Source of the DNA: Cytophagia bacterium CHB2 | GTDB lineage: Bacteria > Zhuqueibacterota > Zhuqueibacteria > Zhuqueibacterales > Zhuqueibacteraceae | DNA length: 64,000 nucleotides | Reading direction: 5' to 3' | Assembly (NCBI GenBank): GCA_030263535.1 | Contig: SZPB01000001.1 | Location: 1-64,000, forward strand | Part shown: piece after piece, positions 1 to 64,000 of the stretch | Numbering within the stretch: the first letter of the stretch is position 1 | Layout of the letters: every line of letters begins with the position of its first letter | The notes under the pieces: generated by a model | What the model was told of the DNA's origin: nothing | What the model saw: the letters and a program-made list of their open reading frames with translations, nothing else | Database searches by the model: none | Program-made: the position numbers and the translations under genes

Positions 1-1194
1 CGGAGCAAGCCGTTGCAGATGCTCGTCCTGTTGTGCGCCGTGATTTTAATGGCCGGCCAGTGGGCATGCGGGTCAAAGGCGCTCAAGAAAGAGTCCGTCC
101 TGGACACACCCGACAACCATTTCAGCATTGGTATGCGCCGGCTGGATAGCGGCAACATTGCCGAGGCCAAGCAAGAATTCATGCGCGCCAAACAACTCGA
201 TCCCAAATATCCCGAAGCGGATGCCGGGCTCGGTTTGGCGTATGCTTACGAGGGCAATATCGATCAAGCGATGAAAGCCGTCGATGATGCGCTGGGCAAA
301 AACGATAAGTCGGTCGAGTCCCGCATTATCAAAGGCCGCATTCTTAGCATGCGCGTCGCCTCGTTACAGGGAGATGAAGGCAAAAATCAGGATAAGATTG
401 CGGATCTCACCAAAGACGCCGTCAATGAATTTGATCGCGCCCTCAAATTGAATCCCAACAGCGACAAGGCGCATTTTTACAAAGCAGAAGCCTACAAAAC
501 TGCGTATCAATTCGGGCCGGCCGCGGAAGCGTACAGCAAAGTTATCGCGCTGAAAGGTGAATTTGCCGGCCGCGCCGATGCCGGTTATGCCACGATGCAA
601 AAGATTCAACGCGCTGCCCCGGGCACCAAAATCGGCATGAAAATCGCGTTGATTCCTGAAATCGACCGCGCCGATCTTGCCGTGCTGCTGCTGGAAGAAT
701 TGAAGCTTGAAGAAGTTTTCAAAAAGAAACAACAACCCAATTTCGACACCGGTTTCCAAGCCCCGGCAGATCCCACCAAAATGGAACAGCCCAAGGCTGC
801 AGAGTTGCCTGCCGCAACGGATATTGAAACGCATTGGGCAAAAAACTGGATCAAGGATATCATTCGCATCGGCGGCATGGAGGCGTTTCCGGATCACACC
901 TTCCAGCCCGACATGAAAATCACGCGGGCGAACTACGCCACGACGATGCAGAGCATCCTGGTTGCCGTGACCGGCGACAAGGCGCTTACAACGAAATACA
1001 TTGGCGGGCAATCGCGCTTTCCGGACATGCGCAGCGATCATTTTTCTTACAATGCCGCAGCGTTGATGGCTGATCGCGGCATCATGAATGCCGATAAGAT
1101 TACCGGCGCATTCAATCCCGAAGGCCATATGTCCGGCGCAGACGCTTTGCTGGTGATTCGCGATTTTCAGAATGCCTTGCGCATCACCTTTTAA
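1..1194 (+). CDS. TPR and S-layer-homology domain lipoprotein, 5' partial
   Basis: The frame is open to the window edge. The first ATG (position 19) begins directly in a hydrophobic stretch, and the preceding codons encode Arg-Ser-Lys, so the true start probably lies upstream and supplies the basic n-region. The hydrophobic stretch ends at a Cys (QWACGS), which could be a weak lipobox. TPR-like helices follow over about residues 35-190 (for example a segment with NSDKAHFYKAEAY). The C-terminal 130 residues look like one and a half SLH domains: a THWAKNWI start, then FPDHTF and a second FPDM repeat. SLH domains bind cell-wall or envelope polymers. It leads a run of same-strand genes for exported proteins. 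Function is inferred from domains only. Confidence 0.75.
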   Translation, partial: RSKPLQMLVLLCAVILMAGQWACGSKALKKESVLDTPDNHFSIGMRRLDSGNIAEAKQEFMRAKQLDPKYPEADAGLGLAYAYEGNIDQAMKAVDDALGKNDKSVESRIIKGRILSMRVASLQGDEGKNQDKIADLTKDAVNEFDRALKLNPNSDKAHFYKAEAYKTAYQFGPAAEAYSKVIALKGEFAGRADAGYATMQKIQRAAPGTKIGMKIALIPEIDRADLAVLLLEELKLEEVFKKKQQPNFDTGFQAPADPTKMEQPKAAELPAATDIETHWAKNWIKDIIRIGGMEAFPDHTFQPDMKITRANYATTMQSILVAVTGDKALTTKYIGGQSRFPDMRSDHFSYNAAALMADRGIMNADKITGAFNPEGHMSGADALLVIRDFQNALRITF

Positions 1195-1304
1195 CTTCAC
1201 GTGCTGAAATTTTCGAAAACCTCGGCGGGAAGAAAAACCGGCGGTGTTATCACGGGTTTTCTTTCGTCCGGGGTTTTCTGCTGTTGTCGACTGGCGAATA
1301 AACC

Positions 1305-1543
1305 ATGAAGCTTACTTACGATTCACGTCATAACCTCGCTTATGTTTGTTTTCACGAAAAAACTTCTGCCGTGGAGGCTATTCCGATGAGTGATGAAGTC
1401 GTGGTCGATATGGCGCCGGTGGAACGATCTATGGCATTGAATTGCTGAATGCCAATCAACAACTACGTCATGCCGAAACCGGCACTCTCCTTGTCATAAA
1501 CGAAGCAACCGGGGAGCACGCCGAGTTGCCATTGGCATTGTAA
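1305..1543 (+). pseudogene. DUF2283-like small protein, frameshifted
   Basis: From ATG 1305 the reading gives a DUF2283-type start (MKLTYDSRHNLAYVCF, then DEVVVDM). Just after the Pro codon at 1416-1418 the continuation moves to another frame (GGTIYGIELLNANQQL, ending in a TAA at 1541). In the original frame a TGA follows at 1446. Adding one base near 1417 would restore a protein of about 79 residues with the family's typical 'V-D-x-x-x-x-G-x-I-x-G-I-E-x-L' core. So the gene is either a recent pseudogene or carries an assembly or sequencing deletion. DUF2283 proteins are small proteins of unknown function, some near toxin-antitoxin genes. Confidence 0.7.
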
Positions 1544-1621
1544 CCGGCAGCCGTGCGTGTGAAATACTGAAAATAATTTTGAACTTCTGGCGTCGAACAA
1601 CTTAGATCAGGAGGGATAATC

Positions 1622-2857
1622 TTGTCAAAGCAAAACTGGATGAGCCGGGCGCTTGTCGCGCTCGCCTTGTGGGGCATGTCATCAGTCGCATGGTCACAGG
1701 CGGCGCGGCCGCAAACTGCGGAGATCACGGTCGTCGGTTTGGGCGCAGTTTTAGCCGGTGATATGGCGGCTGCCCGCGACAAGGCGATCGATGATGCCAT
1801 GCGCAAAGCCGTGCAACAAGCGCTGGGCACGAACATCAAATCCGAAACGCTGGTGCAGAATTTTCAAATGGTCGAGGATCGCATTCTCGCCTGGTCTGCC
1901 GGCTATGTAAGCAAATATGACATTCTCCGCGAAGGCGCGGGCCAATACGATACCTACGAAGTCGAAATGCGCGCGCAGGTCAATTTGAACGATTTGAAAA
2001 ACGACGACAATGCGCTCGCGGAATTGCTGCAAAAGGAAAACCCGCGTGTGATGGTGATGATCGGCGAGCAGAACATCGGCTACACCGATCGCTATCATTA
2101 TTTCGAAGTCGATCTGACGGTGGCGGAGACCACAATCATCGATGCATTCCGCAACAAAGGCTTCGAAGTCATTGATCCCGGCCAGGCAAAGGAAAATCAA
2201 AATCGCGATCAAATTTTGGCTGCGCTGGAGGGTGACTCCAAAGCTGCAGCCGCAATTGCCGTGGCGCAACAAGCGGAGTTGATCATCACCGGCAAAGCCG
2301 TTGCCAAAGTGGCGCAAACGAATTTGAATCTCGGCGGCATGAAATCCTGCCAGGCGAATATGACGGCAAAAGTTGTGCGCGCCGGCGATGCGCGCATCAT
2401 CGCAACCGCCACGGATAACGCCGCGCACCCGCATATCGACGAAGTCACCGGCGGCACGAAGGCCATTGAAAAAACCGCTAAAAAAGTCGGCGAAACCCTG
2501 TTGACGAAAGTCGTAGCCGAGGCGCAAAAAAATTTCTACAACGAGAACAGCATTACCGTGCAAGTGCAGGGGCACAAAAACTACGGCGACCTGCAACAAT
2601 TTGTCAGCACGATCAAATTCAACCTGCGTGGCTTGAAAAACGTTTACGAGCGCAACACCGCCGGCGGCGTCGCGACCCTGGATCTCAAAATTTTGGGCAC
2701 CGGGGCGCAGCTTGCGCGTGAGCTGGCCAACAAGGATTTGGCGCCCTTCACAGTTGATATCGTGAACGTTTCGCCGAATCGCGTTGACATCAAAATCAAA
2801 CAGCAGGCGGCTGAAATGGAATCTATTTCCACCACGCCTGATTCGACCAATCAATAA
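1622..2857 (+). CDS. Exported FlgT N-terminal/LPP20-like protein
   Basis: 411 residues from a TTG start; an AGGAGGG about 7 nt upstream decides for TTG 1622 over the ATG at 1640. A signal peptide (ALVALALWGMSSVAWSQA) is clear. The next 100 residues (AEITVVGLGAV, then AARDKAIDDAMRKAVQQALG and ETLVQNFQMVEDRI) match the N-terminal fold of flagellar assembly protein T and related LPP20-type lipoproteins. The remainder includes a middle domain of the FlgT/CsgG type that reads like a nucleoside-free Rossmann-like fold. No flagellar genes are nearby, so a role in envelope or secretion-channel assembly together with the adjacent CsgG-like protein is more likely. Family call moderate; role inferred. 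Confidence 0.7.
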   Translation: MSKQNWMSRALVALALWGMSSVAWSQAARPQTAEITVVGLGAVLAGDMAAARDKAIDDAMRKAVQQALGTNIKSETLVQNFQMVEDRILAWSAGYVSKYDILREGAGQYDTYEVEMRAQVNLNDLKNDDNALAELLQKENPRVMVMIGEQNIGYTDRYHYFEVDLTVAETTIIDAFRNKGFEVIDPGQAKENQNRDQILAALEGDSKAAAAIAVAQQAELIITGKAVAKVAQTNLNLGGMKSCQANMTAKVVRAGDARIIATATDNAAHPHIDEVTGGTKAIEKTAKKVGETLLTKVVAEAQKNFYNENSITVQVQGHKNYGDLQQFVSTIKFNLRGLKNVYERNTAGGVATLDLKILGTGAQLARELANKDLAPFTVDIVNVSPNRVDIKIKQQAAEMESISTTPDSTNQ

Positions 2858-2882
2858 TCATGCTTATATGCAAGGAGCCAGT

Positions 2883-3833
2883 ATGACGCACAGAAAATTC
2901 CTGGGATTGGGGATCTTATTCGTTGCCGCGCTTGCCTTAACCACCGGCGCGCCGGCGCAAGAAAAAACCGGCGGCAAAAAACGCGTTGCGGTTTTCTCCT
3001 TCGAGGATAAAACCGACTCACGCAACCGCTGGTATTGGTGGACCGGGCAAGGCGTGGGCGACGGCATGGCGGACATGCTGACAACCACGCTGGTCAAAAG
3101 CGGCAAATACCGCGTCATGGAGCGCGGCGAGATGGACAAGCTTCTGCAAGAGCAGGGGCTGGGCATGTCCGGCGTGGTCAATCCGCAAACCGCGGCGCAA
3201 GCCGGCAAAATGCTCGGCGTTGAATTGGCCGTGATCGGCGCGGTGACAGAGTTCGGCTACAAGAAAGCCTCCACCGGCGGCGCTCTGAAAAAAATCGGCA
3301 TTGGCGCAAGCGTCGGCAAGCAAAGCGCAACCGTCGGCATCGATGTTCGCTTCGTCGATGTCACCAGCGGCGAAATCTTGAAAGCGGAAAACATTCGCAA
3401 AGAAAATTCCAAAGCCGGCATTTCGGTTGATGTTCCGGATTTCCGCTTCAGCGATCAATCCCAATTTGATCAATCCCTGGTGGGCAAGGCCACCCGTGAA
3501 GCGATCGACGACATCGTCAAGTTGCTGGATGAACAAAGCGGGGGCGGCGTGTGGTCGGCGAAAGTGATCATGGTGAAAGACGGCAACGTCATCATCAACT
3601 CCGGCAAGGAAAACGGCGTCAAAGTCGGCGATGTTTTTGTCGTGACACGCAAGGGCGAGGAATTGATCGATCCGGATACCGGCGAGTCCCTAGGCGCTTC
3701 GGAAGAGACTCTGGGTGAAATTCGTGTCACCGACAACAACTACGGCGGCAAAGGCAAGGCTTCATCATGCGCAGTGGTCAGTGGTAGCGGCTATACCAGC
3801 GGCGATGTGGTTAAAGAGAAGAATAAGAAGTAG
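2883..3833 (+). CDS. CsgG-family outer membrane protein with FlgT C-terminal-like domain
   Basis: 316 residues. ATG 2883 follows CAAGGAGCC, and a signal peptide ends near APAQ. Residues about 33-220 follow the CsgG family pattern: KRVAVFSFEDKT, then GVGDGMADMLTTTLVKSGKYRVMERGEMDKLL, and LGVELAVIGAVTEFG. The C-terminal ~90 residues (DGNVIINSGKENGVKVGDVFVV, then EETLGEIRV) resemble the FlgT C-terminal beta-barrel. CsgG proteins form outer-membrane secretion pores or related lipoprotein assemblies. Here there is no lipobox Cys, so it may be a soluble periplasmic relative. It sits 26 nt behind the FlgT_N-like gene, and together the two cover the halves of a FlgT-type protein. Confidence 0.8.
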   Translation: MTHRKFLGLGILFVAALALTTGAPAQEKTGGKKRVAVFSFEDKTDSRNRWYWWTGQGVGDGMADMLTTTLVKSGKYRVMERGEMDKLLQEQGLGMSGVVNPQTAAQAGKMLGVELAVIGAVTEFGYKKASTGGALKKIGIGASVGKQSATVGIDVRFVDVTSGEILKAENIRKENSKAGISVDVPDFRFSDQSQFDQSLVGKATREAIDDIVKLLDEQSGGGVWSAKVIMVKDGNVIINSGKENGVKVGDVFVVTRKGEELIDPDTGESLGASEETLGEIRVTDNNYGGKGKASSCAVVSGSGYTSGDVVKEKNKK

Positions 3834-3903
3834 TGTGCGTTGCAAGGAGAGGGAGGCTGCACACATCACGACGCAGGAAACTTTCAACCAAGGAGAAAGC
3901 CTC

Positions 3904-4965
3904 ATGAGAATTCATCGTAATATCACGCGATTGCTCATTCTGTCAATCGTTCCCATTTTTGCACTGGGCGCTTCCTCACGCGGCGTCAAGCAAACGACTG
4001 TGACGAAAACCAAGTTTCACGGTTTCATGGGCAGTGTGATGAAAATGGGCGGCGGCGACAAGCCGCAGACCGCCACAAATTCGGTTCAGGGGAATCAGCA
4101 GCGCACGGATCAATTCGATGACAAAGGCAAATTGATCAGCACCGCCATCGTCGATCTCGACCGCGAAATCATGATCACTTTCGATCATAAGAAAAAAGAG
4201 CGCACCGAGATGACGTTCGCGCAATGGAAAGAAATGCTGAGTAAAATGGCCAGCTCTTTTTCACAGCCACAACCGAAAGCCAAGAAAAAAGACGAATCCG
4301 CGCCAGAGGTGAAGGTTGATTTTGACGTTAAAGTCACACCGACAGAAGAGACCAAAACGATAGCCGGGTATTCGACCAAGAAAACGATTCTCACCATGAC
4401 CGCGACCGGCACCAAGGAAGCAACACCGCAAGAGCAGGGCGGCAAAGGCGGAATGGTTATCACTTCAGCGATGTGGTTGACGGAGAACGCGCCGGGCTAT
4501 GAAGAGTTATCGGCATTCGGGCGCAAGTTTGCAGAGAAGCTCGGCATGGATATGTCCGCCACTGGGGCGCAAAGCATGCTTGCGGCCTTGCAATCCAACC
4601 CGCAATTGAAAGATGCCATGAAAAAGCTGGCGGAAGAAGGCCAAAAGATGAAGGGCTTTGCCTTGTTGACTGAAAGCAAATTCGAAACGACAGCCATGCC
4701 TGGCGGCCAGAATCCACAAATGTCAGCGGAGGATCAAGAAAAGGCCGCTAAAATGCCGAAGTCGGTCGGCGGCTTGCTCGGCAAAATGATGCCAAAGCCG
4801 AAAAGCGACGAAGGTTCTGGCAGCAACGTGCTCTATGAAACCACGGTAGAAACAACGGAACTCACCACCGAAAATTTTCCGGCAAGCCATTTTACGGCTG
4901 AAGCTTTTGCCGATTACAAACTGGTCAAGCATCCACTGGTCAAGCATCCAATGGTGAACGAATAA
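3904..4965 (+). CDS. Secreted protein of unknown function (DUF4412-like)
   Basis: 353 residues; ATG 3904 after CAAGGAGAAAGCC. An N-terminal signal segment (LLILSIVPIFALGA) is followed by a region with a central motif about converting Fe/substrate-free marker text such as QRTDQFDDKGKLISTAIVDLD and REIMITFDHKKKERTEMTF, which is the shape seen in DUF4412-type periplasmic proteins. The rest is charged and Lys/Gln-rich. The C-terminus repeats the pentapeptide LVKHP/LVKHP. No catalytic motif is visible. Its place between the CsgG-like and FecR-like genes suggests an envelope role. The family match is weak. Confidence 0.6.
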   Translation: MRIHRNITRLLILSIVPIFALGASSRGVKQTTVTKTKFHGFMGSVMKMGGGDKPQTATNSVQGNQQRTDQFDDKGKLISTAIVDLDREIMITFDHKKKERTEMTFAQWKEMLSKMASSFSQPQPKAKKKDESAPEVKVDFDVKVTPTEETKTIAGYSTKKTILTMTATGTKEATPQEQGGKGGMVITSAMWLTENAPGYEELSAFGRKFAEKLGMDMSATGAQSMLAALQSNPQLKDAMKKLAEEGQKMKGFALLTESKFETTAMPGGQNPQMSAEDQEKAAKMPKSVGGLLGKMMPKPKSDEGSGSNVLYETTVETTELTTENFPASHFTAEAFADYKLVKHPLVKHPMVNE

Positions 4966-4987
4966 TTTTCCAGCTAAGGCAAGGATC

Positions 4988-5746
4988 ATGCAACTGCGAC
5001 TGAAGTTTTCAACTTTTGCCTTGGTGGTGTGGTTAATGGCGAGCGGCATGGCGCATGCGCCCGCGCCCGACGCGGTGGGAACCATTAGTTTCGTTTTGGG
5101 CAAAAACGAAGAAGTAACCGTGCTGCGCCGCGAGAGCACCAAATGGCTGCCGGCGCAATTGAAAATGCCGGTGCTGCAAGGCGATCAGATTCAAACCGCA
5201 GCAGAATCACGCTGTGAAATCAAACTCACCGACGGCAGCGTGATTCGCATCGGCGAAAAATCACTTTTTGATTTCGAACAATCGAAACTGGCGCAAAGCA
5301 ACCGGCAAGTTGACGGCACACTGAAGAGCGGGTCGATTTGGGCGAATATTTTCAAGCTCAAATGGGGCCGCGAGAAATTCGAGATCAAATCGCCAACGGC
5401 AGTTTGCGCCGTGCGCGGCACGGTTTATCGCATGGAAGCCGACAGCACGACGCGCATCGCGGTATATGACGGCCAGGTTGACATCGGGCCGGCCAGCGGT
5501 TTGCGCCAACGTTTGCAGCAACAATCGCGTCCCGTTGGCCCGCCGACACAAGTGCCCGGCCCCACGGAAATTCCCGGGCCGTATGAAGTTTCGCTCGATC
5601 AGTGGGTGCGCTTGGTTGCCGGCTTTCAAATCGAGATTCGCGAAAACGGGCGCTATGCCAAATCCAGCATCGACCCCAATCGCGAAGCCGGCGTCGATTG
5701 GATTCAATGGAATTTGCAGCGTGATCGCGAGCTGCAGCAACGATGA
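4988..5746 (+). CDS. FecR-domain exported protein
   Basis: 252 residues; ATG 4988 after GGCAAGGATC, 22 nt past the previous gene. Signal peptide at residues 1-20. The core is a FecR domain (about 30-160): VLQGDQIQTAAESRCEIKL, DGSVIRIGEKS, then LKSGSIWANI and KSPTAVCAVRGTVYRME, with the typical 'SPTAVxxVRGT' signature. FecR beta-helical domains occur in sigma-factor regulators and also in free periplasmic or surface proteins. No ECF sigma gene is adjacent and there is no transmembrane anchor, so it is probably a structural or binding protein of the envelope cluster. A Pro-rich linker (PGPTEIPGPYEV) follows the domain. Confidence 0.75.
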   Translation: MQLRLKFSTFALVVWLMASGMAHAPAPDAVGTISFVLGKNEEVTVLRRESTKWLPAQLKMPVLQGDQIQTAAESRCEIKLTDGSVIRIGEKSLFDFEQSKLAQSNRQVDGTLKSGSIWANIFKLKWGREKFEIKSPTAVCAVRGTVYRMEADSTTRIAVYDGQVDIGPASGLRQRLQQQSRPVGPPTQVPGPTEIPGPYEVSLDQWVRLVAGFQIEIRENGRYAKSSIDPNREAGVDWIQWNLQRDRELQQR

Positions 5747-5788
5747 CGCACAAAACCAACTGTGCAATACTTTGGAACAACACAGACT

Positions 5789-5995
5789 ATGCGAAGGCAA
5801 TTTACACTTGAGTACTGGCTTGATGATGGCTGGTACGTCGGCAAACTGAAGGAAATTCCCGGGATCTTCAGTCAAGGCGAATCGCTGGAAGAGTTGGAAC
5901 AAAACATCCGCGAAGCGCATCAACTGATGATGGCCGAGGAGGCGACCGAATTTCGCGCCGGCGTTCAGACTAAAGAACTGGAAGTTGACGTGTAA
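5789..5995 (+). CDS. hicB: HicB-like antitoxin
   Basis: 68 residues from ATG 5789 (a GTG at 5762 would add 9 residues with no support). The sequence FTLEYWLDDGWYVGKLKEIPG followed by FSQGESLEELEQNIREA is the partial RNase-H-fold core of HicB antitoxins. It is followed without a gap by hicA-like codons, so the order is hicB-hicA. HicB antitoxins bind and neutralise the HicA mRNA interferase and usually repress the operon. There is no C-terminal DNA-binding domain in this short form. Confidence 0.8.
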   Translation: MRRQFTLEYWLDDGWYVGKLKEIPGIFSQGESLEELEQNIREAHQLMMAEEATEFRAGVQTKELEVDV

Positions 5996-6171
5996 AACGG
6001 CGCGATTTCATTCGAGAACTCGTCAATGCCGGCTGCTATTTGAAACGCCATGGCGGCAACCACGACATTTACACGAACCCTAAAAACGGACGAAGTGCGC
6101 CAATACCCCGTCACACCGAGATCAAGGAAAGCCTGTGTGAATTGATCCGCAAACAACTCGGGATCAAATAG
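5992..6171 (+). CDS. hicA: HicA-like mRNA interferase toxin without a canonical start codon
   Basis: Reading from 5995, the codons give KRRDFIRELVNAGCYLKRHGGNHDIYTNP, then IPRHTEIKESLCELIRKQLGIK and a TAG. This is a full HicA double-stranded-RNA-binding-like fold with the catalytic GGxHDIY histidine. The codon where Met is expected (5992-5994) is GTA, and an in-frame TGA lies at 5986-5988, so no ATG/GTG/TTG is available before a TTG near 6040 that would remove the first helix and strand. The toxin is therefore either silenced by a start-codon mutation or affected by a base error at the overlap with hicB (GTGTAAAACGG). Confidence 0.65.
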   Translation, partial: VKRRDFIRELVNAGCYLKRHGGNHDIYTNPKNGRSAPIPRHTEIKESLCELIRKQLGIK

Positions 6172-6221
6172 TGCTCAAAGTTTTGGTTTGACTGCGACAG
6201 CCCGATTGCTTATATTTGACG

Positions 6222-6255
6222 CGCTCGCCAAGTATTTGGCGGGCGTTTTATTTTT
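6222..6255 (+). terminator. Rho-independent terminator after hicBA
   Basis: CGCTCGCCAA (6222-6231), a GTAT loop, then TTGGCGGGCG (6236-6245) form a 10-bp stem with one wobble pair, directly followed by TTTTATTTTT. It separates the hicBA pair from the DUF512 gene. Confidence 0.85.
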
Positions 6256-6291
6256 GACCAAAAATCAATCACATTAATCGAATGAATTTGC

Positions 6292-7581
6292 GTGAAAATC
6301 ATCGCGATTGACAACGCCAGTACCGGCGAAGAACTCGGGTTACGCGTCAACGACGAAATCGTGCGCATCAACGGCCAGCGGGTGCGCGACGTGCTCGACT
6401 ATCGCTATCTCGTCACTGACGAAGAACTCGAACTGGAGGTCAAACGGGAGGGCGAAACTGTCATCTATGAAATTGAAAAAGAAACCGACGACAGCCTCGG
6501 CCTCAATTTCGAGCCGTTGAAAATCCGCGGCTGCGGCAATGATTGCATTTTCTGCTTTGTCGACCAAAATCCCAAAGGCATGCGCTCGACCATGTATTTC
6601 CGGGACGAGGATTTTCGCCTCTCTTTTTTGTCTGGGCATTACGTCACGCTCTCGAATATTTCGCGCGTCGATCTCAAGCGCATCGTGCAGCAGTGCATGA
6701 CGCCGCTATTCATTTCCGTGCATGCCACCGAGCCGAAGATCCGAAAATTCCTGCTCGGCATTAATTTCGACGATCGCTTGCTGGATAAGATTGCCTACCT
6801 CACCGAAAACGGCATCACTCTCAACACGCAAATCGTGTTGTGTCCGGAGATCAATGACGGCGAGGTGTTGCACAAAACGTTGTGGGACCTGGCTAAATTT
6901 TATCCCGGTGTGCGCAGCGTGGCCATCGTGCCGGTGGGCTTGACGAAACATCGCGAGGGTTTGACCAGGATCGCGCCAGTGACGCGAGATTATGCCCGGC
7001 AGTTGCTGCGCATTGCCGATGATTACGCCGCGGAATTCCGCCGGAAGCTTGACACCCATTTCGTTTATCCCTCGGATGAATTTTATATTATTGCCGGCGA
7101 AGCCCTCCCTCCTGCCGCACGCTATGATGCGTTTGACCAAATGGAAAACGGCGTAGGCATGCTGCGCGATTTGTTGAACGATTTTCAGAAGAAACAAATA
7201 AATCGTTTGCCGCAAGTCCTTCCCAAGCCGACCAAAGTCACGCTGGTGACGGCCACGCTGGCCGGGCAATTCATTCAAGAAAATATCGTATCGCGTTTGG
7301 CAGAGATCGAAAATTTCACACCGGAACTCGTAGTGGTCAAAAACAAATTTTATGGCGAGAGCATAACGGTTACCGGCCTGCTCACCGGCCAGGATATTTT
7401 CGCCGCCCTGCACGAACGCGATCTTGGCGCGGCGGTGTTTTTGCCCAAAAGCTGTCTGAATGATAACAATATTTTTCTCGATGATTGGAAGTTGAGCGAA
7501 TTATCGGAAAAACTCGGCGTCCCGGTGGCGCCGCTGCAGAATGATTTCAGCCAGATTTTTTCATTGTTAAATGAATTTTGA
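6292..7581 (+). CDS. DUF512 protein with PDZ-like N-terminus and radical-SAM-like core
   Basis: 429 residues from GTG 6292. A short PDZ-like segment comes first (residues 5-60: AIDNASTGEELGLRVNDEIVRING), followed by a Cys cluster CGNDCIFCFVDQNPKGMR around residue 83 that resembles an Fe-S/radical SAM binding loop, then the DUF512 domain (for example HFVYPSDEFYIIAGE). Length agrees with the family (about 430-450). The precise reaction is unknown. From memory, DUF512 genes sit directly next to der in many Firmicutes and other phyla; here a foreign-looking two-gene cassette lies between them. Confidence 0.88.
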   Translation: MKIIAIDNASTGEELGLRVNDEIVRINGQRVRDVLDYRYLVTDEELELEVKREGETVIYEIEKETDDSLGLNFEPLKIRGCGNDCIFCFVDQNPKGMRSTMYFRDEDFRLSFLSGHYVTLSNISRVDLKRIVQQCMTPLFISVHATEPKIRKFLLGINFDDRLLDKIAYLTENGITLNTQIVLCPEINDGEVLHKTLWDLAKFYPGVRSVAIVPVGLTKHREGLTRIAPVTRDYARQLLRIADDYAAEFRRKLDTHFVYPSDEFYIIAGEALPPAARYDAFDQMENGVGMLRDLLNDFQKKQINRLPQVLPKPTKVTLVTATLAGQFIQENIVSRLAEIENFTPELVVVKNKFYGESITVTGLLTGQDIFAALHERDLGAAVFLPKSCLNDNNIFLDDWKLSELSEKLGVPVAPLQNDFSQIFSLLNEF

Positions 7582-7607
7582 TAAAATCATCATGAAGAAG
7601 TCGAGCC

Positions 7608-8576
7608 ATGATACAATTCCTTGAAGTCAAAAATTTCAAGTCGATCAAGCAGCTTGCCCTGGATTGTAAAAAAATCAACATCATTCTTGGTCGTCCGAAT
7701 ACGGGAAAATCGAACCTTCTGGAAAGCATTGGTCTGTTTTCATTACCCTTAGCGCCTTTAAGGAATCTCAAAGAACTTGTCCGATTTGAAAACATGACGA
7801 ACCTGTTCAATGATCATGATCTCAGCCAGGTTATAGAAATAAATGCCGATACGATGTCCTTGCAAATTAAGTTCGATCGGGGAGAATTCAAGGGCGAACT
7901 CAAAGATAAGGAGCACGGCGGCTCTTTCAAATTCAGTGCGACTCTAAAAGAGATTCGAAACTCGGAGGGGGATTGCAACACGCCGTTTAGATTCTATCGG
8001 TTTGCCACTCTAGAAGTGTTTACCAATCAGGAAGCTGATTTTCTCATGCCGGTAAATGGGGAGAACCTTTCCCAGATTCTTTTAACCAACAAAGAGTCCA
8101 GGAAAATGGCCGCCAACGTATTCAGCGAATACGGCCTCAAGATCGTCTTAAAGCAGAGTGAGAATAAAATCGAAGTCCAGAAAGAAATTGAAGACGCGGT
8201 TATCTCTTTTCCTTATGCGCTGGTTTCAGATACGCTACGTCGAATTGTGTTTCATCATGTCGCGATTGAAACCAACCATGACTCCATCATCATCTTTGAA
8301 GAGCCGGAGGCGCATGCTTTTCCCTACTACACGAAGTTTTTGGCAGAACGGATTGCATTGGATTCATCGAATCAATATTTTATCTCAACACACAATCCCT
8401 ATTTTCTAATTTCGGTTTTAGAAAAAGCGCCAAAAGATGATGTTGGTATTTTTGTAGCCTCCTCGTCAGACTCCGTAACTCAATTAGAAGCTGTTTCGCC
8501 GGAGGCATGCTCTGAGATTCTTGGCCTCGATGCCAGCGTGTTTTTTAATTTGGAGCGATTTCTGGGGGAGACATGA
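7608..8576 (+). CDS. AAA/ABC-type ATPase (OLD/AAA_15-like)
   Basis: 322 residues from ATG 7608. Walker A is GRPNTGKS at residues 28-35, Walker B is SIIIFEEPEAH at 226-236, and a THNPY H-loop lies at 261-265. This is the SMC/RecF/OLD-like ATPase layout with a short coiled insertion. There is no C-terminal nuclease domain; the next gene overlaps by ATGA and looks like a separate partner. Base composition is more A+T-rich than the DUF512 and der genes on either side. Such stand-alone ATPase plus small partner pairs are often anti-phage or plasmid-defence modules (compare PARIS, Gabija, OLD types); that role is inferred. Confidence 0.85.
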   Translation: MIQFLEVKNFKSIKQLALDCKKINIILGRPNTGKSNLLESIGLFSLPLAPLRNLKELVRFENMTNLFNDHDLSQVIEINADTMSLQIKFDRGEFKGELKDKEHGGSFKFSATLKEIRNSEGDCNTPFRFYRFATLEVFTNQEADFLMPVNGENLSQILLTNKESRKMAANVFSEYGLKIVLKQSENKIEVQKEIEDAVISFPYALVSDTLRRIVFHHVAIETNHDSIIIFEEPEAHAFPYYTKFLAERIALDSSNQYFISTHNPYFLISVLEKAPKDDVGIFVASSSDSVTQLEAVSPEACSEILGLDASVFFNLERFLGET

Positions 8577-9024
8577 TTTATCTTGAGTGCAACCCGGATA
8601 AGGTTCTTGTGAGTGCTTTGGGAATTTCGAACAAAGAGATAAGCATGCTTACAGCAGAGGGAATGTTTGCAACACGCTTGCTAAAAACAATAACGTTGTC
8701 GGTTTGGTTGATGAAGTTCCTTTCAGTCCACAACCCGGCTACATCAAAACATTGCAGAATCAGGATTTCCTGCATGGTGTAAAGCTTTTTGTGGATCAAC
8801 GCCGGGGCAATCGCTTAATCATGCTTTGCCCGAGGTTGGAAGAATGGATTATCTTGGCAGCACATGAGGCCGAAATCAATCTCAACGATTATGACTTGCT
8901 TGAGAATGCAAAACAATTACACAAAGCAATAAACCTCCAGCAGTCAAGCTTAAAGAGATTTATTGATGACATAAAAACGAGCAGCGCAAAACTGCAAACG
9001 CTCGCCAGTTTCTTGAGATTATGA
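8573..9024 (+). pseudogene. Small Toprim-like partner of the ATPase, frameshifted
   Basis: The start (MIYLECNPDKVLVSALG, from ATG 8573) overlaps the ATPase stop by 4 nt. The sequence continues as KHAYSRGNVCNTL, NNVVGLVDEVPFSPQPGY and LIMLCPRLEEWII in the next frame, from about 8641 to the TGA at 9022-9024. One missing base near 8640 explains the shift; restored, the protein would be about 150 residues. A Glu in the first strand (E5) and an acidic VDE segment (about residues 46-48) are where a Toprim fold would carry its metal ligands, but only tentatively. The stop overlaps the der start by 4 nt, so all three genes appear translationally coupled. Confidence 0.7.
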
Positions 9025-10367
9025 CCAAAAAGCCCATCGTCGCCATCATCGGCCGGCCCAACGTCGGCAAATCGACCTTGTTCAATCGCTTCGCCGGCAA
9101 GCGCGTGGCGATCGTGCATGATTTGCCCGGCGTGACGCGCGACCGCAATTATGCTGAGGCGGAATGGGCCGGTTATGAATTCGTCGTGATCGATACCGGC
9201 GGTTATTTTGCCGGCAGCTCGAATGTTATCGATCAAGCGGTTCTGCGGCAAATCTCCGACGCGGTTAGTGAGGCGCACACTTTGGTGTTTGTCACGGGTG
9301 CGCAAACCGGCATCACTGCGCTGGATCAGGAAGTCGCGCGCATGTTGCGGCAAAGCGGCAAGCCGGTTTTACTTGCGGTAAATAAAATCGACGACAACAG
9401 CCATCTGCCCGCCATCGCCGATTTTTTTGTACTCGGGCTCGGTGAGCCTCATCCCATCTCCGCAGTTTCCGGAACACGAGTCGGTGATTTTTTGGATGTC
9501 GTCGTTGCGACATTGCCTGCGCACGCCCGGCGCCGCGCTGCGAGCGACGAGGAAAACACCAGCGCTGAACCGCCCTCGGAAGATTTGCGCCTGGCAATTG
9601 TCGGCCGCCCCAATGTCGGCAAATCTTCCCTGGTGAATGCGCTGCTGGGTCACGAAAAAGTGATTGTGACCGATATTCCCGGCACCACACGCGATGCCAT
9701 TGACACGATTTTACGCTACAAGAATCGAAATATCGTTTTGATCGACACCGCCGGCCTGCGCAAATCCGCGCGCGTGAAAGAAGCCGTGGAATTTTACAGC
9801 ACCGTACGCACACGCGACGCCATTCGCCGCTGCGATGTGGCCGTGGTGGTGATGGATGCCCAGGAGGGCATCACCGAGCAGGAGTTGCACATCATCGATG
9901 AAATCGCGCATCTGCACAAAGGCGTGATTCTGGCGATCAACAAATGGGATTTGATCGAGAAAGAGGCCGGCACGGTGAAGGAATTTGAAAAAGCCATTTC
10001 CGCAGAGTTGCGCATCTTCAACTACATTCCTTTGATTTTCATCTCGGCGTTGACCGGCCAGCGCGTGTTCAAATTGCTCGAATTGGCGATGCAGGTCGAA
10101 GCCGAGCGCAAACGCGAGATTCGCACCAGCGAGCTGAATGCGTTTTTGCAGGAAGCGATTCAAAAATATCAGCCGCCCTCGATGGATCAACGCGAAATCA
10201 AACTCAATTACTGCACGCAGGTAAAAATCAATCCACCGGTATTTGCCATCTTTTGCAATCACCCGACTTCCATTGCGCGCAGTTACCGGCAGTATTTGGA
10301 AAAAAAATTCCGTTCGCGTTTTGGATTCACCGGCGTCCCGTTAACCTTCACTTTTCGAAAAAAATGA
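9021..10367 (+). CDS. der: Ribosome biogenesis GTPase Der (EngA)
   Basis: 448 residues. Two tandem GTPase domains: GRPNVGKS at residues 11-18 with NKID at 121-124, and GRPNVGKS again at 195-202 with NKWD later, followed by a KH-like C-terminal domain (VPLTFTFRKK end). Der binds the 50S subunit and is needed for its assembly. The length and the double-GTPase architecture are diagnostic. The start ATG (9021) overlaps the preceding cassette's stop. Confidence 0.98.
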   Translation: MTKKPIVAIIGRPNVGKSTLFNRFAGKRVAIVHDLPGVTRDRNYAEAEWAGYEFVVIDTGGYFAGSSNVIDQAVLRQISDAVSEAHTLVFVTGAQTGITALDQEVARMLRQSGKPVLLAVNKIDDNSHLPAIADFFVLGLGEPHPISAVSGTRVGDFLDVVVATLPAHARRRAASDEENTSAEPPSEDLRLAIVGRPNVGKSSLVNALLGHEKVIVTDIPGTTRDAIDTILRYKNRNIVLIDTAGLRKSARVKEAVEFYSTVRTRDAIRRCDVAVVVMDAQEGITEQELHIIDEIAHLHKGVILAINKWDLIEKEAGTVKEFEKAISAELRIFNYIPLIFISALTGQRVFKLLELAMQVEAERKREIRTSELNAFLQEAIQKYQPPSMDQREIKLNYCTQVKINPPVFAIFCNHPTSIARSYRQYLEKKFRSRFGFTGVPLTFTFRKK

Positions 10368-12043
10368 CCTTACTTATGTATCGACTTTTGCCTCTGCTTC
10401 TGATCTTGTCTGCTCTTGCTCCGTCCGTGTGGGGTCAAACAAAAACTCATGCTGAACAATTGCTGACCGATTATCAACAAGCCCGCGCCGGCTTGGCGGC
10501 TGAGCCGGTAAAATGCGGTTTTCCTGCGCTGGCGGCTTTGCATGCCGAGCGCACAAAGAACCCTGACTGGCAACCGCAACTGCGAGCAGCATTCGCGCGT
10601 CCCTCCCTCCCGCAAACATATGTGACGCCCGATGGCCGATTCAAAATTCACTATACCACCACTGGGTTCGATGCCGTTAATCCCGCCTCCACCAACACGG
10701 CCGGCGTTCCGGATTTTATCTATGAAGCCGGCCTCGCTGCACAACGCGCGTACTCTCTACTCGTCGATGAGCTTGGCATGCGTCCGCACGCAAATGACAA
10801 CGGCTCAGACGGCCCGGAATTCGACTTCTACGTGCTCGATCTCGGCAATCTTTATGGCGAGACGATTCTGGAGTTCTCGTCCGGTAGTGGGCCTTCTTAT
10901 ATTCGCATCGATAATGATTATGGCTCAAATTTCTATACGCGCGGCTTGGAAGGGCTGCGCGTTACGGTGGCGCATGAATATTTTCATGCTGTGCAATTGA
11001 ATTACTTTTTCCGTGATGTCGATATCTTTTTTTTCGAGCTTTCTGCCACCTGGTTCGAAGACGTCGCCTACGATGACATCAATGATTATTATCAATATCT
11101 GCGCACCTGGTTTCGCAACCCCGATTTACCGCTAAACTCGACGACGAACTTTCATCAATACGGTTCCTGCATTTGGTTGCATTATCTTGCCAAAAAACTT
11201 GACCCCGTGTTGGTGCGTCTGATCTGGGATCAAATTGAGGATAAACCGGCGGTATTCGCAATGCAAGGTGTCTTGGATTCGGGAATATACCCCATCACTT
11301 TCGCGCAGGCGATACAGGAATTTTCCAGTTGGAATTATTTTACCCGCTACCGGGCAGACGCGGATTTGTTTTATGAAGAAGGCGAAGCTTATCCTGCCGT
11401 GGCGATCGCGGCTATGCAAAAGACTTCATCCGATACGACGATCGCAAGCAGCTTAGAACCGCTGGCGGCGCACTACTATCAATTTGTGCGTCAGGGGCGC
11501 AGCATGCAAATTTATCTACACGTCGACGCTGATCCCGGACGCTGGGCGGTAACCGCGATTTCAGGTTCGCCCAGTGCAGGTTATGACGTGATGAAAGATC
11601 AAGGCCTCGCCGCGGTCAATCTTCCTGCACTGCTGCGTGAAGATACGGTTAGCGTTGTGATCACGAATGTCGGAGCGCCGCCCTCCGCAAATCAGTCGCC
11701 GAGTTATGATTATCAATTGCAGGTAAAATACGGCGTGCAGCAGGATTTGCCGAGTGTGTTGGAAAATCCCCGGCCGAATCCTTTTCGCATCGGAGAAGGC
11801 GCGGTTCTGGTTTTTCCCTATCGTTTGGCGGAGCGCGAGCGCGTGCACGCTACGATCTATCGCGAAGACGGCAAAGTCGTCAGGGAATTCAATCTCGGGT
11901 CGCGTGGTGCGGGCTTTCATTCAGACCTGACTTGGAACGGAACCGACGGCTCCGGTGAGCGTGTGAGCAGCGGCGTCTATTTCATGCGTCTGCGGGCCGG
12001 CGATTTGCTTGAAACAACGAAGGTCGTGGTCATTGCGCATTAG
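10364..12043 (+). CDS. Secreted metalloprotease-like protein (MXAN_6640 type) with FlgD-like C-terminal domain
   Basis: 559 residues. ATG 10364 overlaps the der stop (ATGA); the alternative ATG 10376 also keeps the signal peptide (LLPLLLILSALAPSVWGQ). An HEYFH zinc-binding motif lies at residues 204-208 in a segment VTVAHEYFHAVQLNY, with a Glu-rich downstream region (ATWFEDVAYD) that may give the third ligand. The last ~80 residues (NPRPNPFRIGEG, then YREDGKVVREF, DLTWNGTDGSGERVSSGVYFMRL) are a FlgD-like Ig domain of the type used as a type IX secretion/surface-sorting tail in FCB bacteria. Protease activity is inferred from the motif. Confidence 0.8.
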   Translation: MTLLMYRLLPLLLILSALAPSVWGQTKTHAEQLLTDYQQARAGLAAEPVKCGFPALAALHAERTKNPDWQPQLRAAFARPSLPQTYVTPDGRFKIHYTTTGFDAVNPASTNTAGVPDFIYEAGLAAQRAYSLLVDELGMRPHANDNGSDGPEFDFYVLDLGNLYGETILEFSSGSGPSYIRIDNDYGSNFYTRGLEGLRVTVAHEYFHAVQLNYFFRDVDIFFFELSATWFEDVAYDDINDYYQYLRTWFRNPDLPLNSTTNFHQYGSCIWLHYLAKKLDPVLVRLIWDQIEDKPAVFAMQGVLDSGIYPITFAQAIQEFSSWNYFTRYRADADLFYEEGEAYPAVAIAAMQKTSSDTTIASSLEPLAAHYYQFVRQGRSMQIYLHVDADPGRWAVTAISGSPSAGYDVMKDQGLAAVNLPALLREDTVSVVITNVGAPPSANQSPSYDYQLQVKYGVQQDLPSVLENPRPNPFRIGEGAVLVFPYRLAERERVHATIYREDGKVVREFNLGSRGAGFHSDLTWNGTDGSGERVSSGVYFMRLRAGDLLETTKVVVIAH

Positions 12044-12082
12044 AATCAAACGCCCTGTGGGCCTTGGCAGACGTGCCTTTCG

Positions 12083-12111
12083 TTGACTTTTAGGCGCTTT
12101 TTTATTATACT
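12083..12111 (+). promoter_or_regulatory. Sigma-70-type promoter for sppA
   Basis: TTGACT (12083-12088), 17-nt spacer, TATACT (12106-12111), 45 nt before the sppA start, in an AT-rich gap after the metalloprotease gene. Confidence 0.6.
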
Positions 12112-12155
12112 GGTGCGTTCATTAAGGCCTCAACTTAGCAAATCACGAAACAATT

Positions 12156-13043
12156 ATGGCACGCGGGAGAGATTGGTTTTTAGGTTTATTATTGCTGGCG
12201 GCAGCGGGCATTTTCATTTTCTTCATCGCCTCGATTTTCTTTGGACGCACCGACAACGATGACGGCTTCGAGCTTTCCACCGGCAGGCGCGTTGGGTTAA
12301 TCGAGGTCAAGGGTGTCATTCTTGATTCCGAAACCACGGTCAAAAATCTTGAGCGCTACGGCAGCAGCCAGGATATCGCCGCGATTATCCTGCGCATCGA
12401 CAGCCCAGGCGGCGGCGTGGCTGCCAGTCAAGAAATTTATGAAGCCGTAAAACGCGTGCGCGAAGGCGGCAAATTCGTAATCGCGTCCATGGCTTCGGTG
12501 GCGGCATCGGGCGGCTATTATATCGCATGCGGCGCCGATACGATCATGGCGAATCCTGGCACGACGACCGGAAGCATCGGCGTGATCGCGGAGATGTTCA
12601 ACGCCACGGAGTTGATGCAAAAAATCGGCGTGCATTTTGAAGTCATCAAAAGTGGAAAATTCAAAGATACCGGCTCGCCGTTCCGGCCCATGAACGAAGA
12701 AGATCGCCTGCAACTGCAAAGTTATGTTGACAATGCCTATCAGCAATTTGTCAACGTGGTCGCAACGGAACGCGACTTGACCACAGAACAAGTACTGAAA
12801 TACGCCGATGGCCGCATTTACACCGGCCAGCAGGCGCATGAAATCCGGCTAATCGATCTCCTCGGCACGTATGAGGATGCCGTCGATCTGGCCGGCAAAA
12901 TGGGCGGCATCACCGGCAAAGCCAGAGTGATCAAACCGTCGGTTCGCAAAACAACCATGTGGGATTTGTTGTTTGGCGATATCGAGCAACATCTGATTCG
13001 CTTGCAAACCCTACCCGTACTGCGTTATCAAATGATATTTTGA
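12156..13043 (+). CDS. sppA: Signal peptide peptidase SppA (S49 family)
   Basis: 295 residues. One N-terminal membrane anchor (FLGLLLLAAAGIFIFFIASIFF), then a single S49 protease domain. Catalytic Ser is expected at S118 (SVAASGGYYIACGAD) and Lys at K168 (KSGKFKDTGSPFR). This is the short, single-domain 36K form acting at the membrane to degrade cleaved signal peptides. A good promoter precedes it and the fmdB-like gene follows in 7 nt, so the two are probably co-transcribed. Confidence 0.93.
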   Translation: MARGRDWFLGLLLLAAAGIFIFFIASIFFGRTDNDDGFELSTGRRVGLIEVKGVILDSETTVKNLERYGSSQDIAAIILRIDSPGGGVAASQEIYEAVKRVREGGKFVIASMASVAASGGYYIACGADTIMANPGTTTGSIGVIAEMFNATELMQKIGVHFEVIKSGKFKDTGSPFRPMNEEDRLQLQSYVDNAYQQFVNVVATERDLTTEQVLKYADGRIYTGQQAHEIRLIDLLGTYEDAVDLAGKMGGITGKARVIKPSVRKTTMWDLLFGDIEQHLIRLQTLPVLRYQMIF

Positions 13044-13050
13044 GGTGACT

Positions 13051-13284
13051 ATGCCGATTTATGAATATCGCTGCCCGGCATGCGAGACGAAATTCGAACA
13101 ACTTATTCGCGACAGTGAAGCATTGGAATTGCAGTGTCCTAACTGCGGCACGCGCGAGGTGAGCCGCTTGCTCTCGGTTTTTGCGACCAACACGACCCTC
13201 GGCAGCAGCGCGCCTGCGCATGCGTCTGACTTCTCCGCCGGCGGCGGCCATTGTTGCGGCGGCGGCGGATGCGGGTGCCATTAG
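13051..13284 (+). CDS. FmdB-family zinc ribbon protein
   Basis: 77 residues from ATG 13051 (SD GAGGTG). MPIYEYRCPACETKFEQ with Cys8/Cys11 and a second pair CPNCG at 29-32 is the FmdB putative regulatory zinc ribbon. The tail ends in a Gly/Cys/His run (GGHCCGGGGCGCH), common in this family. Function unknown; a metal or nucleic-acid binding role is inferred. Confidence 0.92.
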   Translation: MPIYEYRCPACETKFEQLIRDSEALELQCPNCGTREVSRLLSVFATNTTLGSSAPAHASDFSAGGGHCCGGGGCGCH

Positions 13285-13403
13285 ATCGCTGAGCAATCTT
13301 TGAACTCCGGCGCGGCAACATCTGAAATCAAATGAAGTTTTGCCCCAAGATTGTAAAATGATGCGATAACACATAAAAACTAGTTCGAAGGAGGTGAAGC
13401 GAT

Positions 13404-13499
13404 TTGCCCAGCGGCAAGAAACGTAAACGGCATAAAATTGCTACGCACAAACGCAAAAAGCGTTTGCGGAAGAACCGGCATAAAAAGAAGCTCCGTTAA
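13404..13499 (+). CDS. COX24/AURKAIP1-type 31-residue basic protein
   Basis: TTG 13404 behind a near-perfect AAGGAGGTG. Translation starts with PSGKKRKRHKIATHKRKKRL and ends KKKLR. This extremely Lys/Arg-rich mini-protein matches the short bacterial relatives of COX24/AURKAIP1 (PF08213), a small-ribosomal-subunit-associated protein conserved in the Bacteroidota/FCB lineage. It is below usual ORF-size cutoffs and easily missed. The start codon could alternatively be read as N-formyl-Met then Pro-Ser-Gly. Confidence 0.85.
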   Translation: MPSGKKRKRHKIATHKRKKRLRKNRHKKKLR

Positions 13500-13598
13500 C
13501 CGTGGCGGGCGTTTTACTGGGCGACGCAGCAACAAACATGCTGCCAGCGCACGGCGGGACGCCCGTTCGTCTTTTAGCCATTTCTGTATGGATATGCC
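13500..13598 (+). other. Structured intergenic stretch
   Basis: CGGGCGT soon after the COX24-like stop can pair with ACGCCCG about 50 nt on, and between them GCAGCA and TGCTGC form an inner stem. A T-rich run (GTCTTTT) follows. It could be a terminator or mRNA-leader structure for the histidine kinase gene. Pairing was judged by eye only. Confidence 0.35.
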
Positions 13599-15827
13599 AT
13601 GATCGGGGACACGCCTCGCACCATCCTGCTGATCGATGATGATGCCACGATGCACGATCTCGCGCGCGCCCATCTCGAAAAGTCGGGCTATACGCTCATT
13701 TCTGCCTACAACGCCCACGCCGGCTTGCAAGCAGTGCTGGCGCATCGCCCGGATTTGGTGTTGCTGGATTTTATGATGCCGGAGATGGACGGCGAGAAAG
13801 CCTTCTACGAATTGACGCACAATCCCGCTTATCGCGCCGTAAGCGAGACCCCGGTGATCATGCTCACCGCGCGCGGCGGCGACGAGTTGCTGAAAACGAC
13901 GCTGCTCGAACGCGGCGTGAGCGCCTACCTGCTCAAACCTTTTGGCCTGCGCGAGCTGACGAACGTCATCGAAAATGTTTTCATCATTCATGACATTCGC
14001 CTGCGCAACCAGCAATTGCGCGCCGAAGTCGAGTTGACGCGCGATCATCTCGAGTTGATTATGCGCACGGCCCCAATCGGTATTTTTTCAACAGATGATA
14101 TAGGCCGGATCGAGCACGCCAATCACGTGCTCGCGCGGCTGCTGGATTTTGAAAACCCCAAAGACCTGCGCCATCGCGTTATTGCAGAAGATGAAAGACT
14201 GCGGGACACCTTTTTGCGCACCGCCGTGGCACGCGTATTGACCGGCAAAAAACCCTGGAAGGTTCACTATTTTCATTATATCAAACATGCCGACCGGCGC
14301 CGCGTGCTCAATATTCATTGCGTGCCGGTCAAAAAATCCTCCGAAGAAATTGAAGGCGTGGTCGGCGTCGTCGAAGATGTCACGGAGACGCACAAACGCG
14401 ATGAACAATTGCAGATGCTGACGACCATCGGCCTGGCATTGCAAAGCATTATTGATCTCGATGATTTGCTCCATTTGATTTTAACCGGCATCACCGCCGG
14501 ACCGGCGCTCGGATTTACGCGCGCCATGATTTTCCTGGCCGACAATTCCGGCCAGCATTTAGTGGGAAAAATGGCGGTCGGCCCGGTTAATGCCAAGGAA
14601 GCCGAGGAAATTTGGAAAACGTTCGAGCGCGAGCATCTTTCACTGGAAGATTTCCTGGAGAAATACGGCAAACGCCGGCCTGCGACGCCGAGCCGTTTGG
14701 ATCTCATCGTGCGCGAACAAATCATTCCACTCGGCATTCAAGATTCCGACTTCGTCCGGCAAATCCTGCTCAAACATACCTATCGCGGGCTGCCGAACCG
14801 GCTCGATCATCCGAGTTGCAAAAAAGTCTTTCGCGCATTGCAGCTCGAGGATTTTGTCGCTGTACCGCTGATTGCAAAAGACCGCCTCAAGGGCGTGATT
14901 GTGGCGGACAATCGCTTCAGCACGCAGACCGTTGCCTCAGATTTGATTTCCCTGCTGGAATTGTTTGCCAGTCAAGCCGCGCAAGCGCTCGAAAAAGCTG
15001 ATGCCTATCGCCGGCTGGAGTTGGAAAAGCGCAAGCTCGAACACGCTTATGAACAATTACAGACAACGCACGATCGCCTGGTGCATGCCGAGCGCCTGGC
15101 GACAATTGGCAACATGGCGGCGCATGTCGCGCACGAAATCCGCAATCCGTTAGTTACGATTGGCGGATTTGCCCGTTCCCTCAATCGCCAGTTGCATGAT
15201 CATGAGTCGGCCCGCAACATTACCAGCGTAATCGTGGAAGAAGTGATACGCCTGGAAAAAATTCTGGCGAACGTTTTGGATTTTTCCAAGCTGCCCAAAC
15301 CCTCACTGCAATTGGCCGATCTCAATCAACAAGCCGCAGAAGTTTGCAATTTGCTGCGCGACGAGGCCCGGGAAAAACGCGTTGAAATACGCATGAATCT
15401 CGCGCCGGGCTTGCCCAAAATGTGGATCGATACGATTCAAATCAACCAACTGCTGGTCAATCTCGTGCGCAACGGCATTCAAGCAATGAAAACCGGCGGC
15501 TTGCTGGAGGTGCGGACCCTACTCTGGTCAAAGCGTTTTGCTCGCATCACCGTGCGCGACACGGGCAGCGGCATTCCGCACGAAATTATCGAGGATGTTT
15601 TTAAACCGTTCTTCACCACGAAAGCCTATGGCACCGGACTCGGGCTTGCGATTTGCCGGCAAATCGTCAATGATCACGGCGGCGAAATTTCTGTGCAATC
15701 ATCTCCCGGCGAGGGCACGATTTTCACGATTGATCTTCCGCTGGAGAAAACCTCTCCGGAAGAAAAATTTGAAACCACTTTCATCAACGACAATTCGACT
15801 CCGGATTCACCGCTTTTGATCACCTGA
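13599..15827 (+). CDS. Hybrid REC-PAS-GAF histidine kinase
   Basis: 742 residues. Receiver domain first (phospho-acceptor D57 in LVLLDFMMPEMDG, conserved K113 in LLKPF), then a PAS domain (about 150-260), a GAF domain (about 275-460), a coiled coil, and HisKA with the phosphorylated His at H512 (AAHVAHEIRNPLVTIGGF). HATPase motifs follow: LLVNLVRNGIQAM, DTGSGIP, GTGLGLAICRQIV. An N-terminal receiver points to input from another kinase. No cognate response regulator is adjacent; the next gene is xseA. Confidence 0.93.
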   Translation: MIGDTPRTILLIDDDATMHDLARAHLEKSGYTLISAYNAHAGLQAVLAHRPDLVLLDFMMPEMDGEKAFYELTHNPAYRAVSETPVIMLTARGGDELLKTTLLERGVSAYLLKPFGLRELTNVIENVFIIHDIRLRNQQLRAEVELTRDHLELIMRTAPIGIFSTDDIGRIEHANHVLARLLDFENPKDLRHRVIAEDERLRDTFLRTAVARVLTGKKPWKVHYFHYIKHADRRRVLNIHCVPVKKSSEEIEGVVGVVEDVTETHKRDEQLQMLTTIGLALQSIIDLDDLLHLILTGITAGPALGFTRAMIFLADNSGQHLVGKMAVGPVNAKEAEEIWKTFEREHLSLEDFLEKYGKRRPATPSRLDLIVREQIIPLGIQDSDFVRQILLKHTYRGLPNRLDHPSCKKVFRALQLEDFVAVPLIAKDRLKGVIVADNRFSTQTVASDLISLLELFASQAAQALEKADAYRRLELEKRKLEHAYEQLQTTHDRLVHAERLATIGNMAAHVAHEIRNPLVTIGGFARSLNRQLHDHESARNITSVIVEEVIRLEKILANVLDFSKLPKPSLQLADLNQQAAEVCNLLRDEAREKRVEIRMNLAPGLPKMWIDTIQINQLLVNLVRNGIQAMKTGGLLEVRTLLWSKRFARITVRDTGSGIPHEIIEDVFKPFFTTKAYGTGLGLAICRQIVNDHGGEISVQSSPGEGTIFTIDLPLEKTSPEEKFETTFINDNSTPDSPLLIT

Positions 15828-15837
15828 CAACTTTGCC

Positions 15838-17067
15838 ATGGCTTCTCGCGTCGCGCAAAGCGAACAACCACCCAACGAACTGCTCACGGTATCCGAGTTA
15901 ACTGCGGGCATCAAAAATCTACTCGAAGAAGGGCTCCCTCCCTTTTGGCTGACCGGTGAAATTTCGAATTTTAAACATCACACGTCCGGGCATTTTTATT
16001 TTTCGATGAAAGATGAAGAGGCCCAAATTCCCTGCGTCATGTGGGCCGGGCGGAATCGTAATTTGCGCTTCACCCCGCGCGACGGCATGCAGGTCGTGGT
16101 GCATGGCAAAGTCACGGTTTACGAAAAACGCGGCTACTATCAATTCGAAGTCTGGCAAATGCAGCCCGCCGGCGTCGGCGCTTTGCAATTGGCGTTCGAG
16201 CGCTTGAAGCAACGCTTGCACGCGGAAGGCTTGTTTGATGAAGATCACAAAAAACCTCTGCCGGAATATCCGCAGCGTATCGGCATTGTGACCTCGCCGA
16301 CCGGCGCGGCGATTCGTGATGTAATCAGCGTGTTGCGGCGGCGTTGGCCGGCGATTGCCATCATACTCCGGCCCGTGCGCGTCCAGGGCGCAGGCGCAGC
16401 GGAAGAAATCGCTCAGGCACTGGAGGAATTCAACGCGTACGGCGAAGTTGATCTCGTCATTATCGGTCGCGGCGGCGGCTCGCTGGAGGATTTATGGCCG
16501 TTCAACGAGGAGATTGTCGCGCGCGCGATCTACGCCAGCGCGCTTCCGGTGGTCTCTGCCGTGGGGCATGAGATCGATTTCAGCATCAGCGATTTCGTGG
16601 CGGATTTGAGGGCTCCAACGCCTTCGGCTGCCGCCGAGATGGTTGTTCCACAAGCAGGGGAAGTAAAACGCCTGTTGTGGCATCAATTACAGCGCGCTTA
16701 TCTCCACCTTCACCGCCAGATGCAAACGCAGCGCGAACGGTTGCGGCGTTTCGCCCGCAGCTATGGCATGCGCCGGCCAATCGACGCGCTTCATCAACAC
16801 AGCCAAACGCTGGATGAAAAGCACCGCCGCCTGCAACAAAGCATGCAACAATTGCTGGCGCAACACCGGCGAGATATCGCACATCTCTATCATCGCCTGC
16901 AGGCCTTGAGCCATCAGAATATTCTCCGCCGCGGCTTTGCATTAGTTTTTAAAGATGATTCAGGTTCGCTTGTCAGCGCAGCCGCACAGTTGCAGCCGGA
17001 AGATAGGATTCGTCTGCAATTTGCTGAAGGTCAGGCGCATGCTACGGTTCAAAGCAACCAACCTTAA
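15838..17067 (+). CDS. xseA: Exodeoxyribonuclease VII large subunit
   Basis: 409 residues. An N-terminal OB fold (LTVSELTAGIKNLLEE, GEISNFKHHTSGHFYFSMKD) is followed by the nuclease domain with GIVTSPTGAAIRDVISVL, IIGRGGGSLEDLWPFNEE and SAVGHEIDFSISDFVAD-LRAPTPSAA, then a helical coiled-coil C-terminus. It degrades single-stranded DNA as a complex with XseB, but no xseB is seen in the next kilobase; it must lie elsewhere or be absent. Confidence 0.97.
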   Translation: MASRVAQSEQPPNELLTVSELTAGIKNLLEEGLPPFWLTGEISNFKHHTSGHFYFSMKDEEAQIPCVMWAGRNRNLRFTPRDGMQVVVHGKVTVYEKRGYYQFEVWQMQPAGVGALQLAFERLKQRLHAEGLFDEDHKKPLPEYPQRIGIVTSPTGAAIRDVISVLRRRWPAIAIILRPVRVQGAGAAEEIAQALEEFNAYGEVDLVIIGRGGGSLEDLWPFNEEIVARAIYASALPVVSAVGHEIDFSISDFVADLRAPTPSAAAEMVVPQAGEVKRLLWHQLQRAYLHLHRQMQTQRERLRRFARSYGMRRPIDALHQHSQTLDEKHRRLQQSMQQLLAQHRRDIAHLYHRLQALSHQNILRRGFALVFKDDSGSLVSAAAQLQPEDRIRLQFAEGQAHATVQSNQP

Positions 17068-17204
17068 TCTCTGCCGCGTCAATTTCCTTATCAAACCGCA
17101 AATTGTAAGGTTTGCCGGTACCTTTCGTTGTGACTTTTTGGGCACGAACGGCAGCATCCGTTCGGTTTGCATGACATCTCGATGAATTCGAAAGGCACCT
17201 CCTC

Positions 17205-17642
17205 ATGCGGTTCATTTGTCTGTTTCTCCTGACACTCGCGCTGCTTGGCTGCGGTGGTACACGAAATCAAACAAGTTTATCCGAATTACAAAACTGGGCC
17301 GGCACCTGGCAGGGCAAGGGTATTCGCGAAAATCGTGCTGATCCCGTGCGCGATTGGACCCTGAAGCTGACGATAAAGAACAATCGTCTCACCGGGTTCA
17401 TGCAAGACGATGGCGGCGAAATGGGAAAACAAAATCTCAATAAGATTCGTTTGCACGGCGGTATATTGACGTTCAATTTGAATTTCGAATCCGCGCGCGG
17501 CTTGCAAGTGACTTATCGTCATGAGGCCGTGTTAAAGGGCGATAAGATCTTGAGTGAATTCAAGGGCCGTGAAGGCGGGCGTTCATTCCAGGGCAAATGG
17601 GAGGCCGTCAAAACCGCTGAAGACGACAGCACTCACAACTGA
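17205..17642 (+). CDS. Small lipoprotein of unknown function
   Basis: 145 residues. Lipobox LLGC at residues 13-16 after a hydrophobic signal. The mature part is beta-rich (NWAGTWQGKGIREN, WTLKLTIKNNRLTGFMQDDGGEMG) and resembles small lipocalin-like or DUF-type periplasmic proteins measuring a GTWxGxG motif. No catalytic residues visible. A terminator lies about 180 nt downstream. Confidence 0.65.
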   Translation: MRFICLFLLTLALLGCGGTRNQTSLSELQNWAGTWQGKGIRENRADPVRDWTLKLTIKNNRLTGFMQDDGGEMGKQNLNKIRLHGGILTFNLNFESARGLQVTYRHEAVLKGDKILSEFKGREGGRSFQGKWEAVKTAEDDSTHN

Positions 17643-18041
17643 AAATCCCGCCAAGCAACTTCGCACGTTTTATTCCATCACCCGGCAGCCCTAGCGTCGA
17701 GACTCAAGTTATTGTTGGGATTCAAGAAGCCGGCGCCGCGCTTCGATCTCTTTCGTATCTATGTAAATTGAACAGCTATGCCGGCGATTCTTGAGTCGCA
17801 CAACAACTTAAACGGAAGTGAACAACGCCGCTTGCTGAAACGATCGCGGCGTTTTTGATTCTTGACAATAGGCCGGCGAGAACACGATACAATCATCTGA
17901 AAAAGTGTCAACCTCGTAATCTTGTCGCCGGCTGCCATTTTTCACCTTGCGTTTGGAACAGAAAAAAAATAGATTCGCCGTTACCAAAAATCAGACGTCA
18001 CACCAGCGTTTGCATCCTTAATAGGATTAAAGGATCTAAAC
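17643..18041. other. 399-nt gene-free stretch with terminator
   Basis: No ORF with good coding signs. It holds the terminator at 17824-17856 and, soon after it, a TTGACA at 17863-17868 with a TACAAT 20 nt downstream, too wide a spacing for a standard sigma-70 promoter. I see no RNA gene. Confidence 0.6.
17824..17856 (+). terminator. Rho-independent terminator
   Basis: AACGCCGC (17824-17831), 14-nt loop, GCGGCGTT (17846-17853) followed by TTTT. Ends the transcript of the upstream lipoprotein or xseA unit. Confidence 0.7.
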
Positions 18042-18428
18042 ATGACGGACAACATCGAACAGCAACTCATCGACGATCACCCGCTCCAACCGGCCATTAT
18101 CGACGCAGCACCCGCGACAAAATACGAAAAGAGTAGCTCTTCCCTTTCGCCGGACCAGATTTCACTCGAAGCTGTGATCAACGTTTTAGTGCAACGCGGC
18201 ATTTGCACCGAAGCCGAGCTCTTAACAGAAGAAAAAAGACTGCACGCCGTGCGCCAGACCATGGCGGGACTGGCCTTCGTCCCGGTGCAAACAAAACACG
18301 GGAGGCAAACTCATCACAAGGAACATAGCGCTTTACGACATTGGGCTTCGCGACATCGCTGGTCGCGCCGGTTGGGCAGCACATTATTCGGCTGGAAGTG
18401 GCGAAAAATAAAAAATAATCCGGCTTGA
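18042..18428 (+). CDS. Small protein of unknown function
   Basis: 128 residues from ATG 18042 (upstream AAAGGATCTAAAC). The central segment ISLEAVINVLVQRGICTEAELL resembles the 'LEALINVLVxKGxxTEEEL' motif found in many short, poorly characterised bacterial proteins. The N-terminus is acidic and disordered; the C-terminus is basic (HWASRHRWSRRLG, ending KWRKIKNN), possibly nucleic-acid or membrane-surface binding. Nothing more specific can be claimed. Confidence 0.55.
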   Translation: MTDNIEQQLIDDHPLQPAIIDAAPATKYEKSSSSLSPDQISLEAVINVLVQRGICTEAELLTEEKRLHAVRQTMAGLAFVPVQTKHGRQTHHKEHSALRHWASRHRWSRRLGSTLFGWKWRKIKNNPA

Positions 18429-18595
18429 TCCATCGCACCGGTTGAATTGCGGACAGGCCCGGACCAACGATTGTAGCTCTTCGCGAGCTATCAGGCAATA
18501 AATTACCATGCCGTCGTTTCGCGCAGCCTTCCAGGTCTTGTTTACTTGCCGCATTCTAATCAACCTGCTGGTTTAATTTTTGGAAGATTACCTCA

Positions 18596-20155
18596 ATGGC
18601 TTCTAAGCCGCCAGTACCAGATGAAATGGCGAGCGGATATTTTGGCGCCCGCCGCAAAATCGGCTTGCTTGTTGGACCGTTGCTCTTTCTCATGCTCTTG
18701 TGGCCGCCGTTGACTCCCGAACTTTCACCAGAAGCGCGCAGCCTGCTCGCAATAAGCATGCTTATGGCCTTTTGGTGGATCACGGAAGCGATCCCGATGC
18801 CTGCGACTGCCTTGCTGCCCATGGTGTTGTTTCCATTTTTTGGCATTCTGCCGATGAAAGCAGTCACGGTGAATTATGGCGACGAGATTCTTTTTCTGTT
18901 TCTGGGCGGCTTCTTCATTGCCATGGCCATGCAAAAATGGAATCTCCATAAGCGGCTGGCGTTACGCATTATTCACCTGCTCGGAACGAGTCCGCGGCGT
19001 ATGGTGTTGGGTTTCATGCTGGCAACGGCGTTTATCTCCATGTGGATTTCAAATACCGCCACGACGATGATGATGTATCCGATCACATTGGCCGTTATCT
19101 CCCAACTTGAAACAAGTGAGAGCGGGCACACGGCTGCCAGCCTCCACAATTTGCGCACGTGTTTGATGCTCAGCATCGCCTATGCCTCGAATATCGGCGG
19201 CATGGGCACATTATTGGGAACGGCGCCCAATTTGATCTTTGCCAGCAATGTCAAAAAGCTTTTTCCACAAGCACCCGAAATTGATTTCATAACGTGGGCA
19301 AGCTTTGGCATTCCGACCGTCATCATGTTCATCCCGCTCGTATGGTTGTTCATGACGCGAGTTTTATTTCCCCTCAAGATGGAGAGTTCACCGGCAACCG
19401 GCGCCGTGATCGCGGATGAGTTGCACAAGCTCGGCCGCATGGAGCGAGGCGAGCGCCTGACGCTGATAATCTTCGTACTGGCAGCGCTGGCCTGGATTTT
19501 TCGCATCGATATTGATTTGGGGCTTTTTTGCATTCCCGGTTGGGCCAGCGCGTTCGATCTGCAAAACCATGTAGCAGATTCGACCGTCGCCATGGTCGCC
19601 GGCCTGCTGCTGTTTCTGATACCCGTCAACTGGAAACGCGGCGAATTCTTGCTCGACTGGGAAACCGCGGTGAGAGTGCCGTGGGGGTTGTTGCTCTTTT
19701 TCGGCGGCGGGCTTGCGCTTTCAGCCGCATTTGTTTCGACGGGATTGTCGCAATGGCTGGGCGAACGCCTGCAATTGCTGTCCGGCATGCCGCCGCTGCT
19801 GATGATTTTGTTGATTTGCGCGGCCATCACGTTTTTTACTGAAGTCAATTCCAACACGGCAACGGCAACGATCTTCATACCCATCGCAGCCGCCACGGCC
19901 CAGGCGATGCAAATAAATCCCTTGCCGCTCATGATCGCGGTTGCGGTATCCTCCTCCTGCGCGTTCATGCTGCCGGTTGCCACTGCGCCGAATGCCATAA
20001 TCTTTGCATCCGGTTATGTCTCAGTTCCACAAATGGCAAAAACCGGATTTTGGTTTAATTTGATCGGCATCTTCATCGTGACGCTGGCGATCTATTTTGG
20101 CCTGGAAATGGCGTTTGAGGTTGATTGGAATCAATTCCCCGAATGGGCAAGATAG
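18596..20155 (+). CDS. DASS/SLC13-family sodium-dependent anion transporter
   Basis: 519 residues with about 12 membrane segments. Signature segments include LLAISMLMAFWWITEAIPMP, FISMWISNTATTMMMYPI (first SNT-type motif) and FFTEVNSNTATATIFIPI (second SNT motif, 'VNSNTA'). These carry sodium and di/tricarboxylate, sulfate or phosphate in the family. A long cytosolic loop lies near residue 270. The exact substrate is not readable. No partner genes nearby. Confidence 0.9.
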   Translation: MASKPPVPDEMASGYFGARRKIGLLVGPLLFLMLLWPPLTPELSPEARSLLAISMLMAFWWITEAIPMPATALLPMVLFPFFGILPMKAVTVNYGDEILFLFLGGFFIAMAMQKWNLHKRLALRIIHLLGTSPRRMVLGFMLATAFISMWISNTATTMMMYPITLAVISQLETSESGHTAASLHNLRTCLMLSIAYASNIGGMGTLLGTAPNLIFASNVKKLFPQAPEIDFITWASFGIPTVIMFIPLVWLFMTRVLFPLKMESSPATGAVIADELHKLGRMERGERLTLIIFVLAALAWIFRIDIDLGLFCIPGWASAFDLQNHVADSTVAMVAGLLLFLIPVNWKRGEFLLDWETAVRVPWGLLLFFGGGLALSAAFVSTGLSQWLGERLQLLSGMPPLLMILLICAAITFFTEVNSNTATATIFIPIAAATAQAMQINPLPLMIAVAVSSSCAFMLPVATAPNAIIFASGYVSVPQMAKTGFWFNLIGIFIVTLAIYFGLEMAFEVDWNQFPEWAR

Positions 20156-20354
20156 CCAGTGAACATCGTAACAGCTTTTTTGATATGAATTGTTCTATTT
20201 AAATTCATCACTTTTCCTGAACGCAAAGCCCGCCGTGATCGCGCAACGGTTACGATATTCAATTTCTTGATCATACCATACGTTCGAGCCTTGCGATTTA
20301 GTTAACAATTCCAGGAAATTTATCCTCACTCAGGATGCATCAGAAGGATTCGAT

Positions 20355-22286
20355 ATGCACGTTTTCATGTTGCCTCGCGCCGCTGCGAAGGAATTGCACC
20401 GCCCGACTCGCCTTTCACACTTCCCCCAAACGCTGGCCTGGTGTTTACTCACGTTAAGCACGGTTTTCGCCGCCGCACCCGGCCGTGCACAAGAAGAACC
20501 GGATAGCACACAAAATCAAAGTGGCGTCGAGTTGCGCGGACAAATGCTGCTCTTGCATTTTGTCGAAAATGAGCGGCAGCCGGGTTTTGCCGCGGTCGCC
20601 GCGCGCTATGCCACCGGCGAACGCGTGAATGAAGCGCATCGCATGCTGGAAGAGTTGCTGACGCGGCCCAATTCCGAACCGGCAAACGCTTTCTACCGCA
20701 TTGCAACCTACCTCTTTGGCCGGCAAAACCTGCCGTATGGCCTTGCCGAAAATATCAAACGTTCCCTCTCCCAGGTGCCGACCTTGCGTGGCGAGGCGGA
20801 ACACGAATGGCATATGTATTATGCCGCATTGTTGCTCGCTTCCGAAACCTGGCCGGATACGCCTGCGGAGCAATGGTTTAACGGAAAATCCTCTGCAGAA
20901 AATATGCGCGAAGCCAAGGATTACTTCACCGCCTGGATTAATCAAGTCATCACCAGCGGCCAAAGCGAATATGATTCACCGCAATTTATGCCCGCTTTTT
21001 TTGCCTCCCTCGCGCTTATGCACGAGTTTACGCGCGACGATCTTTTTCGTAAGCGCCTGAACGTCATGCTGAATTTGCTCATGCTTGATTTCGCTTCCGA
21101 GCATTTAGACGGCTTGTATGCCGGCGCGCACAGCCGGATTTCCGAAGCGCAAATCATGTCCCCGCGTGAAACGTTGAGCGCAGGCTTTGCCTGGTTATAT
21201 TTCGGCACCGGCAAAATGGTGCCCAGCCCGGAACTATTGTTTGCCTCGCTCAGCAGTTTCGAACTGGCGAGCGTAATTTTGGAGATGGCGACGAACCGCG
21301 ATCCGCTCGGCGGCTATGTTCATCTCGAACGCAAGCATGCCGGCCGTTTCCTGCGCACCGCGCCAAAGCAGGAGAATAATGTCGGTAAATATGCCTATGT
21401 CACGCGGCAGTATATTCTGGGCTCCATTCAAGGCGGATTGTATTATCCCACGTTTCAACATTCCTGGGGATTGACGTACCTGTCCTCGACCGACGATCGT
21501 CCAATACTCTTCATCACCTACCCCTCCACAACTGCGCGCGAGCTGGCGTTGTTTCGCACGGAAGAGCCGCGCATTCTGCTTGCCGAAGCCAATTCGCCGC
21601 GCGGCCGTTTGGCGCAGGAGATCAAGCTCACCGGCGCTTCAGCTTATGAACGTTTGTTTCAACATCGCAATGTTTTGATCGGATTATATGATGCGCCCGA
21701 CTCTTCCAGGCAAGTGCGGCTGAACGGTTTTTTCTCCGATGATCTGCAGAACTTTTCCTCCGCGGTGACGGAGAGCAAGGATTTCCTGCCGCCGGATTGG
21801 ATTTTCTGCCGCGCCGAGGATACTTACATCGCAGTTCTGCCGATGCAGCCCTACCGTTTTGAAAAAATTCCTGACGGCAAATTGTTTGTTTCGGAAGGCC
21901 GTCGCAACGGCTTCGTGATCGAAGTCAGCACGCCGCTGGAAAATGAGAATTTTGAAGAATTCCAGCGCCGTGTGCGCGAGGTTGGCCGGCTCGAAATCAA
22001 ACGCGATATCGACGCTACCAATCGCATCAAATACACCACGAGCTATGGCGATCGCATGTTGTTTTCGTATAACGCCGCAACCGGCGATGTCCGCCGCATT
22101 TTGAATGATTTTCCGGTGCGCACCGACGCCTACCCCCTGTTTGACAACCAATTTCTGAAATTCTATCCCGACCAAAAACGCCTGGCATTGCGCGTCAACA
22201 ACCAATGGCTCGAGCTCGATTTCGTCAAATGGGAAGTTACGCAACGTGTGAGTGAGATTACCGACGAGTTGAAAGCAAATTGGTAA
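20355..22286 (+). CDS. Secreted alpha/alpha-toroid-like protein (possible polysaccharide lyase relative)
   Basis: 643 residues. Signal peptide from about residues 20-45 (LAWCLLTLSTVFAAAPGRAQ). The N-terminal half is helical with short motifs EYDSPQFMPAF, LDFASEHLDGLYAGAHSR and AWLYFGTG, a layout I associate with heparinase II/III-like toroids. The C-terminal half is beta-rich (YLSSTDDRPILFITYP, GFVIEVSTPLE). No catalytic Tyr/His/Arg triad could be fixed with certainty. It stands alone, with a GTTCTATTT motif about 160 nt upstream. Fold call is tentative; exported nature is strong. Confidence 0.5.
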   Translation: MHVFMLPRAAAKELHRPTRLSHFPQTLAWCLLTLSTVFAAAPGRAQEEPDSTQNQSGVELRGQMLLLHFVENERQPGFAAVAARYATGERVNEAHRMLEELLTRPNSEPANAFYRIATYLFGRQNLPYGLAENIKRSLSQVPTLRGEAEHEWHMYYAALLLASETWPDTPAEQWFNGKSSAENMREAKDYFTAWINQVITSGQSEYDSPQFMPAFFASLALMHEFTRDDLFRKRLNVMLNLLMLDFASEHLDGLYAGAHSRISEAQIMSPRETLSAGFAWLYFGTGKMVPSPELLFASLSSFELASVILEMATNRDPLGGYVHLERKHAGRFLRTAPKQENNVGKYAYVTRQYILGSIQGGLYYPTFQHSWGLTYLSSTDDRPILFITYPSTTARELALFRTEEPRILLAEANSPRGRLAQEIKLTGASAYERLFQHRNVLIGLYDAPDSSRQVRLNGFFSDDLQNFSSAVTESKDFLPPDWIFCRAEDTYIAVLPMQPYRFEKIPDGKLFVSEGRRNGFVIEVSTPLENENFEEFQRRVREVGRLEIKRDIDATNRIKYTTSYGDRMLFSYNAATGDVRRILNDFPVRTDAYPLFDNQFLKFYPDQKRLALRVNNQWLELDFVKWEVTQRVSEITDELKANW

Positions 22287-22384
22287 TCTAGGGAAACAAA
22301 AATTCACCTTGAAATTGTTCAACATTTCATCGCTTTATCTTAAACGAGAGGTAAGCAACCGGCGTTTTTATCCCAGATTTAAGC

Positions 22385-22413
22385 TTGCTTTAATAGGCGG
22401 CCAAGATTATATT
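22385..22413 (+). promoter_or_regulatory. Candidate promoter of the AONS-type gene
   Basis: TTGCTT (22385-22390), 17-nt spacer, TATATT (22408-22413), about 85 nt before the start at 22499. The -35 is weak. Confidence 0.35.
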
Positions 22414-22498
22414 TGCGCACGTTCGTTTACCTTGTTGGATATATTTGGCATGTTATGAGAGCAAAATAGCACAGAATCCCAAGGGAGGAGGAAGCAAG

Positions 22499-23683
22499 TT
22501 GGATTTATTTGACAAGTGTCGCAAATTCACCCGCGCCCAGGAAGCCATTGCCGAGGGTTGGTATCCTTATTTTCAAGCCATTTCATCCGGCGCCGATATT
22601 GAAGTCACCATTCGCGGCCATCGTTTAATCATGGCCGGCTCCAATAATTATCTCGGCCTCACCCAAGATCCCCGCGTCAAAGAAGCTGTCATCAAAGCCG
22701 TGCAAGAATTCGGCTCCGGCTGCACCGGTTCGCGCTTTCTCAACGGCACGCTCGAACTGCACGAAGAGCTGGAGAAGCGGCTTGCGAAATTCATGCAGCG
22801 CGAAGCGGCATTATGTTTTTCCACCGGTTTTCAAACCAACCTCGGTGTGATCAGTACGCTGGTGGGTAAAGGCGATATCATCTTCGCCGATCGCGCGAAT
22901 CACGCCAGCATTGTGGACGGCTGCCGCCTCTCACTCGGCCAGGTCGTGCGTTTCCGCCACAACGACATGGATCATCTTGAGCGCCTTTTGAACAAGCATC
23001 AAGATGCTCCCGGCAAGCTCATTATCGTTGATGGCGTTTTCAGCATGGAAGGTGATATTGCTGATTTGCCCGGCCTCGTCAATCTCGCGGAAAAATATCA
23101 CGCGCGCATTCTGGTGGATGATGCCCATTCCGTCGGCGTATTGGGTAAACATGGCCGCGGCACGGCCGAGCATTTCGGTTTGGAGAAAAAAGTCGATGTC
23201 GTGCTGGGCACGTTCAGCAAATCATTTGTGTCGATTGGCGGATTTGTTGCGGGTGATGCTTATGTCATTGACTACATCAAGCATCATGCGCGTTCTCTCA
23301 TTTTTTCGGCGAGCATGCCGCCGGCGGCCACCGCCGCGGTGCTGGCGGCCTTGACGATCTTGGAAGAGGAGCCGCAACGCCTGGAATGGCTTTGGCGCAA
23401 CGTGCACAAAGTCAAAACCGCTTTTGATGAACTCGGTTTCAACACCGGCGGAACGCAGACGCCAATCATTCCGATTCACGTCGGCGAAGACATGAAAACA
23501 TTTGAATTTTGGAAATTGTTGTTCCAAAACGGCATCTTCACCAACCCCGTCATCACGCCAGCGGTGCCCGCAGGCCAGGGCTTGATTCGCACGAGTTACA
23601 TGGCCACGCACACCGACGAACATCTCGATTACATCATCAGTCAATGCGCGCTTGCCGGACGGCAATTCGGCTTGATTCCCTGA
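22499..23683 (+). CDS. AONS-family PLP enzyme, probably serine palmitoyltransferase
   Basis: 394 residues. TTG 22499 is chosen because GGGAGGAGG lies 7 nt upstream; an in-frame TTG at 22445 has no SD. The fold is alpha-oxoamine synthase: GSNNYLGLT, GSGCTGSRFLNGT, VDDAHSVGVLG, and the PLP-binding Lys at K241 (GTFSKSFVSIGGF). The family joins an acyl-CoA/ACP to an amino acid: serine (sphingolipid), glycine (Kbl), alanine (BioF). No biotin or threonine-degradation genes are near, and the next gene is a GNAT-type acyltransferase candidate, which favours a sphingolipid role. That specificity is inferred. Confidence 0.82.
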   Translation: MDLFDKCRKFTRAQEAIAEGWYPYFQAISSGADIEVTIRGHRLIMAGSNNYLGLTQDPRVKEAVIKAVQEFGSGCTGSRFLNGTLELHEELEKRLAKFMQREAALCFSTGFQTNLGVISTLVGKGDIIFADRANHASIVDGCRLSLGQVVRFRHNDMDHLERLLNKHQDAPGKLIIVDGVFSMEGDIADLPGLVNLAEKYHARILVDDAHSVGVLGKHGRGTAEHFGLEKKVDVVLGTFSKSFVSIGGFVAGDAYVIDYIKHHARSLIFSASMPPAATAAVLAALTILEEEPQRLEWLWRNVHKVKTAFDELGFNTGGTQTPIIPIHVGEDMKTFEFWKLLFQNGIFTNPVITPAVPAGQGLIRTSYMATHTDEHLDYIISQCALAGRQFGLIP

Positions 23684-23773
23684 TCGCCATTTCGACCTTC
23701 CTGCATTTAAACTGCCACGACCGGGTCGTGGCAGAAACCTTCCTCAAAAATTTTTCGCGAAGGGAGCCGCTCG

Positions 23774-24895
23774 GTGTCAAAAATTGATATCATGCCTGTT
23801 GACCATGCGCAAAAACTGCGTGATTTCATTCGTTTACCCTGGCAGATTTACCGCGGCGATCCGCATTGGGTGCCGCCGCTGATTATGGACATGAAGAAGC
23901 TGCTCGATAAAAAAAAGCATCCCTTCTTTCAACATTCTCAGGCCGAGTTTTTTCTGGCGCGGCGTAATGGCAAGTATGTCGGGCGCATCGCCGCAATTCT
24001 CAACAACAATCATAATCGCTACTATCAAGACCAAACCGGCTTTTTTGGTTTCTTCGAAGCGATCAATGACCAGGAGGTTGCCAACGCTTTGTTCGAAACC
24101 GCGGCAAACTGGGTGCGGCAAAAGGGTATGAACGTGTTGCGCGGGCCGGCCAATTATTCAACCAATGAAACTGTCGGCCTACTGGTGGAGGGGTTTGATT
24201 TGCCGCCGGCAGTGATGATGACTTACAATCCGCGGTATTATGTCGAGCTGGTTGAAAAAGCCGGATTTGGCAAGGCTATGGATTTGTATGCCTGGTACAT
24301 GACCACCGCCATCAGCATCAATCCCAAAATTTTGCGCATCGGCGAAAAAGTTCTTCAGGATCAAGGCATTGTTTTGCGCACGATCAATATGAAAAATTTT
24401 TGGGAGGAAGTGCAGCTCATCAAGAAAATCTACAATGACGCGTGGAGCACAAATTGGGGATTTGTGCCCATGACGGATGCCGAATTTGATTTTCTTGCCA
24501 AAGATTTAAAGCCGGTGGTCGATCCGCGTCTGGTGTTGATTGTTGAAAAAAAAGGGGAGCCGGTGGGGTTTTCTCTTTCGTTGCCCAATTTCAATCAAGC
24601 GCTGCAAAAGATCAATGGGCGGCTGCTGCCGTTTGGGATTTTCAAAGTCCTGTATCATTCCAGAAAGATCAAGACGCTGCGCGTGCTCACACTGGGTGTG
24701 ATCAAAAGACTGCAGAATGTCAGCGGCATTGGCTCGGCGCTCTATATGGAAACCTACCGCCGGGGCGTCACAGCCGGTTTTGACAGCGGCGAGTTTTCCT
24801 GGACGCTTGAGAACAATGTTGCGATCAATCGCGGCATGCAATTGCTTGGCGCTGATCTCTATAAACGTTATCGCGTTTATGAAAAGCCGTTGTAG
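23774..24895 (+). CDS. GNAT-superfamily acyltransferase-like protein
   Basis: 373 residues from GTG 23774 (SD AAGGGAGC). Segments such as AEFFLARRNGKYVGRIAAILN and a long C-terminal GNAT-like repeat (VEKKGEPVGFSLSLPNFNQAL) fit the GNAT fold in duplicate. Known bacterial ceramide synthases belong to the GNAT superfamily, and this gene follows the serine-palmitoyltransferase-like gene on the same strand after 90 nt, so a ceramide-forming N-acyltransferase is a plausible but unproven role. It could equally be an unrelated N-acetyltransferase. Confidence 0.7.
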   Translation: MSKIDIMPVDHAQKLRDFIRLPWQIYRGDPHWVPPLIMDMKKLLDKKKHPFFQHSQAEFFLARRNGKYVGRIAAILNNNHNRYYQDQTGFFGFFEAINDQEVANALFETAANWVRQKGMNVLRGPANYSTNETVGLLVEGFDLPPAVMMTYNPRYYVELVEKAGFGKAMDLYAWYMTTAISINPKILRIGEKVLQDQGIVLRTINMKNFWEEVQLIKKIYNDAWSTNWGFVPMTDAEFDFLAKDLKPVVDPRLVLIVEKKGEPVGFSLSLPNFNQALQKINGRLLPFGIFKVLYHSRKIKTLRVLTLGVIKRLQNVSGIGSALYMETYRRGVTAGFDSGEFSWTLENNVAINRGMQLLGADLYKRYRVYEKPL

Positions 24896-24913
24896 CCGAG
24901 TTTTGGAATACCA

Positions 24914-25264
24914 CTACGCCAGCCAGTATAAAAACCGGCCGCAATTTTCGCATACCAAAACTTCCTGGTCAGTGCGGCCGTGCGCGGTGATGGAGGTGGG
25001 CACGCGCATGAAGCAGCCCAAACAGGTGTCGTCTTTTACCGGCACAATGGCGCGTTTATAGCGCGAGCGCAGACGCTCGTAGTTGTTAAACAGCGGCTTT
25101 TTGATTTTGGCCGCCAGTTCTTCGCGCGCGCGCGTCAGCGTGGCCTTGCCTTCATTGTCAACTTCGAATCCCAGTTCTTTCACATCCTCGATTTCTTTAA
25201 GCATGATATCGAGATCTTGCAATGCAACGAGGAATTCGATCGGGGTTTTGATTTTTTCAGCCAT
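24914..25264 (-). CDS. C4-type zinc ribbon protein (CT398/YbgI-like)
   Basis: 116 residues. An N-terminal coiled coil (about 10-75) precedes a C4 zinc ribbon CLGC (81-84) and CENCG (105-109), the zf-RING_7/PF02591 layout. Length is short for the family, which usually has a longer coiled coil (about 240 residues). Its ATG overlaps the stop of the PtsN-like gene (TAATG), so translation is coupled. Confidence 0.8.
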   Translation of the reverse strand: MAEKIKTPIEFLVALQDLDIMLKEIEDVKELGFEVDNEGKATLTRAREELAAKIKKPLFNNYERLRSRYKRAIVPVKDDTCLGCFMRVPTSITAHGRTDQEVLVCENCGRFLYWLA

Positions 25265-25722
25265 TAGTTTTTGAGAAGGTTGATGAAGTCAGAGAAGGAT
25301 TTGACATTGCGGAATTTTTCACGTTCGCGGGAGTGACTCAGGATTTCGACCAGGCGGCCCAGCACCGGCAGGTACTTGTTATCGTGCTCTTGCGGCGGCG
25401 CGATAACCATGAAAACCAACTGAACCGGCTCGCCGTCCATCGCTTCCCACTCGATGCCCTTTTTGGAACAACCGAAGGCGATCATCAGCGTGGGCGCGGC
25501 CGTGCTGCGGCCGTGGGGAATTGCGATGCCGCGACCGATACCCGTGCTGCCGAGCTGCTCGCGGCGATGAATCATCTCGAGCACGATGGCGGGATTGCGC
25601 ACAAACCCGCTGCTCACAAAACAATCCACCAATTCTTCCAATGCGCCGTCTTTCGACTTGGCTTGCAGCGCGGGTACGAACAACGCTTCATTAAAAAACG
25701 GCACGAGATCCAGCTTATCCAT
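25264..25722 (-). CDS. PTS EIIA-type (PtsN-like) domain protein
   Basis: 152 residues. The phosphorylatable His is expected at H70 in the motif GRGIAIPHGRS, which is the EIIA-fructose/nitrogen type. PtsN proteins act in the nitrogen-PTS to tune metabolism or potassium uptake rather than transport. No EI, NPr or permease genes are nearby. It lies between the unknown 102-residue gene and the zinc ribbon gene in one minus-strand operon. Confidence 0.88.
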   Translation of the reverse strand: MDKLDLVPFFNEALFVPALQAKSKDGALEELVDCFVSSGFVRNPAIVLEMIHRREQLGSTGIGRGIAIPHGRSTAAPTLMIAFGCSKKGIEWEAMDGEPVQLVFMVIAPPQEHDNKYLPVLGRLVEILSHSREREKFRNVKSFSDFINLLKN

Positions 25723-25730
25723 TTCCGCTC

Positions 25731-26039
25731 CTATGCACTTTCAAATGAGACTCCGTTCTGCTGCATGCCACCTTCATTGGCGGCCGGTGACGCTGTTGCG
25801 CCCACGATCACTTCCCGCAACGCCGGCACGATGAACACGTTTTCCAAATTCATCTGCGCCAACTCGCGCGCCAGTATTTTTATTTTCTGGCCCGCATTCA
25901 GCGCGTTGTTGACGATCATCATCGGCTTATCTTTGACGCGGCAGTAGCCTCCAACAAAATCCCCTTTTTCGTAACGCAGGGTAACACCCAAACTATCCAA
26001 CAGCTTTTCCAGGCCCGGCAGAATTTCTTCTTCTTTCAT
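25731..26039 (-). CDS. Conserved-looking protein of unknown function
   Basis: 102 residues from ATG 26039 (upstream in-frame ORF extension overlaps the mpg gene and lacks an SD). Segments include KGDFVGGYCRVKDKPMMIVN and LENVFIVPALREVI. No recognised domain. Its position between mannose-1-phosphate guanylyltransferase and ptsN suggests a regulatory or enzyme-accessory role, which is speculation. Confidence 0.65.
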   Translation of the reverse strand: MKEEEILPGLEKLLDSLGVTLRYEKGDFVGGYCRVKDKPMMIVNNALNAGQKIKILARELAQMNLENVFIVPALREVIVGATASPAANEGGMQQNGVSFESA

Positions 26040-26041
26040 AA

Positions 26042-27115
26042 TCACAACAAATTCATTTTCTTTTTTCGTTTTAACAGCTCCACCACTTCTTTCACGTCTT
26101 GCGCATGCTCGCGCGGACACAGCAACAGCGCATCTTCCGTTTCCACCACGATCAAATCACGAATGCCCACGGCTGCCACCGTTTTTCCGGCGACATCAAT
26201 CAGGCAGCCCGAGGTATTCACCAGCGCGTGATCGCCGTCACACAGGGCGTTTTGTTCCTTGTCCTTGGGCGATAATTTATACACCTCATCCCAACTGCCT
26301 AAATCATTCCATTCGAAATTCGAAAGCACAACTAAAACATTCTTGGCCTTCTCCATCACGCCGTAGTCGATCGAGATGCTTTTGATCTGCTGATACACAC
26401 GCACGATGATGTCCTGTTCCTCCGGCGTCCCCAAATGCCTGGAGATCTCCAGTAAACCATCGTGAACTTGCGGCAGGTGTTCTTCAAACTGCTCGCGAAT
26501 CGTGGAAATGCGCCATACAAAAATACCGCTGTTCCACAAGAAATCGCCGCTCGCCAGAAACACTTTGGCTGTTTCGAGATTGGGTTTTTCTGCAAACGTC
26601 TTGACCCGCCACGCGCTTGCCTGCCCGGCTGAAACCGTTTCCTGGCTGAACTGGATGTAGCCGTAACCCGTTGCCGGAAACGAGGGCTTGATGCCGATGG
26701 TGATCAACACTTTTTCTTCTGCGGCAATTTTCGCGGCGTTCAACAGCGTTTGGCGAAAATTCTGCTCGGCGCCGATAAGATGATCCGCCGGCAACACGAT
26801 CATCACTTCATCACCGAAACGCTGTTGGATGAACAACGCGGCCAGGCCGATGCACGGCGCGGTGTTTTTGCCCTGCGGTTCGATAATGATATTTTCGCGC
26901 GGCAGCTCGGGCAACTGCCCTGCGACCGCTTCCCGATGTGACTGTTTGCAAACGATGAAAACCCGGTCCGGCGGAATGATCGGTTGCAACCGCCGCACCG
27001 TGCTTTGCAACATGGTGCCGCTGCCGATAATTTGCAGGAGTTGTTTTGGGTGATGATCTCTGCTCTTTGGCCAAAATCGCGTGCCGGCTCCACCGGCCAT
27101 AATCAATGCTACCAT
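26042..27115 (-). CDS. manC: Mannose-1-phosphate guanylyltransferase
   Basis: 357 residues. The nucleotide-binding loop GGAGTRFWPKSR lies at residues 8-19, followed by HPKQLL, and IEPQGKNTAPCIGLAA; VMIVLPADHLI holds the catalytic acidic region. It makes GDP-mannose from mannose-1-phosphate and GTP for surface glycans, consistent with the glycosyltransferase block nearby. The single-domain form (no isomerase fusion) has the usual length of about 350. Confidence 0.94.
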   Translation of the reverse strand: MVALIMAGGAGTRFWPKSRDHHPKQLLQIIGSGTMLQSTVRRLQPIIPPDRVFIVCKQSHREAVAGQLPELPRENIIIEPQGKNTAPCIGLAALFIQQRFGDEVMIVLPADHLIGAEQNFRQTLLNAAKIAAEEKVLITIGIKPSFPATGYGYIQFSQETVSAGQASAWRVKTFAEKPNLETAKVFLASGDFLWNSGIFVWRISTIREQFEEHLPQVHDGLLEISRHLGTPEEQDIIVRVYQQIKSISIDYGVMEKAKNVLVVLSNFEWNDLGSWDEVYKLSPKDKEQNALCDGDHALVNTSGCLIDVAGKTVAAVGIRDLIVVETEDALLLCPREHAQDVKEVVELLKRKKKMNLL

Positions 27116-27257
27116 GATGCAGCCCTCGGTTGATTCAATCCTGAATGAAAAAAGAAGATTCGCCGTAATGTCTCATCTTCTTTTGCTATAACACGAATAA
27201 TGTCTAGGCCAGATTTGTTTTTGGAACAGGGCAATGTATACAACCGGCTCTAAAAAA

Positions 27258-28517
27258 TCAAGAAGTTTCCCCACTGTTTTTTGCCCCAACGAGGAGATGG
27301 GCGGCGAACGCGCCGGCGAGTTTGCGCAACTTTGATTTTTTGAAATGATGACGTTGTTGCCACAATGCTTTAAGCAGAACTTTGTTCGACCACTCCCCTT
27401 TCAACAACGGTGGAATTGCATGTGCGGGGAAATGTGACAGCGCCTTGATTTTTTCGTTCCAGGCGTGATCATCATAATCTGCGATATGGCGATTGATAAA
27501 GGCGGCCTGTTTGAATAAGCGGCCATAACGCGCCTGCCAGGCTTTATCGTATCGCGCCAAAAACCGGGAGTCAAAACGATTCGCGCGATGCGCCTCCACC
27601 GCCATCTCACCGGCCAGCCGGCCCAACTCAATCGCAAACCGAATGCCTTCTCCCAAGAGTGTCGAAATCAAACCCGCAGCGTCGCCGACGACTAGAAGGC
27701 CGTGCGCCGAGGTTCTCTGCAGCGGCGGTGTTGCAGGAACGGTTCCAGTATGATATTCCAAAGCTGAAACGGATTTGACATGCACGCCATGAATGGCGCC
27801 GCGGCGCACATTTGCCAGCAACGCCTGCAATGCTTGTTCCGGAGCCGTGCGCGTATCCGGTTGAATCAGGCCAACGCCGATCCTAACACGATCCTCGCCG
27901 TGTGGAAAAATCCAGCCGTAACCGGCGGGGCCGGCGAGGCCGCCAAATAGCAATGCAACGGTATCTGCCGGCCAGTCATTTGTGACGATATCACATTCGG
28001 CGCCCACGCCATAACGTCGCGGGTTTTCTCGCAACCCCATCTGTTTCGCGAGCAGGCCTGCCATGCCGGTCGCATCAATTAAAAGCGGCGCCAATACTTT
28101 TTGCCCCCTGGTTATCTGCAATCCTGACGGCTTGCCATTTTCAACAATCACCCGCTCGACTCGCGTTGCTGGAAAGATTTCCGCCCCGGCTTTTATCGCG
28201 AGGCGCGCGAGGTATTGATAAAGGCCTCGCACATCGAGTACACAACTCACCGGATCGCCATACGTAAAGGTCGCTTCAGCCGCCGGCGACAAAAACCGGC
28301 CAATATGAATGGGGTGAAGGAAACGCTCGGGAATATCGAGGCGCCGCATTTCCGGCAGCCAACTGCCGCCGCTGGTGTGAATCGGATAACCGATCTCTTT
28401 GCTGCGCTCGCACAGCGCAACCCGCAAACCTCCAAGAGCAGCCGCATAGGCGGCGCTCAAACCGGCAGGGCCGCCGCCAGCCACAAGCACATCGTATTTA
28501 TTTGGGGGGGGAGTCAT
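27258..28517 (-). CDS. FAD-dependent geranylgeranyl reductase-type oxidoreductase
   Basis: 419 residues. Dinucleotide-binding GxGxxG at the N-terminus (DVLVAGGGPAGLSAAYA), ERSKEIGYPIHTSG, and the second FAD motif LLVVGDAAGLISTLLGEGIRFA. The family reduces isoprenoid double bonds or hydroxylates aromatics (GGR/PHBH class). The start follows 8 C residues (codons 3-5) right after ATG ACT, an oddity. Substrate not known. Confidence 0.85.
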   Translation of the reverse strand: MTPPPNKYDVLVAGGGPAGLSAAYAAALGGLRVALCERSKEIGYPIHTSGGSWLPEMRRLDIPERFLHPIHIGRFLSPAAEATFTYGDPVSCVLDVRGLYQYLARLAIKAGAEIFPATRVERVIVENGKPSGLQITRGQKVLAPLLIDATGMAGLLAKQMGLRENPRRYGVGAECDIVTNDWPADTVALLFGGLAGPAGYGWIFPHGEDRVRIGVGLIQPDTRTAPEQALQALLANVRRGAIHGVHVKSVSALEYHTGTVPATPPLQRTSAHGLLVVGDAAGLISTLLGEGIRFAIELGRLAGEMAVEAHRANRFDSRFLARYDKAWQARYGRLFKQAAFINRHIADYDDHAWNEKIKALSHFPAHAIPPLLKGEWSNKVLLKALWQQRHHFKKSKLRKLAGAFAAHLLVGAKNSGETS

Positions 28518-28586
28518 TACACGAAACGATCATCGCTGAAGCGGTAAGTACCGAGGCGATTTCCACCGGCGCTTTGGCCGGGGTAT

Positions 28587-28616
28587 AAACAAAAAAGCAT
28601 CCGCGTGTGCGGATGC
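28587..28616 (-). terminator. Rho-independent terminator of trxA
   Basis: GCATCCGC (28597-28604), GTGT loop, GCGGATGC (28609-28616); on the minus strand the stem is followed by TTTTTTGTTT. Its position just past the thioredoxin stop fits. Confidence 0.88.
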
Positions 28617-28625
28617 CTAATGCGC

Positions 28626-28949
28626 CTAAAGCGTGGCATCTAATCGTTCTTTGATTCTTTGCTTGGGCACAGCGCCGACGATTTGATCGACGACAACTCC
28701 GTTCTTGAAAATCAATAATGCCGGTATGCTGCGAATGCCGAGTTGGCCCGCGATGATTTGATTGTTATCAACATCCATCTTGGCAATTTTAGCCCGGCCT
28801 TCATACTCGCGCGCCAAATCATTGATCGCCGGAGCAATCATTTTGCACGGGCCGCACCATTCTGCCCAGAAATCCACCAGCACCGGCTTATCCGATTTCA
28901 ATACTTCTTGCTCAAAATTACTGTCACTCAAAACCACGGGGTGAGACAT
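28626..28949 (-). CDS. trxA: Thioredoxin
   Basis: 107 residues, the standard size. Redox motif WCGPC at residues 31-35 and the cis-Pro segment IRSIPALLIFKNG. A general disulfide reductase in the cytoplasm. It is preceded by an SD (AAAAGGAGAAACGC) and followed by a clear terminator. Confidence 0.98.
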   Translation of the reverse strand: MSHPVVLSDSNFEQEVLKSDKPVLVDFWAEWCGPCKMIAPAINDLAREYEGRAKIAKMDVDNNQIIAGQLGIRSIPALLIFKNGVVVDQIVGAVPKQRIKERLDATL

Positions 28950-29080
28950 GCGTTTCTCCTTTTCGCCTTGCGGCGTGATTCACATGATATGCAACAACAT
29001 TTATTACGATATATTTTTCATTTCATGAAAACATAAAAACCTTTCGCAAAATTCCAACAGATTTTTTGTCGTATGCGAGT

Positions 29081-29135
29081 CAGGCTTGGACACCATGGCT
29101 CTCGGTTGCATGTTGATCCGTTGCGTCCAAGCCTG
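29081..29135. repeat. Inverted repeat between trxA and the WecA-like gene
   Basis: CAGGCTTGGAC (29081-29091) and GTCCAAGCCTG (29125-29135) are an exact 11-bp inverted pair with 33 nt between. No T-run follows on either side, so it is not a standard terminator. Confidence 0.7.
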
Positions 29136-29144
29136 GCCGGCTAG

Positions 29145-30236
29145 TTACTGGCGAGGTTTGGCGACATGCACGAGTGTCGTGATCATGACATAAATCAAAA
29201 CCGTGTGAATGAGAACAAGGATTTCGCCCCACAAAGGCAAATATGGCAACAATGCAGCGGCAATGCCGATGGTCGTCGCGACGAGATAAATGAACACGAC
29301 AGCGCCCGCCGGCGTCATGCCCAGATCTGTCAGCCGATGCGAAAAATGGCGGCGATCGCCGCTAAAGATCGGGCGGCCTTCCTTCAGGCGAATGATGATG
29401 ACGGAAAGCGTATCAAAGATAGGCAAACTCAGCACCAGCAGCGGCATGAGCGCCGGAATCATCGAGGCGCTTTGCGGCACGACGTAGCTGCTGGTGATCG
29501 ACAAGGCAGCGAGCATGTATCCGATGAACAAGCTGCCGGTGTCGCCCATAAAAATTTTGGCAGGATAAAAATTGTACCGTAAAAATCCGAGCACAGCGCC
29601 AGCAAAGATGCACAAAATCATCGCCGAAAAGAATTGATCTTGAACGATCGTAATAACGAGAAACATTGCCGCAGCGATGATCGCTATGCCGGAGGAAAGC
29701 CCGTCCATGTTATCCAACAAATTAAAAGCGTTTGTAATGCCGACGATCCAAACCACGGTTACAACCGTATTGAGAAACGTCGAAGGCATCAAATCCGTTC
29801 GAACACCCGCCACAACCAGCAGCAATGCAGCTAAAATTTGGATAGCAAATTTGAGTTTATAGGAAAAATTAAGGCCGCTGCGATCATCGATAAAACCTAG
29901 AACAACCATTAACGTGCCGCCCGCACAGATTGCCAAAAGCCGGGGAAGCGTTTGCAAGAAGCGTGCGGATTCATCGGGCAGGCTTGGAAAGATTTGTGCG
30001 AACCAGGCGAGATCCTTGCACGCAAGATACGCGATGATTTGTAGGGCCATTGTAAACAGAAATGCGGCATAAATCGCCAAGCCGCCGAGCAACGGCGTCG
30101 GCTGAGAATGCGCTTTACGACCCTGCGGCAGATCAATAATGTTCAGACGAAAAGCCAGTTTCCGCGCAAGCGGCACAAACAAAAGCGCAAGCAGCAGGGA
30201 GAACAAGAAGAGATAGAAGTAAATAAAAAAGCGCAT
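29145..30236 (-). CDS. WecA/MraY-like undecaprenyl-phosphate sugar-1-phosphate transferase
   Basis: 363 residues, mostly membrane helices. Catalytic Asp region NLLDNMDGLSSGI near residue 170 and the FMGDTGSLFIGY segment near 230 are the polyprenyl-phosphate hexose-1-P transferase signatures. It loads the first sugar phosphate (typically GlcNAc-1-P) onto undecaprenyl phosphate, starting O-antigen or other surface glycan units. Three glycosyltransferase genes follow upstream on the same strand. Confidence 0.92.
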   Translation of the reverse strand: MRFFIYFYLFLFSLLLALLFVPLARKLAFRLNIIDLPQGRKAHSQPTPLLGGLAIYAAFLFTMALQIIAYLACKDLAWFAQIFPSLPDESARFLQTLPRLLAICAGGTLMVVLGFIDDRSGLNFSYKLKFAIQILAALLLVVAGVRTDLMPSTFLNTVVTVVWIVGITNAFNLLDNMDGLSSGIAIIAAAMFLVITIVQDQFFSAMILCIFAGAVLGFLRYNFYPAKIFMGDTGSLFIGYMLAALSITSSYVVPQSASMIPALMPLLVLSLPIFDTLSVIIIRLKEGRPIFSGDRRHFSHRLTDLGMTPAGAVVFIYLVATTIGIAAALLPYLPLWGEILVLIHTVLIYVMITTLVHVAKPRQ

Positions 30237-30340
30237 GATGAGATCCGGCTAAACCCAAGCACGCAAGGTCGAGCGTTCGCCTTTTCGCAAACGCAACAAC
30301 AGCATTCGTGCGGTGCATTGTAAAACAACTCTGCTTCTGA

Positions 30341-31504
30341 TCATCGCGGCCTCAACTCGTGATAGAGTTGTTCATGATCCTCGACCATCTTTTGTGCGCT
30401 AAATTCCTGTACGCGGGCTCGGCCGGCCTGTCCCATTTCCGTTGCACGCCGGCGATCTTGCAGAAGTTGCAACATCGCTAGGGCCAATGCCGCACGATCA
30501 CCCGGCGGCACGAGTATGCCGTTTTCATTGGCGCGCACGGCTTCAACGTTGCCATCGACTGCGCTCGCAATGATCGGCAAGCCCGCAGCCATGGCTTGCG
30601 GCAGAACGCGCGGCAGCCCTTCCCACAAGGATGAGAGCACGAAAATATCAAAAGTCGTCAGCAAATCCGCAACATCGCGGCGCAGCCCGGTGAGGTGAAA
30701 CCGTTTTTGCAAATCCGCTTGCGCGATCATCCCCTCCACTTCGCCGCGCAGCGGCCCGTCACCCACCATGACGAAATGCGTATCGGGCGCGCTTTGTGCA
30801 ATCTCAATGGCAGCGGCAGCAAAATCTGTGGGCGCTTTCTGTGCTGATAAACGTGTCACCGTTCCAACCACCGGCGCGGTTAACGGAATATCAAACAGCG
30901 CGCGCATGCTCGCACGATCGCGTGCAGGATGCATAAAATCTTCAAGTTCAATGCCGCTGCGAATCGTGAGGTATTTTTCCTTTGTCGCAATGCGATCGGC
31001 CAGGCCTTTTTCGATATTGCGCGTTGACACCACGATGAGCCGCTGTGTGATGGCCGCGCTTATTCTTTCAAGCCAGATAAAAAGTCTCTGCACCAAAGGT
31101 TGCTGATAATCATGATGCCCCCAGCCATGAACGGTGTGAACGATCACCGGAATGCCAGCCAGCCACGCAGCCCAACGGCCCAGAATTCCGGCTTTACTGC
31201 TGTTGGTATGCACGATGTCGTAACCGCCGGCTTTCATAAAACGATATAATTTCCAAAAGGCCTTAATATCTTTTATGAGATCAAGTTCGCGCACCAGGTC
31301 CGGCAGAATCGTCAATGGAATGCCGCGCCGGCGCACGTCATCAATCAAACTGCCTTCCACACCGGTTTGCGGCCCGCTGATAACGCTAGCCTGAAAGCAT
31401 TTTTTGTCCAAACCATCTGCCAACAACATGACGGTTTCTTGCGCACCGCCGACAATGAGGCGAGTGATGACATACAGCACACGAACCTTATGACGTTCAG
31501 TCAT
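30341..31504 (-). CDS. GT4-family glycosyltransferase
   Basis: 387 residues. GT-B fold with RLIVGGAQETVMLLADGL at the N-terminus and the E-x7-E region FVLSSLWEGLPRVLPQAMAAGLPIIAS near residue 300. Retaining sugar transferase of surface polysaccharide synthesis. Its start overlaps the end of the next glycosyltransferase gene (31497) by 8 nt, so they are co-translated. Confidence 0.92.
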   Translation of the reverse strand: MTERHKVRVLYVITRLIVGGAQETVMLLADGLDKKCFQASVISGPQTGVEGSLIDDVRRRGIPLTILPDLVRELDLIKDIKAFWKLYRFMKAGGYDIVHTNSSKAGILGRWAAWLAGIPVIVHTVHGWGHHDYQQPLVQRLFIWLERISAAITQRLIVVSTRNIEKGLADRIATKEKYLTIRSGIELEDFMHPARDRASMRALFDIPLTAPVVGTVTRLSAQKAPTDFAAAAIEIAQSAPDTHFVMVGDGPLRGEVEGMIAQADLQKRFHLTGLRRDVADLLTTFDIFVLSSLWEGLPRVLPQAMAAGLPIIASAVDGNVEAVRANENGILVPPGDRAALALAMLQLLQDRRRATEMGQAGRARVQEFSAQKMVEDHEQLYHELRPR

Positions 31505-32573
31505 GCGTCACCGCCAGCAATATCCGGTTCAGGCGATCGGCGCATTGTTCCAACGAAAATCGTTCTTCCACCAGGCGGCGTCCTTTTTCACCCATTCGTT
31601 TGCGTAATTCCGCATCACTGATCAACATGTGTAGCGCTTGCTGCCATTCCGCGGAGGTTTCTGCCCAGAATCCATTTTCGCCGTGCGCAACGATGTCGCG
31701 ATTCATGCCAACCGGCGAACACACGACTGGAATACCGACGCTCATATACTGCAATGCTTTGAAGCCGCATTTTCCGCGCGTCCAGCGATTATCCGGCATC
31801 GGCATGATGCCGATATCAAAGCCTTGCAAATCGGTAACTTCTTTTTCCAAAACCCAGGTACGGTAATTTGCCTCGAGCTTTTCAAACCGAAAGTTGCCTG
31901 CGCCGACGATTTCGATACCGATGTGGCGGCCAAATTCCGTTTGCAGGTTTTTGAGCGCCTCAGCAACGATCGCAAGATAGGGCGAAGTCGAATGGCTTCC
32001 GATCCAACCAATGATGATTGAGATGTTTGTTTTTGGTAATCGCGGCGCAAAACGCTTGACGTCGACAGGCGTTGGCAGTTGAAATGTTTTGGTGCAATAC
32101 TGTCGGGCATAATCTTCAAGATAAGAATTCCCCGCAATCACGGCGTGGCAGCGCGAGATTAAATGCGGGATCTTTTGCGTGGATTTCAAAACGGCAAAGA
32201 CGCGGTTGGCGGAGCTGACATGCGGCTCAAACACGGCGTCATCAAAATCATAAACCAAATTTCGGCTGAATTTTGCCACCAACCATTCCAACACGCCGGG
32301 CCCGGCGAGCGCCACTTCCCGATGCACGATGCACACGTCATAATTTTTGATTTTTGGCAACAGGCGCAACGTTCGCCACATTCCCGACAACAGGACAAAA
32401 ATTTTCTGCACCATTCTGCCCGGCAGATACATTGTTTGGTATCCGGCATCATTCAGAAACGGATGAACGAAAACCTCATGGCCATTCGCTTGCAGAAAGG
32501 GCACGTATTGGTAAATGCGAAAACGGCTGCTGCCGCCCGCGCGAGGATATGGCGAAATAAAAATGATTTTCAT
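31497..32573 (-). CDS. Glycosyltransferase family protein (GT-B fold)
   Basis: 358 residues from ATG 32573, which overlaps the TGA of the GT2 gene (ATGA); a TTG at 32585 adds four residues but has no SD. GIMPMPDNRWTRGKCGFKALQYMSVGIPVVCSPVGMN is the C-terminal donor-binding region of a GT4-like fold. N-terminus IIFISPYPRAGGSSRFRIYQY. Sugar substrate unknown. Confidence 0.85.
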   Translation of the reverse strand: MKIIFISPYPRAGGSSRFRIYQYVPFLQANGHEVFVHPFLNDAGYQTMYLPGRMVQKIFVLLSGMWRTLRLLPKIKNYDVCIVHREVALAGPGVLEWLVAKFSRNLVYDFDDAVFEPHVSSANRVFAVLKSTQKIPHLISRCHAVIAGNSYLEDYARQYCTKTFQLPTPVDVKRFAPRLPKTNISIIIGWIGSHSTSPYLAIVAEALKNLQTEFGRHIGIEIVGAGNFRFEKLEANYRTWVLEKEVTDLQGFDIGIMPMPDNRWTRGKCGFKALQYMSVGIPVVCSPVGMNRDIVAHGENGFWAETSAEWQQALHMLISDAELRKRMGEKGRRLVEERFSLEQCADRLNRILLAVTHD

Positions 32574-33544
32574 CAATAAAACCAATGCTGCAGAAGCACT
32601 CGCCCATGGCTCAAAAGCTGCTCACGCCGATTCCGCCAATAAACCGGGCGTTCTTGAAATTTTTCAGTGATTAACAAAAAAATCAAAGCAACAAATTTCC
32701 CCAACTCGCCTACCGTAACAAGCAATTTGGCAATCACCGTTCTCAAAAAGCCGTGATGGCGGCGAAAGTAACGATACATGCTGCGGTAAAACTCCGGAAA
32801 GTTTGTCATCACAACTTGATTCGTGCTTTGGCCGCCCACATGAAAAACCCGTGCCTCAGGCAGAAATACGATTTTCCATCCGGCATTATACAGGGCACGG
32901 CACAACTCGACATCTTCGAAATACATAAAATAATCTTCATCAAAACCGGAAACAGCTTCAAAGGCTTCGCGCCGCACGGCAAGGCAGGCGCCCATAGGTT
33001 GATCGACTTCGCGTTGCTCATTATGATCCCACCAGGTCATCAAGTAACTTCCGAACCGAGAACTGCGCGGGAAAAATCGCGACCAGCCGAGTTGTTCGTA
33101 GAGCAAGGTCGCAAGCGTGGGGAATGCGCGTACCGATCCGCGCTGCAGCGTGCCATCCGGATTCAGCACGCGCGGCGCACAACCTCCGGCGCCGGGATGC
33201 GCATCCAAATAGGACACCAGCGCTGCGGCGAGATCGTTATCGACCCAGGTATCGGGATTCAAAAAAAGCAGATGACGGCCGCGCGCGTTTGTGACAGCCA
33301 GATTGTTAGCACGGCCAAACCCGACATTTGCCGGGTGGCGAAACAGGCGCACCCCAGGAAACTGCTGTGCCACAAGCGTCACGGTATCGTCGGTTGAAGC
33401 GTTGTCAAAAACAATGATCTCACACTGCACAGAGAGGAAAAATTGCTGCAACGATCGCAAGCATTTCACAATGTCATTTTGCGAATTGTACGTCACAATG
33501 ATGATACTCAAATCTGGTGTGGGTTGCGCAGTTTGCCCGGCCAT
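32573..33544 (-). CDS. GT2-family glycosyltransferase (rhamnosyltransferase-like)
   Basis: 323 residues. GT-A fold with SIIIVTYNSQNDIVKCL, the DxD-like LLFLNPDTW, and a C-terminal ED region (MYFEDVELCRALYNAGWK). Similar enzymes add rhamnose or other hexoses to surface glycans. The last ~50 residues contain a hydrophobic helix that may tether it to the membrane. Confidence 0.9.
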   Translation of the reverse strand: MAGQTAQPTPDLSIIIVTYNSQNDIVKCLRSLQQFFLSVQCEIIVFDNASTDDTVTLVAQQFPGVRLFRHPANVGFGRANNLAVTNARGRHLLFLNPDTWVDNDLAAALVSYLDAHPGAGGCAPRVLNPDGTLQRGSVRAFPTLATLLYEQLGWSRFFPRSSRFGSYLMTWWDHNEQREVDQPMGACLAVRREAFEAVSGFDEDYFMYFEDVELCRALYNAGWKIVFLPEARVFHVGGQSTNQVVMTNFPEFYRSMYRYFRRHHGFLRTVIAKLLVTVGELGKFVALIFLLITEKFQERPVYWRNRREQLLSHGRVLLQHWFY

Positions 33545-33549
33545 GAATT

Positions 33550-34908
33550 TTAAAACCTCAATGTAAACACGGTCGCAACATTCGGCTCGGAACTGACGCC
33601 AAGGGTGCCGTGATGCAGCCGCATGATCTGGCGCGAGAGGCTCAGGCCGATGCCGGAACCGCCTTTCTTGGTTGTAAAAAAGGGGATAAAAATTTTCTCG
33701 CGCGCCTCGGCAATAATCCCGGGGCCATTGTCTTTCACCTGAATGACGACCCGGCCGCGTTCGTCAAGCTGGGCATTCAAATCGATTCGAGCATTCCGCT
33801 GTTCGTGCACGGCCTGCATGGCATTGAGCAAAAGATTGATCAGAACCTGTTCGATCAATTCGGGGTCGGCGGTTAATTCAAGGCTGACCGGTTCAATCCG
33901 CGCATGAAAGGCGATGCCGTTATTGCGCACGCTCGCCGACATCAATTGCTGCACTTGTTTGAACAAGTTTTTGACCGGGAATACTTGAAAATTGGGCTTA
34001 GGAATGCGCGTCAAGTTGCGATAAGAATCCACAAAGTTTAGCAAACCTTCGCTGCGCTTTTGGATTGTCTGCACGGCGCTGCGCACATCGCCGAGCGTTT
34101 CGCTATCGACCACGAGGTCGCCATTTTGATCCTCACGGGCGCGCAGGAGATCTTTGACGGATGAGGCGAGCGACGAAATGGGCGTCACCGAATTCATGAT
34201 TTCATGCGTGAGCACGCGAATCAAATTCTGCCATGCTTCCATCTCCTTCTCTTCCAACTCGCTTTGAATATTCTGCAATGAAACCAGCGTAAAGGTTTCA
34301 TCACGCATTTTGAATTCCGTGGCATAAACCGCAAGTTGGACCACACCCTCAGCATCATCAATCTTGACCAATGCTTTTTCTCCGGCTCTTAATTGCCGCA
34401 GCACGCTCACCAACACCGGGCTGATGGGTTCCAGACCGGCAATATTTTTTAGATAAGGCACTTTTAAGAGGCGTTTCGCAGCGTTGTTGATCAAATCCAC
34501 AGCGCCGTCATGCTTGAAGGCCAGCAAGCCAATGCCCACATGCTGCACGACGGTTTGCAAATAGCGAAAATGTTCCTCCTTCTCGGCGCGTGCGCGGCGA
34601 AACTCGTCTGTCACGCGGGTAAAGGCAGCCTTGAGATCGTCGAAAGAACTTCCCAGCCCGCTGCCGGTAAAACTCTGGGAGAAATCAGCATGCTGAATAG
34701 ATTGCAAAAACCGCGTCAAATCCCGGTTGGTTTTTTCGACATAGTGCATTAACGCAAAAACTTGATAAAGTGCAATCGCAGCAACGATCACAATCGTTGC
34801 GAGCAGGTTCGTATGAAGTGTGAGGTAGAACAGCGTGGCAATCGTCGCGCTGAGCAGCAGCACACGCACCGCACAAACCAGCCGAAATCGTTTATAGATC
34901 ATTCTCAC
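33550..34908 (-). CDS. Membrane histidine kinase (NtrB/PAS type)
   Basis: 452 residues. Two N-terminal membrane segments (about 11-30 and 35-55), a PAS-like domain (about 110-215) and HisKA with His at H235 (VLTHEIMNSVTPI). HATPase motifs: INLLLNAMQAV, DNGPGI and GGSGIGLSLSRQIM. Overlaps the response-regulator gene by ATGA, so it is a two-component pair. Confidence 0.93.
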   Translation of the reverse strand: MRMIYKRFRLVCAVRVLLLSATIATLFYLTLHTNLLATIVIVAAIALYQVFALMHYVEKTNRDLTRFLQSIQHADFSQSFTGSGLGSSFDDLKAAFTRVTDEFRRARAEKEEHFRYLQTVVQHVGIGLLAFKHDGAVDLINNAAKRLLKVPYLKNIAGLEPISPVLVSVLRQLRAGEKALVKIDDAEGVVQLAVYATEFKMRDETFTLVSLQNIQSELEEKEMEAWQNLIRVLTHEIMNSVTPISSLASSVKDLLRAREDQNGDLVVDSETLGDVRSAVQTIQKRSEGLLNFVDSYRNLTRIPKPNFQVFPVKNLFKQVQQLMSASVRNNGIAFHARIEPVSLELTADPELIEQVLINLLLNAMQAVHEQRNARIDLNAQLDERGRVVIQVKDNGPGIIAEAREKIFIPFFTTKKGGSGIGLSLSRQIMRLHHGTLGVSSEPNVATVFTLRF

Positions 34909-36281
34909 AACCCGTATTTTTCGATGCGGCGATACAACGACATGCGCGTCAATCCCAACTCCTTTGCCGCATGACTGATGTTCCCTCCGTGCTTGCTGAT
35001 GGCTTTGCGGATCACCGCTTTTTCGACTTCTTCCAAATTATAATTTTCGAATATCAAACTTTCTTCTTTTGCGTCCGCCGCGGTTAAGAAGAAATCCGAG
35101 GGTTGCAAGAGGGAAGCGTCACTCATGATGACCGCGCGTTCGATCGCGTGCTGCAATTCACGCACGTTTCCCGGCCAGGGATACTTTTCCAGCTTCTTGA
35201 GCGTCGCGGCATGCAGCCCTCTTGCCGGTTTTTGATACTTGCGCGCATAAATTTTTAGAAAATGATCGATCAAGAGCGGCAGGTCTTCCCCGCGCTCGCG
35301 TAGCGGCGGCAGGTGAATTTCAACAGTATTGATGCGGTACAACAAATCCTGACGGAATTTTTTTTCGGTTGCCAGTTGATGTATTGGCGTGTTGGTCGCG
35401 CAAATCAAGCGAATATCAAGGGGGCGCGCGATATTCGACCCCAGGCGCGTGACCTGGCGATTTTGCAGCGCAGCCAGCAGTTTCGCCTGCAGCGGCACGG
35501 ACAAGTTGCCAATCTCATCCAAAAAAAGCGTGCCGCCGTGAGCAACTTCGAAACGGCCGGCGCGATCTTCTTTGGCATCCGTAAATGCGCCTTTGACATG
35601 GCCAAACAATTCGCTTTCAAACAAAGTTTCACTTAAAGCGCCCATATCCACGCTGATGAACACTTCCTGAGCGCGCGAGGACTGGCGATGCAACTCACGC
35701 GCTACCAATTCTTTGCCGGTCCCGTTTTCACCCAAAATCAAAACATTGGCGTCGGTCTTTGCGACTTTCTGAATCGTGGCAAAAACCTCCTGCATCGCCG
35801 CACACCCGCCAACGAACTCATGGAAGCGCTGGTCGAGATCGGCGCTAAGCTGCTTTTGTTGCGCTTTCAGGGCGTCGACCTGTGTTTGCGAACGCCGCAA
35901 CCGCATGGCCGCAGAAAGCGTCGCCAGCAGTTTTTCGTTTTGCCAGGGTTTGAGCACGAAATCCGTAGCGCCGGCTTTGATCGCGCGCACCGCCATATCG
36001 ACATCACCGAACGCGGTGATGAGCACAACGACAGCCTGGGGCTCAATCTCAAGAATGCGATCCAGCCATTGAAAGCCCTCCACCCCGCTGCTCGCATCGC
36101 GGGTAAAATTCATGTCCAACAGAATAACGTCATAGCTGGTATTCTTCAACAGTTCCGTCATGCGCTCCGGTTTTTTCTCGGTGTGTACCAACTCAAAATG
36201 CTGTTTGAGAAAGAGGCGCGCGGCGGTCAAGACATCTTCGTCATCGTCGATGACTAATATTTTTCCTACATGTTGCGGCAT
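34905..36281 (-). CDS. NtrC-family sigma-54-dependent response regulator
   Basis: 458 residues from ATG 36281 (upstream in-frame extension is not supported). Receiver with acceptor D56 (DVILLDMNFT), AAA+ domain with Walker A GENGTGKE and the loop GAFTDA in place of the usual GAFTGA, and a Fis-type C-terminal helix-turn-helix (HGGNISHAAKELGLTRMSLYRR). It activates sigma-54 promoters when phosphorylated by the adjacent kinase. The Asp in the loop is a known minor variant in this family. Confidence 0.93.
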   Translation of the reverse strand: MPQHVGKILVIDDDEDVLTAARLFLKQHFELVHTEKKPERMTELLKNTSYDVILLDMNFTRDASSGVEGFQWLDRILEIEPQAVVVLITAFGDVDMAVRAIKAGATDFVLKPWQNEKLLATLSAAMRLRRSQTQVDALKAQQKQLSADLDQRFHEFVGGCAAMQEVFATIQKVAKTDANVLILGENGTGKELVARELHRQSSRAQEVFISVDMGALSETLFESELFGHVKGAFTDAKEDRAGRFEVAHGGTLFLDEIGNLSVPLQAKLLAALQNRQVTRLGSNIARPLDIRLICATNTPIHQLATEKKFRQDLLYRINTVEIHLPPLRERGEDLPLLIDHFLKIYARKYQKPARGLHAATLKKLEKYPWPGNVRELQHAIERAVIMSDASLLQPSDFFLTAADAKEESLIFENYNLEEVEKAVIRKAISKHGGNISHAAKELGLTRMSLYRRIEKYGL

Positions 36282-36403
36282 AGGGCAGAACGTAAGTTTA
36301 ATTTGATTTTTTATGCCCATGAATCTAAGCAATAGCATGAGAAAGCAAAAGCAAAATTTACATACGGGATAGTCCAAATGATCTATTGCACGTGTCGCCT
36401 AAA

Positions 36404-36420
36404 ACGCTAAATTGTAGCGT
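36404..36420. promoter_or_regulatory. Short palindrome between divergent regulators
   Basis: ACGCTA-AATTG-TAGCGT, a 6-bp exact dyad, 42 nt before the LuxR-type gene and in the divergent intergenic region. It could be an operator; no second copy found. Confidence 0.3.
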
Positions 36421-36461
36421 GGGAAATAAGAGGCAAACGAAAATTAACGCTGGCGAAAAAC

Positions 36462-37106
36462 ATGTCCATTACCGTAGCTGTTGTTGAAGACAACCCCAAT
36501 CTGCTGGCCGGAACGTCGTACATTCTGCGCGCGTCCCCGAGCTATAAAGTCGTCGGCGAGTATCCTCATGCGGAGGGACTGCTCGACGAGGTTGATGACT
36601 GCAAGCCTGACGTTGTCCTGATGGATATAGGCTTGCCGGGCATGTCCGGCATTGCAGCAACTGCGGAATTGAAGCGCCGCTACCCGCATATGCAAATCAT
36701 CATTCTATCAGTGTTCGAAGATGACGAGAATGTTTTCCAGGCTATTTGCGCCGGTGCGTGCGGCTATATCGCAAAACCGGTGATGCCCGCGGAATTGCTC
36801 GAGGCGGTGGAACAGGCCTTCGGCGGCTCTTCGCCCATGTCGCCCAAGATTGCGCGCAAAGTTTTGGAGTTGTTTAGAAGGCACATGCCGCCTCCCCGGG
36901 CCGATTATAACCTCACCGAACGCGAGCTGGAGGTGCTCGACTTGCTCACGCAAGGCGCCGATCACAAACAGATCGCGGAAAAACTCTTCCTCAGCCCCTA
37001 TACCATCCGCGCGCATCTGCGCAATATCTACGACAAACTGCACGTTCACTCAAAATCTCAAGCCGTTGCTAAAGCGCTGCAAGAACGGCTCCTGCCCCGG
37101 AAGTAA
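36462..37106 (+). CDS. NarL/LuxR-family response regulator
   Basis: 214 residues. Receiver with D55 (VVLMDIGLPGMSG), KPV near 105, and a C-terminal LuxR HTH (LTERELEVLDLLTQGADHKQ, then VHSKSQAVAKAL). Divergent from the NtrC-type gene, with a small palindrome between them. No neighbouring kinase on this strand; it may be an orphan regulator. Confidence 0.92.
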   Translation: MSITVAVVEDNPNLLAGTSYILRASPSYKVVGEYPHAEGLLDEVDDCKPDVVLMDIGLPGMSGIAATAELKRRYPHMQIIILSVFEDDENVFQAICAGACGYIAKPVMPAELLEAVEQAFGGSSPMSPKIARKVLELFRRHMPPPRADYNLTERELEVLDLLTQGADHKQIAEKLFLSPYTIRAHLRNIYDKLHVHSKSQAVAKALQERLLPRK

Positions 37107-37128
37107 AGCAGACTTCTCAAAAAACCCC

Positions 37129-37157
37129 TTGACATTCCCCCACCTGCTGTGTATATA
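37129..37157 (+). promoter_or_regulatory. Strong sigma-70 promoter of the Rrf2 gene
   Basis: TTGACA (37129-37134), 17-nt spacer, TATATA (37152-37157), 43 nt before the GTG at 37200. A near-consensus promoter, overlapped on its downstream side by a palindromic operator. Confidence 0.8.
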
Positions 37158-37160
37158 AGC

Positions 37161-37175
37161 CTATCAAATTGATAG
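37161..37175. promoter_or_regulatory. Rrf2 operator candidate, site 1
   Basis: CTATCAAATTGATAG is an exact 7-1-7 palindrome starting 4 nt past the -10 box, where a bound repressor would block initiation. A related sequence lies at 37685-37699. Confidence 0.65.
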
Positions 37176-37199
37176 ACTAAATCAATTTTATACACTACT

Positions 37200-37661
37200 G
37201 TGCTCTCCAAAAAAGCAAAATATGCGCTGCAAGCCCTGCTGCAACTTGCCGAAGAATACGACCGCGGCCCGGTGCTCATTGCAGACCTGGCGGAACGCGA
37301 GGGGATACCCAAAAAATTTTTGGAGCTTATCCTGCTCGAACTCAGGAACCAGGGCATTTTGCAAAGCAGAAAAGGCAAAGGGGGAGGCTATTTTCTGGGA
37401 AAGTCTCCCAAAACAATAACGCTGGGACAAGTCATCAGAATTCTTGATGGCCCGCTGGCGCCCCTCCCCTGCGTGAGCCAGACGGCTTATATGAAATGCC
37501 AGGAATGCCAGGATGAAGAGACCTGCGGCATTCGGCTTGTGATGAAACAGGTGCGCGATGCCACGGCTAAAATATTGGATACCACAAGCCTCGCCGATGT
37601 CGCCAAGCGTACGGCAGGCCTAGCGGCCAAGGCCCAAAAGAGAAAGTCCCGCACACTGTAA
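37200..37661 (+). CDS. Rrf2-family transcriptional regulator with Cys cluster
   Basis: 153 residues from GTG 37200. Winged helix in the first 80 residues (LSKKAKYALQALLQLAEEYD, then QSRKGKGGGYFLG). Four cysteines, C91, C100, C103 and C109, lie where other Rrf2 members (IscR, NsrR, RsrR) hold an Fe-S cluster, though the spacing is different. It precedes a sulfate transport operon and shares operator-like palindromes with it, so a CymR/IscR-type sulfur-sensing repressor is a reasonable inference. Confidence 0.88.
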   Translation: MLSKKAKYALQALLQLAEEYDRGPVLIADLAEREGIPKKFLELILLELRNQGILQSRKGKGGGYFLGKSPKTITLGQVIRILDGPLAPLPCVSQTAYMKCQECQDEETCGIRLVMKQVRDATAKILDTTSLADVAKRTAGLAAKAQKRKSRTL

Positions 37662-37684
37662 CTTCTAGTGTTGTTCGTATTACT

Positions 37685-37699
37685 CTACTAATTTGATAG
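37685..37699. promoter_or_regulatory. Rrf2 operator candidate, site 2
   Basis: CTACTAATTTGATAG matches site 1 (CTATCAAATTGATAG) at 12 of 15 positions, including the whole TTGATAG right half. It lies about 325 nt before the sulfate-binding-protein gene. Confidence 0.5.
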
Positions 37700-37725
37700 G
37701 ATAAATTGCTTTAGTAGGATCCCCC

Positions 37726-37923
37726 ATGACGACAAGCTCCTTTGCTCGGCAACGTTATTTCCCGCGTTCCCCCAAAAGCCGGAAACCACATTCGCGCACT
37801 CCCCTGCCATCAAAAGCACACGCCATCATTTCTTTGCTATTATTGGCTAATACGCACGCGTCCTCTAGATTAAGCACCGAGGAGAACATGGCGCCAGAAA
37901 AAGCTGAAGGCTGCGCCAGATAA
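37726..37923 (+). CDS. Possible 65-residue leader ORF
   Basis: ATG 37726 to TAA 37921. Basic N-terminus (RQRYFPRSPKSRKPHSRTP) then a short hydrophobic run (AIISLLLLANTHASS), a signal-like shape. There is no SD worth the name and no family. Listed because it sits exactly in the regulated leader of the sulfate operon; may be non-coding. Confidence 0.22.
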   Translation: MTTSSFARQRYFPRSPKSRKPHSRTPLPSKAHAIISLLLLANTHASSRLSTEENMAPEKAEGCAR

Positions 37924-38023
37924 ATTGCATTGATGAAAATCAAAAAAGACTGCAAACGCTCGAAGATGTCACCATTAGAGTTGATGAGTAAAAACCCTGG
38001 ACGGTTAATGCAAGGAGAACGGT

Positions 38024-39040
38024 ATGCGATCATGGATTCATGTGCTTCTCTGTCTGCTGATGTTTCTTGCTGGTGGCGTGACACGCCCGGTCACGGCACA
38101 AAAGAAAATAACACTGCTCAACGTTTCCTACGATCCCACGCGCGAGCTTTATCAAGACTTCAACGCCGCCTTTGCAAAGTATTGGAAAGAAAAAACCGGC
38201 GAGCTCGCCACCATCCGGCAATCTCACGGCGGTTCGAGCAAACAGGCACGCGCCGTCATTGAGGGGTTGCAAGCCGACGTTGTAACGCTGGCATTGGCCT
38301 ATGACATCGATGCCATTGCCGAGCGCTCACAATTGCTGCCGCAAGATTGGCAAAAAAGATTGCCCCACAACAGCGCACCCTACACTTCGACTCTGGCATT
38401 TCTCGTGCATAAAGGCAATCCCAAACACATCAACAATTGGGAAGATTTGATCAAGCCCGGCGTTGCCGTGATCACACCCAATCCCAAAACCTCGGGCGTG
38501 GCGCGCTGGAACTATCTTGCGGCGTGGGGTTATGCGCTCAAACTAAACAGCGGCGATCAGCGCAAAGCGCAGGAATTCATCGGCAAACTTTACAAGAATG
38601 TGCCGGTGCTCGATTCCGGCGCGCGCGGTGCTACCACGACTTTCGTCGAACGCGGGATCGGCGACGTGCTGATCAACTGGGAAAATGAACTGCTTTTGAT
38701 TAAAAAACTAATCCCCGACAAATTTGAAATTATTGCGCCCTCACTCAGTATTCTCGCTGAACCCACGGTTTCACTCGTTGATAAAGTTGTTGATAAACGC
38801 AAAACGCGTGTGGTCGCACAAGCCTATCTGGAATATTTGTATTCTGAAGAAGGGCAAGAAATCGCAGCCAAAAATTTCTATCGTCCCCATTCCCCGATGG
38901 TTGCCGCAAAATATGCCGCACAATTCCCGCCGATTGAACTTTTTACAATCGCTGAGGTTTTTGGCGGCTGGCAAAAAGCGCAAAAAATCCATTTTGCCGA
39001 TGGCGGAATCTTCGATCAAATCTACTTATCCGGCAAATAG
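38024..39040 (+). CDS. cysP: Sulfate ABC transporter substrate-binding protein
   Basis: 338 residues. Signal peptide ([12 protein letters not shown]). Mature start [19 protein letters not shown] and [27 protein letters not shown] are typical of the sulfate/thiosulfate binding family (CysP/Sbp). The CysP-versus-Sbp assignment is not certain. First gene of a CysPTWA-type operon. Confidence 0.95.
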
Positions 39041-39146
39041 AAAAGTCTGTGCAGCAGAGTTTGCCTCATCGCAGAATCAATGAGGCTGAAACAGCCTTGG
39101 GTACAATTCTCCAATACTTCAGAACTCCGGTTTTTAGGAACACAAT

Positions 39147-39980
39147 ATGGCTTTCACGCTTAAACAGCGCAGTGTTCTCCCCGGTTTTGGTTTATCGTTG
39201 GGCTATGCGCTGCTGTACCTGAGTCTGATCGTACTCATCCCATTGGCGGGAACGTTTCTAAAAACGGCAACTTTGACCTGGGCGCAGTTTTGGGAGACCG
39301 TCACAGCGCCCCGTGCACTGGCCTCCTATCGCCTCACGTTTGGCGCTGCTTTTGTTGCCGCGTTTATCAATGCCGTATTCGGCCTGGTGGTCGCCTGGGT
39401 GTTGGTGCGTTATCAGTTTCCTGGAAAACGGCTCATCGATGCGCTCGTTGATCTGCCTTTTGCATTACCGACGGCAGTCGCCGGCATTGCATTCACCGCC
39501 GTGTATTCGAGTAAGGGCTGGATTGGCCAGTATCTCGAACCGCTGGGTTTAAAAATTGCCTTCACACCACTGGGAATAATTTTGGTGCTCACCTTCATCG
39601 GCTTGCCGTTTGTCGTGCGTACCGTGCAACCGGTTTTGGAAGATATTGAGCCGGAAGTCGAGGAAGCAGCCGCGATTCTCGGCGCGCAGCGCGGGCAAAC
39701 TCTCACACGCGTGATTTTGCCCGCGCTCTGGCCGGCATTAATTACCGGCTTTGCCATGGCGTTCGCGCGCGCCGTGGGTGAATACGGTTCGGTGATTTTC
39801 ATCGCTGGCAATATGCCGATGCGAACGGAGATTACGCCGTTGTTGATCATCACCAAACTGGAACAGTATGACTATGCCGGAGCCACCGCCCTGGCGGTTG
39901 TCATGCTGGTGATTTCCTTCGTGCTGCTGCTTATCATCAACCTGCTGCAAGGCTGGAACAGCCGCTTTCAGCGCCGGTGA
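39147..39980 (+). CDS. cysT: Sulfate ABC transporter permease CysT (CysU)
   Basis: 277 residues, about six membrane segments, with the EAA permease loop [44 protein letters not shown] is typical of CysT. Pairs with CysW in the membrane. Confidence 0.95.
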
Positions 39981-40003
39981 TCATCAGTGACAAGGACGTG
40001 CAT

Positions 40004-40903
40004 ATGAACGAGGGCTCATTCGAACTCAGGGATCGCGGCAATCATGCGCAGGTCAGAACCGAACCGGCAATCGTGCGCAGAATTCTGATTGCAACGGCTT
40101 TGGGCTTTCTGTTTCTGTTTATCATCGTACCGCTCGCCGTCGTCTTCATTTCTGCTTTCGAGCAAGGCATTGCAGGATATTTTTCAGCCATCCGTGAACC
40201 CGATGCCCTGGCCGCGATTGGCCTTACGCTTTTGACCACGCTGATTGCCGTGCCGCTGAATCTAATCTTCGGCGTTGCGGCGGCCTGGGCCATCGCCAAA
40301 TTTGATTTTGCCGGCAAAAACATTTTGATCACTCTCATCGATTTGCCGTTTTCCGTGTCTCCTGTTGTGTCCGGATTGATTTATGTTTTGATTTTCGGAT
40401 TGCACGGCTGGTTGGGGACGTGGCTGAATGACCACAACATAAATATTATTTTTGCCACACCGGGCATTGCGCTGGCAACTGTCTTCGTCACCTTTCCTTT
40501 CGTCGCGCGTGAATTGATCCCATTGATGCAAGCACAAGGCGTTGAAGAAGAGGAGGCCGCGCTGTCGCTGGGCGCGGGCGGCTGGCAAACATTCTGGCGG
40601 GTCACGCTCCCGAATGTGAAATGGGGCCTGTTATACGGCGTGATTCTGTGTACCGCCCGCGCCATGGGAGAGTTCGGCGCCGTGTCAGTAGTATCCGGAC
40701 ATATTCGCGGCTTGACGAATACCATGACTCTGCATGTGGAAATTTTGTACAATGAATACAATTCTGCCGCCGCCTTTGCCATGGCCTCTCTGCTCACGCT
40801 GCTCGCCTTAGCGACCTTGCTCGCGAAAAGCGCGGTGGAGTGGAAAACCAAACAACAGTCAAAAACTGCGGAACGCACAATTACGGAGAAGCCTGCTGCA
40901 TGA
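40004..40903 (+). CDS. cysW: Sulfate ABC transporter permease CysW
   Basis: 299 residues from ATG 40004 (SD AAGGA). A GTG at 39977 overlapping the cysT stop by GTGA is also possible. EAA loop [28 protein letters not shown] and [15 protein letters not shown] are typical of CysW. Overlaps the cysA start by ATGA. Confidence 0.94.
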
Positions 40904-41961
40904 GGATCGACGTTCAAAATCTCACGAAAAAATTTGGCGCATTCACTGCGCTGAGAAACATACATCTGGAAGTAAGCTCAGGGGAATTGTTAGCCTTGCT
41001 TGGGCCTTCGGGTTGCGGGAAAACTACGCTGTTGCGCATTCTTGCCGGATTGGAATTTCCCGATAGCGGTTCCATTCGATTCGATGGTGAAGAAGCAATC
41101 AATCAAAACGTGCGCGCGCGCAAGGTCGGGTTTGTATTCCAGCACTATGCGCTGTTCCGCCATATGACGGTATTTGAGAACATCGCATTCGGCTTGCGTG
41201 TGCGCCCGCATCAAACACGTCCTTCACGCGAAGAAATCAATACAAAAGTACAAACATTGCTCAAGCTGGTGAAACTCGAGGACATGGCCACGCGCTACCC
41301 GTCCCTGCTCTCCGGCGGTCAGCGCCAACGGGTTGCGTTGGCGCGGGCTTTGGCCGTGGAGCCGCGCGTGCTTCTGCTCGACGAACCCTTCGGCGCGCTC
41401 GATGCAAAAGTGCGCCAGGAGTTGCGGCGCTGGTTGCGCCGTTTGCACGATGAGATACACATCACCAGCGTGTTTGTCACGCATGATCAAGAAGAAGCCC
41501 TCGAAGTCGCCGATCGCGTGGTGGTCATGAATGCCGGCCAAATCGAACAGATCGGCGCGCCCGAAGAAGTCTACAATCATCCGGCTACGCCGTTTGTGTA
41601 TAATTTTCTCGGCAATGTCAATCTGTTTCGCGGCCGCATCGAAGACGATAAAATCTATGTTGGCGGCATGGCAATGGAGCTGCCTGCCGGCACCAAACAA
41701 GATACAGAAAGCGCGACGGTATATGTGAGACCGCATCTCCTCGACATTGAACCTCATCCCCGCCACCAAAATCATTTTCGCGCGCGCATCATGCACATCA
41801 ATGCCGCCGGCCCGCAAGTCAAAATCGAATTGACTACCGAATGGGGCGATCCCGTGCATGTGGAGATCTCACAAGAACGGTACCGCATACTGGGATTACG
41901 TCGCGAGCTGGAAGTTTTTGTTACGCCAAAAGAAAAGAACGCGCCGGCACACGGAAACTAG
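40900..41961 (+). CDS. cysA: Sulfate/thiosulfate ABC transporter ATP-binding protein CysA
   Basis: 353 residues. Walker [10 protein letters not shown] at 35-43, signature [10 protein letters not shown] and Walker [12 protein letters not shown], followed by [18 protein letters not shown], and a C-terminal regulatory TOBE-like domain. The CysA family hydrolyses ATP for sulfate uptake. Confidence 0.96.
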
Positions 41962-42251
41962 TGGATTGACCGGCCTTAAATCTCGGCACGCTCAAACTTC
42001 AAATCTATATCTAATTTTGTTGTTTCGCCTGGACGATAACGCCTCTTGTTTTCTCAGCCTCACTCATTTGTTCTATTTTGCACATTTATCCCCTCCCTGC
42101 CAGTTATTTCCATAGTCCCTTTGTTCTAATTTAGTCAGCCACCGGCAACCGCTTGAGAAAGGCGCCGTAAGAGTCGCGTGAAAATTGGGTGATGCCAAAA
42201 GCACAGAATTTCCTTCACCCTAAGAATTAAATTGAAAAGCGGAGAACGAAC
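41962..42251. other. Gap with two copies of a TTTGTTCTA motif
   Basis: 290 nt after cysA. No ORF. Holds CATTTGTTCTATTTTGC at 42065-42081 and TAGTCCCTTTGTTCTA at 42113-42128 (see findings). SD for the next gene: AAAGCGGAGAACGAAC. Confidence 0.6.
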
Positions 42252-42824
42252 ATGAGTGCATACAGACTTTCTACGTTGCACCGGCGCCCAGCGATCATCG
42301 TGCTGACCATGTGTTTAATGTTTGCGCTTCTTGCAAGCGGATGCAGAAAGAATCCTACGGCGGTTGACCCGGATGACAACAATGGCCCGGACACACCGCG
42401 CACGCCAGTACCCACTGCGCTGGTCGGCGCATGGTATAGCGGAACAGTTTCGGATGTCAATTTTTACGATCGCGCTACCGGGCAATTTGGCTCGCCCTCT
42501 GGCACTGGCATTTTCTTGAAGCTGTCGGCAGAGGGTTATTATGAGAAAGGCGTGTTGTTGCAATCGTCTTTGTACAATTGTACCATGACATTTTTTGCCT
42601 ACAATTCCGGAACAATAACGTTCAAGGATTCGACGATTACACTCTACCCGACGTACGGGAGGATAAAAAGCAGTGACAATTGTGTTGCCGAAAACAACTA
42701 CCTCAAGAACGATCAACTCGTGACCGAAACGATTATTGCGAAACTCGGAGAAGATGAGTGGGGAAACGAAACCCTGTGGTTGCGCTATCCTGAAAGCAAT
42801 CCTTCGGCATTCCATCGCAAATAG
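42252..42824 (+). CDS. Lipoprotein of unknown function
   Basis: 190 residues. Lipobox LLASGC near residue 26-31, then an acidic Pro-rich linker (PTAVDPDDNNGPDTP) and a beta-rich domain (VGAWYSGTVSDVNFYD, GTITFKDSTITLYP). No catalytic motif. Exported cell-envelope protein. Confidence 0.7.
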   Translation: MSAYRLSTLHRRPAIIVLTMCLMFALLASGCRKNPTAVDPDDNNGPDTPRTPVPTALVGAWYSGTVSDVNFYDRATGQFGSPSGTGIFLKLSAEGYYEKGVLLQSSLYNCTMTFFAYNSGTITFKDSTITLYPTYGRIKSSDNCVAENNYLKNDQLVTETIIAKLGEDEWGNETLWLRYPESNPSAFHRK

Positions 42825-42989
42825 CCTCGCCGGCGCGCCGTTGGAATATGTCAATCGCTCGATCTCAAATTAGTCCATTCGTTCTATTTTGCCGAACGGA
42901 CGTTTCGATTAAGTTTGCCTCAACGCCAGGTAAGTAGCATCTTTTTAAGCCACACAAAATTCAAAACAATTGCAGAACAGGAGGATACC

Positions 42990-43568
42990 TTGCAAAGACT
43001 CATCTTGACCACGATCTTTGGAATTGTAGCGATGGTCTTCATTGCCTATGCAGAAAAATTAGCAAGTCACAACGAGACGGGCTTGATCGAACGGGGCAAT
43101 TATCTTGTTACCACGATGGGGTGCGGCGACTGCCACACGCCCTGGAAAATGGGAGCAAACGGCCCCAAACCGGATAGTACGCGTTTGTTGTCTGGCCATC
43201 CCGAACATGCTCTCTACCCCATGTGGAGCCCGGCTGATTTTCAGCGCAATGCGATAGCGCTAGTCAATCCGACCAACACGGCGTGGGCCGGTCCCTGGGG
43301 CGTCAGTTTCACGGCGAATCTCACGCCCGACACTTCAACCGGCATCGGTGAATGGAAAGAAGAGACGTTCATCAGCGCGATTCGCACGGGTAAACATCAA
43401 GGCTATGCCAATGCGCGCGATATCTTGCCGCCCATGCCGTGGCCGGCATACCGCAACTTGACAGACGAAGATTTATCAGCAATCTGGGCTTATTTGCGCT
43501 CGATTCCGCCCGTGAAAAATCAAGTGCCGCTGCCGATACCTCCTGGACAAGAAATAACGGCAGAGTAA
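42990..43568 (+). CDS. Membrane-anchored monoheme cytochrome c
   Basis: 192 residues from TTG 42990, chosen for the AGGAGG 7 nt upstream (an ATG at 42915 lacks an SD). One N-terminal anchor (LILTTIFGIVAMVFIAYAEK) and one heme site CGDCH at residues 45-49. Met and Pro-rich C-terminal (ILPPMPWPAY), with a Met ligand likely in this segment. An electron-transfer protein of the periplasm. Confidence 0.85.
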   Translation: MQRLILTTIFGIVAMVFIAYAEKLASHNETGLIERGNYLVTTMGCGDCHTPWKMGANGPKPDSTRLLSGHPEHALYPMWSPADFQRNAIALVNPTNTAWAGPWGVSFTANLTPDTSTGIGEWKEETFISAIRTGKHQGYANARDILPPMPWPAYRNLTDEDLSAIWAYLRSIPPVKNQVPLPIPPGQEITAE

Positions 43569-43699
43569 TATCGAATATTTCATTTTCATGGGTAATGACG
43601 CATCTCGTCGCCTGAATCGAAAATCTCGGCATCAGAATGAATTTTGCATGATCTAATCGTTTTGTTTTGAACTTTCAGGCTCATGCTTAGGAAATTGTT

Positions 43700-43921
43700 A
43701 TGCACTGCCCACACTGCATGTTTGAATATCCCGGCAACTATCAATTTTGTGGCGATTGCGGCGCTCACTTGAGCCGTATAAACGAAAATTCAATCACTCG
43801 TCTCGCACATGAACCGTTGTCGTTTCCACTTGAACAGGCAAAAGCACAACGTGTTCAGACTTTCGGACTCAAGGCGCTGGGCATGTTTCCACGCATAAGC
43901 TGCCGGAGCCGACTGTTTTAG
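43700..43921 (+). CDS. Zinc-ribbon N-terminal fragment
   Basis: 73 residues. CPHCMFEYPGNYQFCGDCGAHL is the double-CxxC ribbon that begins many multi-domain adenylate cyclase/TPR or kinase proteins. What follows (AHEPLSFPLEQAKAQRVQTF) is a short tail with a stop, so it looks like the left-over N-terminus of a larger gene or a free small ribbon protein. Confidence 0.5.
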   Translation: MHCPHCMFEYPGNYQFCGDCGAHLSRINENSITRLAHEPLSFPLEQAKAQRVQTFGLKALGMFPRISCRSRLF

Positions 43922-44194
43922 TCGATGCTTCAATTAGCCCCGTTGTGATGCGGCTCTGATTTATGTAGCAAAATAGTTCATTTGTTCTAACAACTCTCAA
44001 ATCGAGTTGCCGTATCAACGATCACAAAAAACATCCTGATTGGCAATGCAAGATTCAGCCCGAGTATTGGCTCATATGAACACGTCATCACCTCGCAAAA
44101 CAGGAATCTTATGCAGCACGCGGGAAACGGCGACATTGGTAAGTGAATTAAATTGTATCATCACAACTCAACTACTCAATCAGAAGGAGAACAC

Positions 44195-44707
44195 ATGAAG
44201 AAGACAGTTTTGGTTTTAGCCCTGATCACAATTGTACAAGGCAGTTCGATGGCTTTGGCGCAAGAAAAGAAACTCACCTTTCATGCGGCCGGCGGCGCCA
44301 GCGCACCGCTCAGCAATCAAACCTTCCGGGATACGTTCAGCGTGGGTGCGAATGGCAGCATCGGTCTTGATGTGCGTGTTTCGCCGAAACTCGTGGTGGG
44401 CCCGGAGTTGGGATACAGCGCGTTTGGACTTGATCGTGAAGGTTTTTTGAAGTTGAACGAGGTCGAGGACACCGATGACATTAAGATCAAGGGCGGCGAA
44501 ATGAGCGTGGCCGGGATTCTGGGCATTGCCAAGTTTCATCTCAACACCGTTGAAGCCAACACCGGGTTCAACCTGGTTGCGGGCGCCGGCTTGTCGGCCT
44601 CGCGCATTGCGAAAATTGCAATCGAAACGCCGGAGGGCGATTTTGAGATCGCTTCAGAATCGGCATCACAATTTGAAATCTTTGATCGCGGCTTTGTCAA
44701 GGAATAG
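44195..44707 (+). CDS. Outer membrane beta-barrel protein, apparently cut short
   Basis: 170 residues from ATG 44195 (SD AGAAGGAGAACAC). Signal peptide (VLVLALITIVQGSSMALA) then alternating strands (LTFHAAGGASAPLSNQTF, VGPELGYSAFGLDREG). It ends in FEIFDRGFVKE, with no terminal aromatic residue as OMP barrels need for insertion. The reverse-strand cassette begins in the next few bases, so the 3' end may have been lost on insertion. Confidence 0.65.
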   Translation: MKKTVLVLALITIVQGSSMALAQEKKLTFHAAGGASAPLSNQTFRDTFSVGANGSIGLDVRVSPKLVVGPELGYSAFGLDREGFLKLNEVEDTDDIKIKGGEMSVAGILGIAKFHLNTVEANTGFNLVAGAGLSASRIAKIAIETPEGDFEIASESASQFEIFDRGFVKE

Positions 44708-45260
44708 CTTTTACGATTTCACCCTTGGGCAAATAGTCAGGATGAATTTGCAGGTGAGCGGATTTTTTCGTCAACACTGGCCTGGCCAGAGCTTTGGTCG
44801 AAGCCGATCCAGCGAGTTCATAAATACACAAGTAGATTGGAAGACCAGAGGTTCTGATTGTTTCTTGCAGCACCTGCGCCACGCGATCTTCTATGTCTTC
44901 GGGAAAAAGCTCTTCTACAGACTGCCGGTTTTCAGCTTTTCTTTTATCGGTCAATGCGCGCTTGATCTTCTCGTCTGGCCAACCCTTCCTGCGATACTTT
45001 TCGAGCACGTGCATTTCAAGCTTAGCTGCCTTGCGCGCAGACTCCTGTTCTTGATCGTCATCCTGCTCGAAGTAGTGCCCGGCAAGGCAACAAGAGCAGC
45101 CCTCAGGAATTCCGATGAGGTATGCCGCATAATTCGCGGGCAGCTTTCCGGCCAATTGTGTGCTCGTACACTTTATGACCGCAAGCATCCTCAAAGAACG
45201 CCGGACGAAACGCACCACATTGGGGTCTTTCGGAAAACCGATTTCGAGGAAGTAACACAT
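44697..45260 (-). CDS. Cassette protein of unknown function
   Basis: 187 residues from ATG 45260. N-terminus CYFLEIGFPKDPNVVRFV, a Cys-rich segment IPEGCSCCLAGHYFEQ, then a charged helical C-terminus. Last gene of the minus-strand cassette. No recognised domain. Confidence 0.6.
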   Translation of the reverse strand: MCYFLEIGFPKDPNVVRFVRRSLRMLAVIKCTSTQLAGKLPANYAAYLIGIPEGCSCCLAGHYFEQDDDQEQESARKAAKLEMHVLEKYRRKGWPDEKIKRALTDKRKAENRQSVEELFPEDIEDRVAQVLQETIRTSGLPIYLCIYELAGSASTKALARPVLTKKSAHLQIHPDYLPKGEIVKAIP

Positions 45261-45323
45261 ACTGGCTCTGGTCTTCTTTTTTTGGTTCCAGCTTGCCTGG
45301 GTTATGGGATTACATCTTGCCCA

Positions 45324-45812
45324 TCACGGTGTAAGCTGTTTCCTCAGAGTTACGTTCCAATACTTTCTTTCCGTGGCGTTGCCTGCTTCATCGTAAAAGA
45401 TCGCCTTCTTCTGATGCGGCTCATCAATGGGCACATAACCAAGGCGCTCGTACAAAGCCAACGCGCGAGGATTATCGACGGGATCAACACCAACGTGCAT
45501 CACACTGTGCCCAAACGCGACTGCCAGCTCTTCCATACGCGCAATCATGCTTGTTCCGATGCCCATGGAACGAAAGCGCTGCGCCACGTACAAATCACTG
45601 ATCTTCGGGATGTGCGACTTGGGCGAGCCTTGTGAGGGCTGGCGCAAGAACAGCATGGCAAACGCACGGATTTCGTTATCCTGTTCATAGACCAGAAACC
45701 GGATGCCCTCGCCATCGGCCTCGCGCAGATAGCGCTGAAGTTGCGTGGGGGCATTGCGTAGTTTGGTTAATTCGCTTATGTCTGATTGGGTTGCGTCACG
45801 GATGAGGAACAT
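45324..45812 (-). CDS. GNAT-family N-acetyltransferase
   Basis: 162 residues from ATG 45812 (an in-frame TTG at 45854 would add 14). Start FLIRDATQSDISEL, acetyl-CoA binding RSMGIGTSMIARMEELA and ALALYERLGYVPID. A typical GNAT protein, possibly self-modification or detoxification; probably cargo beside the cassette core, 111 nt from it. Confidence 0.85.
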   Translation of the reverse strand: MFLIRDATQSDISELTKLRNAPTQLQRYLREADGEGIRFLVYEQDNEIRAFAMLFLRQPSQGSPKSHIPKISDLYVAQRFRSMGIGTSMIARMEELAVAFGHSVMHVGVDPVDNPRALALYERLGYVPIDEPHQKKAIFYDEAGNATERKYWNVTLRKQLTP

Positions 45813-45923
45813 CAGTGCAAAATTGTTTTGAGCTGTGAAAAACTGCTCGGCCAACTCGCGGTTCTCAGAGACTAATCCGCAGCCCTTGATTGAGTTCCAG
45901 ATGACCCATAGCGATCAGGTCTT

Positions 45924-47672
45924 CTATCTGATGTTCCTTGATATGTGGCTAAGGGCTTCCATTTTTGACTTGAACATGTCACTTATCAACTTCAAGTTGT
46001 TCGCCTTGTTTTGCATTTTCTTCTGCTGGATTAGAAGCCGAATTTCTTTCGAACTCTCTGGATCACTCGCCGCCATTGCTTCTAATTCTGCAATTTCTTT
46101 TCGATCTTCTTCAAGTATGGTCTGGAAGTCACCGTCTCCGCTATAATCTGAGTTGGGTGTTCCTGTTGGTTGCGCGTGGGGTTGTTGTACCGGTAGTTCT
46201 GGTTCACGCAGCCCAGGACGGGTTCGAAGGCGATCATCCCGCTTTTTTTTCATCTCTTCCTCGGAACCCCAAAACCCAGATACTCTCCCCAATTCGATAT
46301 AAGTATTAAACCCCTGTTCATTCGCCTGCACAAAAATAGGATTTATTGATTCCGGTAGCTGTGGACAAACGAATTGAACATATGCCATCTCTATGAACAT
46401 AACACCAAAAAGTAAGGAAATCTCTTTCACGCTGAGCATCTCGTAAAATTCGCTACTTAAGTTACTGTAAATTTTTTTCCTATACAGCAGTTCCGCCAAT
46501 CCTCTGAAAAGGAGCACGGCCTGTTCAGCAGTATAATCATCCACCCGCATATCAATGCGTCTGCGCGGTAGTTCTAACCCAAGCTTCTCACGTATTTGCT
46601 GCACAGCGTTAAACATCGGCCTGAGATGGGCACCTTCAGCTTTAGCAGAGACCTCCTCAAGATCATAAATTATCAATTGACGCCAGTAATCGATTAGAGA
46701 CTCGTTCCCCCACTTCGCACCTAGCTGCCGAACGAGTGCAACGGGAAAAAGAATGGCCCCTACAGTTTGCTCATCATTTAACGACTCATAAAACATCTGA
46801 CGCAGAAAATTTCGCTTGTCTTCTGCAAGCTTTACATTGAAGATTGCCTCTACAAACGAGACGAAATCCATAAAAGCTTTACGGTCCTCTTCATTATCAA
46901 AGTCTTCAACATCTTCAGCATTCTTTTCAGATAGCAAATCGGATTTTTCGCTTTGAGGAGTAACAACTGGCGTGGCTGCGACGGTCGCAATGGACGGTGC
47001 AGAACTGGGTACCCGCACTGCCGAGGAGGCACTTGTGGGTTCCCAAGCGGAGCAGGAGTGATGCGGGTTATGCATAAGACAGATGACATACTCTTCATCC
47101 GCTGAGAGCTTGCCGCAATAGTCCAAGTAATTTGGCCTGGTCAAAAGCCTGCCCTTCGCGTTGTATGCGCCAGAGATTTCAAAAGCTTTGCGAGAGGCAA
47201 CACCTTCCCGATGTTTGTTGAGCAAATTGTCTGAGGTAGAGGTTGAACTCCCTGTAGCGCTACTTTGTCTGGCCATACTCCCGTAAGCTTCCTCCATTTT
47301 TTGATCCCTTGCCACACCTTGTGGCGTGATGCGATGCACACAAGTTTTACAACTATTCGTTGGGGGACTCCCGGCCTTGAAGTCTGTGCAGCGACCGCCA
47401 AAATTCTTTACTCCACAAATTAGATAGATTTCCTCCTTCTCCCGAAGACCACAAAACTCCGACATAACCGGACGAAAACCCCAAGCTTCGTCGTTAGCGT
47501 TTTCTCTTTTTGTTTTAACCTGTGCCTCGGAGCCTTTCTGCTGACTCTCGTCCTCACCAATTTTGTTCAGCGCGGTGGAGATGGCGGCGTCAGTGGTGCC
47601 GATTACCTGAACGAATAACTGGCTTGCCGGCTTGATCCGGCGAAAATGAATACATTGCTGGCAGATACCCAT
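45924..47672 (-). CDS. Large cysteine-module protein of the cassette
   Basis: 582 residues; ATG 47672 with AAGGAGACATATC. Two copies of a cysteine module at the N-terminus: C4-x2-C7-x-H9 with C74, C86, C95, and C108-x2-C111-x-H113 with C186, C198, C207. The spacing of the last three Cys is identical in both copies (12 and 9 residues) and each ends Cys-x2-aromatic. A disordered Ser/Thr/Ala linker (about 205-245), a helical middle domain (about 255-460) and a charged coiled-coil C-terminus follow. No known domain. The likely metal is zinc or an Fe-S cluster. Possibly a scaffold between the ATPase and the coiled-coil protein. Confidence 0.75.
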   Translation of the reverse strand: MGICQQCIHFRRIKPASQLFVQVIGTTDAAISTALNKIGEDESQQKGSEAQVKTKRENANDEAWGFRPVMSEFCGLREKEEIYLICGVKNFGGRCTDFKAGSPPTNSCKTCVHRITPQGVARDQKMEEAYGSMARQSSATGSSTSTSDNLLNKHREGVASRKAFEISGAYNAKGRLLTRPNYLDYCGKLSADEEYVICLMHNPHHSCSAWEPTSASSAVRVPSSAPSIATVAATPVVTPQSEKSDLLSEKNAEDVEDFDNEEDRKAFMDFVSFVEAIFNVKLAEDKRNFLRQMFYESLNDEQTVGAILFPVALVRQLGAKWGNESLIDYWRQLIIYDLEEVSAKAEGAHLRPMFNAVQQIREKLGLELPRRRIDMRVDDYTAEQAVLLFRGLAELLYRKKIYSNLSSEFYEMLSVKEISLLFGVMFIEMAYVQFVCPQLPESINPIFVQANEQGFNTYIELGRVSGFWGSEEEMKKKRDDRLRTRPGLREPELPVQQPHAQPTGTPNSDYSGDGDFQTILEEDRKEIAELEAMAASDPESSKEIRLLIQQKKMQNKANNLKLISDMFKSKMEALSHISRNIR

Positions 47673-47691
47673 GATATGTCTCCTTAATTAT

Positions 47692-50409
47692 TTATGAGAT
47701 GAACCGCTTAAATTCCTCTTCAATATATTGACTAATTTCTTCGTCTTTCACTTCACGAAGCAACAAAGAAGTCAGTTCATTGCCGACATCAAATAGTTCG
47801 CTCTGCTGCAGATGCGCTGCTTCAATAATTCTTGTGTCGGTAATAGTTTTCAGATCGTCCACTGCGCGCCCGGCAGCTAACCGGTCCGCTATTATCTTAT
47901 CTCTGGCCTGGATTGTCCTTTCGATGTCTGCTTGGATATCCATATCTCTGATCAATTCTTCTGAAACTACACCTGTCTTTAAAGATTCTCGCAGCTTATC
48001 CCTCAATTCCATGTCCAGCTTTGTTTTTTCAACCGCCATGTCCCTTGGAATAGTCAATGTGACCATATTGCGGTAGGTGATCTGATTAATGGGTGATTCT
48101 TGTGTTTCGGGCTCCAGTGTTTGCAGGACCAGGTTGATTCGGGCTCGGATATGCTCATGTTCAGAGAGTCGGACGCCTTCATCCGAACGGATCGCGCGAC
48201 GTTGCTGGCTATATACTTTAGTATCACTGAATTGTGCCATTTTGTTTGCCGGATCATTTAACCTTTGGTACTGTTGCTCAAGCTCACCCAACTCTCTCTT
48301 GACCACCTGATCAAGTTCCCGTCGCGCCACCTCCTGCTTGGTCAGCACTTCATTCAGCGCAACTTGATGCTCAGGTCCTCGCCGTTCTTCATAAAGAACT
48401 TGTTGTAACGTCCATTGATCACGATTTATCTGCGCCTGTACGTGATCTCGATGATCCTTCAGTGTTTGAAGTTGTGCACGGAAATAACTGTCCAGTTGCT
48501 CTCGCTTCTGTTGTTGGCTTGCCTCCAGTTGCCGACGCTGTTTATTCAGCGTACGTTCAGCCTTAGGACTGGCCTGATTTGCTTGCTGTTGCAGCTCGGA
48601 CATTGCTTGTTGTTGCCTGGCTTGGAGGTCAGCTACTGCTTTAGCCTGCTCCTGGAAAACAATTTGCTCAAGTTGCTGACGCTGCGCGAGCTGTTCGCGC
48701 TGGGTCTCTTGAAAGCGGTTGAGTGTTTCTTTCTCTGCTTTGCGATCTGCCTCACGCCCCACATTAGCCTCTGGCCGCTTATCAGCATGGTTTCTCTCTA
48801 ATTTCTGTTGTTGGCGAGTGTGTTTCTCGTTTAACGCCTGTTCTTCTTTCGCGTGGTTGAGACGGGTTAGTTGCGTTTTTACCTCATTCTCGAGCTTCAT
48901 GTTTTCCAACTGTTGCTTGGCCAGAACTTCCCTTAGCGCCTCCTGGTGCTCAACGCCCTGGCTTTTTTCGGCCAGAGTACGTTCTAATCCTTTTTGATCT
49001 TGTTGCATCTGCGTTTGCAATTGCTCGCGATGATCCTGAAGTGCCTGAAGCTGTGCCCGAATATGGCCATCCAGTTGCTCTCGCTCTTGTTGCTGCCGCG
49101 CCTCAAGTTGTTGGCGATCATTATCCAGCGCCCGACCGGCCTCTGGACGCTGTTGCAACTCAGATATTTCCTGTTGCTGCCTGGCCTGAAGATCAGCAAC
49201 TGCTTTAGCCTGTTCCTGAAAAACACTTTGCTCGAGTTGTTGACGTTGCGCGAGTTGTTCACGCTGGGTCTCCTGAAAGCGATGGAGTGTTTCCTTTTCC
49301 GCATCGCGATCCATCTCACGAGTTGCATCAGCCTCATCAGCATGTTTTTTTGTCAGATCCTGGCCATGGTTATTATGCTGCTTTTTTTGCGCATCAATTT
49401 CTTCCGCATAAAACTTGACGGCGTGCTGTTGCTTCTCGTCAATTTTGTCTCGCATCTGGGCAAGTTCACGGCTTTGATCGCGGATTTGGCGCGCATCGAC
49501 TTCGCGCCCTGCTTCTTGTTGTTCTGTTTTCGACGTCTCTTTTATCGGATCAGGGGAATATCGGGTGGTTCGGTCCAATGTATTTATTGCTTCTTTCTCT
49601 GACCCCTCCTGCACATTCTGTGGTTCATTAAGTGATTGAATTGATCGCAATTGGTCAAGTTGTGTTAATTGTGCTTTGATATTATTTTCGAGCTTCTCGT
49701 TTTCCAACTCTTGATTGGCCAACACTTCCTTCAACGCCTCTTGATGCTCAGCGTTGGGCCGTTCTTCATAAAGTGCATTTTGCATTCTTCCTTGATCTTT
49801 ATCCATCTGCACTTGCAATTGCTCGCGATAATCCTGTAGTGCCTGAAGCTGTACTTGGATCTGTTTATCCAATTGCTCTCGCTCCTGTTGCTGTCGTGTC
49901 TCAAGCTGTTGGCGATCATTATCCAGCGTACGATCGGCACGAGGACTGGCCAGATTTGCACCCTGTTGCAGCTTAGAAATTTCATCCTGCTGTCTGGCCT
50001 GGAGATCAGCTACAGCTTTAGCTTGCTTCTGCAAAACACTTTGTTCTAGTTGCTGACGCTGTGTGAGCTGTTCACGCTGGGTCTCCTGAAAGCGATTGAG
50101 TGTTTCCTTCTCTGTTTTGCGATCTATCTCACGTGTTGCAGCAGCCTGTGGTCGCTCATCTGCCTGAACTTTCGCCAGCTCCTGGCGCTGGCGATCATGC
50201 TGCTCCTTTAGCGTCTGTTTTTCCTTCGCGTGAAAGTCGAGGGTGCGCTGTTTCCTTTCGTCAACCTTGTCAAGTAGTTGGGCAAGTTCCCGGCTTTGAT
50301 CGCGTTTGTGGAGCGCACCAGCTTCACGGTTCGCTTGCTTTCCTGCAGTTTTCGAGGCATCAGTCGTCTGATTCTGATCCCCTTTATGTTGGCGTTTATG
50401 GTCGGACAT
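47692..50409 (-). CDS. 905-residue coiled-coil protein with three internal repeats
   Basis: ATG 50409 abuts the ATPase stop and has CGGAGGAATAG upstream. Gln/Glu/Arg/Lys-rich, nearly all coiled coil. A block starting EKETL-x-RFQETQREQL occurs at residues 100, 371 and 559, and is followed each time by QAKAVADLQARQQ. The last ~170 residues (after about 735) are a non-repeated helical domain, with TIPRDMAVEKTKLDMELRDKL. Proteins of this shape act as filaments, tethers or scaffolds. No motor or nuclease motif. Repeats are also visible as DNA repeats, so the copy number may vary between strains. Confidence 0.82.
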   Translation of the reverse strand: MSDHKRQHKGDQNQTTDASKTAGKQANREAGALHKRDQSRELAQLLDKVDERKQRTLDFHAKEKQTLKEQHDRQRQELAKVQADERPQAAATREIDRKTEKETLNRFQETQREQLTQRQQLEQSVLQKQAKAVADLQARQQDEISKLQQGANLASPRADRTLDNDRQQLETRQQQEREQLDKQIQVQLQALQDYREQLQVQMDKDQGRMQNALYEERPNAEHQEALKEVLANQELENEKLENNIKAQLTQLDQLRSIQSLNEPQNVQEGSEKEAINTLDRTTRYSPDPIKETSKTEQQEAGREVDARQIRDQSRELAQMRDKIDEKQQHAVKFYAEEIDAQKKQHNNHGQDLTKKHADEADATREMDRDAEKETLHRFQETQREQLAQRQQLEQSVFQEQAKAVADLQARQQQEISELQQRPEAGRALDNDRQQLEARQQQEREQLDGHIRAQLQALQDHREQLQTQMQQDQKGLERTLAEKSQGVEHQEALREVLAKQQLENMKLENEVKTQLTRLNHAKEEQALNEKHTRQQQKLERNHADKRPEANVGREADRKAEKETLNRFQETQREQLAQRQQLEQIVFQEQAKAVADLQARQQQAMSELQQQANQASPKAERTLNKQRRQLEASQQQKREQLDSYFRAQLQTLKDHRDHVQAQINRDQWTLQQVLYEERRGPEHQVALNEVLTKQEVARRELDQVVKRELGELEQQYQRLNDPANKMAQFSDTKVYSQQRRAIRSDEGVRLSEHEHIRARINLVLQTLEPETQESPINQITYRNMVTLTIPRDMAVEKTKLDMELRDKLRESLKTGVVSEELIRDMDIQADIERTIQARDKIIADRLAAGRAVDDLKTITDTRIIEAAHLQQSELFDVGNELTSLLLREVKDEEISQYIEEEFKRFIS
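48586..50112 (-). repeat. Three long direct repeats within the coiled-coil gene
   Basis: The conserved 50-codon block lies at 49963-50112, 49150-49299 and 48586-48735 (minus strand). Spacing between the block starts is 813 and 564 nt, so the second unit differs in length. The DNA is similar as well as the protein, which could support recombination. Confidence 0.75.
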
Positions 50410-52032
50410 CTATTCCTCCGATTGGGGCGGATTAAACTCCCCTGGTACATGAACGAACTGAGTGAATGACTTCCCCGTGGAGCCGTCGAGCGAACCAAGC
50501 ACCACTGCATCGCCTTTCTGGAACAACTGGGTCAATACCGAGGTGGGCAGAGACTTTCGTTCCCTTAGCTCCTTTTGGGTGCTGGAACCCAAACCATCTT
50601 TACTGCGCGATGTCCCCTGCGACGTGAGATACCAATCGCTTTCCCCGGCAAGCTTGGTTGCTTCCTCGGCAGTTTCATTATCCACCAACCGCATGAAAAT
50701 CTTGCCGCCAAAATTGCTAAACACAGATCGCCAGGCTTCCTTAAGAGAAGATGCCTGAAGTACATTAACCGATTGGGTGGCGAGCAACCCCATACAACCA
50801 TTCTGTCGTGACTGCGAGAAAAAATCTCCATCTCCCATTGGCTGACCAGGCAATTCTGATGCTACCTGGCTATATTCGTCGCAAGCGATGATAAGGGGCC
50901 GCTTAAAGTTTTTGAGTTTGCGTGCGCGAACTCGTTCAAGCCTACTCAATACAGAACGCTGAAATAGACACTTGATTAGAGTGCAGAGCGTCTTCGCTAG
51001 CGCTGGTTCGGAGGGCGACAAGCTGACAAGGACAATCTTGCCCTCGTCTATGATTCGATCATAGAAATTTGATCTCCTTTTGGCGAGTTCCTTGCTCTGC
51101 ACGAGTGAATAGCAACTGTAGCGCGACCGTTGGAACGCACTATATGCACGCGTGATGATGGCTTCGATGGTGGCAATGTTTTCATTTTCTTGGCGAAAGA
51201 AATTCTCAATCTGGTTAATAGCTCGCTCGGCATCGTAACGTTCATCCTCTGATGACAGATTTTCAAGATTCTTTCGCTGCCGGCGCGCGATATGTTGGAT
51301 GCGTCGTTCCGGTTTATCCGAGGTTAGTGTATTATCTAACTCTACTATGAGAAGAGCATCCAATAATTGTTTCAGGGTAACGACTTCATGACCCAAACTC
51401 AGCAGTGAGCAAGCAGCCCCGAAAAGGTTGCCCCATGCCAGCAGCCAGTAAGGATCGGAAGTGCTAACCCCGGCGCTTTGGGCGGCAAGAACCAACTGAT
51501 TCCCGAGTTCGTACGGATCTAGAGCAGAGTTGATGACATTCTCGGCTTCTTTGCGCTGTATGAGTTCGTCAGTGTTTAGGACAACCAGATCGTCTTCGCG
51601 CCCTGCCATTTTAACTATCTCGCGCACGTCATCAATGAGTGCCGCCTTGGGATCGAGGATGAGGCCACCATATTTTAGGTCTTGGTTGTCTTTATTTAGA
51701 GCGAGAATCTGCCGCAGAAGGTAAAGAAGCAGGTGCGTCTTACCAGAGCCAGGAGCGCCAAAGATGCCATAAGAAGCGCAGAGCCCATCATTTTTTATCC
51801 AAATGTTTTCGTTAATATTTGTGAGGGAATGCACGAGCCGTTGCATCGGCAACTCGCCAGGACGCGAGAGGCGCTGAGAGTAATCGACAGTAGGCATTCC
51901 TTGCGGACGCCCAACATCAAAAAATGATGCTTTTGCGGATGGGCGTTCTGCTGCCTGCACCAGTTCCATTTCCTGGCCGACGTGAATACTGCCTTTGACT
52001 TTAATCTTTTTGTCGATCTGTGTATCACTCAT
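50410..52032 (-). CDS. VirD4/TraG-like P-loop ATPase
   Basis: 540 residues from ATG 52032 (SD AAAGGAGATAAATAC); an upstream TTG/ATG extension is not supported. Walker A GIFGAPGSGKTH near 88-99, GLILDPKAALIDDV, Walker B PLIIACDEYSQV, and a TraG/D-like C-terminal segment DFFSQSRQNGCMGLLATQSVNV. It lacks the two N-terminal membrane helices of conjugative coupling proteins. The family moves DNA or proteins through secretion or conjugation channels, but no relaxase, VirB4 or channel gene is seen nearby. Possible job: pumping or remodelling ATPase of an uncharacterised complex. Confidence 0.85.
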   Translation of the reverse strand: MSDTQIDKKIKVKGSIHVGQEMELVQAAERPSAKASFFDVGRPQGMPTVDYSQRLSRPGELPMQRLVHSLTNINENIWIKNDGLCASYGIFGAPGSGKTHLLLYLLRQILALNKDNQDLKYGGLILDPKAALIDDVREIVKMAGREDDLVVLNTDELIQRKEAENVINSALDPYELGNQLVLAAQSAGVSTSDPYWLLAWGNLFGAACSLLSLGHEVVTLKQLLDALLIVELDNTLTSDKPERRIQHIARRQRKNLENLSSEDERYDAERAINQIENFFRQENENIATIEAIITRAYSAFQRSRYSCYSLVQSKELAKRRSNFYDRIIDEGKIVLVSLSPSEPALAKTLCTLIKCLFQRSVLSRLERVRARKLKNFKRPLIIACDEYSQVASELPGQPMGDGDFFSQSRQNGCMGLLATQSVNVLQASSLKEAWRSVFSNFGGKIFMRLVDNETAEEATKLAGESDWYLTSQGTSRSKDGLGSSTQKELRERKSLPTSVLTQLFQKGDAVVLGSLDGSTGKSFTQFVHVPGEFNPPQSEE

Positions 52033-52045
52033 GTATTTATCTCCT

Positions 52046-52564
52046 TTATTTGGGAGCACTCTTGGGCTCGAAAAGCGGGCACTGACCTGTCGGATTCATG
52101 CGCGCGCATAGCGCGTAAATTTGCATGATTTCACCGGTAACGGGATTCATCGTCGCACGACCGCTCTCCGCGAGTTCATCTAGCGCAGCCGTGTCATCAG
52201 CTTTAGCGCGTCGAATAAGTTCTTGTCCACGCTTGACGCTTTCCTTTGCTAATTGGCGTACATGTTCCGGCTCCCCATCCTTGAGCGCATTGGCGATCAC
52301 GTCTTGCAATTGTGCGTCGTATGGCGTGTAAGCCGCGCACCAGGCGTAATGATAAGGCTCATAATTAAACGGTTGGCCAGCATCCAATCGCTGCATCTCA
52401 ATTTGGCGACGCTCCTGATCTTGCTGCTCCCACTCAAGTTTCGATTTCAGCACACCAGGTGCTTGTAAGTCAGATTGGCTGAAGAGTTGCGCCTTGGGGC
52501 GCATTCGCTGGTGCTGGCACTTGCTGCATATAGCGATAGAGATATTTTCATTTTTTTTAGTCAT
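52046..52564 (-). CDS. Small cysteine-module protein of the cassette
   Basis: 172 residues; ATG 52564 after AGGTGAATC. C13-x2-C16-x-H18 matches the 582-residue protein; C76 then C153 and C162 (9 apart) followed by PLFEP give the same end as the second module copy (Cys-x2-aromatic-Glu-Pro), with an inserted stretch between C76 and C153. So the same metal-binding module with a loop insertion. Unknown family. Confidence 0.72.
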   Translation of the reverse strand: MTKKNENISIAICSKCQHQRMRPKAQLFSQSDLQAPGVLKSKLEWEQQDQERRQIEMQRLDAGQPFNYEPYHYAWCAAYTPYDAQLQDVIANALKDGEPEHVRQLAKESVKRGQELIRRAKADDTAALDELAESGRATMNPVTGEIMQIYALCARMNPTGQCPLFEPKSAPK

Positions 52565-52571
52565 GATTCAC

Positions 52572-52988
52572 CTAAAAGGTCAACCACTTTGCGAAAATGC
52601 GCTTTCCTTCGCGACGCAGAAGTAAAGGTAGGAGACGACCATCCTTTGTATCTGCTTGGATCCATTGGCTTTCTGGAAAATCACTTAATACAAATACTCT
52701 ACGCATATATACATCCTCCCCCTCCCACCAGTATACCATACCACCGCCTAGCGAAGGGTCATCCTGAGTAAACATTAGCGTAATATCTTTTGTGATAAAT
52801 GGTTGATAATCTTGCAAGTGCTGCAATTCAAACGGCCGACGAGAATTTAGTGCTGCGCTCACACCTATGGCTATCCCAAAACCAGCCAAAAAAAAGTAAA
52901 GCCATATCATTCGCTTGTTGATATGAAAATTATAGCCCAACAAGTTTGCGATGGCAGCTATAATGCTTTTTGAATCGTCATTAGACAT
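52572..52988 (-). CDS. Small membrane-anchored protein with paralogous C-terminal domain
   Basis: 138 residues; ATG 52988 after ATCGGAGGAAAT. One membrane helix (about residues 27-47, MIWLYFFLAGFGIAIG). The C-terminal 80 residues (FVLSDFPESQWIQADTKDGR, LPLLLRREGKRIFAKWL) are closely related to the 106-residue protein upstream. Probably places the shared domain at the membrane. Confidence 0.75.
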   Translation of the reverse strand: MSNDDSKSIIAAIANLLGYNFHINKRMIWLYFFLAGFGIAIGVSAALNSRRPFELQHLQDYQPFITKDITLMFTQDDPSLGGGMVYWWEGEDVYMRRVFVLSDFPESQWIQADTKDGRLLPLLLRREGKRIFAKWLTF

Positions 52989-53013
52989 ATTTCCTCCGAT
53001 AAAATGTAATTAT

Positions 53014-53169
53014 CTACTTTGATAATAAATCTGCTACAAGAATACCGAAGTTAAATCCGCTTAAAAACATCCAAAACCGCCCCCAGTATTTGTTTTCAAT
53101 GTTAAAATAAAGCCAAAAGCAACAAATCGCACCTATCGCAACCATCAAGTATACAATGACACTAAACAT
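53014..53169 (-). CDS. 51-residue membrane peptide
   Basis: ATG 53169 with the same GCGGAGGAAAT ribosome site as its neighbour. Two hydrophobic helices (FSVIVYLMVAIGAICCFWLYF and a second near WMFLSGFNFGILVADLL). Could be a holin-like, anchor or regulator peptide of the cassette. Confidence 0.65.
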   Translation of the reverse strand: MFSVIVYLMVAIGAICCFWLYFNIENKYWGRFWMFLSGFNFGILVADLLSK

Positions 53170-53334
53170 ATTTCCTCCGCAAACGTTTAATAGATTCAAG
53201 TTCCGTTTTGCTTGTAAGCAATTGCTATTTTGTTTGTTTTGTCGAATTCCGGCTTACGCCTGGTCATATCCGCTGGATATCGTATGAAAGAATGATGCAA
53301 TAAAGTTGTATTGAATCTAGCGACAATTAACCTC

Positions 53335-53655
53335 CTATTCCAGCCACTCTCCGAACATGCGAAGCCCTACGCGGCGCAGGGCCAAAGGCAGGCGATGGCC
53401 GTCCCGCGTAGTTGCTTGAAGCCACTGGCCTTCGGGAAAGTCAGCATACGTCAGTTGCACAGTCATACTTCTATCACTCCCGTACATCACGTAACCACCT
53501 ACTAATGGGTGAGGCTGCAAAGTCACCCAAACGTCACTATTAGGGTGCCGATAAATATTAGGGTTCATAGGATCCTGCAAAAGAGGCAGTAACTCAAAGT
53601 TTCGAACCGTTACTGGCGGCCCTCCCACTGACTCCAGATTTTTGTTGAAAGGCAT
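53335..53655 (-). CDS. 106-residue protein sharing a C-terminal domain with the membrane protein
   Basis: ATG 53655 after TTAAGGAGGTTTACC. YADFPEGQWLQATTRDGHRLPL and RRVGLRMFGEWL repeat the C-terminal sequence of the 138-residue protein. No membrane helix. First gene of the cassette. Possibly an adaptor or competitor of the anchored copy. Confidence 0.75.
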   Translation of the reverse strand: MPFNKNLESVGGPPVTVRNFELLPLLQDPMNPNIYRHPNSDVWVTLQPHPLVGGYVMYGSDRSMTVQLTYADFPEGQWLQATTRDGHRLPLALRRVGLRMFGEWLE

Positions 53656-54000
53656 GGTAAACCTCCTTAAATTTTGGCATTCATGATCTTAAAATTGGGT
53701 GGACGACCACTCGGCTGTCCGAACAAACTTTAGATAGCCAACGTGTAAGCTTGGACTTCAACACACCGAGCACGGTTCGTCTTGCCTTCAGTTCTATAGA
53801 CAAAAAAAGCCCAAGTAACTCCCACAACTTTCTGAAAACGTTACGATAAGTGTAATAGTAAACGCGATCTATCCCTTAAAGCGCCGAAGTATTCTTGATT
53901 GCCCTCTTACCATTGTCGTACCAGCGCCACATCTTCTGCTCTCTCATCGGTTGTTTGAATTACAATTGAAGAGTGAAAAAGTTGGGAAAAGTGAAACTTT
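53656..54000. other. Gap between cassette and lipoprotein region
   Basis: About 345 nt. No ORF with coding signs, no tRNA. It should hold the cassette promoter on the minus strand, but no consensus -35/-10 pair stands out. A GTGG/CCAC mini-hairpin lies near 53701-53712. Confidence 0.6.
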
Positions 54001-54005
54001 TCAAC
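53976..54005 (-). terminator. Terminator overlapping the end of the 312-residue gene
   Basis: GTTG-GG-AAAAGT, GAA loop, ACTTTT-CAAC (53981-54005), followed on the minus strand by TTTTT. It overlaps the stop codon. Confidence 0.5.
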
Positions 54006-54939
54006 GCCGAAACGACCCCGCCATCTCCCTGAACACCTGAAGATAAGCCTCGCGCTTTTCACTGCCCACCATCCCCAACATGATGTAATAGTTCTGATCT
54101 TCAAACAACATCATCTGATAGATTACCGTTGGCTGTTTTGATTTTGCGCTCATCCCTTTCGCGATGATTTCATAGCCGCTCAGGCTATCAATCAAAACTT
54201 TGACCGGTTGTTCGATTTCGATATCGGCGACGGAGTCATTCTGCAGCAGGCTCAGCTTGGCCAGGCTTTCAGGGTCTTCGACATTGACTTTTGAAATCGA
54301 TTGGCCGATGATAAAGAGGGGAACATCTTCGCCTTCAGTCGGCATGATACCGCCTTTGGTGTAGATGAGCATGTTGGCCATGCGTTTTGCCAGCTTCATC
54401 TCCCCTTTTTCGCTGAGCGTGAAGCTCAAGCCTTCGGTGGGGGAAACGGATTTCTCACTGTCCCAGGTGACGGTCAACAGGCTGGTGCGCAGCTTCTCGG
54501 AGCGATCACTCTCGTGCTGCTTCGGGAAGGTGGCCATAACCATCACCGTCTCATTTGCATTGCCAAACGCCAAAATCCATTTGAGAAACTCTTTCCCAGC
54601 AGCGACTTGCCAGATTTGCAGCAACAAAGCGGTTCGGCCATCGACGGTAATTTCCTCCTTTGTCTGAAGCGTCATGCCCTTTTTCGCCAATTCGGCAGGC
54701 ACCGAAAAACCGGCAGACACTTCCGCGAAAGGGCCGGGGATTTCAGTGACCATGATCGAAGCGCCGGTTGATTCCTGCTGATAACCCGGAAACTGAGCAG
54801 ACAGTGTGAACTCCGCCGGCGGTGTGAGGCTCACTCTGGTTCCGGCCACGAGCGTGCTTTGCTGTGGCGTTTCTTGAGCGGGAGAGAAGCCCGGACTGGT
54901 GAGCAGTATAATTGAAAGGAAGCTGCAAAAGAATTTCAT
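54001..54939 (-). CDS. Secreted protein of unknown function
   Basis: 312 residues from ATG 54939 (in-frame upstream sequence is not plausible). Signal peptide (FFCSFLSIILLTSPGFSPAQ). A domain with GTRVSLTPPAEFTLSAQFPG and ASIMVTEIPGPFAEVSAGF resembles DcrB/DUF1795-type periplasmic proteins. No catalytic motif seen. Confidence 0.6.
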   Translation of the reverse strand: MKFFCSFLSIILLTSPGFSPAQETPQQSTLVAGTRVSLTPPAEFTLSAQFPGYQQESTGASIMVTEIPGPFAEVSAGFSVPAELAKKGMTLQTKEEITVDGRTALLLQIWQVAAGKEFLKWILAFGNANETVMVMATFPKQHESDRSEKLRTSLLTVTWDSEKSVSPTEGLSFTLSEKGEMKLAKRMANMLIYTKGGIMPTEGEDVPLFIIGQSISKVNVEDPESLAKLSLLQNDSVADIEIEQPVKVLIDSLSGYEIIAKGMSAKSKQPTVIYQMMLFEDQNYYIMLGMVGSEKREAYLQVFREMAGSFRR

Positions 54940-55041
54940 TTCATCTGTGCCGTTGATCCAATCTGTTCGAGTATAAAACCGCGCCAGTTCCGGCAACGCG
55001 CAGCATTGACGCAACTGGCACGCGATTCACTAACGCAGTTT

Positions 55042-55653
55042 TTAATCGTCGTCATCATCGCGATCATGCTTTTTGAGCTTGATCTTTCCGCGCAGCGAGA
55101 ACTCGCCTTTGTTCGTTGCCAAGCTGGCCGTTCCCGTAAACTCTGCGCTGCCGCTGGCGCCCTTGAACTTGCCGGTTCCACCCGTAAAGACGTACTCGCC
55201 GGAAAATGTGACATTGCCTTGTGCATCCGGAGCGCCGCTGATGCCGCTATGCGTGGCATACAGCTTGTCTCTCTTGGACATGGTGAATACATCCGTGCCC
55301 GTCAACTCCGGCGGCGTTTTGGTGAAGTCGACAGTTTGTTCGCTGGAAACCGTGCTCTTGCCCAGTTGCGAAAGCCTGCCAACGCCTTCAAATGGCGTCG
55401 AAACGACCACGGGTATGGCGCCCGCCGTACCGCAATCGACCGGTGTGCCGCTGCCATCGACACAGACAAGCGGAATGAACTGAAAGGTTGTTTCAAAGCT
55501 TCCCTTGATTGAAACCTGTTTTTTCCCTTTCTTTTCCAGGGATGCGGCATTCTCAAGGGAACCGTTTTGTGGCTGCGCCTCGAATGGGCTTTCGTTGGAA
55601 CAACCCACCATGACAAGCAGCGCCAACATCAGGAAAAGTGTAAAGCATTTCAT
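55042..55653 (-). CDS. Lipoprotein of unknown function
   Basis: 203 residues from ATG 55653 with GGAGGACATCC. Lipobox LVMVGC near residue 18. Beta-rich core (TGGTGKFKGASGSAEFTGTAS) and an acidic tail DRDDDDD that may bind calcium. Repeated Gly/Ser/Thr segments suggest an envelope beta-sandwich. Unknown family. Confidence 0.65.
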   Translation of the reverse strand: MKCFTLFLMLALLVMVGCSNESPFEAQPQNGSLENAASLEKKGKKQVSIKGSFETTFQFIPLVCVDGSGTPVDCGTAGAIPVVVSTPFEGVGRLSQLGKSTVSSEQTVDFTKTPPELTGTDVFTMSKRDKLYATHSGISGAPDAQGNVTFSGEYVFTGGTGKFKGASGSAEFTGTASLATNKGEFSLRGKIKLKKHDRDDDDD

Positions 55654-56029
55654 GGATGTCCTCCATTTCGTTGAATGATAAAAGTTATACATCATTTGTT
55701 TGTTACAAGGAAGTCAAAGATGGTGCCAGGAAAAGCCTCCGCAACAAGCTCGCGGTTATGTAACGATGAACGTGGAAGTTAGAGCAAATAAGCAGGAAGG
55801 AAGGGGCAGATTTGACGTGGCGATAAATTCGCAGAAATTTTCAGGGCGGGCAGATCAACATTGTTCTTAAAGCAATTGGATTCGTAGAAATTTTTAGCGC
55901 GGAGAGTTAAATCTAAAAATTTTTGCGGAATGCAATACGATGAAGGCAAAACCATTAAAGGGCAAAACTATTCTTTCAATTTCTTTAATCGTTTTGCCCA
56001 AAATAGTTTTGCCCTTTGCTTTTTGCCTT
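55654..56029. other. Gap with repeats and large inverted repeat
   Basis: No gene. Holds two copies of ATTCGYAGAAATTTTYAG (about 55827 and 55880) and a large hairpin at 55943-56028 described in findings. Confidence 0.6.
55957..56017. repeat. Large inverted repeat with nested copies
   Basis: AAAGGGCAAAACTATT (55957-55972) and AATAGTTTTGCCCTTT (56002-56017) are an exact 16-bp pair with a 29-nt loop; an outer AAGGCAAAA/TTTTGCCTT pair continues the stem and the loop contains a further GTTTTGCCC. On the minus strand it could end the sigma-54 activator transcript. Confidence 0.65.
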
Positions 56030-57613
56030 TTACTCTGCTGCCGGCCTCGCAATCCCCAACTTCGTCATGCGATAGCGCAGCTTCTGCTCGGATATTTTCA
56101 ACGCCCGCGCGGCTTTGGATTGGTTCCAATCGTGATCGGCCAAAGTCTGCTGGATGATCTGCCTTTCAAAATCTTGCATGCGGTGGTTGAGTGAAGGATT
56201 GGCGCTTGATCCGGCGCCGCTGGTTTTCGATCTCCGGAACTCTTGTTGAATATCCGCCGGCAAGATATCGTGGCTCACCGTCTGCTCGTCCGCAGGAACA
56301 AGCGTCACCAGGCGCTCGATAAAATTCTCCAGCTCGCGAATGTTGCCCAGCCAGGAACGCTGCCGCATGAAATCCAGCAGCCGGGCGTGGAACGAGGCGG
56401 CGTGCTTCTTTTGCTCGGCGGCAAACTTGACCAGGAAATGGTTGGCGAGCAAAGGGATGTCTTCTTTACGATCTGCCAATGCGGGCACGTAAATCGGATA
56501 AACGTGCAGCCGATAAAACAAATCGCTACGAAATTTTCCCTTCTCCACCAAATCGCGCACGGACATGCTGGAGGCGGAGATGATGCGCGCGTTGACTTTG
56601 CGCGCCACGTTGCTTCCCACCGGGCGCACTTCGCCCTCCTGCAAAACGCGCATGAATTTCGATTGCATGTCCGAGGACAGATTCTCGATTTCGTCAATGA
56701 ACAGCGTGCCGCCGGCAGCTTGTTCGATCAAGCCTTTGCGCTCGCGGTCGGCGCCGGTGAATGCGCCTTTGACATGGCCGAACAGCTCACTTTCCACCAA
56801 GTTGGCCGGAATCGCGCCGCAGTCCACTGCCACAAACGGCCCGTCGGTGCGGTTGCTGAACCGATGAATGGCGCGGGCGATCAGCTCCTTGCCGGTGCCG
56901 CTTTGGCCTTCCAATAACACGCGCACGTCGCAGCGGGCCGCGGCTTCAATGGCCGCCAGCAATTGAATGAAAGTTGAGGATTTTCCAATCAAGCCCGCCC
57001 CGGCATATTTGCTGAGCAAACTGGCTTCGGGCATCGGCGCGGCAAAATACGCTTGCAGCTTTTGCACATTGCGCAGAAAAGGCGCGGCGATGGCGGCAAG
57101 CTTTTTCAAGCAGGCAAGATCATCTTCACTGAAGGTATTGCTCTTCTCCTGATTCATGAGCAGAAGCGTGCCGATGATGACGCCTTCACCCATAAAAGGC
57201 ACGCACAAAACCGCATGCACCGGAATATCCGCAAAAAATTTGGCGCCGAATCTTTTGTCCTGCTGCAGGTCCGGACTCAGCAGCGCTTGCTGATGTTTGG
57301 TCACCCAGCCGGTGACTTGCGTGTGGACGAAATGAAAATCCGGATTATTCACTTCCTGGCCGGCTTTGATCACGGTCTTGACGGTCTGTCGCGTGAGCGG
57401 GTTGATCATCATGATCAACGCCATCTCGGCGCACAATAAGCTCGCGGCTTTGTTCGCCACGACGCGCAGGATTTCGTGAAAGTCATTCTCTTGTCCGAGA
57501 ATTTCTGCGACTTCGACGAGGACGGAAAGGCGCTGGTTTTCGCGTGCGAATGAATCTTGATTTTCGTTGAGTAGCATCGTCTCTGCAATGGTTATTTTTT
57601 TGAAGATCCGCAT
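56030..57613 (-). CDS. Sigma-54-dependent activator with GAF domain
   Basis: 527 residues (ATG 57613; a Met 12 codons in is also possible). GAF domain about 25-180 (VAEILGQENDFHEILRV). AAA+ with Walker A GQSGTGKE, intact GAFTGA and the usual GGTLFIDEIE; a C-terminal Fis-type HTH (HDWNQSKAARALKISEQKLRYRM). GAF-type members sense small molecules directly; no receiver domain and no partner kinase. Confidence 0.93.
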   Translation of the reverse strand: MRIFKKITIAETMLLNENQDSFARENQRLSVLVEVAEILGQENDFHEILRVVANKAASLLCAEMALIMMINPLTRQTVKTVIKAGQEVNNPDFHFVHTQVTGWVTKHQQALLSPDLQQDKRFGAKFFADIPVHAVLCVPFMGEGVIIGTLLLMNQEKSNTFSEDDLACLKKLAAIAAPFLRNVQKLQAYFAAPMPEASLLSKYAGAGLIGKSSTFIQLLAAIEAAARCDVRVLLEGQSGTGKELIARAIHRFSNRTDGPFVAVDCGAIPANLVESELFGHVKGAFTGADRERKGLIEQAAGGTLFIDEIENLSSDMQSKFMRVLQEGEVRPVGSNVARKVNARIISASSMSVRDLVEKGKFRSDLFYRLHVYPIYVPALADRKEDIPLLANHFLVKFAAEQKKHAASFHARLLDFMRQRSWLGNIRELENFIERLVTLVPADEQTVSHDILPADIQQEFRRSKTSGAGSSANPSLNHRMQDFERQIIQQTLADHDWNQSKAARALKISEQKLRYRMTKLGIARPAAE

Positions 57614-57715
57614 CCGTTTTATCTTCCAAACAAAAGCTCAGAGAGTAGCGCGCTGGTGTATTGCCCCAAGCAGAGTAACGCCATGGTCTCTGCCCCGTGC
57701 GCCCTCTTCTCATTA

Positions 57716-60061
57716 CTATTTTTTCAAACCTAATTTTCGCAACAGAGCGATAAACCGCGGATCCGAACGCAGTGGGTCCCACGACGGATCATGTCTGAGA
57801 GCAATTACCGCGTCGGAGCGCTCTTCATCATAAGCTTTATTCAGCCATTCGAAGGCCTGGTCATGCTCTCCGAGAGCCATGTAAATTAGCGCGGTTCTCG
57901 TCAGCGAGATAAATTTGTGCTTTGAAATCTCGATTAATTCATGGAGTATCTTCTCCGCTTCGTCTTTCCTTCCCGCCCGCGCCAACGCAAAGCCGAGCAA
58001 TCCCATTCGTTCCGTGCTTGAAGAAATGGCGATTGATGCTCTCATTTCGGCAATGGCTTCCTGGAAAAGCGATTTTTGCACATAAACCTGCGCCAGGAGA
58101 TCATGCGCCACGGCATTGCGCGGATTCCTTTCGAGGACCTTGCTGGTTTGCTCCAGTGCTTGATCGTAGTTGCGAGCGAGGTAATACAAATGGCCTACCA
58201 CGAGATTTACCGGCTGTGAAAACGGGTCGAGCGGCAGGCCGCGTCTCGCTTCTGCAAGAGCCACTTCTGGCGACGCAATGCTCACTAAATTCAGGGCTCG
58301 CCATTGGTAGGCAGGCGCATAGTTGGGGTTTAGAGCAATGGCGCGCTGGAAATCTTTCTCCGCCCCCAACCAATCCCGATCAAAAAGCGATTTGATACTG
58401 CCCAACGAGGCGTACACCTCGGCGAGAGTGGAGTCTCTCGCCAAGGCCTGTGATAGTATTGCTTTTGCTTTGGGGTAAGCGTCCTGCGGAGCCGAAAAAA
58501 AATAGCCTCCAAGCCTTATGTAACAATCCGCCAAGCCCACATACGCCAGCGCATAGCTCGAATCTCTATCGATGGCTTGCTGAAACGACTCAAGGCCTTT
58601 TAGCATGCCTTCAGCGCTCCTTGTATCCCAGTAATAGCGTCCTTTCAAATAAAGCTCGTACGCCTCGACATCTTGGGTGTGCTGCCTCCGCAAGCGCTCA
58701 TTCTCAGCAGCGGTTAGCTTAAGCTGCAAATGCCGAATGATTGAGTTTGCAATCTCGTCTTGAACTGATAGAATGTCCTTCAATTCGCTATCATATTGGT
58801 TTCCCCAAATGTGGCGATTGTCTTTCGTATCAATAAGCTCCACGGTGACGAAAAGCGCCGCGCCGCGCTGGCGAAAACTACCCGTGAGTATCGCCTCCAC
58901 ACCAAGTTGATTTCCAACCACTATTGGATCGATCACCTGGTTCTTGTAATGCAAAACAGAGCTGCGGGCAATCACTCGCTTCAGACTGCGCAAACGGGAA
59001 AGCTTATTGGTGATGCTCTCGGCCATGCCGTCGCTGAGCAACTCCATATCCGGATCGCCCTTCACATGTTGGAAAGGCATCACGGCGATGGATTCGATAG
59101 CGCCGCTGTTTTGATAAACGAAGTAAATTCCGAATACGACGAATAAACCCAAGAGAGCCGCCAGTCCCCTGTACATCATGACGCGAGTTTTCTTCGAGAA
59201 ACGCCGTCGAACTAGCGGCGTAATGATTCTTCGTTTTTTGAGGGCATTGCCATCTGTTCGAAGTGCACGCAATTCCGCCAGCATTTCATCTACGCGCTGG
59301 TAGCGTTCGTCTCTATTTTTTGCCAAAGCGGTACTCACAACATGTTCCAATTCCGTTGTCGCCTCGGGACGCAGAGACAATATCGACTCCGGCTCTTCAT
59401 TCCAAATCGAATACATCACCGCTGCTTCGTATTCGCCTTTGAAGGGCAACTGGCCGGTGATCATTTCATAGAGCACGACCCCAAGCGCCCAAATGTCCGT
59501 GCGATGATCAACGCCTCTTCCACGCGTTTGCTCCGGCGACATGTACGCGACAGTGCCCAAAGTTCCGCCGGTTTTGGTGAGTTGCATCCCGCCGCTGATC
59601 TTTGCCAGCCCGAAATCCATGATCTTCACTTGGCCGGATTCCGTGACCATAAGGTTGCCGGATTTGATGTCGCGGTGAATGATCCCTTTGGTATGCGCGG
59701 CTTTCAGGCCTTCGGCAATTTGGATGGCGAGGTCGATAACACTGTTTACTGATAACTGTTCACTGGTTACTATTTTCCGCAATTCCTGGCCTTCAATGAA
59801 TTCCATCACGATAAACATCTGGCCATCGACTTCCTCGATAGCATAAATCGTCGCGATATTGGGATGATTCAACGCCGCTGCGGCCTTCGCCTCCACCTTG
59901 AAGCGTTGGCGTTCATCATCGTTGGCAGCGATGTGATGCGGAAGAGACTTGATCGCAACCAGGCGTTCGAGCTTCGTGTCCTCGGCTTTGTAGACGATGC
60001 CCATGCCGCCTTCGCCGAGCTTGGCGAGGATTTTGTAGTGGGAAATGGTATGGCCGATCAT
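57716..60061 (-). CDS. Ser/Thr protein kinase with TolB-like and TPR domains
   Basis: 781 residues from ATG 60061. Kinase domain with GEGGMG (16-21 region), K38, HRD at 129-131 and DFG at 149-151; one membrane helix near 318-340; a TolB-N-like/CHASE-like segment IAVMPFQHVKGDPDMELLSDGMAESI and LGVEAILTGSFRQRGAALFV; then TPR-like repeats to the end. This kinase-TPR layout is common in deltaproteobacterial and KSB1-type genomes. Cytoplasmic kinase, periplasmic sensor part. Paralogous to the gene at the window's right edge. Confidence 0.93.
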   Translation of the reverse strand: MIGHTISHYKILAKLGEGGMGIVYKAEDTKLERLVAIKSLPHHIAANDDERQRFKVEAKAAAALNHPNIATIYAIEEVDGQMFIVMEFIEGQELRKIVTSEQLSVNSVIDLAIQIAEGLKAAHTKGIIHRDIKSGNLMVTESGQVKIMDFGLAKISGGMQLTKTGGTLGTVAYMSPEQTRGRGVDHRTDIWALGVVLYEMITGQLPFKGEYEAAVMYSIWNEEPESILSLRPEATTELEHVVSTALAKNRDERYQRVDEMLAELRALRTDGNALKKRRIITPLVRRRFSKKTRVMMYRGLAALLGLFVVFGIYFVYQNSGAIESIAVMPFQHVKGDPDMELLSDGMAESITNKLSRLRSLKRVIARSSVLHYKNQVIDPIVVGNQLGVEAILTGSFRQRGAALFVTVELIDTKDNRHIWGNQYDSELKDILSVQDEIANSIIRHLQLKLTAAENERLRRQHTQDVEAYELYLKGRYYWDTRSAEGMLKGLESFQQAIDRDSSYALAYVGLADCYIRLGGYFFSAPQDAYPKAKAILSQALARDSTLAEVYASLGSIKSLFDRDWLGAEKDFQRAIALNPNYAPAYQWRALNLVSIASPEVALAEARRGLPLDPFSQPVNLVVGHLYYLARNYDQALEQTSKVLERNPRNAVAHDLLAQVYVQKSLFQEAIAEMRASIAISSSTERMGLLGFALARAGRKDEAEKILHELIEISKHKFISLTRTALIYMALGEHDQAFEWLNKAYDEERSDAVIALRHDPSWDPLRSDPRFIALLRKLGLKK

Positions 60062-60141
60062 GGTCTTTCCATCTTTTTTAGTGCGGTACTTGAATCTTAA
60101 GAAAAAGTTCTCTACTTTTAAATCAACGCATAGGAGCAAAA

Positions 60142-60372
60142 ATGAAATTCAATCGTATCACGGTTCGCTACGATCAAATGGGTGGCGTACCTTGCATTCG
60201 CGGTCTGCGCATACCTGTTGCAACCGTTGTTGGTATGGTCGCCAACCGTATGGTCGAGGATGAAATTTTAGCCGCCTTACCAGATCTTGAACCGGAAGAC
60301 ATCCATGAAGCGTTGTTATTTGCCGCACAAGCCGTGCGCGAACGCCAAATACCAGTGATGGAGATGGCGTGA
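60142..60372 (+). CDS. DUF433 antitoxin
   Basis: 76 residues from ATG 60142 (SD AGGAGC). NRITVRYDQMGGVPCIRGLRIPVATVVGMVANRM is the DUF433/VapB-like antitoxin core. Its stop overlaps the GTG of the toxin gene. Confidence 0.9.
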   Translation: MKFNRITVRYDQMGGVPCIRGLRIPVATVVGMVANRMVEDEILAALPDLEPEDIHEALLFAAQAVRERQIPVMEMA

Positions 60373-60740
60373 GATTTCTTGTCGATAATGCCGTGTCTCC
60401 AGTTGTTGCGCATGGCTTGACCGCAAACGGGCATGATGCCGTACATGTTCGCGATCTCGGAATGGCAGCGTCACCCGATCCGCCAATTTTTGAGTTGGCT
60501 GCGCAGCAAGACCGGATTCTGATTTCCGGAGACACCGACTTTGGCGCGCTTTTGGCTTTTCGAGAATCACCCAAACCCTCTTTTATTTTATTTCGACAAA
60601 CTGATAAGCGTCCAACCTCTCAATTAAAACTCTTGCTTGCCCATCTTCCTCAGTTGGATGATGATCTTTCAACTGGATGCGTGGTTGTGTTCGATGACGC
60701 ACGAATCCGAATTCGCGCCCTGCCCATTATAAAATCCTGA
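60369..60740 (+). CDS. DUF5615 PIN-like toxin
   Basis: 123 residues from GTG 60369, overlapping the antitoxin stop by GTGA. FLVDNAVSPVVAHGLTANGHDAVHV, with acidic residue D6, and ILISGDTDFGALLAF fit the DUF5615 PIN-like ribonuclease family partner of DUF433. Together they make a complete toxin-antitoxin pair. Confidence 0.9.
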   Translation: MRFLVDNAVSPVVAHGLTANGHDAVHVRDLGMAASPDPPIFELAAQQDRILISGDTDFGALLAFRESPKPSFILFRQTDKRPTSQLKLLLAHLPQLDDDLSTGCVVVFDDARIRIRALPIIKS

Positions 60741-60820
60741 AATCCATGCGTTGCGGTCCAAGCCGCTGCGGCCTTCGCCTCAACCTTTAATAAAAAAATG
60801 ATTACCTTTACTCATAACCA

Positions 60821-61702
60821 CTACACCGCGGCCACGCGTCTCGCATAATCTCTCACCGAACAAAGCTGCACCGGAAGCCTCCGCAGCGTTTCCCGCATAT
60901 CGATGGCATCGCCTTTTGCCATACCCAGCATCAAAGCGGCAAAAGATTCTTGCAGCGGATCAGTACTCGCCTGTTTTTGCGCCCACAAAGCTTCTTCGGG
61001 CACCTTTTCGATTTCAAATTTGCGGCCGATCAACTCTTCAAAGACGGCGATGACTTCCAAATGGCTCAGCGCTTCCGGTCCGCCAAGCTCGATCGTGGCA
61101 TTTTTAGCTTTGGAGTGATCCAAAGCAAACGCGGCAAATTGCGCCGCGTCGGGAAAAGAAATAAAACTGATCTTGCCTTCACCCGAGCCAAACACTCTGG
61201 CCTTGGCATTGGGGAAATCAAATCCCACCGCGGGACTCAGCCAGATTTCCATGAAAGCTGCCGGCCGCAAAATGGTGAAGCCAAGCCCGCTCTGCTTGAG
61301 GTGTTCTTCAACTGCTCTCTTGGCGCGCGTCAGAGGGCAGTCGATATCGAGATTGCTGGAAAGCGAGACAAAAATAAAATGGCCAACACCGGCTGCGCTT
61401 GCGGCATCGATGAGATTCTTTTGGCCTTCCAGGTCAACGGTTTGTATGCTATCTCCGGCTTGTCGAGAAAGGACGGAATTGGCGGATGAGATCACCGCGC
61501 GAACACCCTGGCAAGCCCGGTCCAACGAAGCACGATCTTTGAGGTCGCCCGAAACCAATTCCACGCCCAGCGTTTTGAGATTTTCAACTTTGGCTTTATC
61601 GGCAGTAGGTCGCACCAGCGCGCGAACGGGTTTGTTCGCAGCGCGCAATTTGCGGCAAATCTCTCCACCTAAAAGCCCGGTTGCTCCGACGATCAAGTTC
61701 AT
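60821..61702 (-). CDS. NmrA-like NAD(P)-binding protein
   Basis: 293 residues. Rossmann motif IVGATGLLGGEICRKL at residues 4-19, then VRALVRPTADKAK and LVSGDLKDRASLDRAC. NmrA-like/atypical SDR proteins act as redox sensors or reductases. Start ATG 61702. Confidence 0.88.
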   Translation of the reverse strand: MNLIVGATGLLGGEICRKLRAANKPVRALVRPTADKAKVENLKTLGVELVSGDLKDRASLDRACQGVRAVISSANSVLSRQAGDSIQTVDLEGQKNLIDAASAAGVGHFIFVSLSSNLDIDCPLTRAKRAVEEHLKQSGLGFTILRPAAFMEIWLSPAVGFDFPNAKARVFGSGEGKISFISFPDAAQFAAFALDHSKAKNATIELGGPEALSHLEVIAVFEELIGRKFEIEKVPEEALWAQKQASTDPLQESFAALMLGMAKGDAIDMRETLRRLPVQLCSVRDYARRVAAV

Positions 61703-61771
61703 GGGTTTGTCTCCTTATACATGTTAATCTGTTACAATTTCAATCGTTTTTAAGAAAGCAAAGACTTTATG

Positions 61772-61828
61772 ACCACCAAGACTCCAAGACACAAAGAAAA
61801 AAACTTGGTGTCTTCGTGTCTTGGTGGT
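61772..61828. repeat. ACCACCAAGAC-type intergenic inverted repeat
   Basis: ACCACCAAGACTCCAAGACAC (61772-61792) pairs with GTGTCTTCGTGTCTTGGTGGT (61808-61828), with two mismatches and a 15-nt A-rich loop. An 'accaagacaccaag' style interspersed element seen in many bacterial genomes. Confidence 0.7.
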
Positions 61829-61874
61829 GATATTTACTTGCGGCCTGTCCGCATCGGGAACAAGAAAGAATTAC

Positions 61875-64000
61875 TCACGGCAGCGGCTTTCGCTTCATTA
61901 AAGTTTGAACAATTTTCCTGAACGGCGCGTCATCTCGAAGCGTGCGGAAGCTTTCGCCCGCCTCCAGAAAAGGCAGATCGCTCCAACCGCACTGCACGGC
62001 CTTTCGCAAAGCATCGAGCGCCTCTTTGTGATGCTGGGCCAAAGCATGATAGCTCGCGATGTCATACCATGCTTGGGCTTCACAGACTTCCGTCATCCAA
62101 CTGAAATCGAATCCCTGCTTGTTCTGGAAAAGTGGCAAAGCCTCTTCAAATTGCTGTTTCGCCTCGCGGCTCATTTCAAGCTGATGAAAAGCTTTTGCCA
62201 ACCCCACGCGTGCTTTCACAAGAATGTAACCGGCGCCGAGGGCCTTGGGGTGTTTTGTGATATGCTCACAGGCGCGTCTGTATTCAACCAAGGCATCGCC
62301 ATAAAGACCACGGCCAAAATGGATATTCCCCAAACCGCAATAGGTCAAAGCCATCAGCGTCTCTCGATATACATGATCGGACTTTTCGAGTCGCTGCAGC
62401 GAGCGCTGATACCAATCCCAGGCAATGTCAAGCTGATTTTGGCGAAAATAGAGATTGCCCAGCAAAGTCAACGCTCCGATAAATTTTATACCCTCAAATT
62501 TTTCAGATTCTTCGATGGCCACCGCCTTCTCCAAATACTCTCGCGCCTCCGGATATTGGCCATGGAACATATAAATCCAGCCAAGAATCATGTGCGGCGG
62601 TTGATAATACGGCTGCAGCTCGATATTTCTCTTTAAATGCCGAATCGCCTCGAGATAAGATTTGGTTTTGTAAGCCATGGCAGCCTGAACAGTATATGCC
62701 GCGCCCAGAAAATAATGCGCCATGGGATTGTCCGGCTCCAATTTAATCGCACGCCGTCCAATCTGGATGGCCTCCTCGAAACGCTGCTGGCGCGTGTAGG
62801 CATAGCACAGCCAGGGATAGGGTTCGCCAAAGTCAGGGTCGAGCTGCAGCGCCTTTTGCAGGTAGGATATGCCAATGTCCAAATCGCGCGAGTCGGTTTG
62901 GGCGATGAATTTGAAGATATAAATCCTGCCTAAACCGGAATAAGGCAAGGCATATTTGTCATCAAGCTCAATGGCTTTTTCGTAAAATTTTTCCGCCTGC
63001 TCGAAACCGGCTTTACCGAATTGATTGAACAGTTGGCGGCCCTTGGCGTAATATTCATAAGCCTCAACCGCCATGGCCTCAGGCTTCTCGATCTTTCTAA
63101 TCTCCGAGCTTGAGATTTTAAGCTGCAAGGCCTCCATCAGGCTGAGGATGAGCTGATCTTGCAGTTTGAAAATTTCCTCCATCGTGCCATCGGCCTTCAC
63201 CGAGCCAACCACTTCACCGGAGGCTATTTCCGTGAAATGCGCCGTGAGACGAATCGCATTGCCGGCTTTTTGATAGCCGCCCGAGATCATCCAGCGCACG
63301 CCCAAAGCCTTGCCGATGGCAATGGATTGTTGCTCGGCTGGCATCTTCCCCGCATGCTTTGCCAATACATTCAAAACTTTCTCACGGTTCACCACTTTGA
63401 GCGCCGAAATCTTTTTAAGATCGACGGTCACCGTCTCGGCGATGCCTCCGGACAACCAATCAATCGTGGCATCTCCGGCAATATTGGTAAAGTCGATGAC
63501 CGCAATGGAATTTTCCTCTGTTTCTGCTCGAGGGGCGCGGCCGGGCACGGTGGCGATTCCGATTCCCGCTTTCAAATTTTCCAAGTCGCTGAGAAAGTCG
63601 ATCACGGCGGCATAGCGCTGGTTTGCATCTTTGGCCAGCGCTTTACGAATCACCTCGTCAAAATCCGAGGAAAGGTCGGCTCGCAAACCGGTCACCGGCT
63701 CCGGCTCTTCATTGAAAATGGAATAAATCACCGCCTGTTCGTACTCACCTCGAAACGGCAGCCGGGCGGTGAGCATTTCGTAAATAACAACTCCCAACGC
63801 CCAAATATCCGTGCGATGATCCACATTTTCCCCACGGCTCTGTTCGGGCGACATATACGCCACCGTGCCGACCGTCGTGCCGATTTTAGTGAGCCGCGTT
63901 TGCCCGCTGAGCTTGGCAAGGCCAAAATCCAAAATCTTTGCCACGCTGTCGTTGGTGATCATCACATTCGCCGGCTTGATGTCACGATGAATGATTCCGT
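61875..64000 (-). CDS. Ser/Thr protein kinase with TPR domains, 5' partial
   Basis: Open past the right window edge. The last codons read HRDIKPANVM, the kinase catalytic loop, with DFGLAKLSGQTRL after it and GTVAYMSPEQSRG. A TolB-like segment (NSIAVIDFTNIAGDATIDWLSGG) and about nine TPR units end at a proline-rich C-terminus. Paralogous to the 781-residue kinase at 57716-60061; the same membrane or soluble arrangement cannot be checked because the helix region here is not obvious. Confidence 0.92.
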   Translation of the reverse strand, partial: GIIHRDIKPANVMITNDSVAKILDFGLAKLSGQTRLTKIGTTVGTVAYMSPEQSRGENVDHRTDIWALGVVIYEMLTARLPFRGEYEQAVIYSIFNEEPEPVTGLRADLSSDFDEVIRKALAKDANQRYAAVIDFLSDLENLKAGIGIATVPGRAPRAETEENSIAVIDFTNIAGDATIDWLSGGIAETVTVDLKKISALKVVNREKVLNVLAKHAGKMPAEQQSIAIGKALGVRWMISGGYQKAGNAIRLTAHFTEIASGEVVGSVKADGTMEEIFKLQDQLILSLMEALQLKISSSEIRKIEKPEAMAVEAYEYYAKGRQLFNQFGKAGFEQAEKFYEKAIELDDKYALPYSGLGRIYIFKFIAQTDSRDLDIGISYLQKALQLDPDFGEPYPWLCYAYTRQQRFEEAIQIGRRAIKLEPDNPMAHYFLGAAYTVQAAMAYKTKSYLEAIRHLKRNIELQPYYQPPHMILGWIYMFHGQYPEAREYLEKAVAIEESEKFEGIKFIGALTLLGNLYFRQNQLDIAWDWYQRSLQRLEKSDHVYRETLMALTYCGLGNIHFGRGLYGDALVEYRRACEHITKHPKALGAGYILVKARVGLAKAFHQLEMSREAKQQFEEALPLFQNKQGFDFSWMTEVCEAQAWYDIASYHALAQHHKEALDALRKAVQCGWSDLPFLEAGESFRTLRDDAPFRKIVQTLMKRKPLP

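Follow-up and report, generated by a model that had tools for sequence, protein, structure and literature searches.

The question raised by this locus is what kind of system is encoded by a compact minus-strand gene run at 44697–53655 of the window, the stretch of 64,000 nucleotides from the genome of Cytophagia bacterium CHB2 analyzed here. VirD4-type motors are the substrate-feeding part of secretion channels, and one gene of the run (E) encodes an ATPase of this known kind; the combination of genes A–G is undescribed in anything searched. The reading developed below, an acquired operon for a stand-alone, membrane-tethered, channel-less motor resembling a coupling complex, was assigned a probability of about 0.4.

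Gene Organization and Translation Signals

All nine open reading frames of the region were found to be present and intact. They are listed here together with the gene that adjoins them.

Gene A, 53335–53655, minus strand: 106 aa, soluble, homologous to the cytosolic domain of C; SD AGGAGG
Gene B, 53014–53169, minus strand: membrane peptide of 51 aa; ATG 53169 has an SD, and the reading frame reaches TTG 53199
Gene C, 52572–52988, minus strand: 138 aa, one predicted TM segment and an A-type domain
Gene D, 52046–52564, minus strand: 172 aa, Cys module CxxC ... C ... YxxC...N....C..F
Gene E, 50410–52032, minus strand: soluble VirD4/TraG-type ATPase of 540 aa; ATG 52032, alternative GTG 52059
Gene F, 47692–50409, minus strand: Q/E/R-rich coiled coil of 905 aa with three diverged repeats; its C-terminal part is distinct
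Gene G, 45924–47672, minus strand: 582 aa, two Cys modules; helical middle and C-terminal coil in a low-confidence model
GNAT acetyltransferase gene, 45324–45812, minus strand: Pfam Acetyltransf_1 (3.7e-15); reading frame reaches TTG 45854; doubtful member
Gene I, 44697–45260, minus strand: 187 aa, function not assigned; doubtful member
Outer-membrane-type gene, 44246–44654, plus strand: 3' part missing compared with the intact copy in the second genome of the species

The seven genes A–G run in one direction on the minus strand from 53655 to 45924 and form an operon. With start codons picked by ribosome-binding site, the gaps are 165 (A–B), 25 (B–C), 7 (C–D), 13 (D–E), 0 (E–F), and 19 nt (F–G); gaps of 0–25 nt, described earlier for most junctions, thus hold at five of the six. 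Downstream, 111 nt separate G from the GNAT gene and 63 nt separate the GNAT gene from gene I.

Near-identical SD sequences (AGGAGG, GGAGG, or AGGAG) at normal spacing precede each of the six genes other than D, and B and C have the block GGAGGAAATATG in common. The strong, similar SDs reported in the first-pass annotation were therefore recovered for these six genes but not for D, where the SD is weak, and none was found at the starts of the GNAT gene and gene I. GC3 is 0.40–0.53 in A–G, 0.62 in the GNAT gene, and 0.55–0.69 in the flanks.

Because the GNAT gene and gene I are spaced off and lack an SD, and the GNAT gene has flank-like GC3, the unit was restricted to A–G. The operon run proposed earlier thus stands for A–G by spacing and SDs and not for the two further genes as firm members: these are doubtful and weakly attached, and their membership of the operon is not demonstrable. 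Genes A–G themselves are not chance reading frames, being long, consecutive, and provided with ribosome-binding sites.

The ATPase Encoded by Gene E

In Pfam, protein E matched TraG-D_C (3.6e-9, above the cut-off) and TrwB_AAD_bind, and more weakly HerA DUF87. Against PDB sequences, phmmer gave a single match, IcmO/DotL (4.6e-7, residues 82–487), which by sequence is a likeness at the superfamily level only. In PADLOC, E matched mad8 of the MADS defence system (2.3e-11), a match that is probably to be expected for many VirD4-like ATPases.

An alignment with 42 full-length relatives showed agreement at the Walker A residues G92, G95, G97, K98, and T99 and at the Walker B block C384-D385-E386-Y387 (CDEY); R409-Q410 and T419-Q420-S421 are also kept, as are 55 of the 117 highly conserved columns. 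E has no N-terminal TM segment: over its first 90 aa, hydropathy peaks at 0.23. Of the 42 relatives, 41 have a TM-like segment there. The tree does not place E in any sampled clade and leaves it on a long branch of 2.2 changes per site; its identity to the nearest relatives is about 25–38%. Judged by its sequence, E is a very divergent coupling-protein ATPase of the T4CP superfamily with the catalytic motifs kept, in agreement with its initial description as a soluble VirD4/TraG-like ATPase.

T4CPs lacking a TMD make up a recognised class (iii), for which a separate membrane protein can act as partner (PMC7431656). As in such VirD4/TraG/TrwB proteins, of which TraJ of pIP501 is an example, E carries the NTP-binding signature, Walker A/B, and the TraG-D_C match, has no TM segment of its own, and is encoded in an operon with separate small membrane proteins. 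Unlike these T4CPs, the A–G operon comes without a relaxase, VirB4, VirB11, or channel, and the six neighbours of E belong to unmatched families.

The Candidate Partner Proteins A–D, F, and G

Proteins A and C share a local block of 62 residues (46% over the aligned length) with a score of 145 compared with 26 ± 4 for shuffled sequences (0/500), which bears out the shared domain proposed for them. By hydropathy, A has no TM segment, C has one, and B (51 aa) is the tiny membrane peptide it had been taken for. A homology between the membrane segments of B and C was also considered; it reached a z of about 2.3–3 only and is not claimed.

The Cys module of D and the two of G (G1 and G2, at about residues 4–98 and 108–211) show modest but real similarity (z 5.3–7.1, 0/500 each), and the signature Y-x2-C-x3-N-x4-C-x2-[FW] occurs in all three; a common Cys module in two proteins, as claimed, is thereby supported. 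Protein F contains 16% Gln and three diverged repeats (60–75% over 75 residues; DNA repeats D1/D2), consistent with its annotation as a repeat coiled coil of 905 residues. The AlphaFold models of A (pLDDT 44) and G (pLDDT 38) were too poor for use.

Searches of Pfam, NCBIfam, PADLOC, and PHROGs gave no acceptable family for any of the six neighbours of E, and for these libraries the earlier statement that no described system is matched is true. Searches of D, F, G, and A/C against PDB sequences gave nothing worth keeping. Among the cassette proteins there was no match to a relaxase, VirB4, VirB11, or channel gene, as the first-pass annotation had stated of relaxase, VirB4, and channel genes, nor to an integrase or replication gene.

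VirD4 ATPases can join dedicated accessory proteins in coupling complexes that recruit substrates, and VirB4 is the signature subunit in every T4SS described (PMC12857230). The Legionella Dot/Icm complex (DotL, DotM, DotN, DotY, DotZ, IcmS/W) resembles the A–G set in combining a VirD4-type ATPase with several partners, which in A–G are co-encoded candidates. It differs in that no PDB sequence match links D, F, G, or A/C to DotM/N/Y/Z or IcmS/W and that A–G includes no channel; we also know of no counterpart of the giant coiled coil F in the Dot/Icm coupling complex.

The main rival reading is that of an anti-phage or anti-plasmid defence cassette with a VirD4/HerA-like motor, which is conceivable but rather unlikely. 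In such a cassette, D and G would sense or hold nucleic acid, F would serve as a scaffold, B and C would be anchors, and the motor would pull or block invading DNA at the membrane. This reading is in keeping with a set of several genes, anchored at the membrane, that joins one motor to many orphan proteins, and with the mad8 match of E, which is also the point of likeness to MADS. However, apart from E no enzyme or effector (nuclease, kinase, methylase, or other) was recognised in A–G, A–D, F, and G have no PADLOC match, and mad1–mad7 are not matched by any of the nine proteins.

Search for Relatives and Recurrence of the Gene Set

The phylum was searched with E, G, A/C, and D in 82 genomes, with the F C-terminus in 80, and with gene I in 81. 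One of the genomes, G081, is a second genome of the window's species (94% complete), which the protein searches with F and I excluded. No convincing match to E, G, A/C, D, the F C-terminus, or I was obtained beyond the window's own genome in these 80–82 genomes, and E, G, A/C, and D are absent from G081. Matches of D remained sub-threshold (E 0.01–0.05; L116, L117), and those of I and F were single and weak.

Two candidates were rejected. A Cys protein adjoining a VirD4 gene in genome G023 (L041, 8420–9328; CSICSHWRG) scored near shuffle level as a homologue of D, and phylum matches of G (E 0.004–0.01; L056–L058) lay in surroundings without a VirD4-type gene and without the cassette.

A search of the phylum with the TraG-D_C HMM detected 16 places in eight genomes, E included; the loci fetched around the others contained conjugation/T4SS or unrelated genes, never the A–G set. 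A near-identity scan with E across 84,980 species genomes and viral contigs, an 8-mer pattern method reaching close relatives only, gave pattern matches and no relative. A degenerate, alignment-guided scan with E yielded 52 distant relatives, mainly in Acidobacteriaceae, and none in viral contigs.

These relatives are paired with a VirB11/T2SSE ATPase, lie in a full T4SS locus (with a VirB4-type TraG P-loop protein, TrbI, and VirB8), or adjoin a Replic_Relax gene on plasmid-like elements. None of A–D, F, and G was detected in their neighbourhoods at a phmmer E below 0.1. Although the acidobacterial VirD4 and VirB11-like pairs and the Replic_Relax plasmid loci contain the nearest relatives of E, these have an N-terminal TM segment and other partners. 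Viral contigs gave nothing with D, G, and A/C, plasmids nothing with D, G, C, the F C-terminus, and I, and phages nothing with G. No description of such a cassette was found in the literature.

Recurrence across genomes, on which the first-pass annotation had staked its proposal, was not borne out: the non-ATPase genes were found nowhere else by these searches, which detect only moderately similar sequences and could miss distant orthologous cassettes. There is consequently no comparative evidence for a conserved system and, with no second copy of the set, operon structure is the one line of evidence for the co-function of A–G.

That the set recurs in no genome reached would also be expected if there were no single system here and the ATPase gene were by chance co-transcribed with unrelated, fast-evolving orphan genes. 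The spacing of 0–25 nt at five of six junctions, the near-identical SDs (with a block common to B and C), and the reuse of both the A/C domain and the D/G Cys module inside one operon make such a coincidence very improbable.

Genomic Site and Probable Origin of the Cassette

The window's own genome (G000) was compared with G081 at this site. The left flank in G081 is 95–99% identical to the window up to 44651. The left breakpoint lies at about 44652, where the outer-membrane-type gene has lost its 3' part in the window and is intact in G081; a deletion apparently truncated this gene and joined it to the end of gene I.

After about 0.6 kb, all that G081 retains of gene I is its last 41 residues (76% identical), and this remnant adjoins an IS-like terminus that forms the contig end. 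A second G081 contig begins in a terminus of this kind, with 29/34 bases alike, and picks up the window sequence at 55042. Since the G081 contigs end in such termini, no clean empty site can be read. The site is rearranged between the strains; gene I probably predates their split, and the simplest reading is that an accessory cassette was lost or interrupted in G081, with contigs broken at the site. On the basis of lower GC3, broken synteny, and the absence of E, D, G, and A/C from G081, A–G was marked as an acquired, strain-variable accessory cassette.

The IS-like terminus, CTACTCGGAGCA, stands next to TA, is possibly IS630-like, and is located at the end of C679 and the start of C592 in G081. 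The same element was observed at the ends of G000 C117 and of G081 C254, C707, C521, and C93; several contigs of both assemblies break at it.

Strain variability as an accessory operon is in line with the defence reading, but a Pfam scan of ten genes in the flanks showed no defence genes and mostly ordinary functions (sulfate-type ABC transporter, cytochrome c, sigma-54 regulator, kinase-TPR).

The site bears equally on a further alternative, namely that A–G is a remnant or accessory part of a mobilizable or integrative element, with E as its coupling protein and the relaxase and integrase elsewhere or lost. In its favour are the IS-like termini at the G081 contig ends, the mobile-element and T4SS loci in which the relatives of E sit, and the soluble VirD4-like ATPases that lie beside TrwC relaxases elsewhere in the phylum, one of them in the window's species (L043, L054). 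Those MOBF modules resemble A–G in their soluble ATPase and in having no visible full T4SS, but they contain a relaxase and no counterpart of D, F, G, or A/C. The cassette genes, moreover, are all intact with mostly strong SDs, and they include neither a relaxase or integrase gene nor one for replication or partition; this origin is accordingly considered unlikely.

Proposed Mechanism

In the preferred motor reading, E, whose family is shown by the profile matches, would form a hexameric ATPase of the VirD4/TrwB type. Since E has no N-terminal membrane segment such as its relatives possess, B and C would keep it at the inner membrane. A docking surface on free and membrane-bound subunits could be provided by soluble A and by its domain counterpart in C; D and G, with their metal-binding-type Cys modules, might act as adaptors that bind the substrate or E, and F may serve as a long coiled-coil scaffold by which complexes are spaced or bundled. 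ATP hydrolysis by E would then move a DNA or protein substrate in the manner of a type IV coupling complex, the whole working like the half of a type IV system that recruits substrates. Because the cassette has no channel gene, the complex would either dock in trans on the host T4SS locus (G000 C84) or work on intracellular substrates.

The placement of E in the T4CP superfamily with Walker A/B, R-Q, and T-Q-S kept supports this model, as do the missing TM segment of E next to two small membrane proteins in the operon, DotL as the sole PDB match, and the tight spacing with strong SDs. The VirB4- and pilin-type T4SS genes of the host make action in trans possible. Against the model count the lack of any sequence link between A, B, C, D, F, or G and accessory coupling proteins, the cassette's lack of a relaxase, VirB4, VirB11, and channel, the single copy of the set, and the poor predicted structures of A and G.

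The same genes could represent an undescribed class of tethered, channel-less motor system, in which a giant repeat coiled coil and Cys-module adaptors would organise a soluble VirD4-type ATPase into an apparatus of its own, for pumping, filament formation, or defence, that needs no type IV channel; this is considered quite unlikely. Translocation, filament, and defence roles of A–G are all hypotheses, and A–G probably represents a known kind of motor complex in an unusual stand-alone form. If the operon is coherent, its motor accompanied by anchors, adaptors, and scaffold but by no channel or relaxase, it would show that a coupling complex can be a free-standing module, and this could account for some of the VirD4/TraG genes that have no T4SS close by. 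The weight of this is limited at present to one locus with no second copy.

Other VirD4-Like Loci and Host T4SS Genes

In Acidobacteriaceae (L061–L103), a VirD4-like ATPase gene is followed by one for a VirB11/T2SSE-type ATPase, with several copies per genome in many; examples with no full T4SS in view are Silvibacterium (L062, L063, L094) and strain TAA 166 (L081, L095, L096). The soluble VirD4-like ATPases that adjoin TrwC (MOBF) relaxases are located on G013 C297 (L043, 1–4268) and on C231 of G081, the window's species (L054, 164–5468), T4SS genes not being visible in either module. In the window's species, T4SS genes were observed on contig C84 of the window's own genome (L055, 5748–15252) and on G081 C569 (L053). 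They comprise a VirB4-type TraG P-loop ATPase, a T4SS pilin, and a TraG-like ATPase with a hydrophobic N-terminus, a possible partner in trans.
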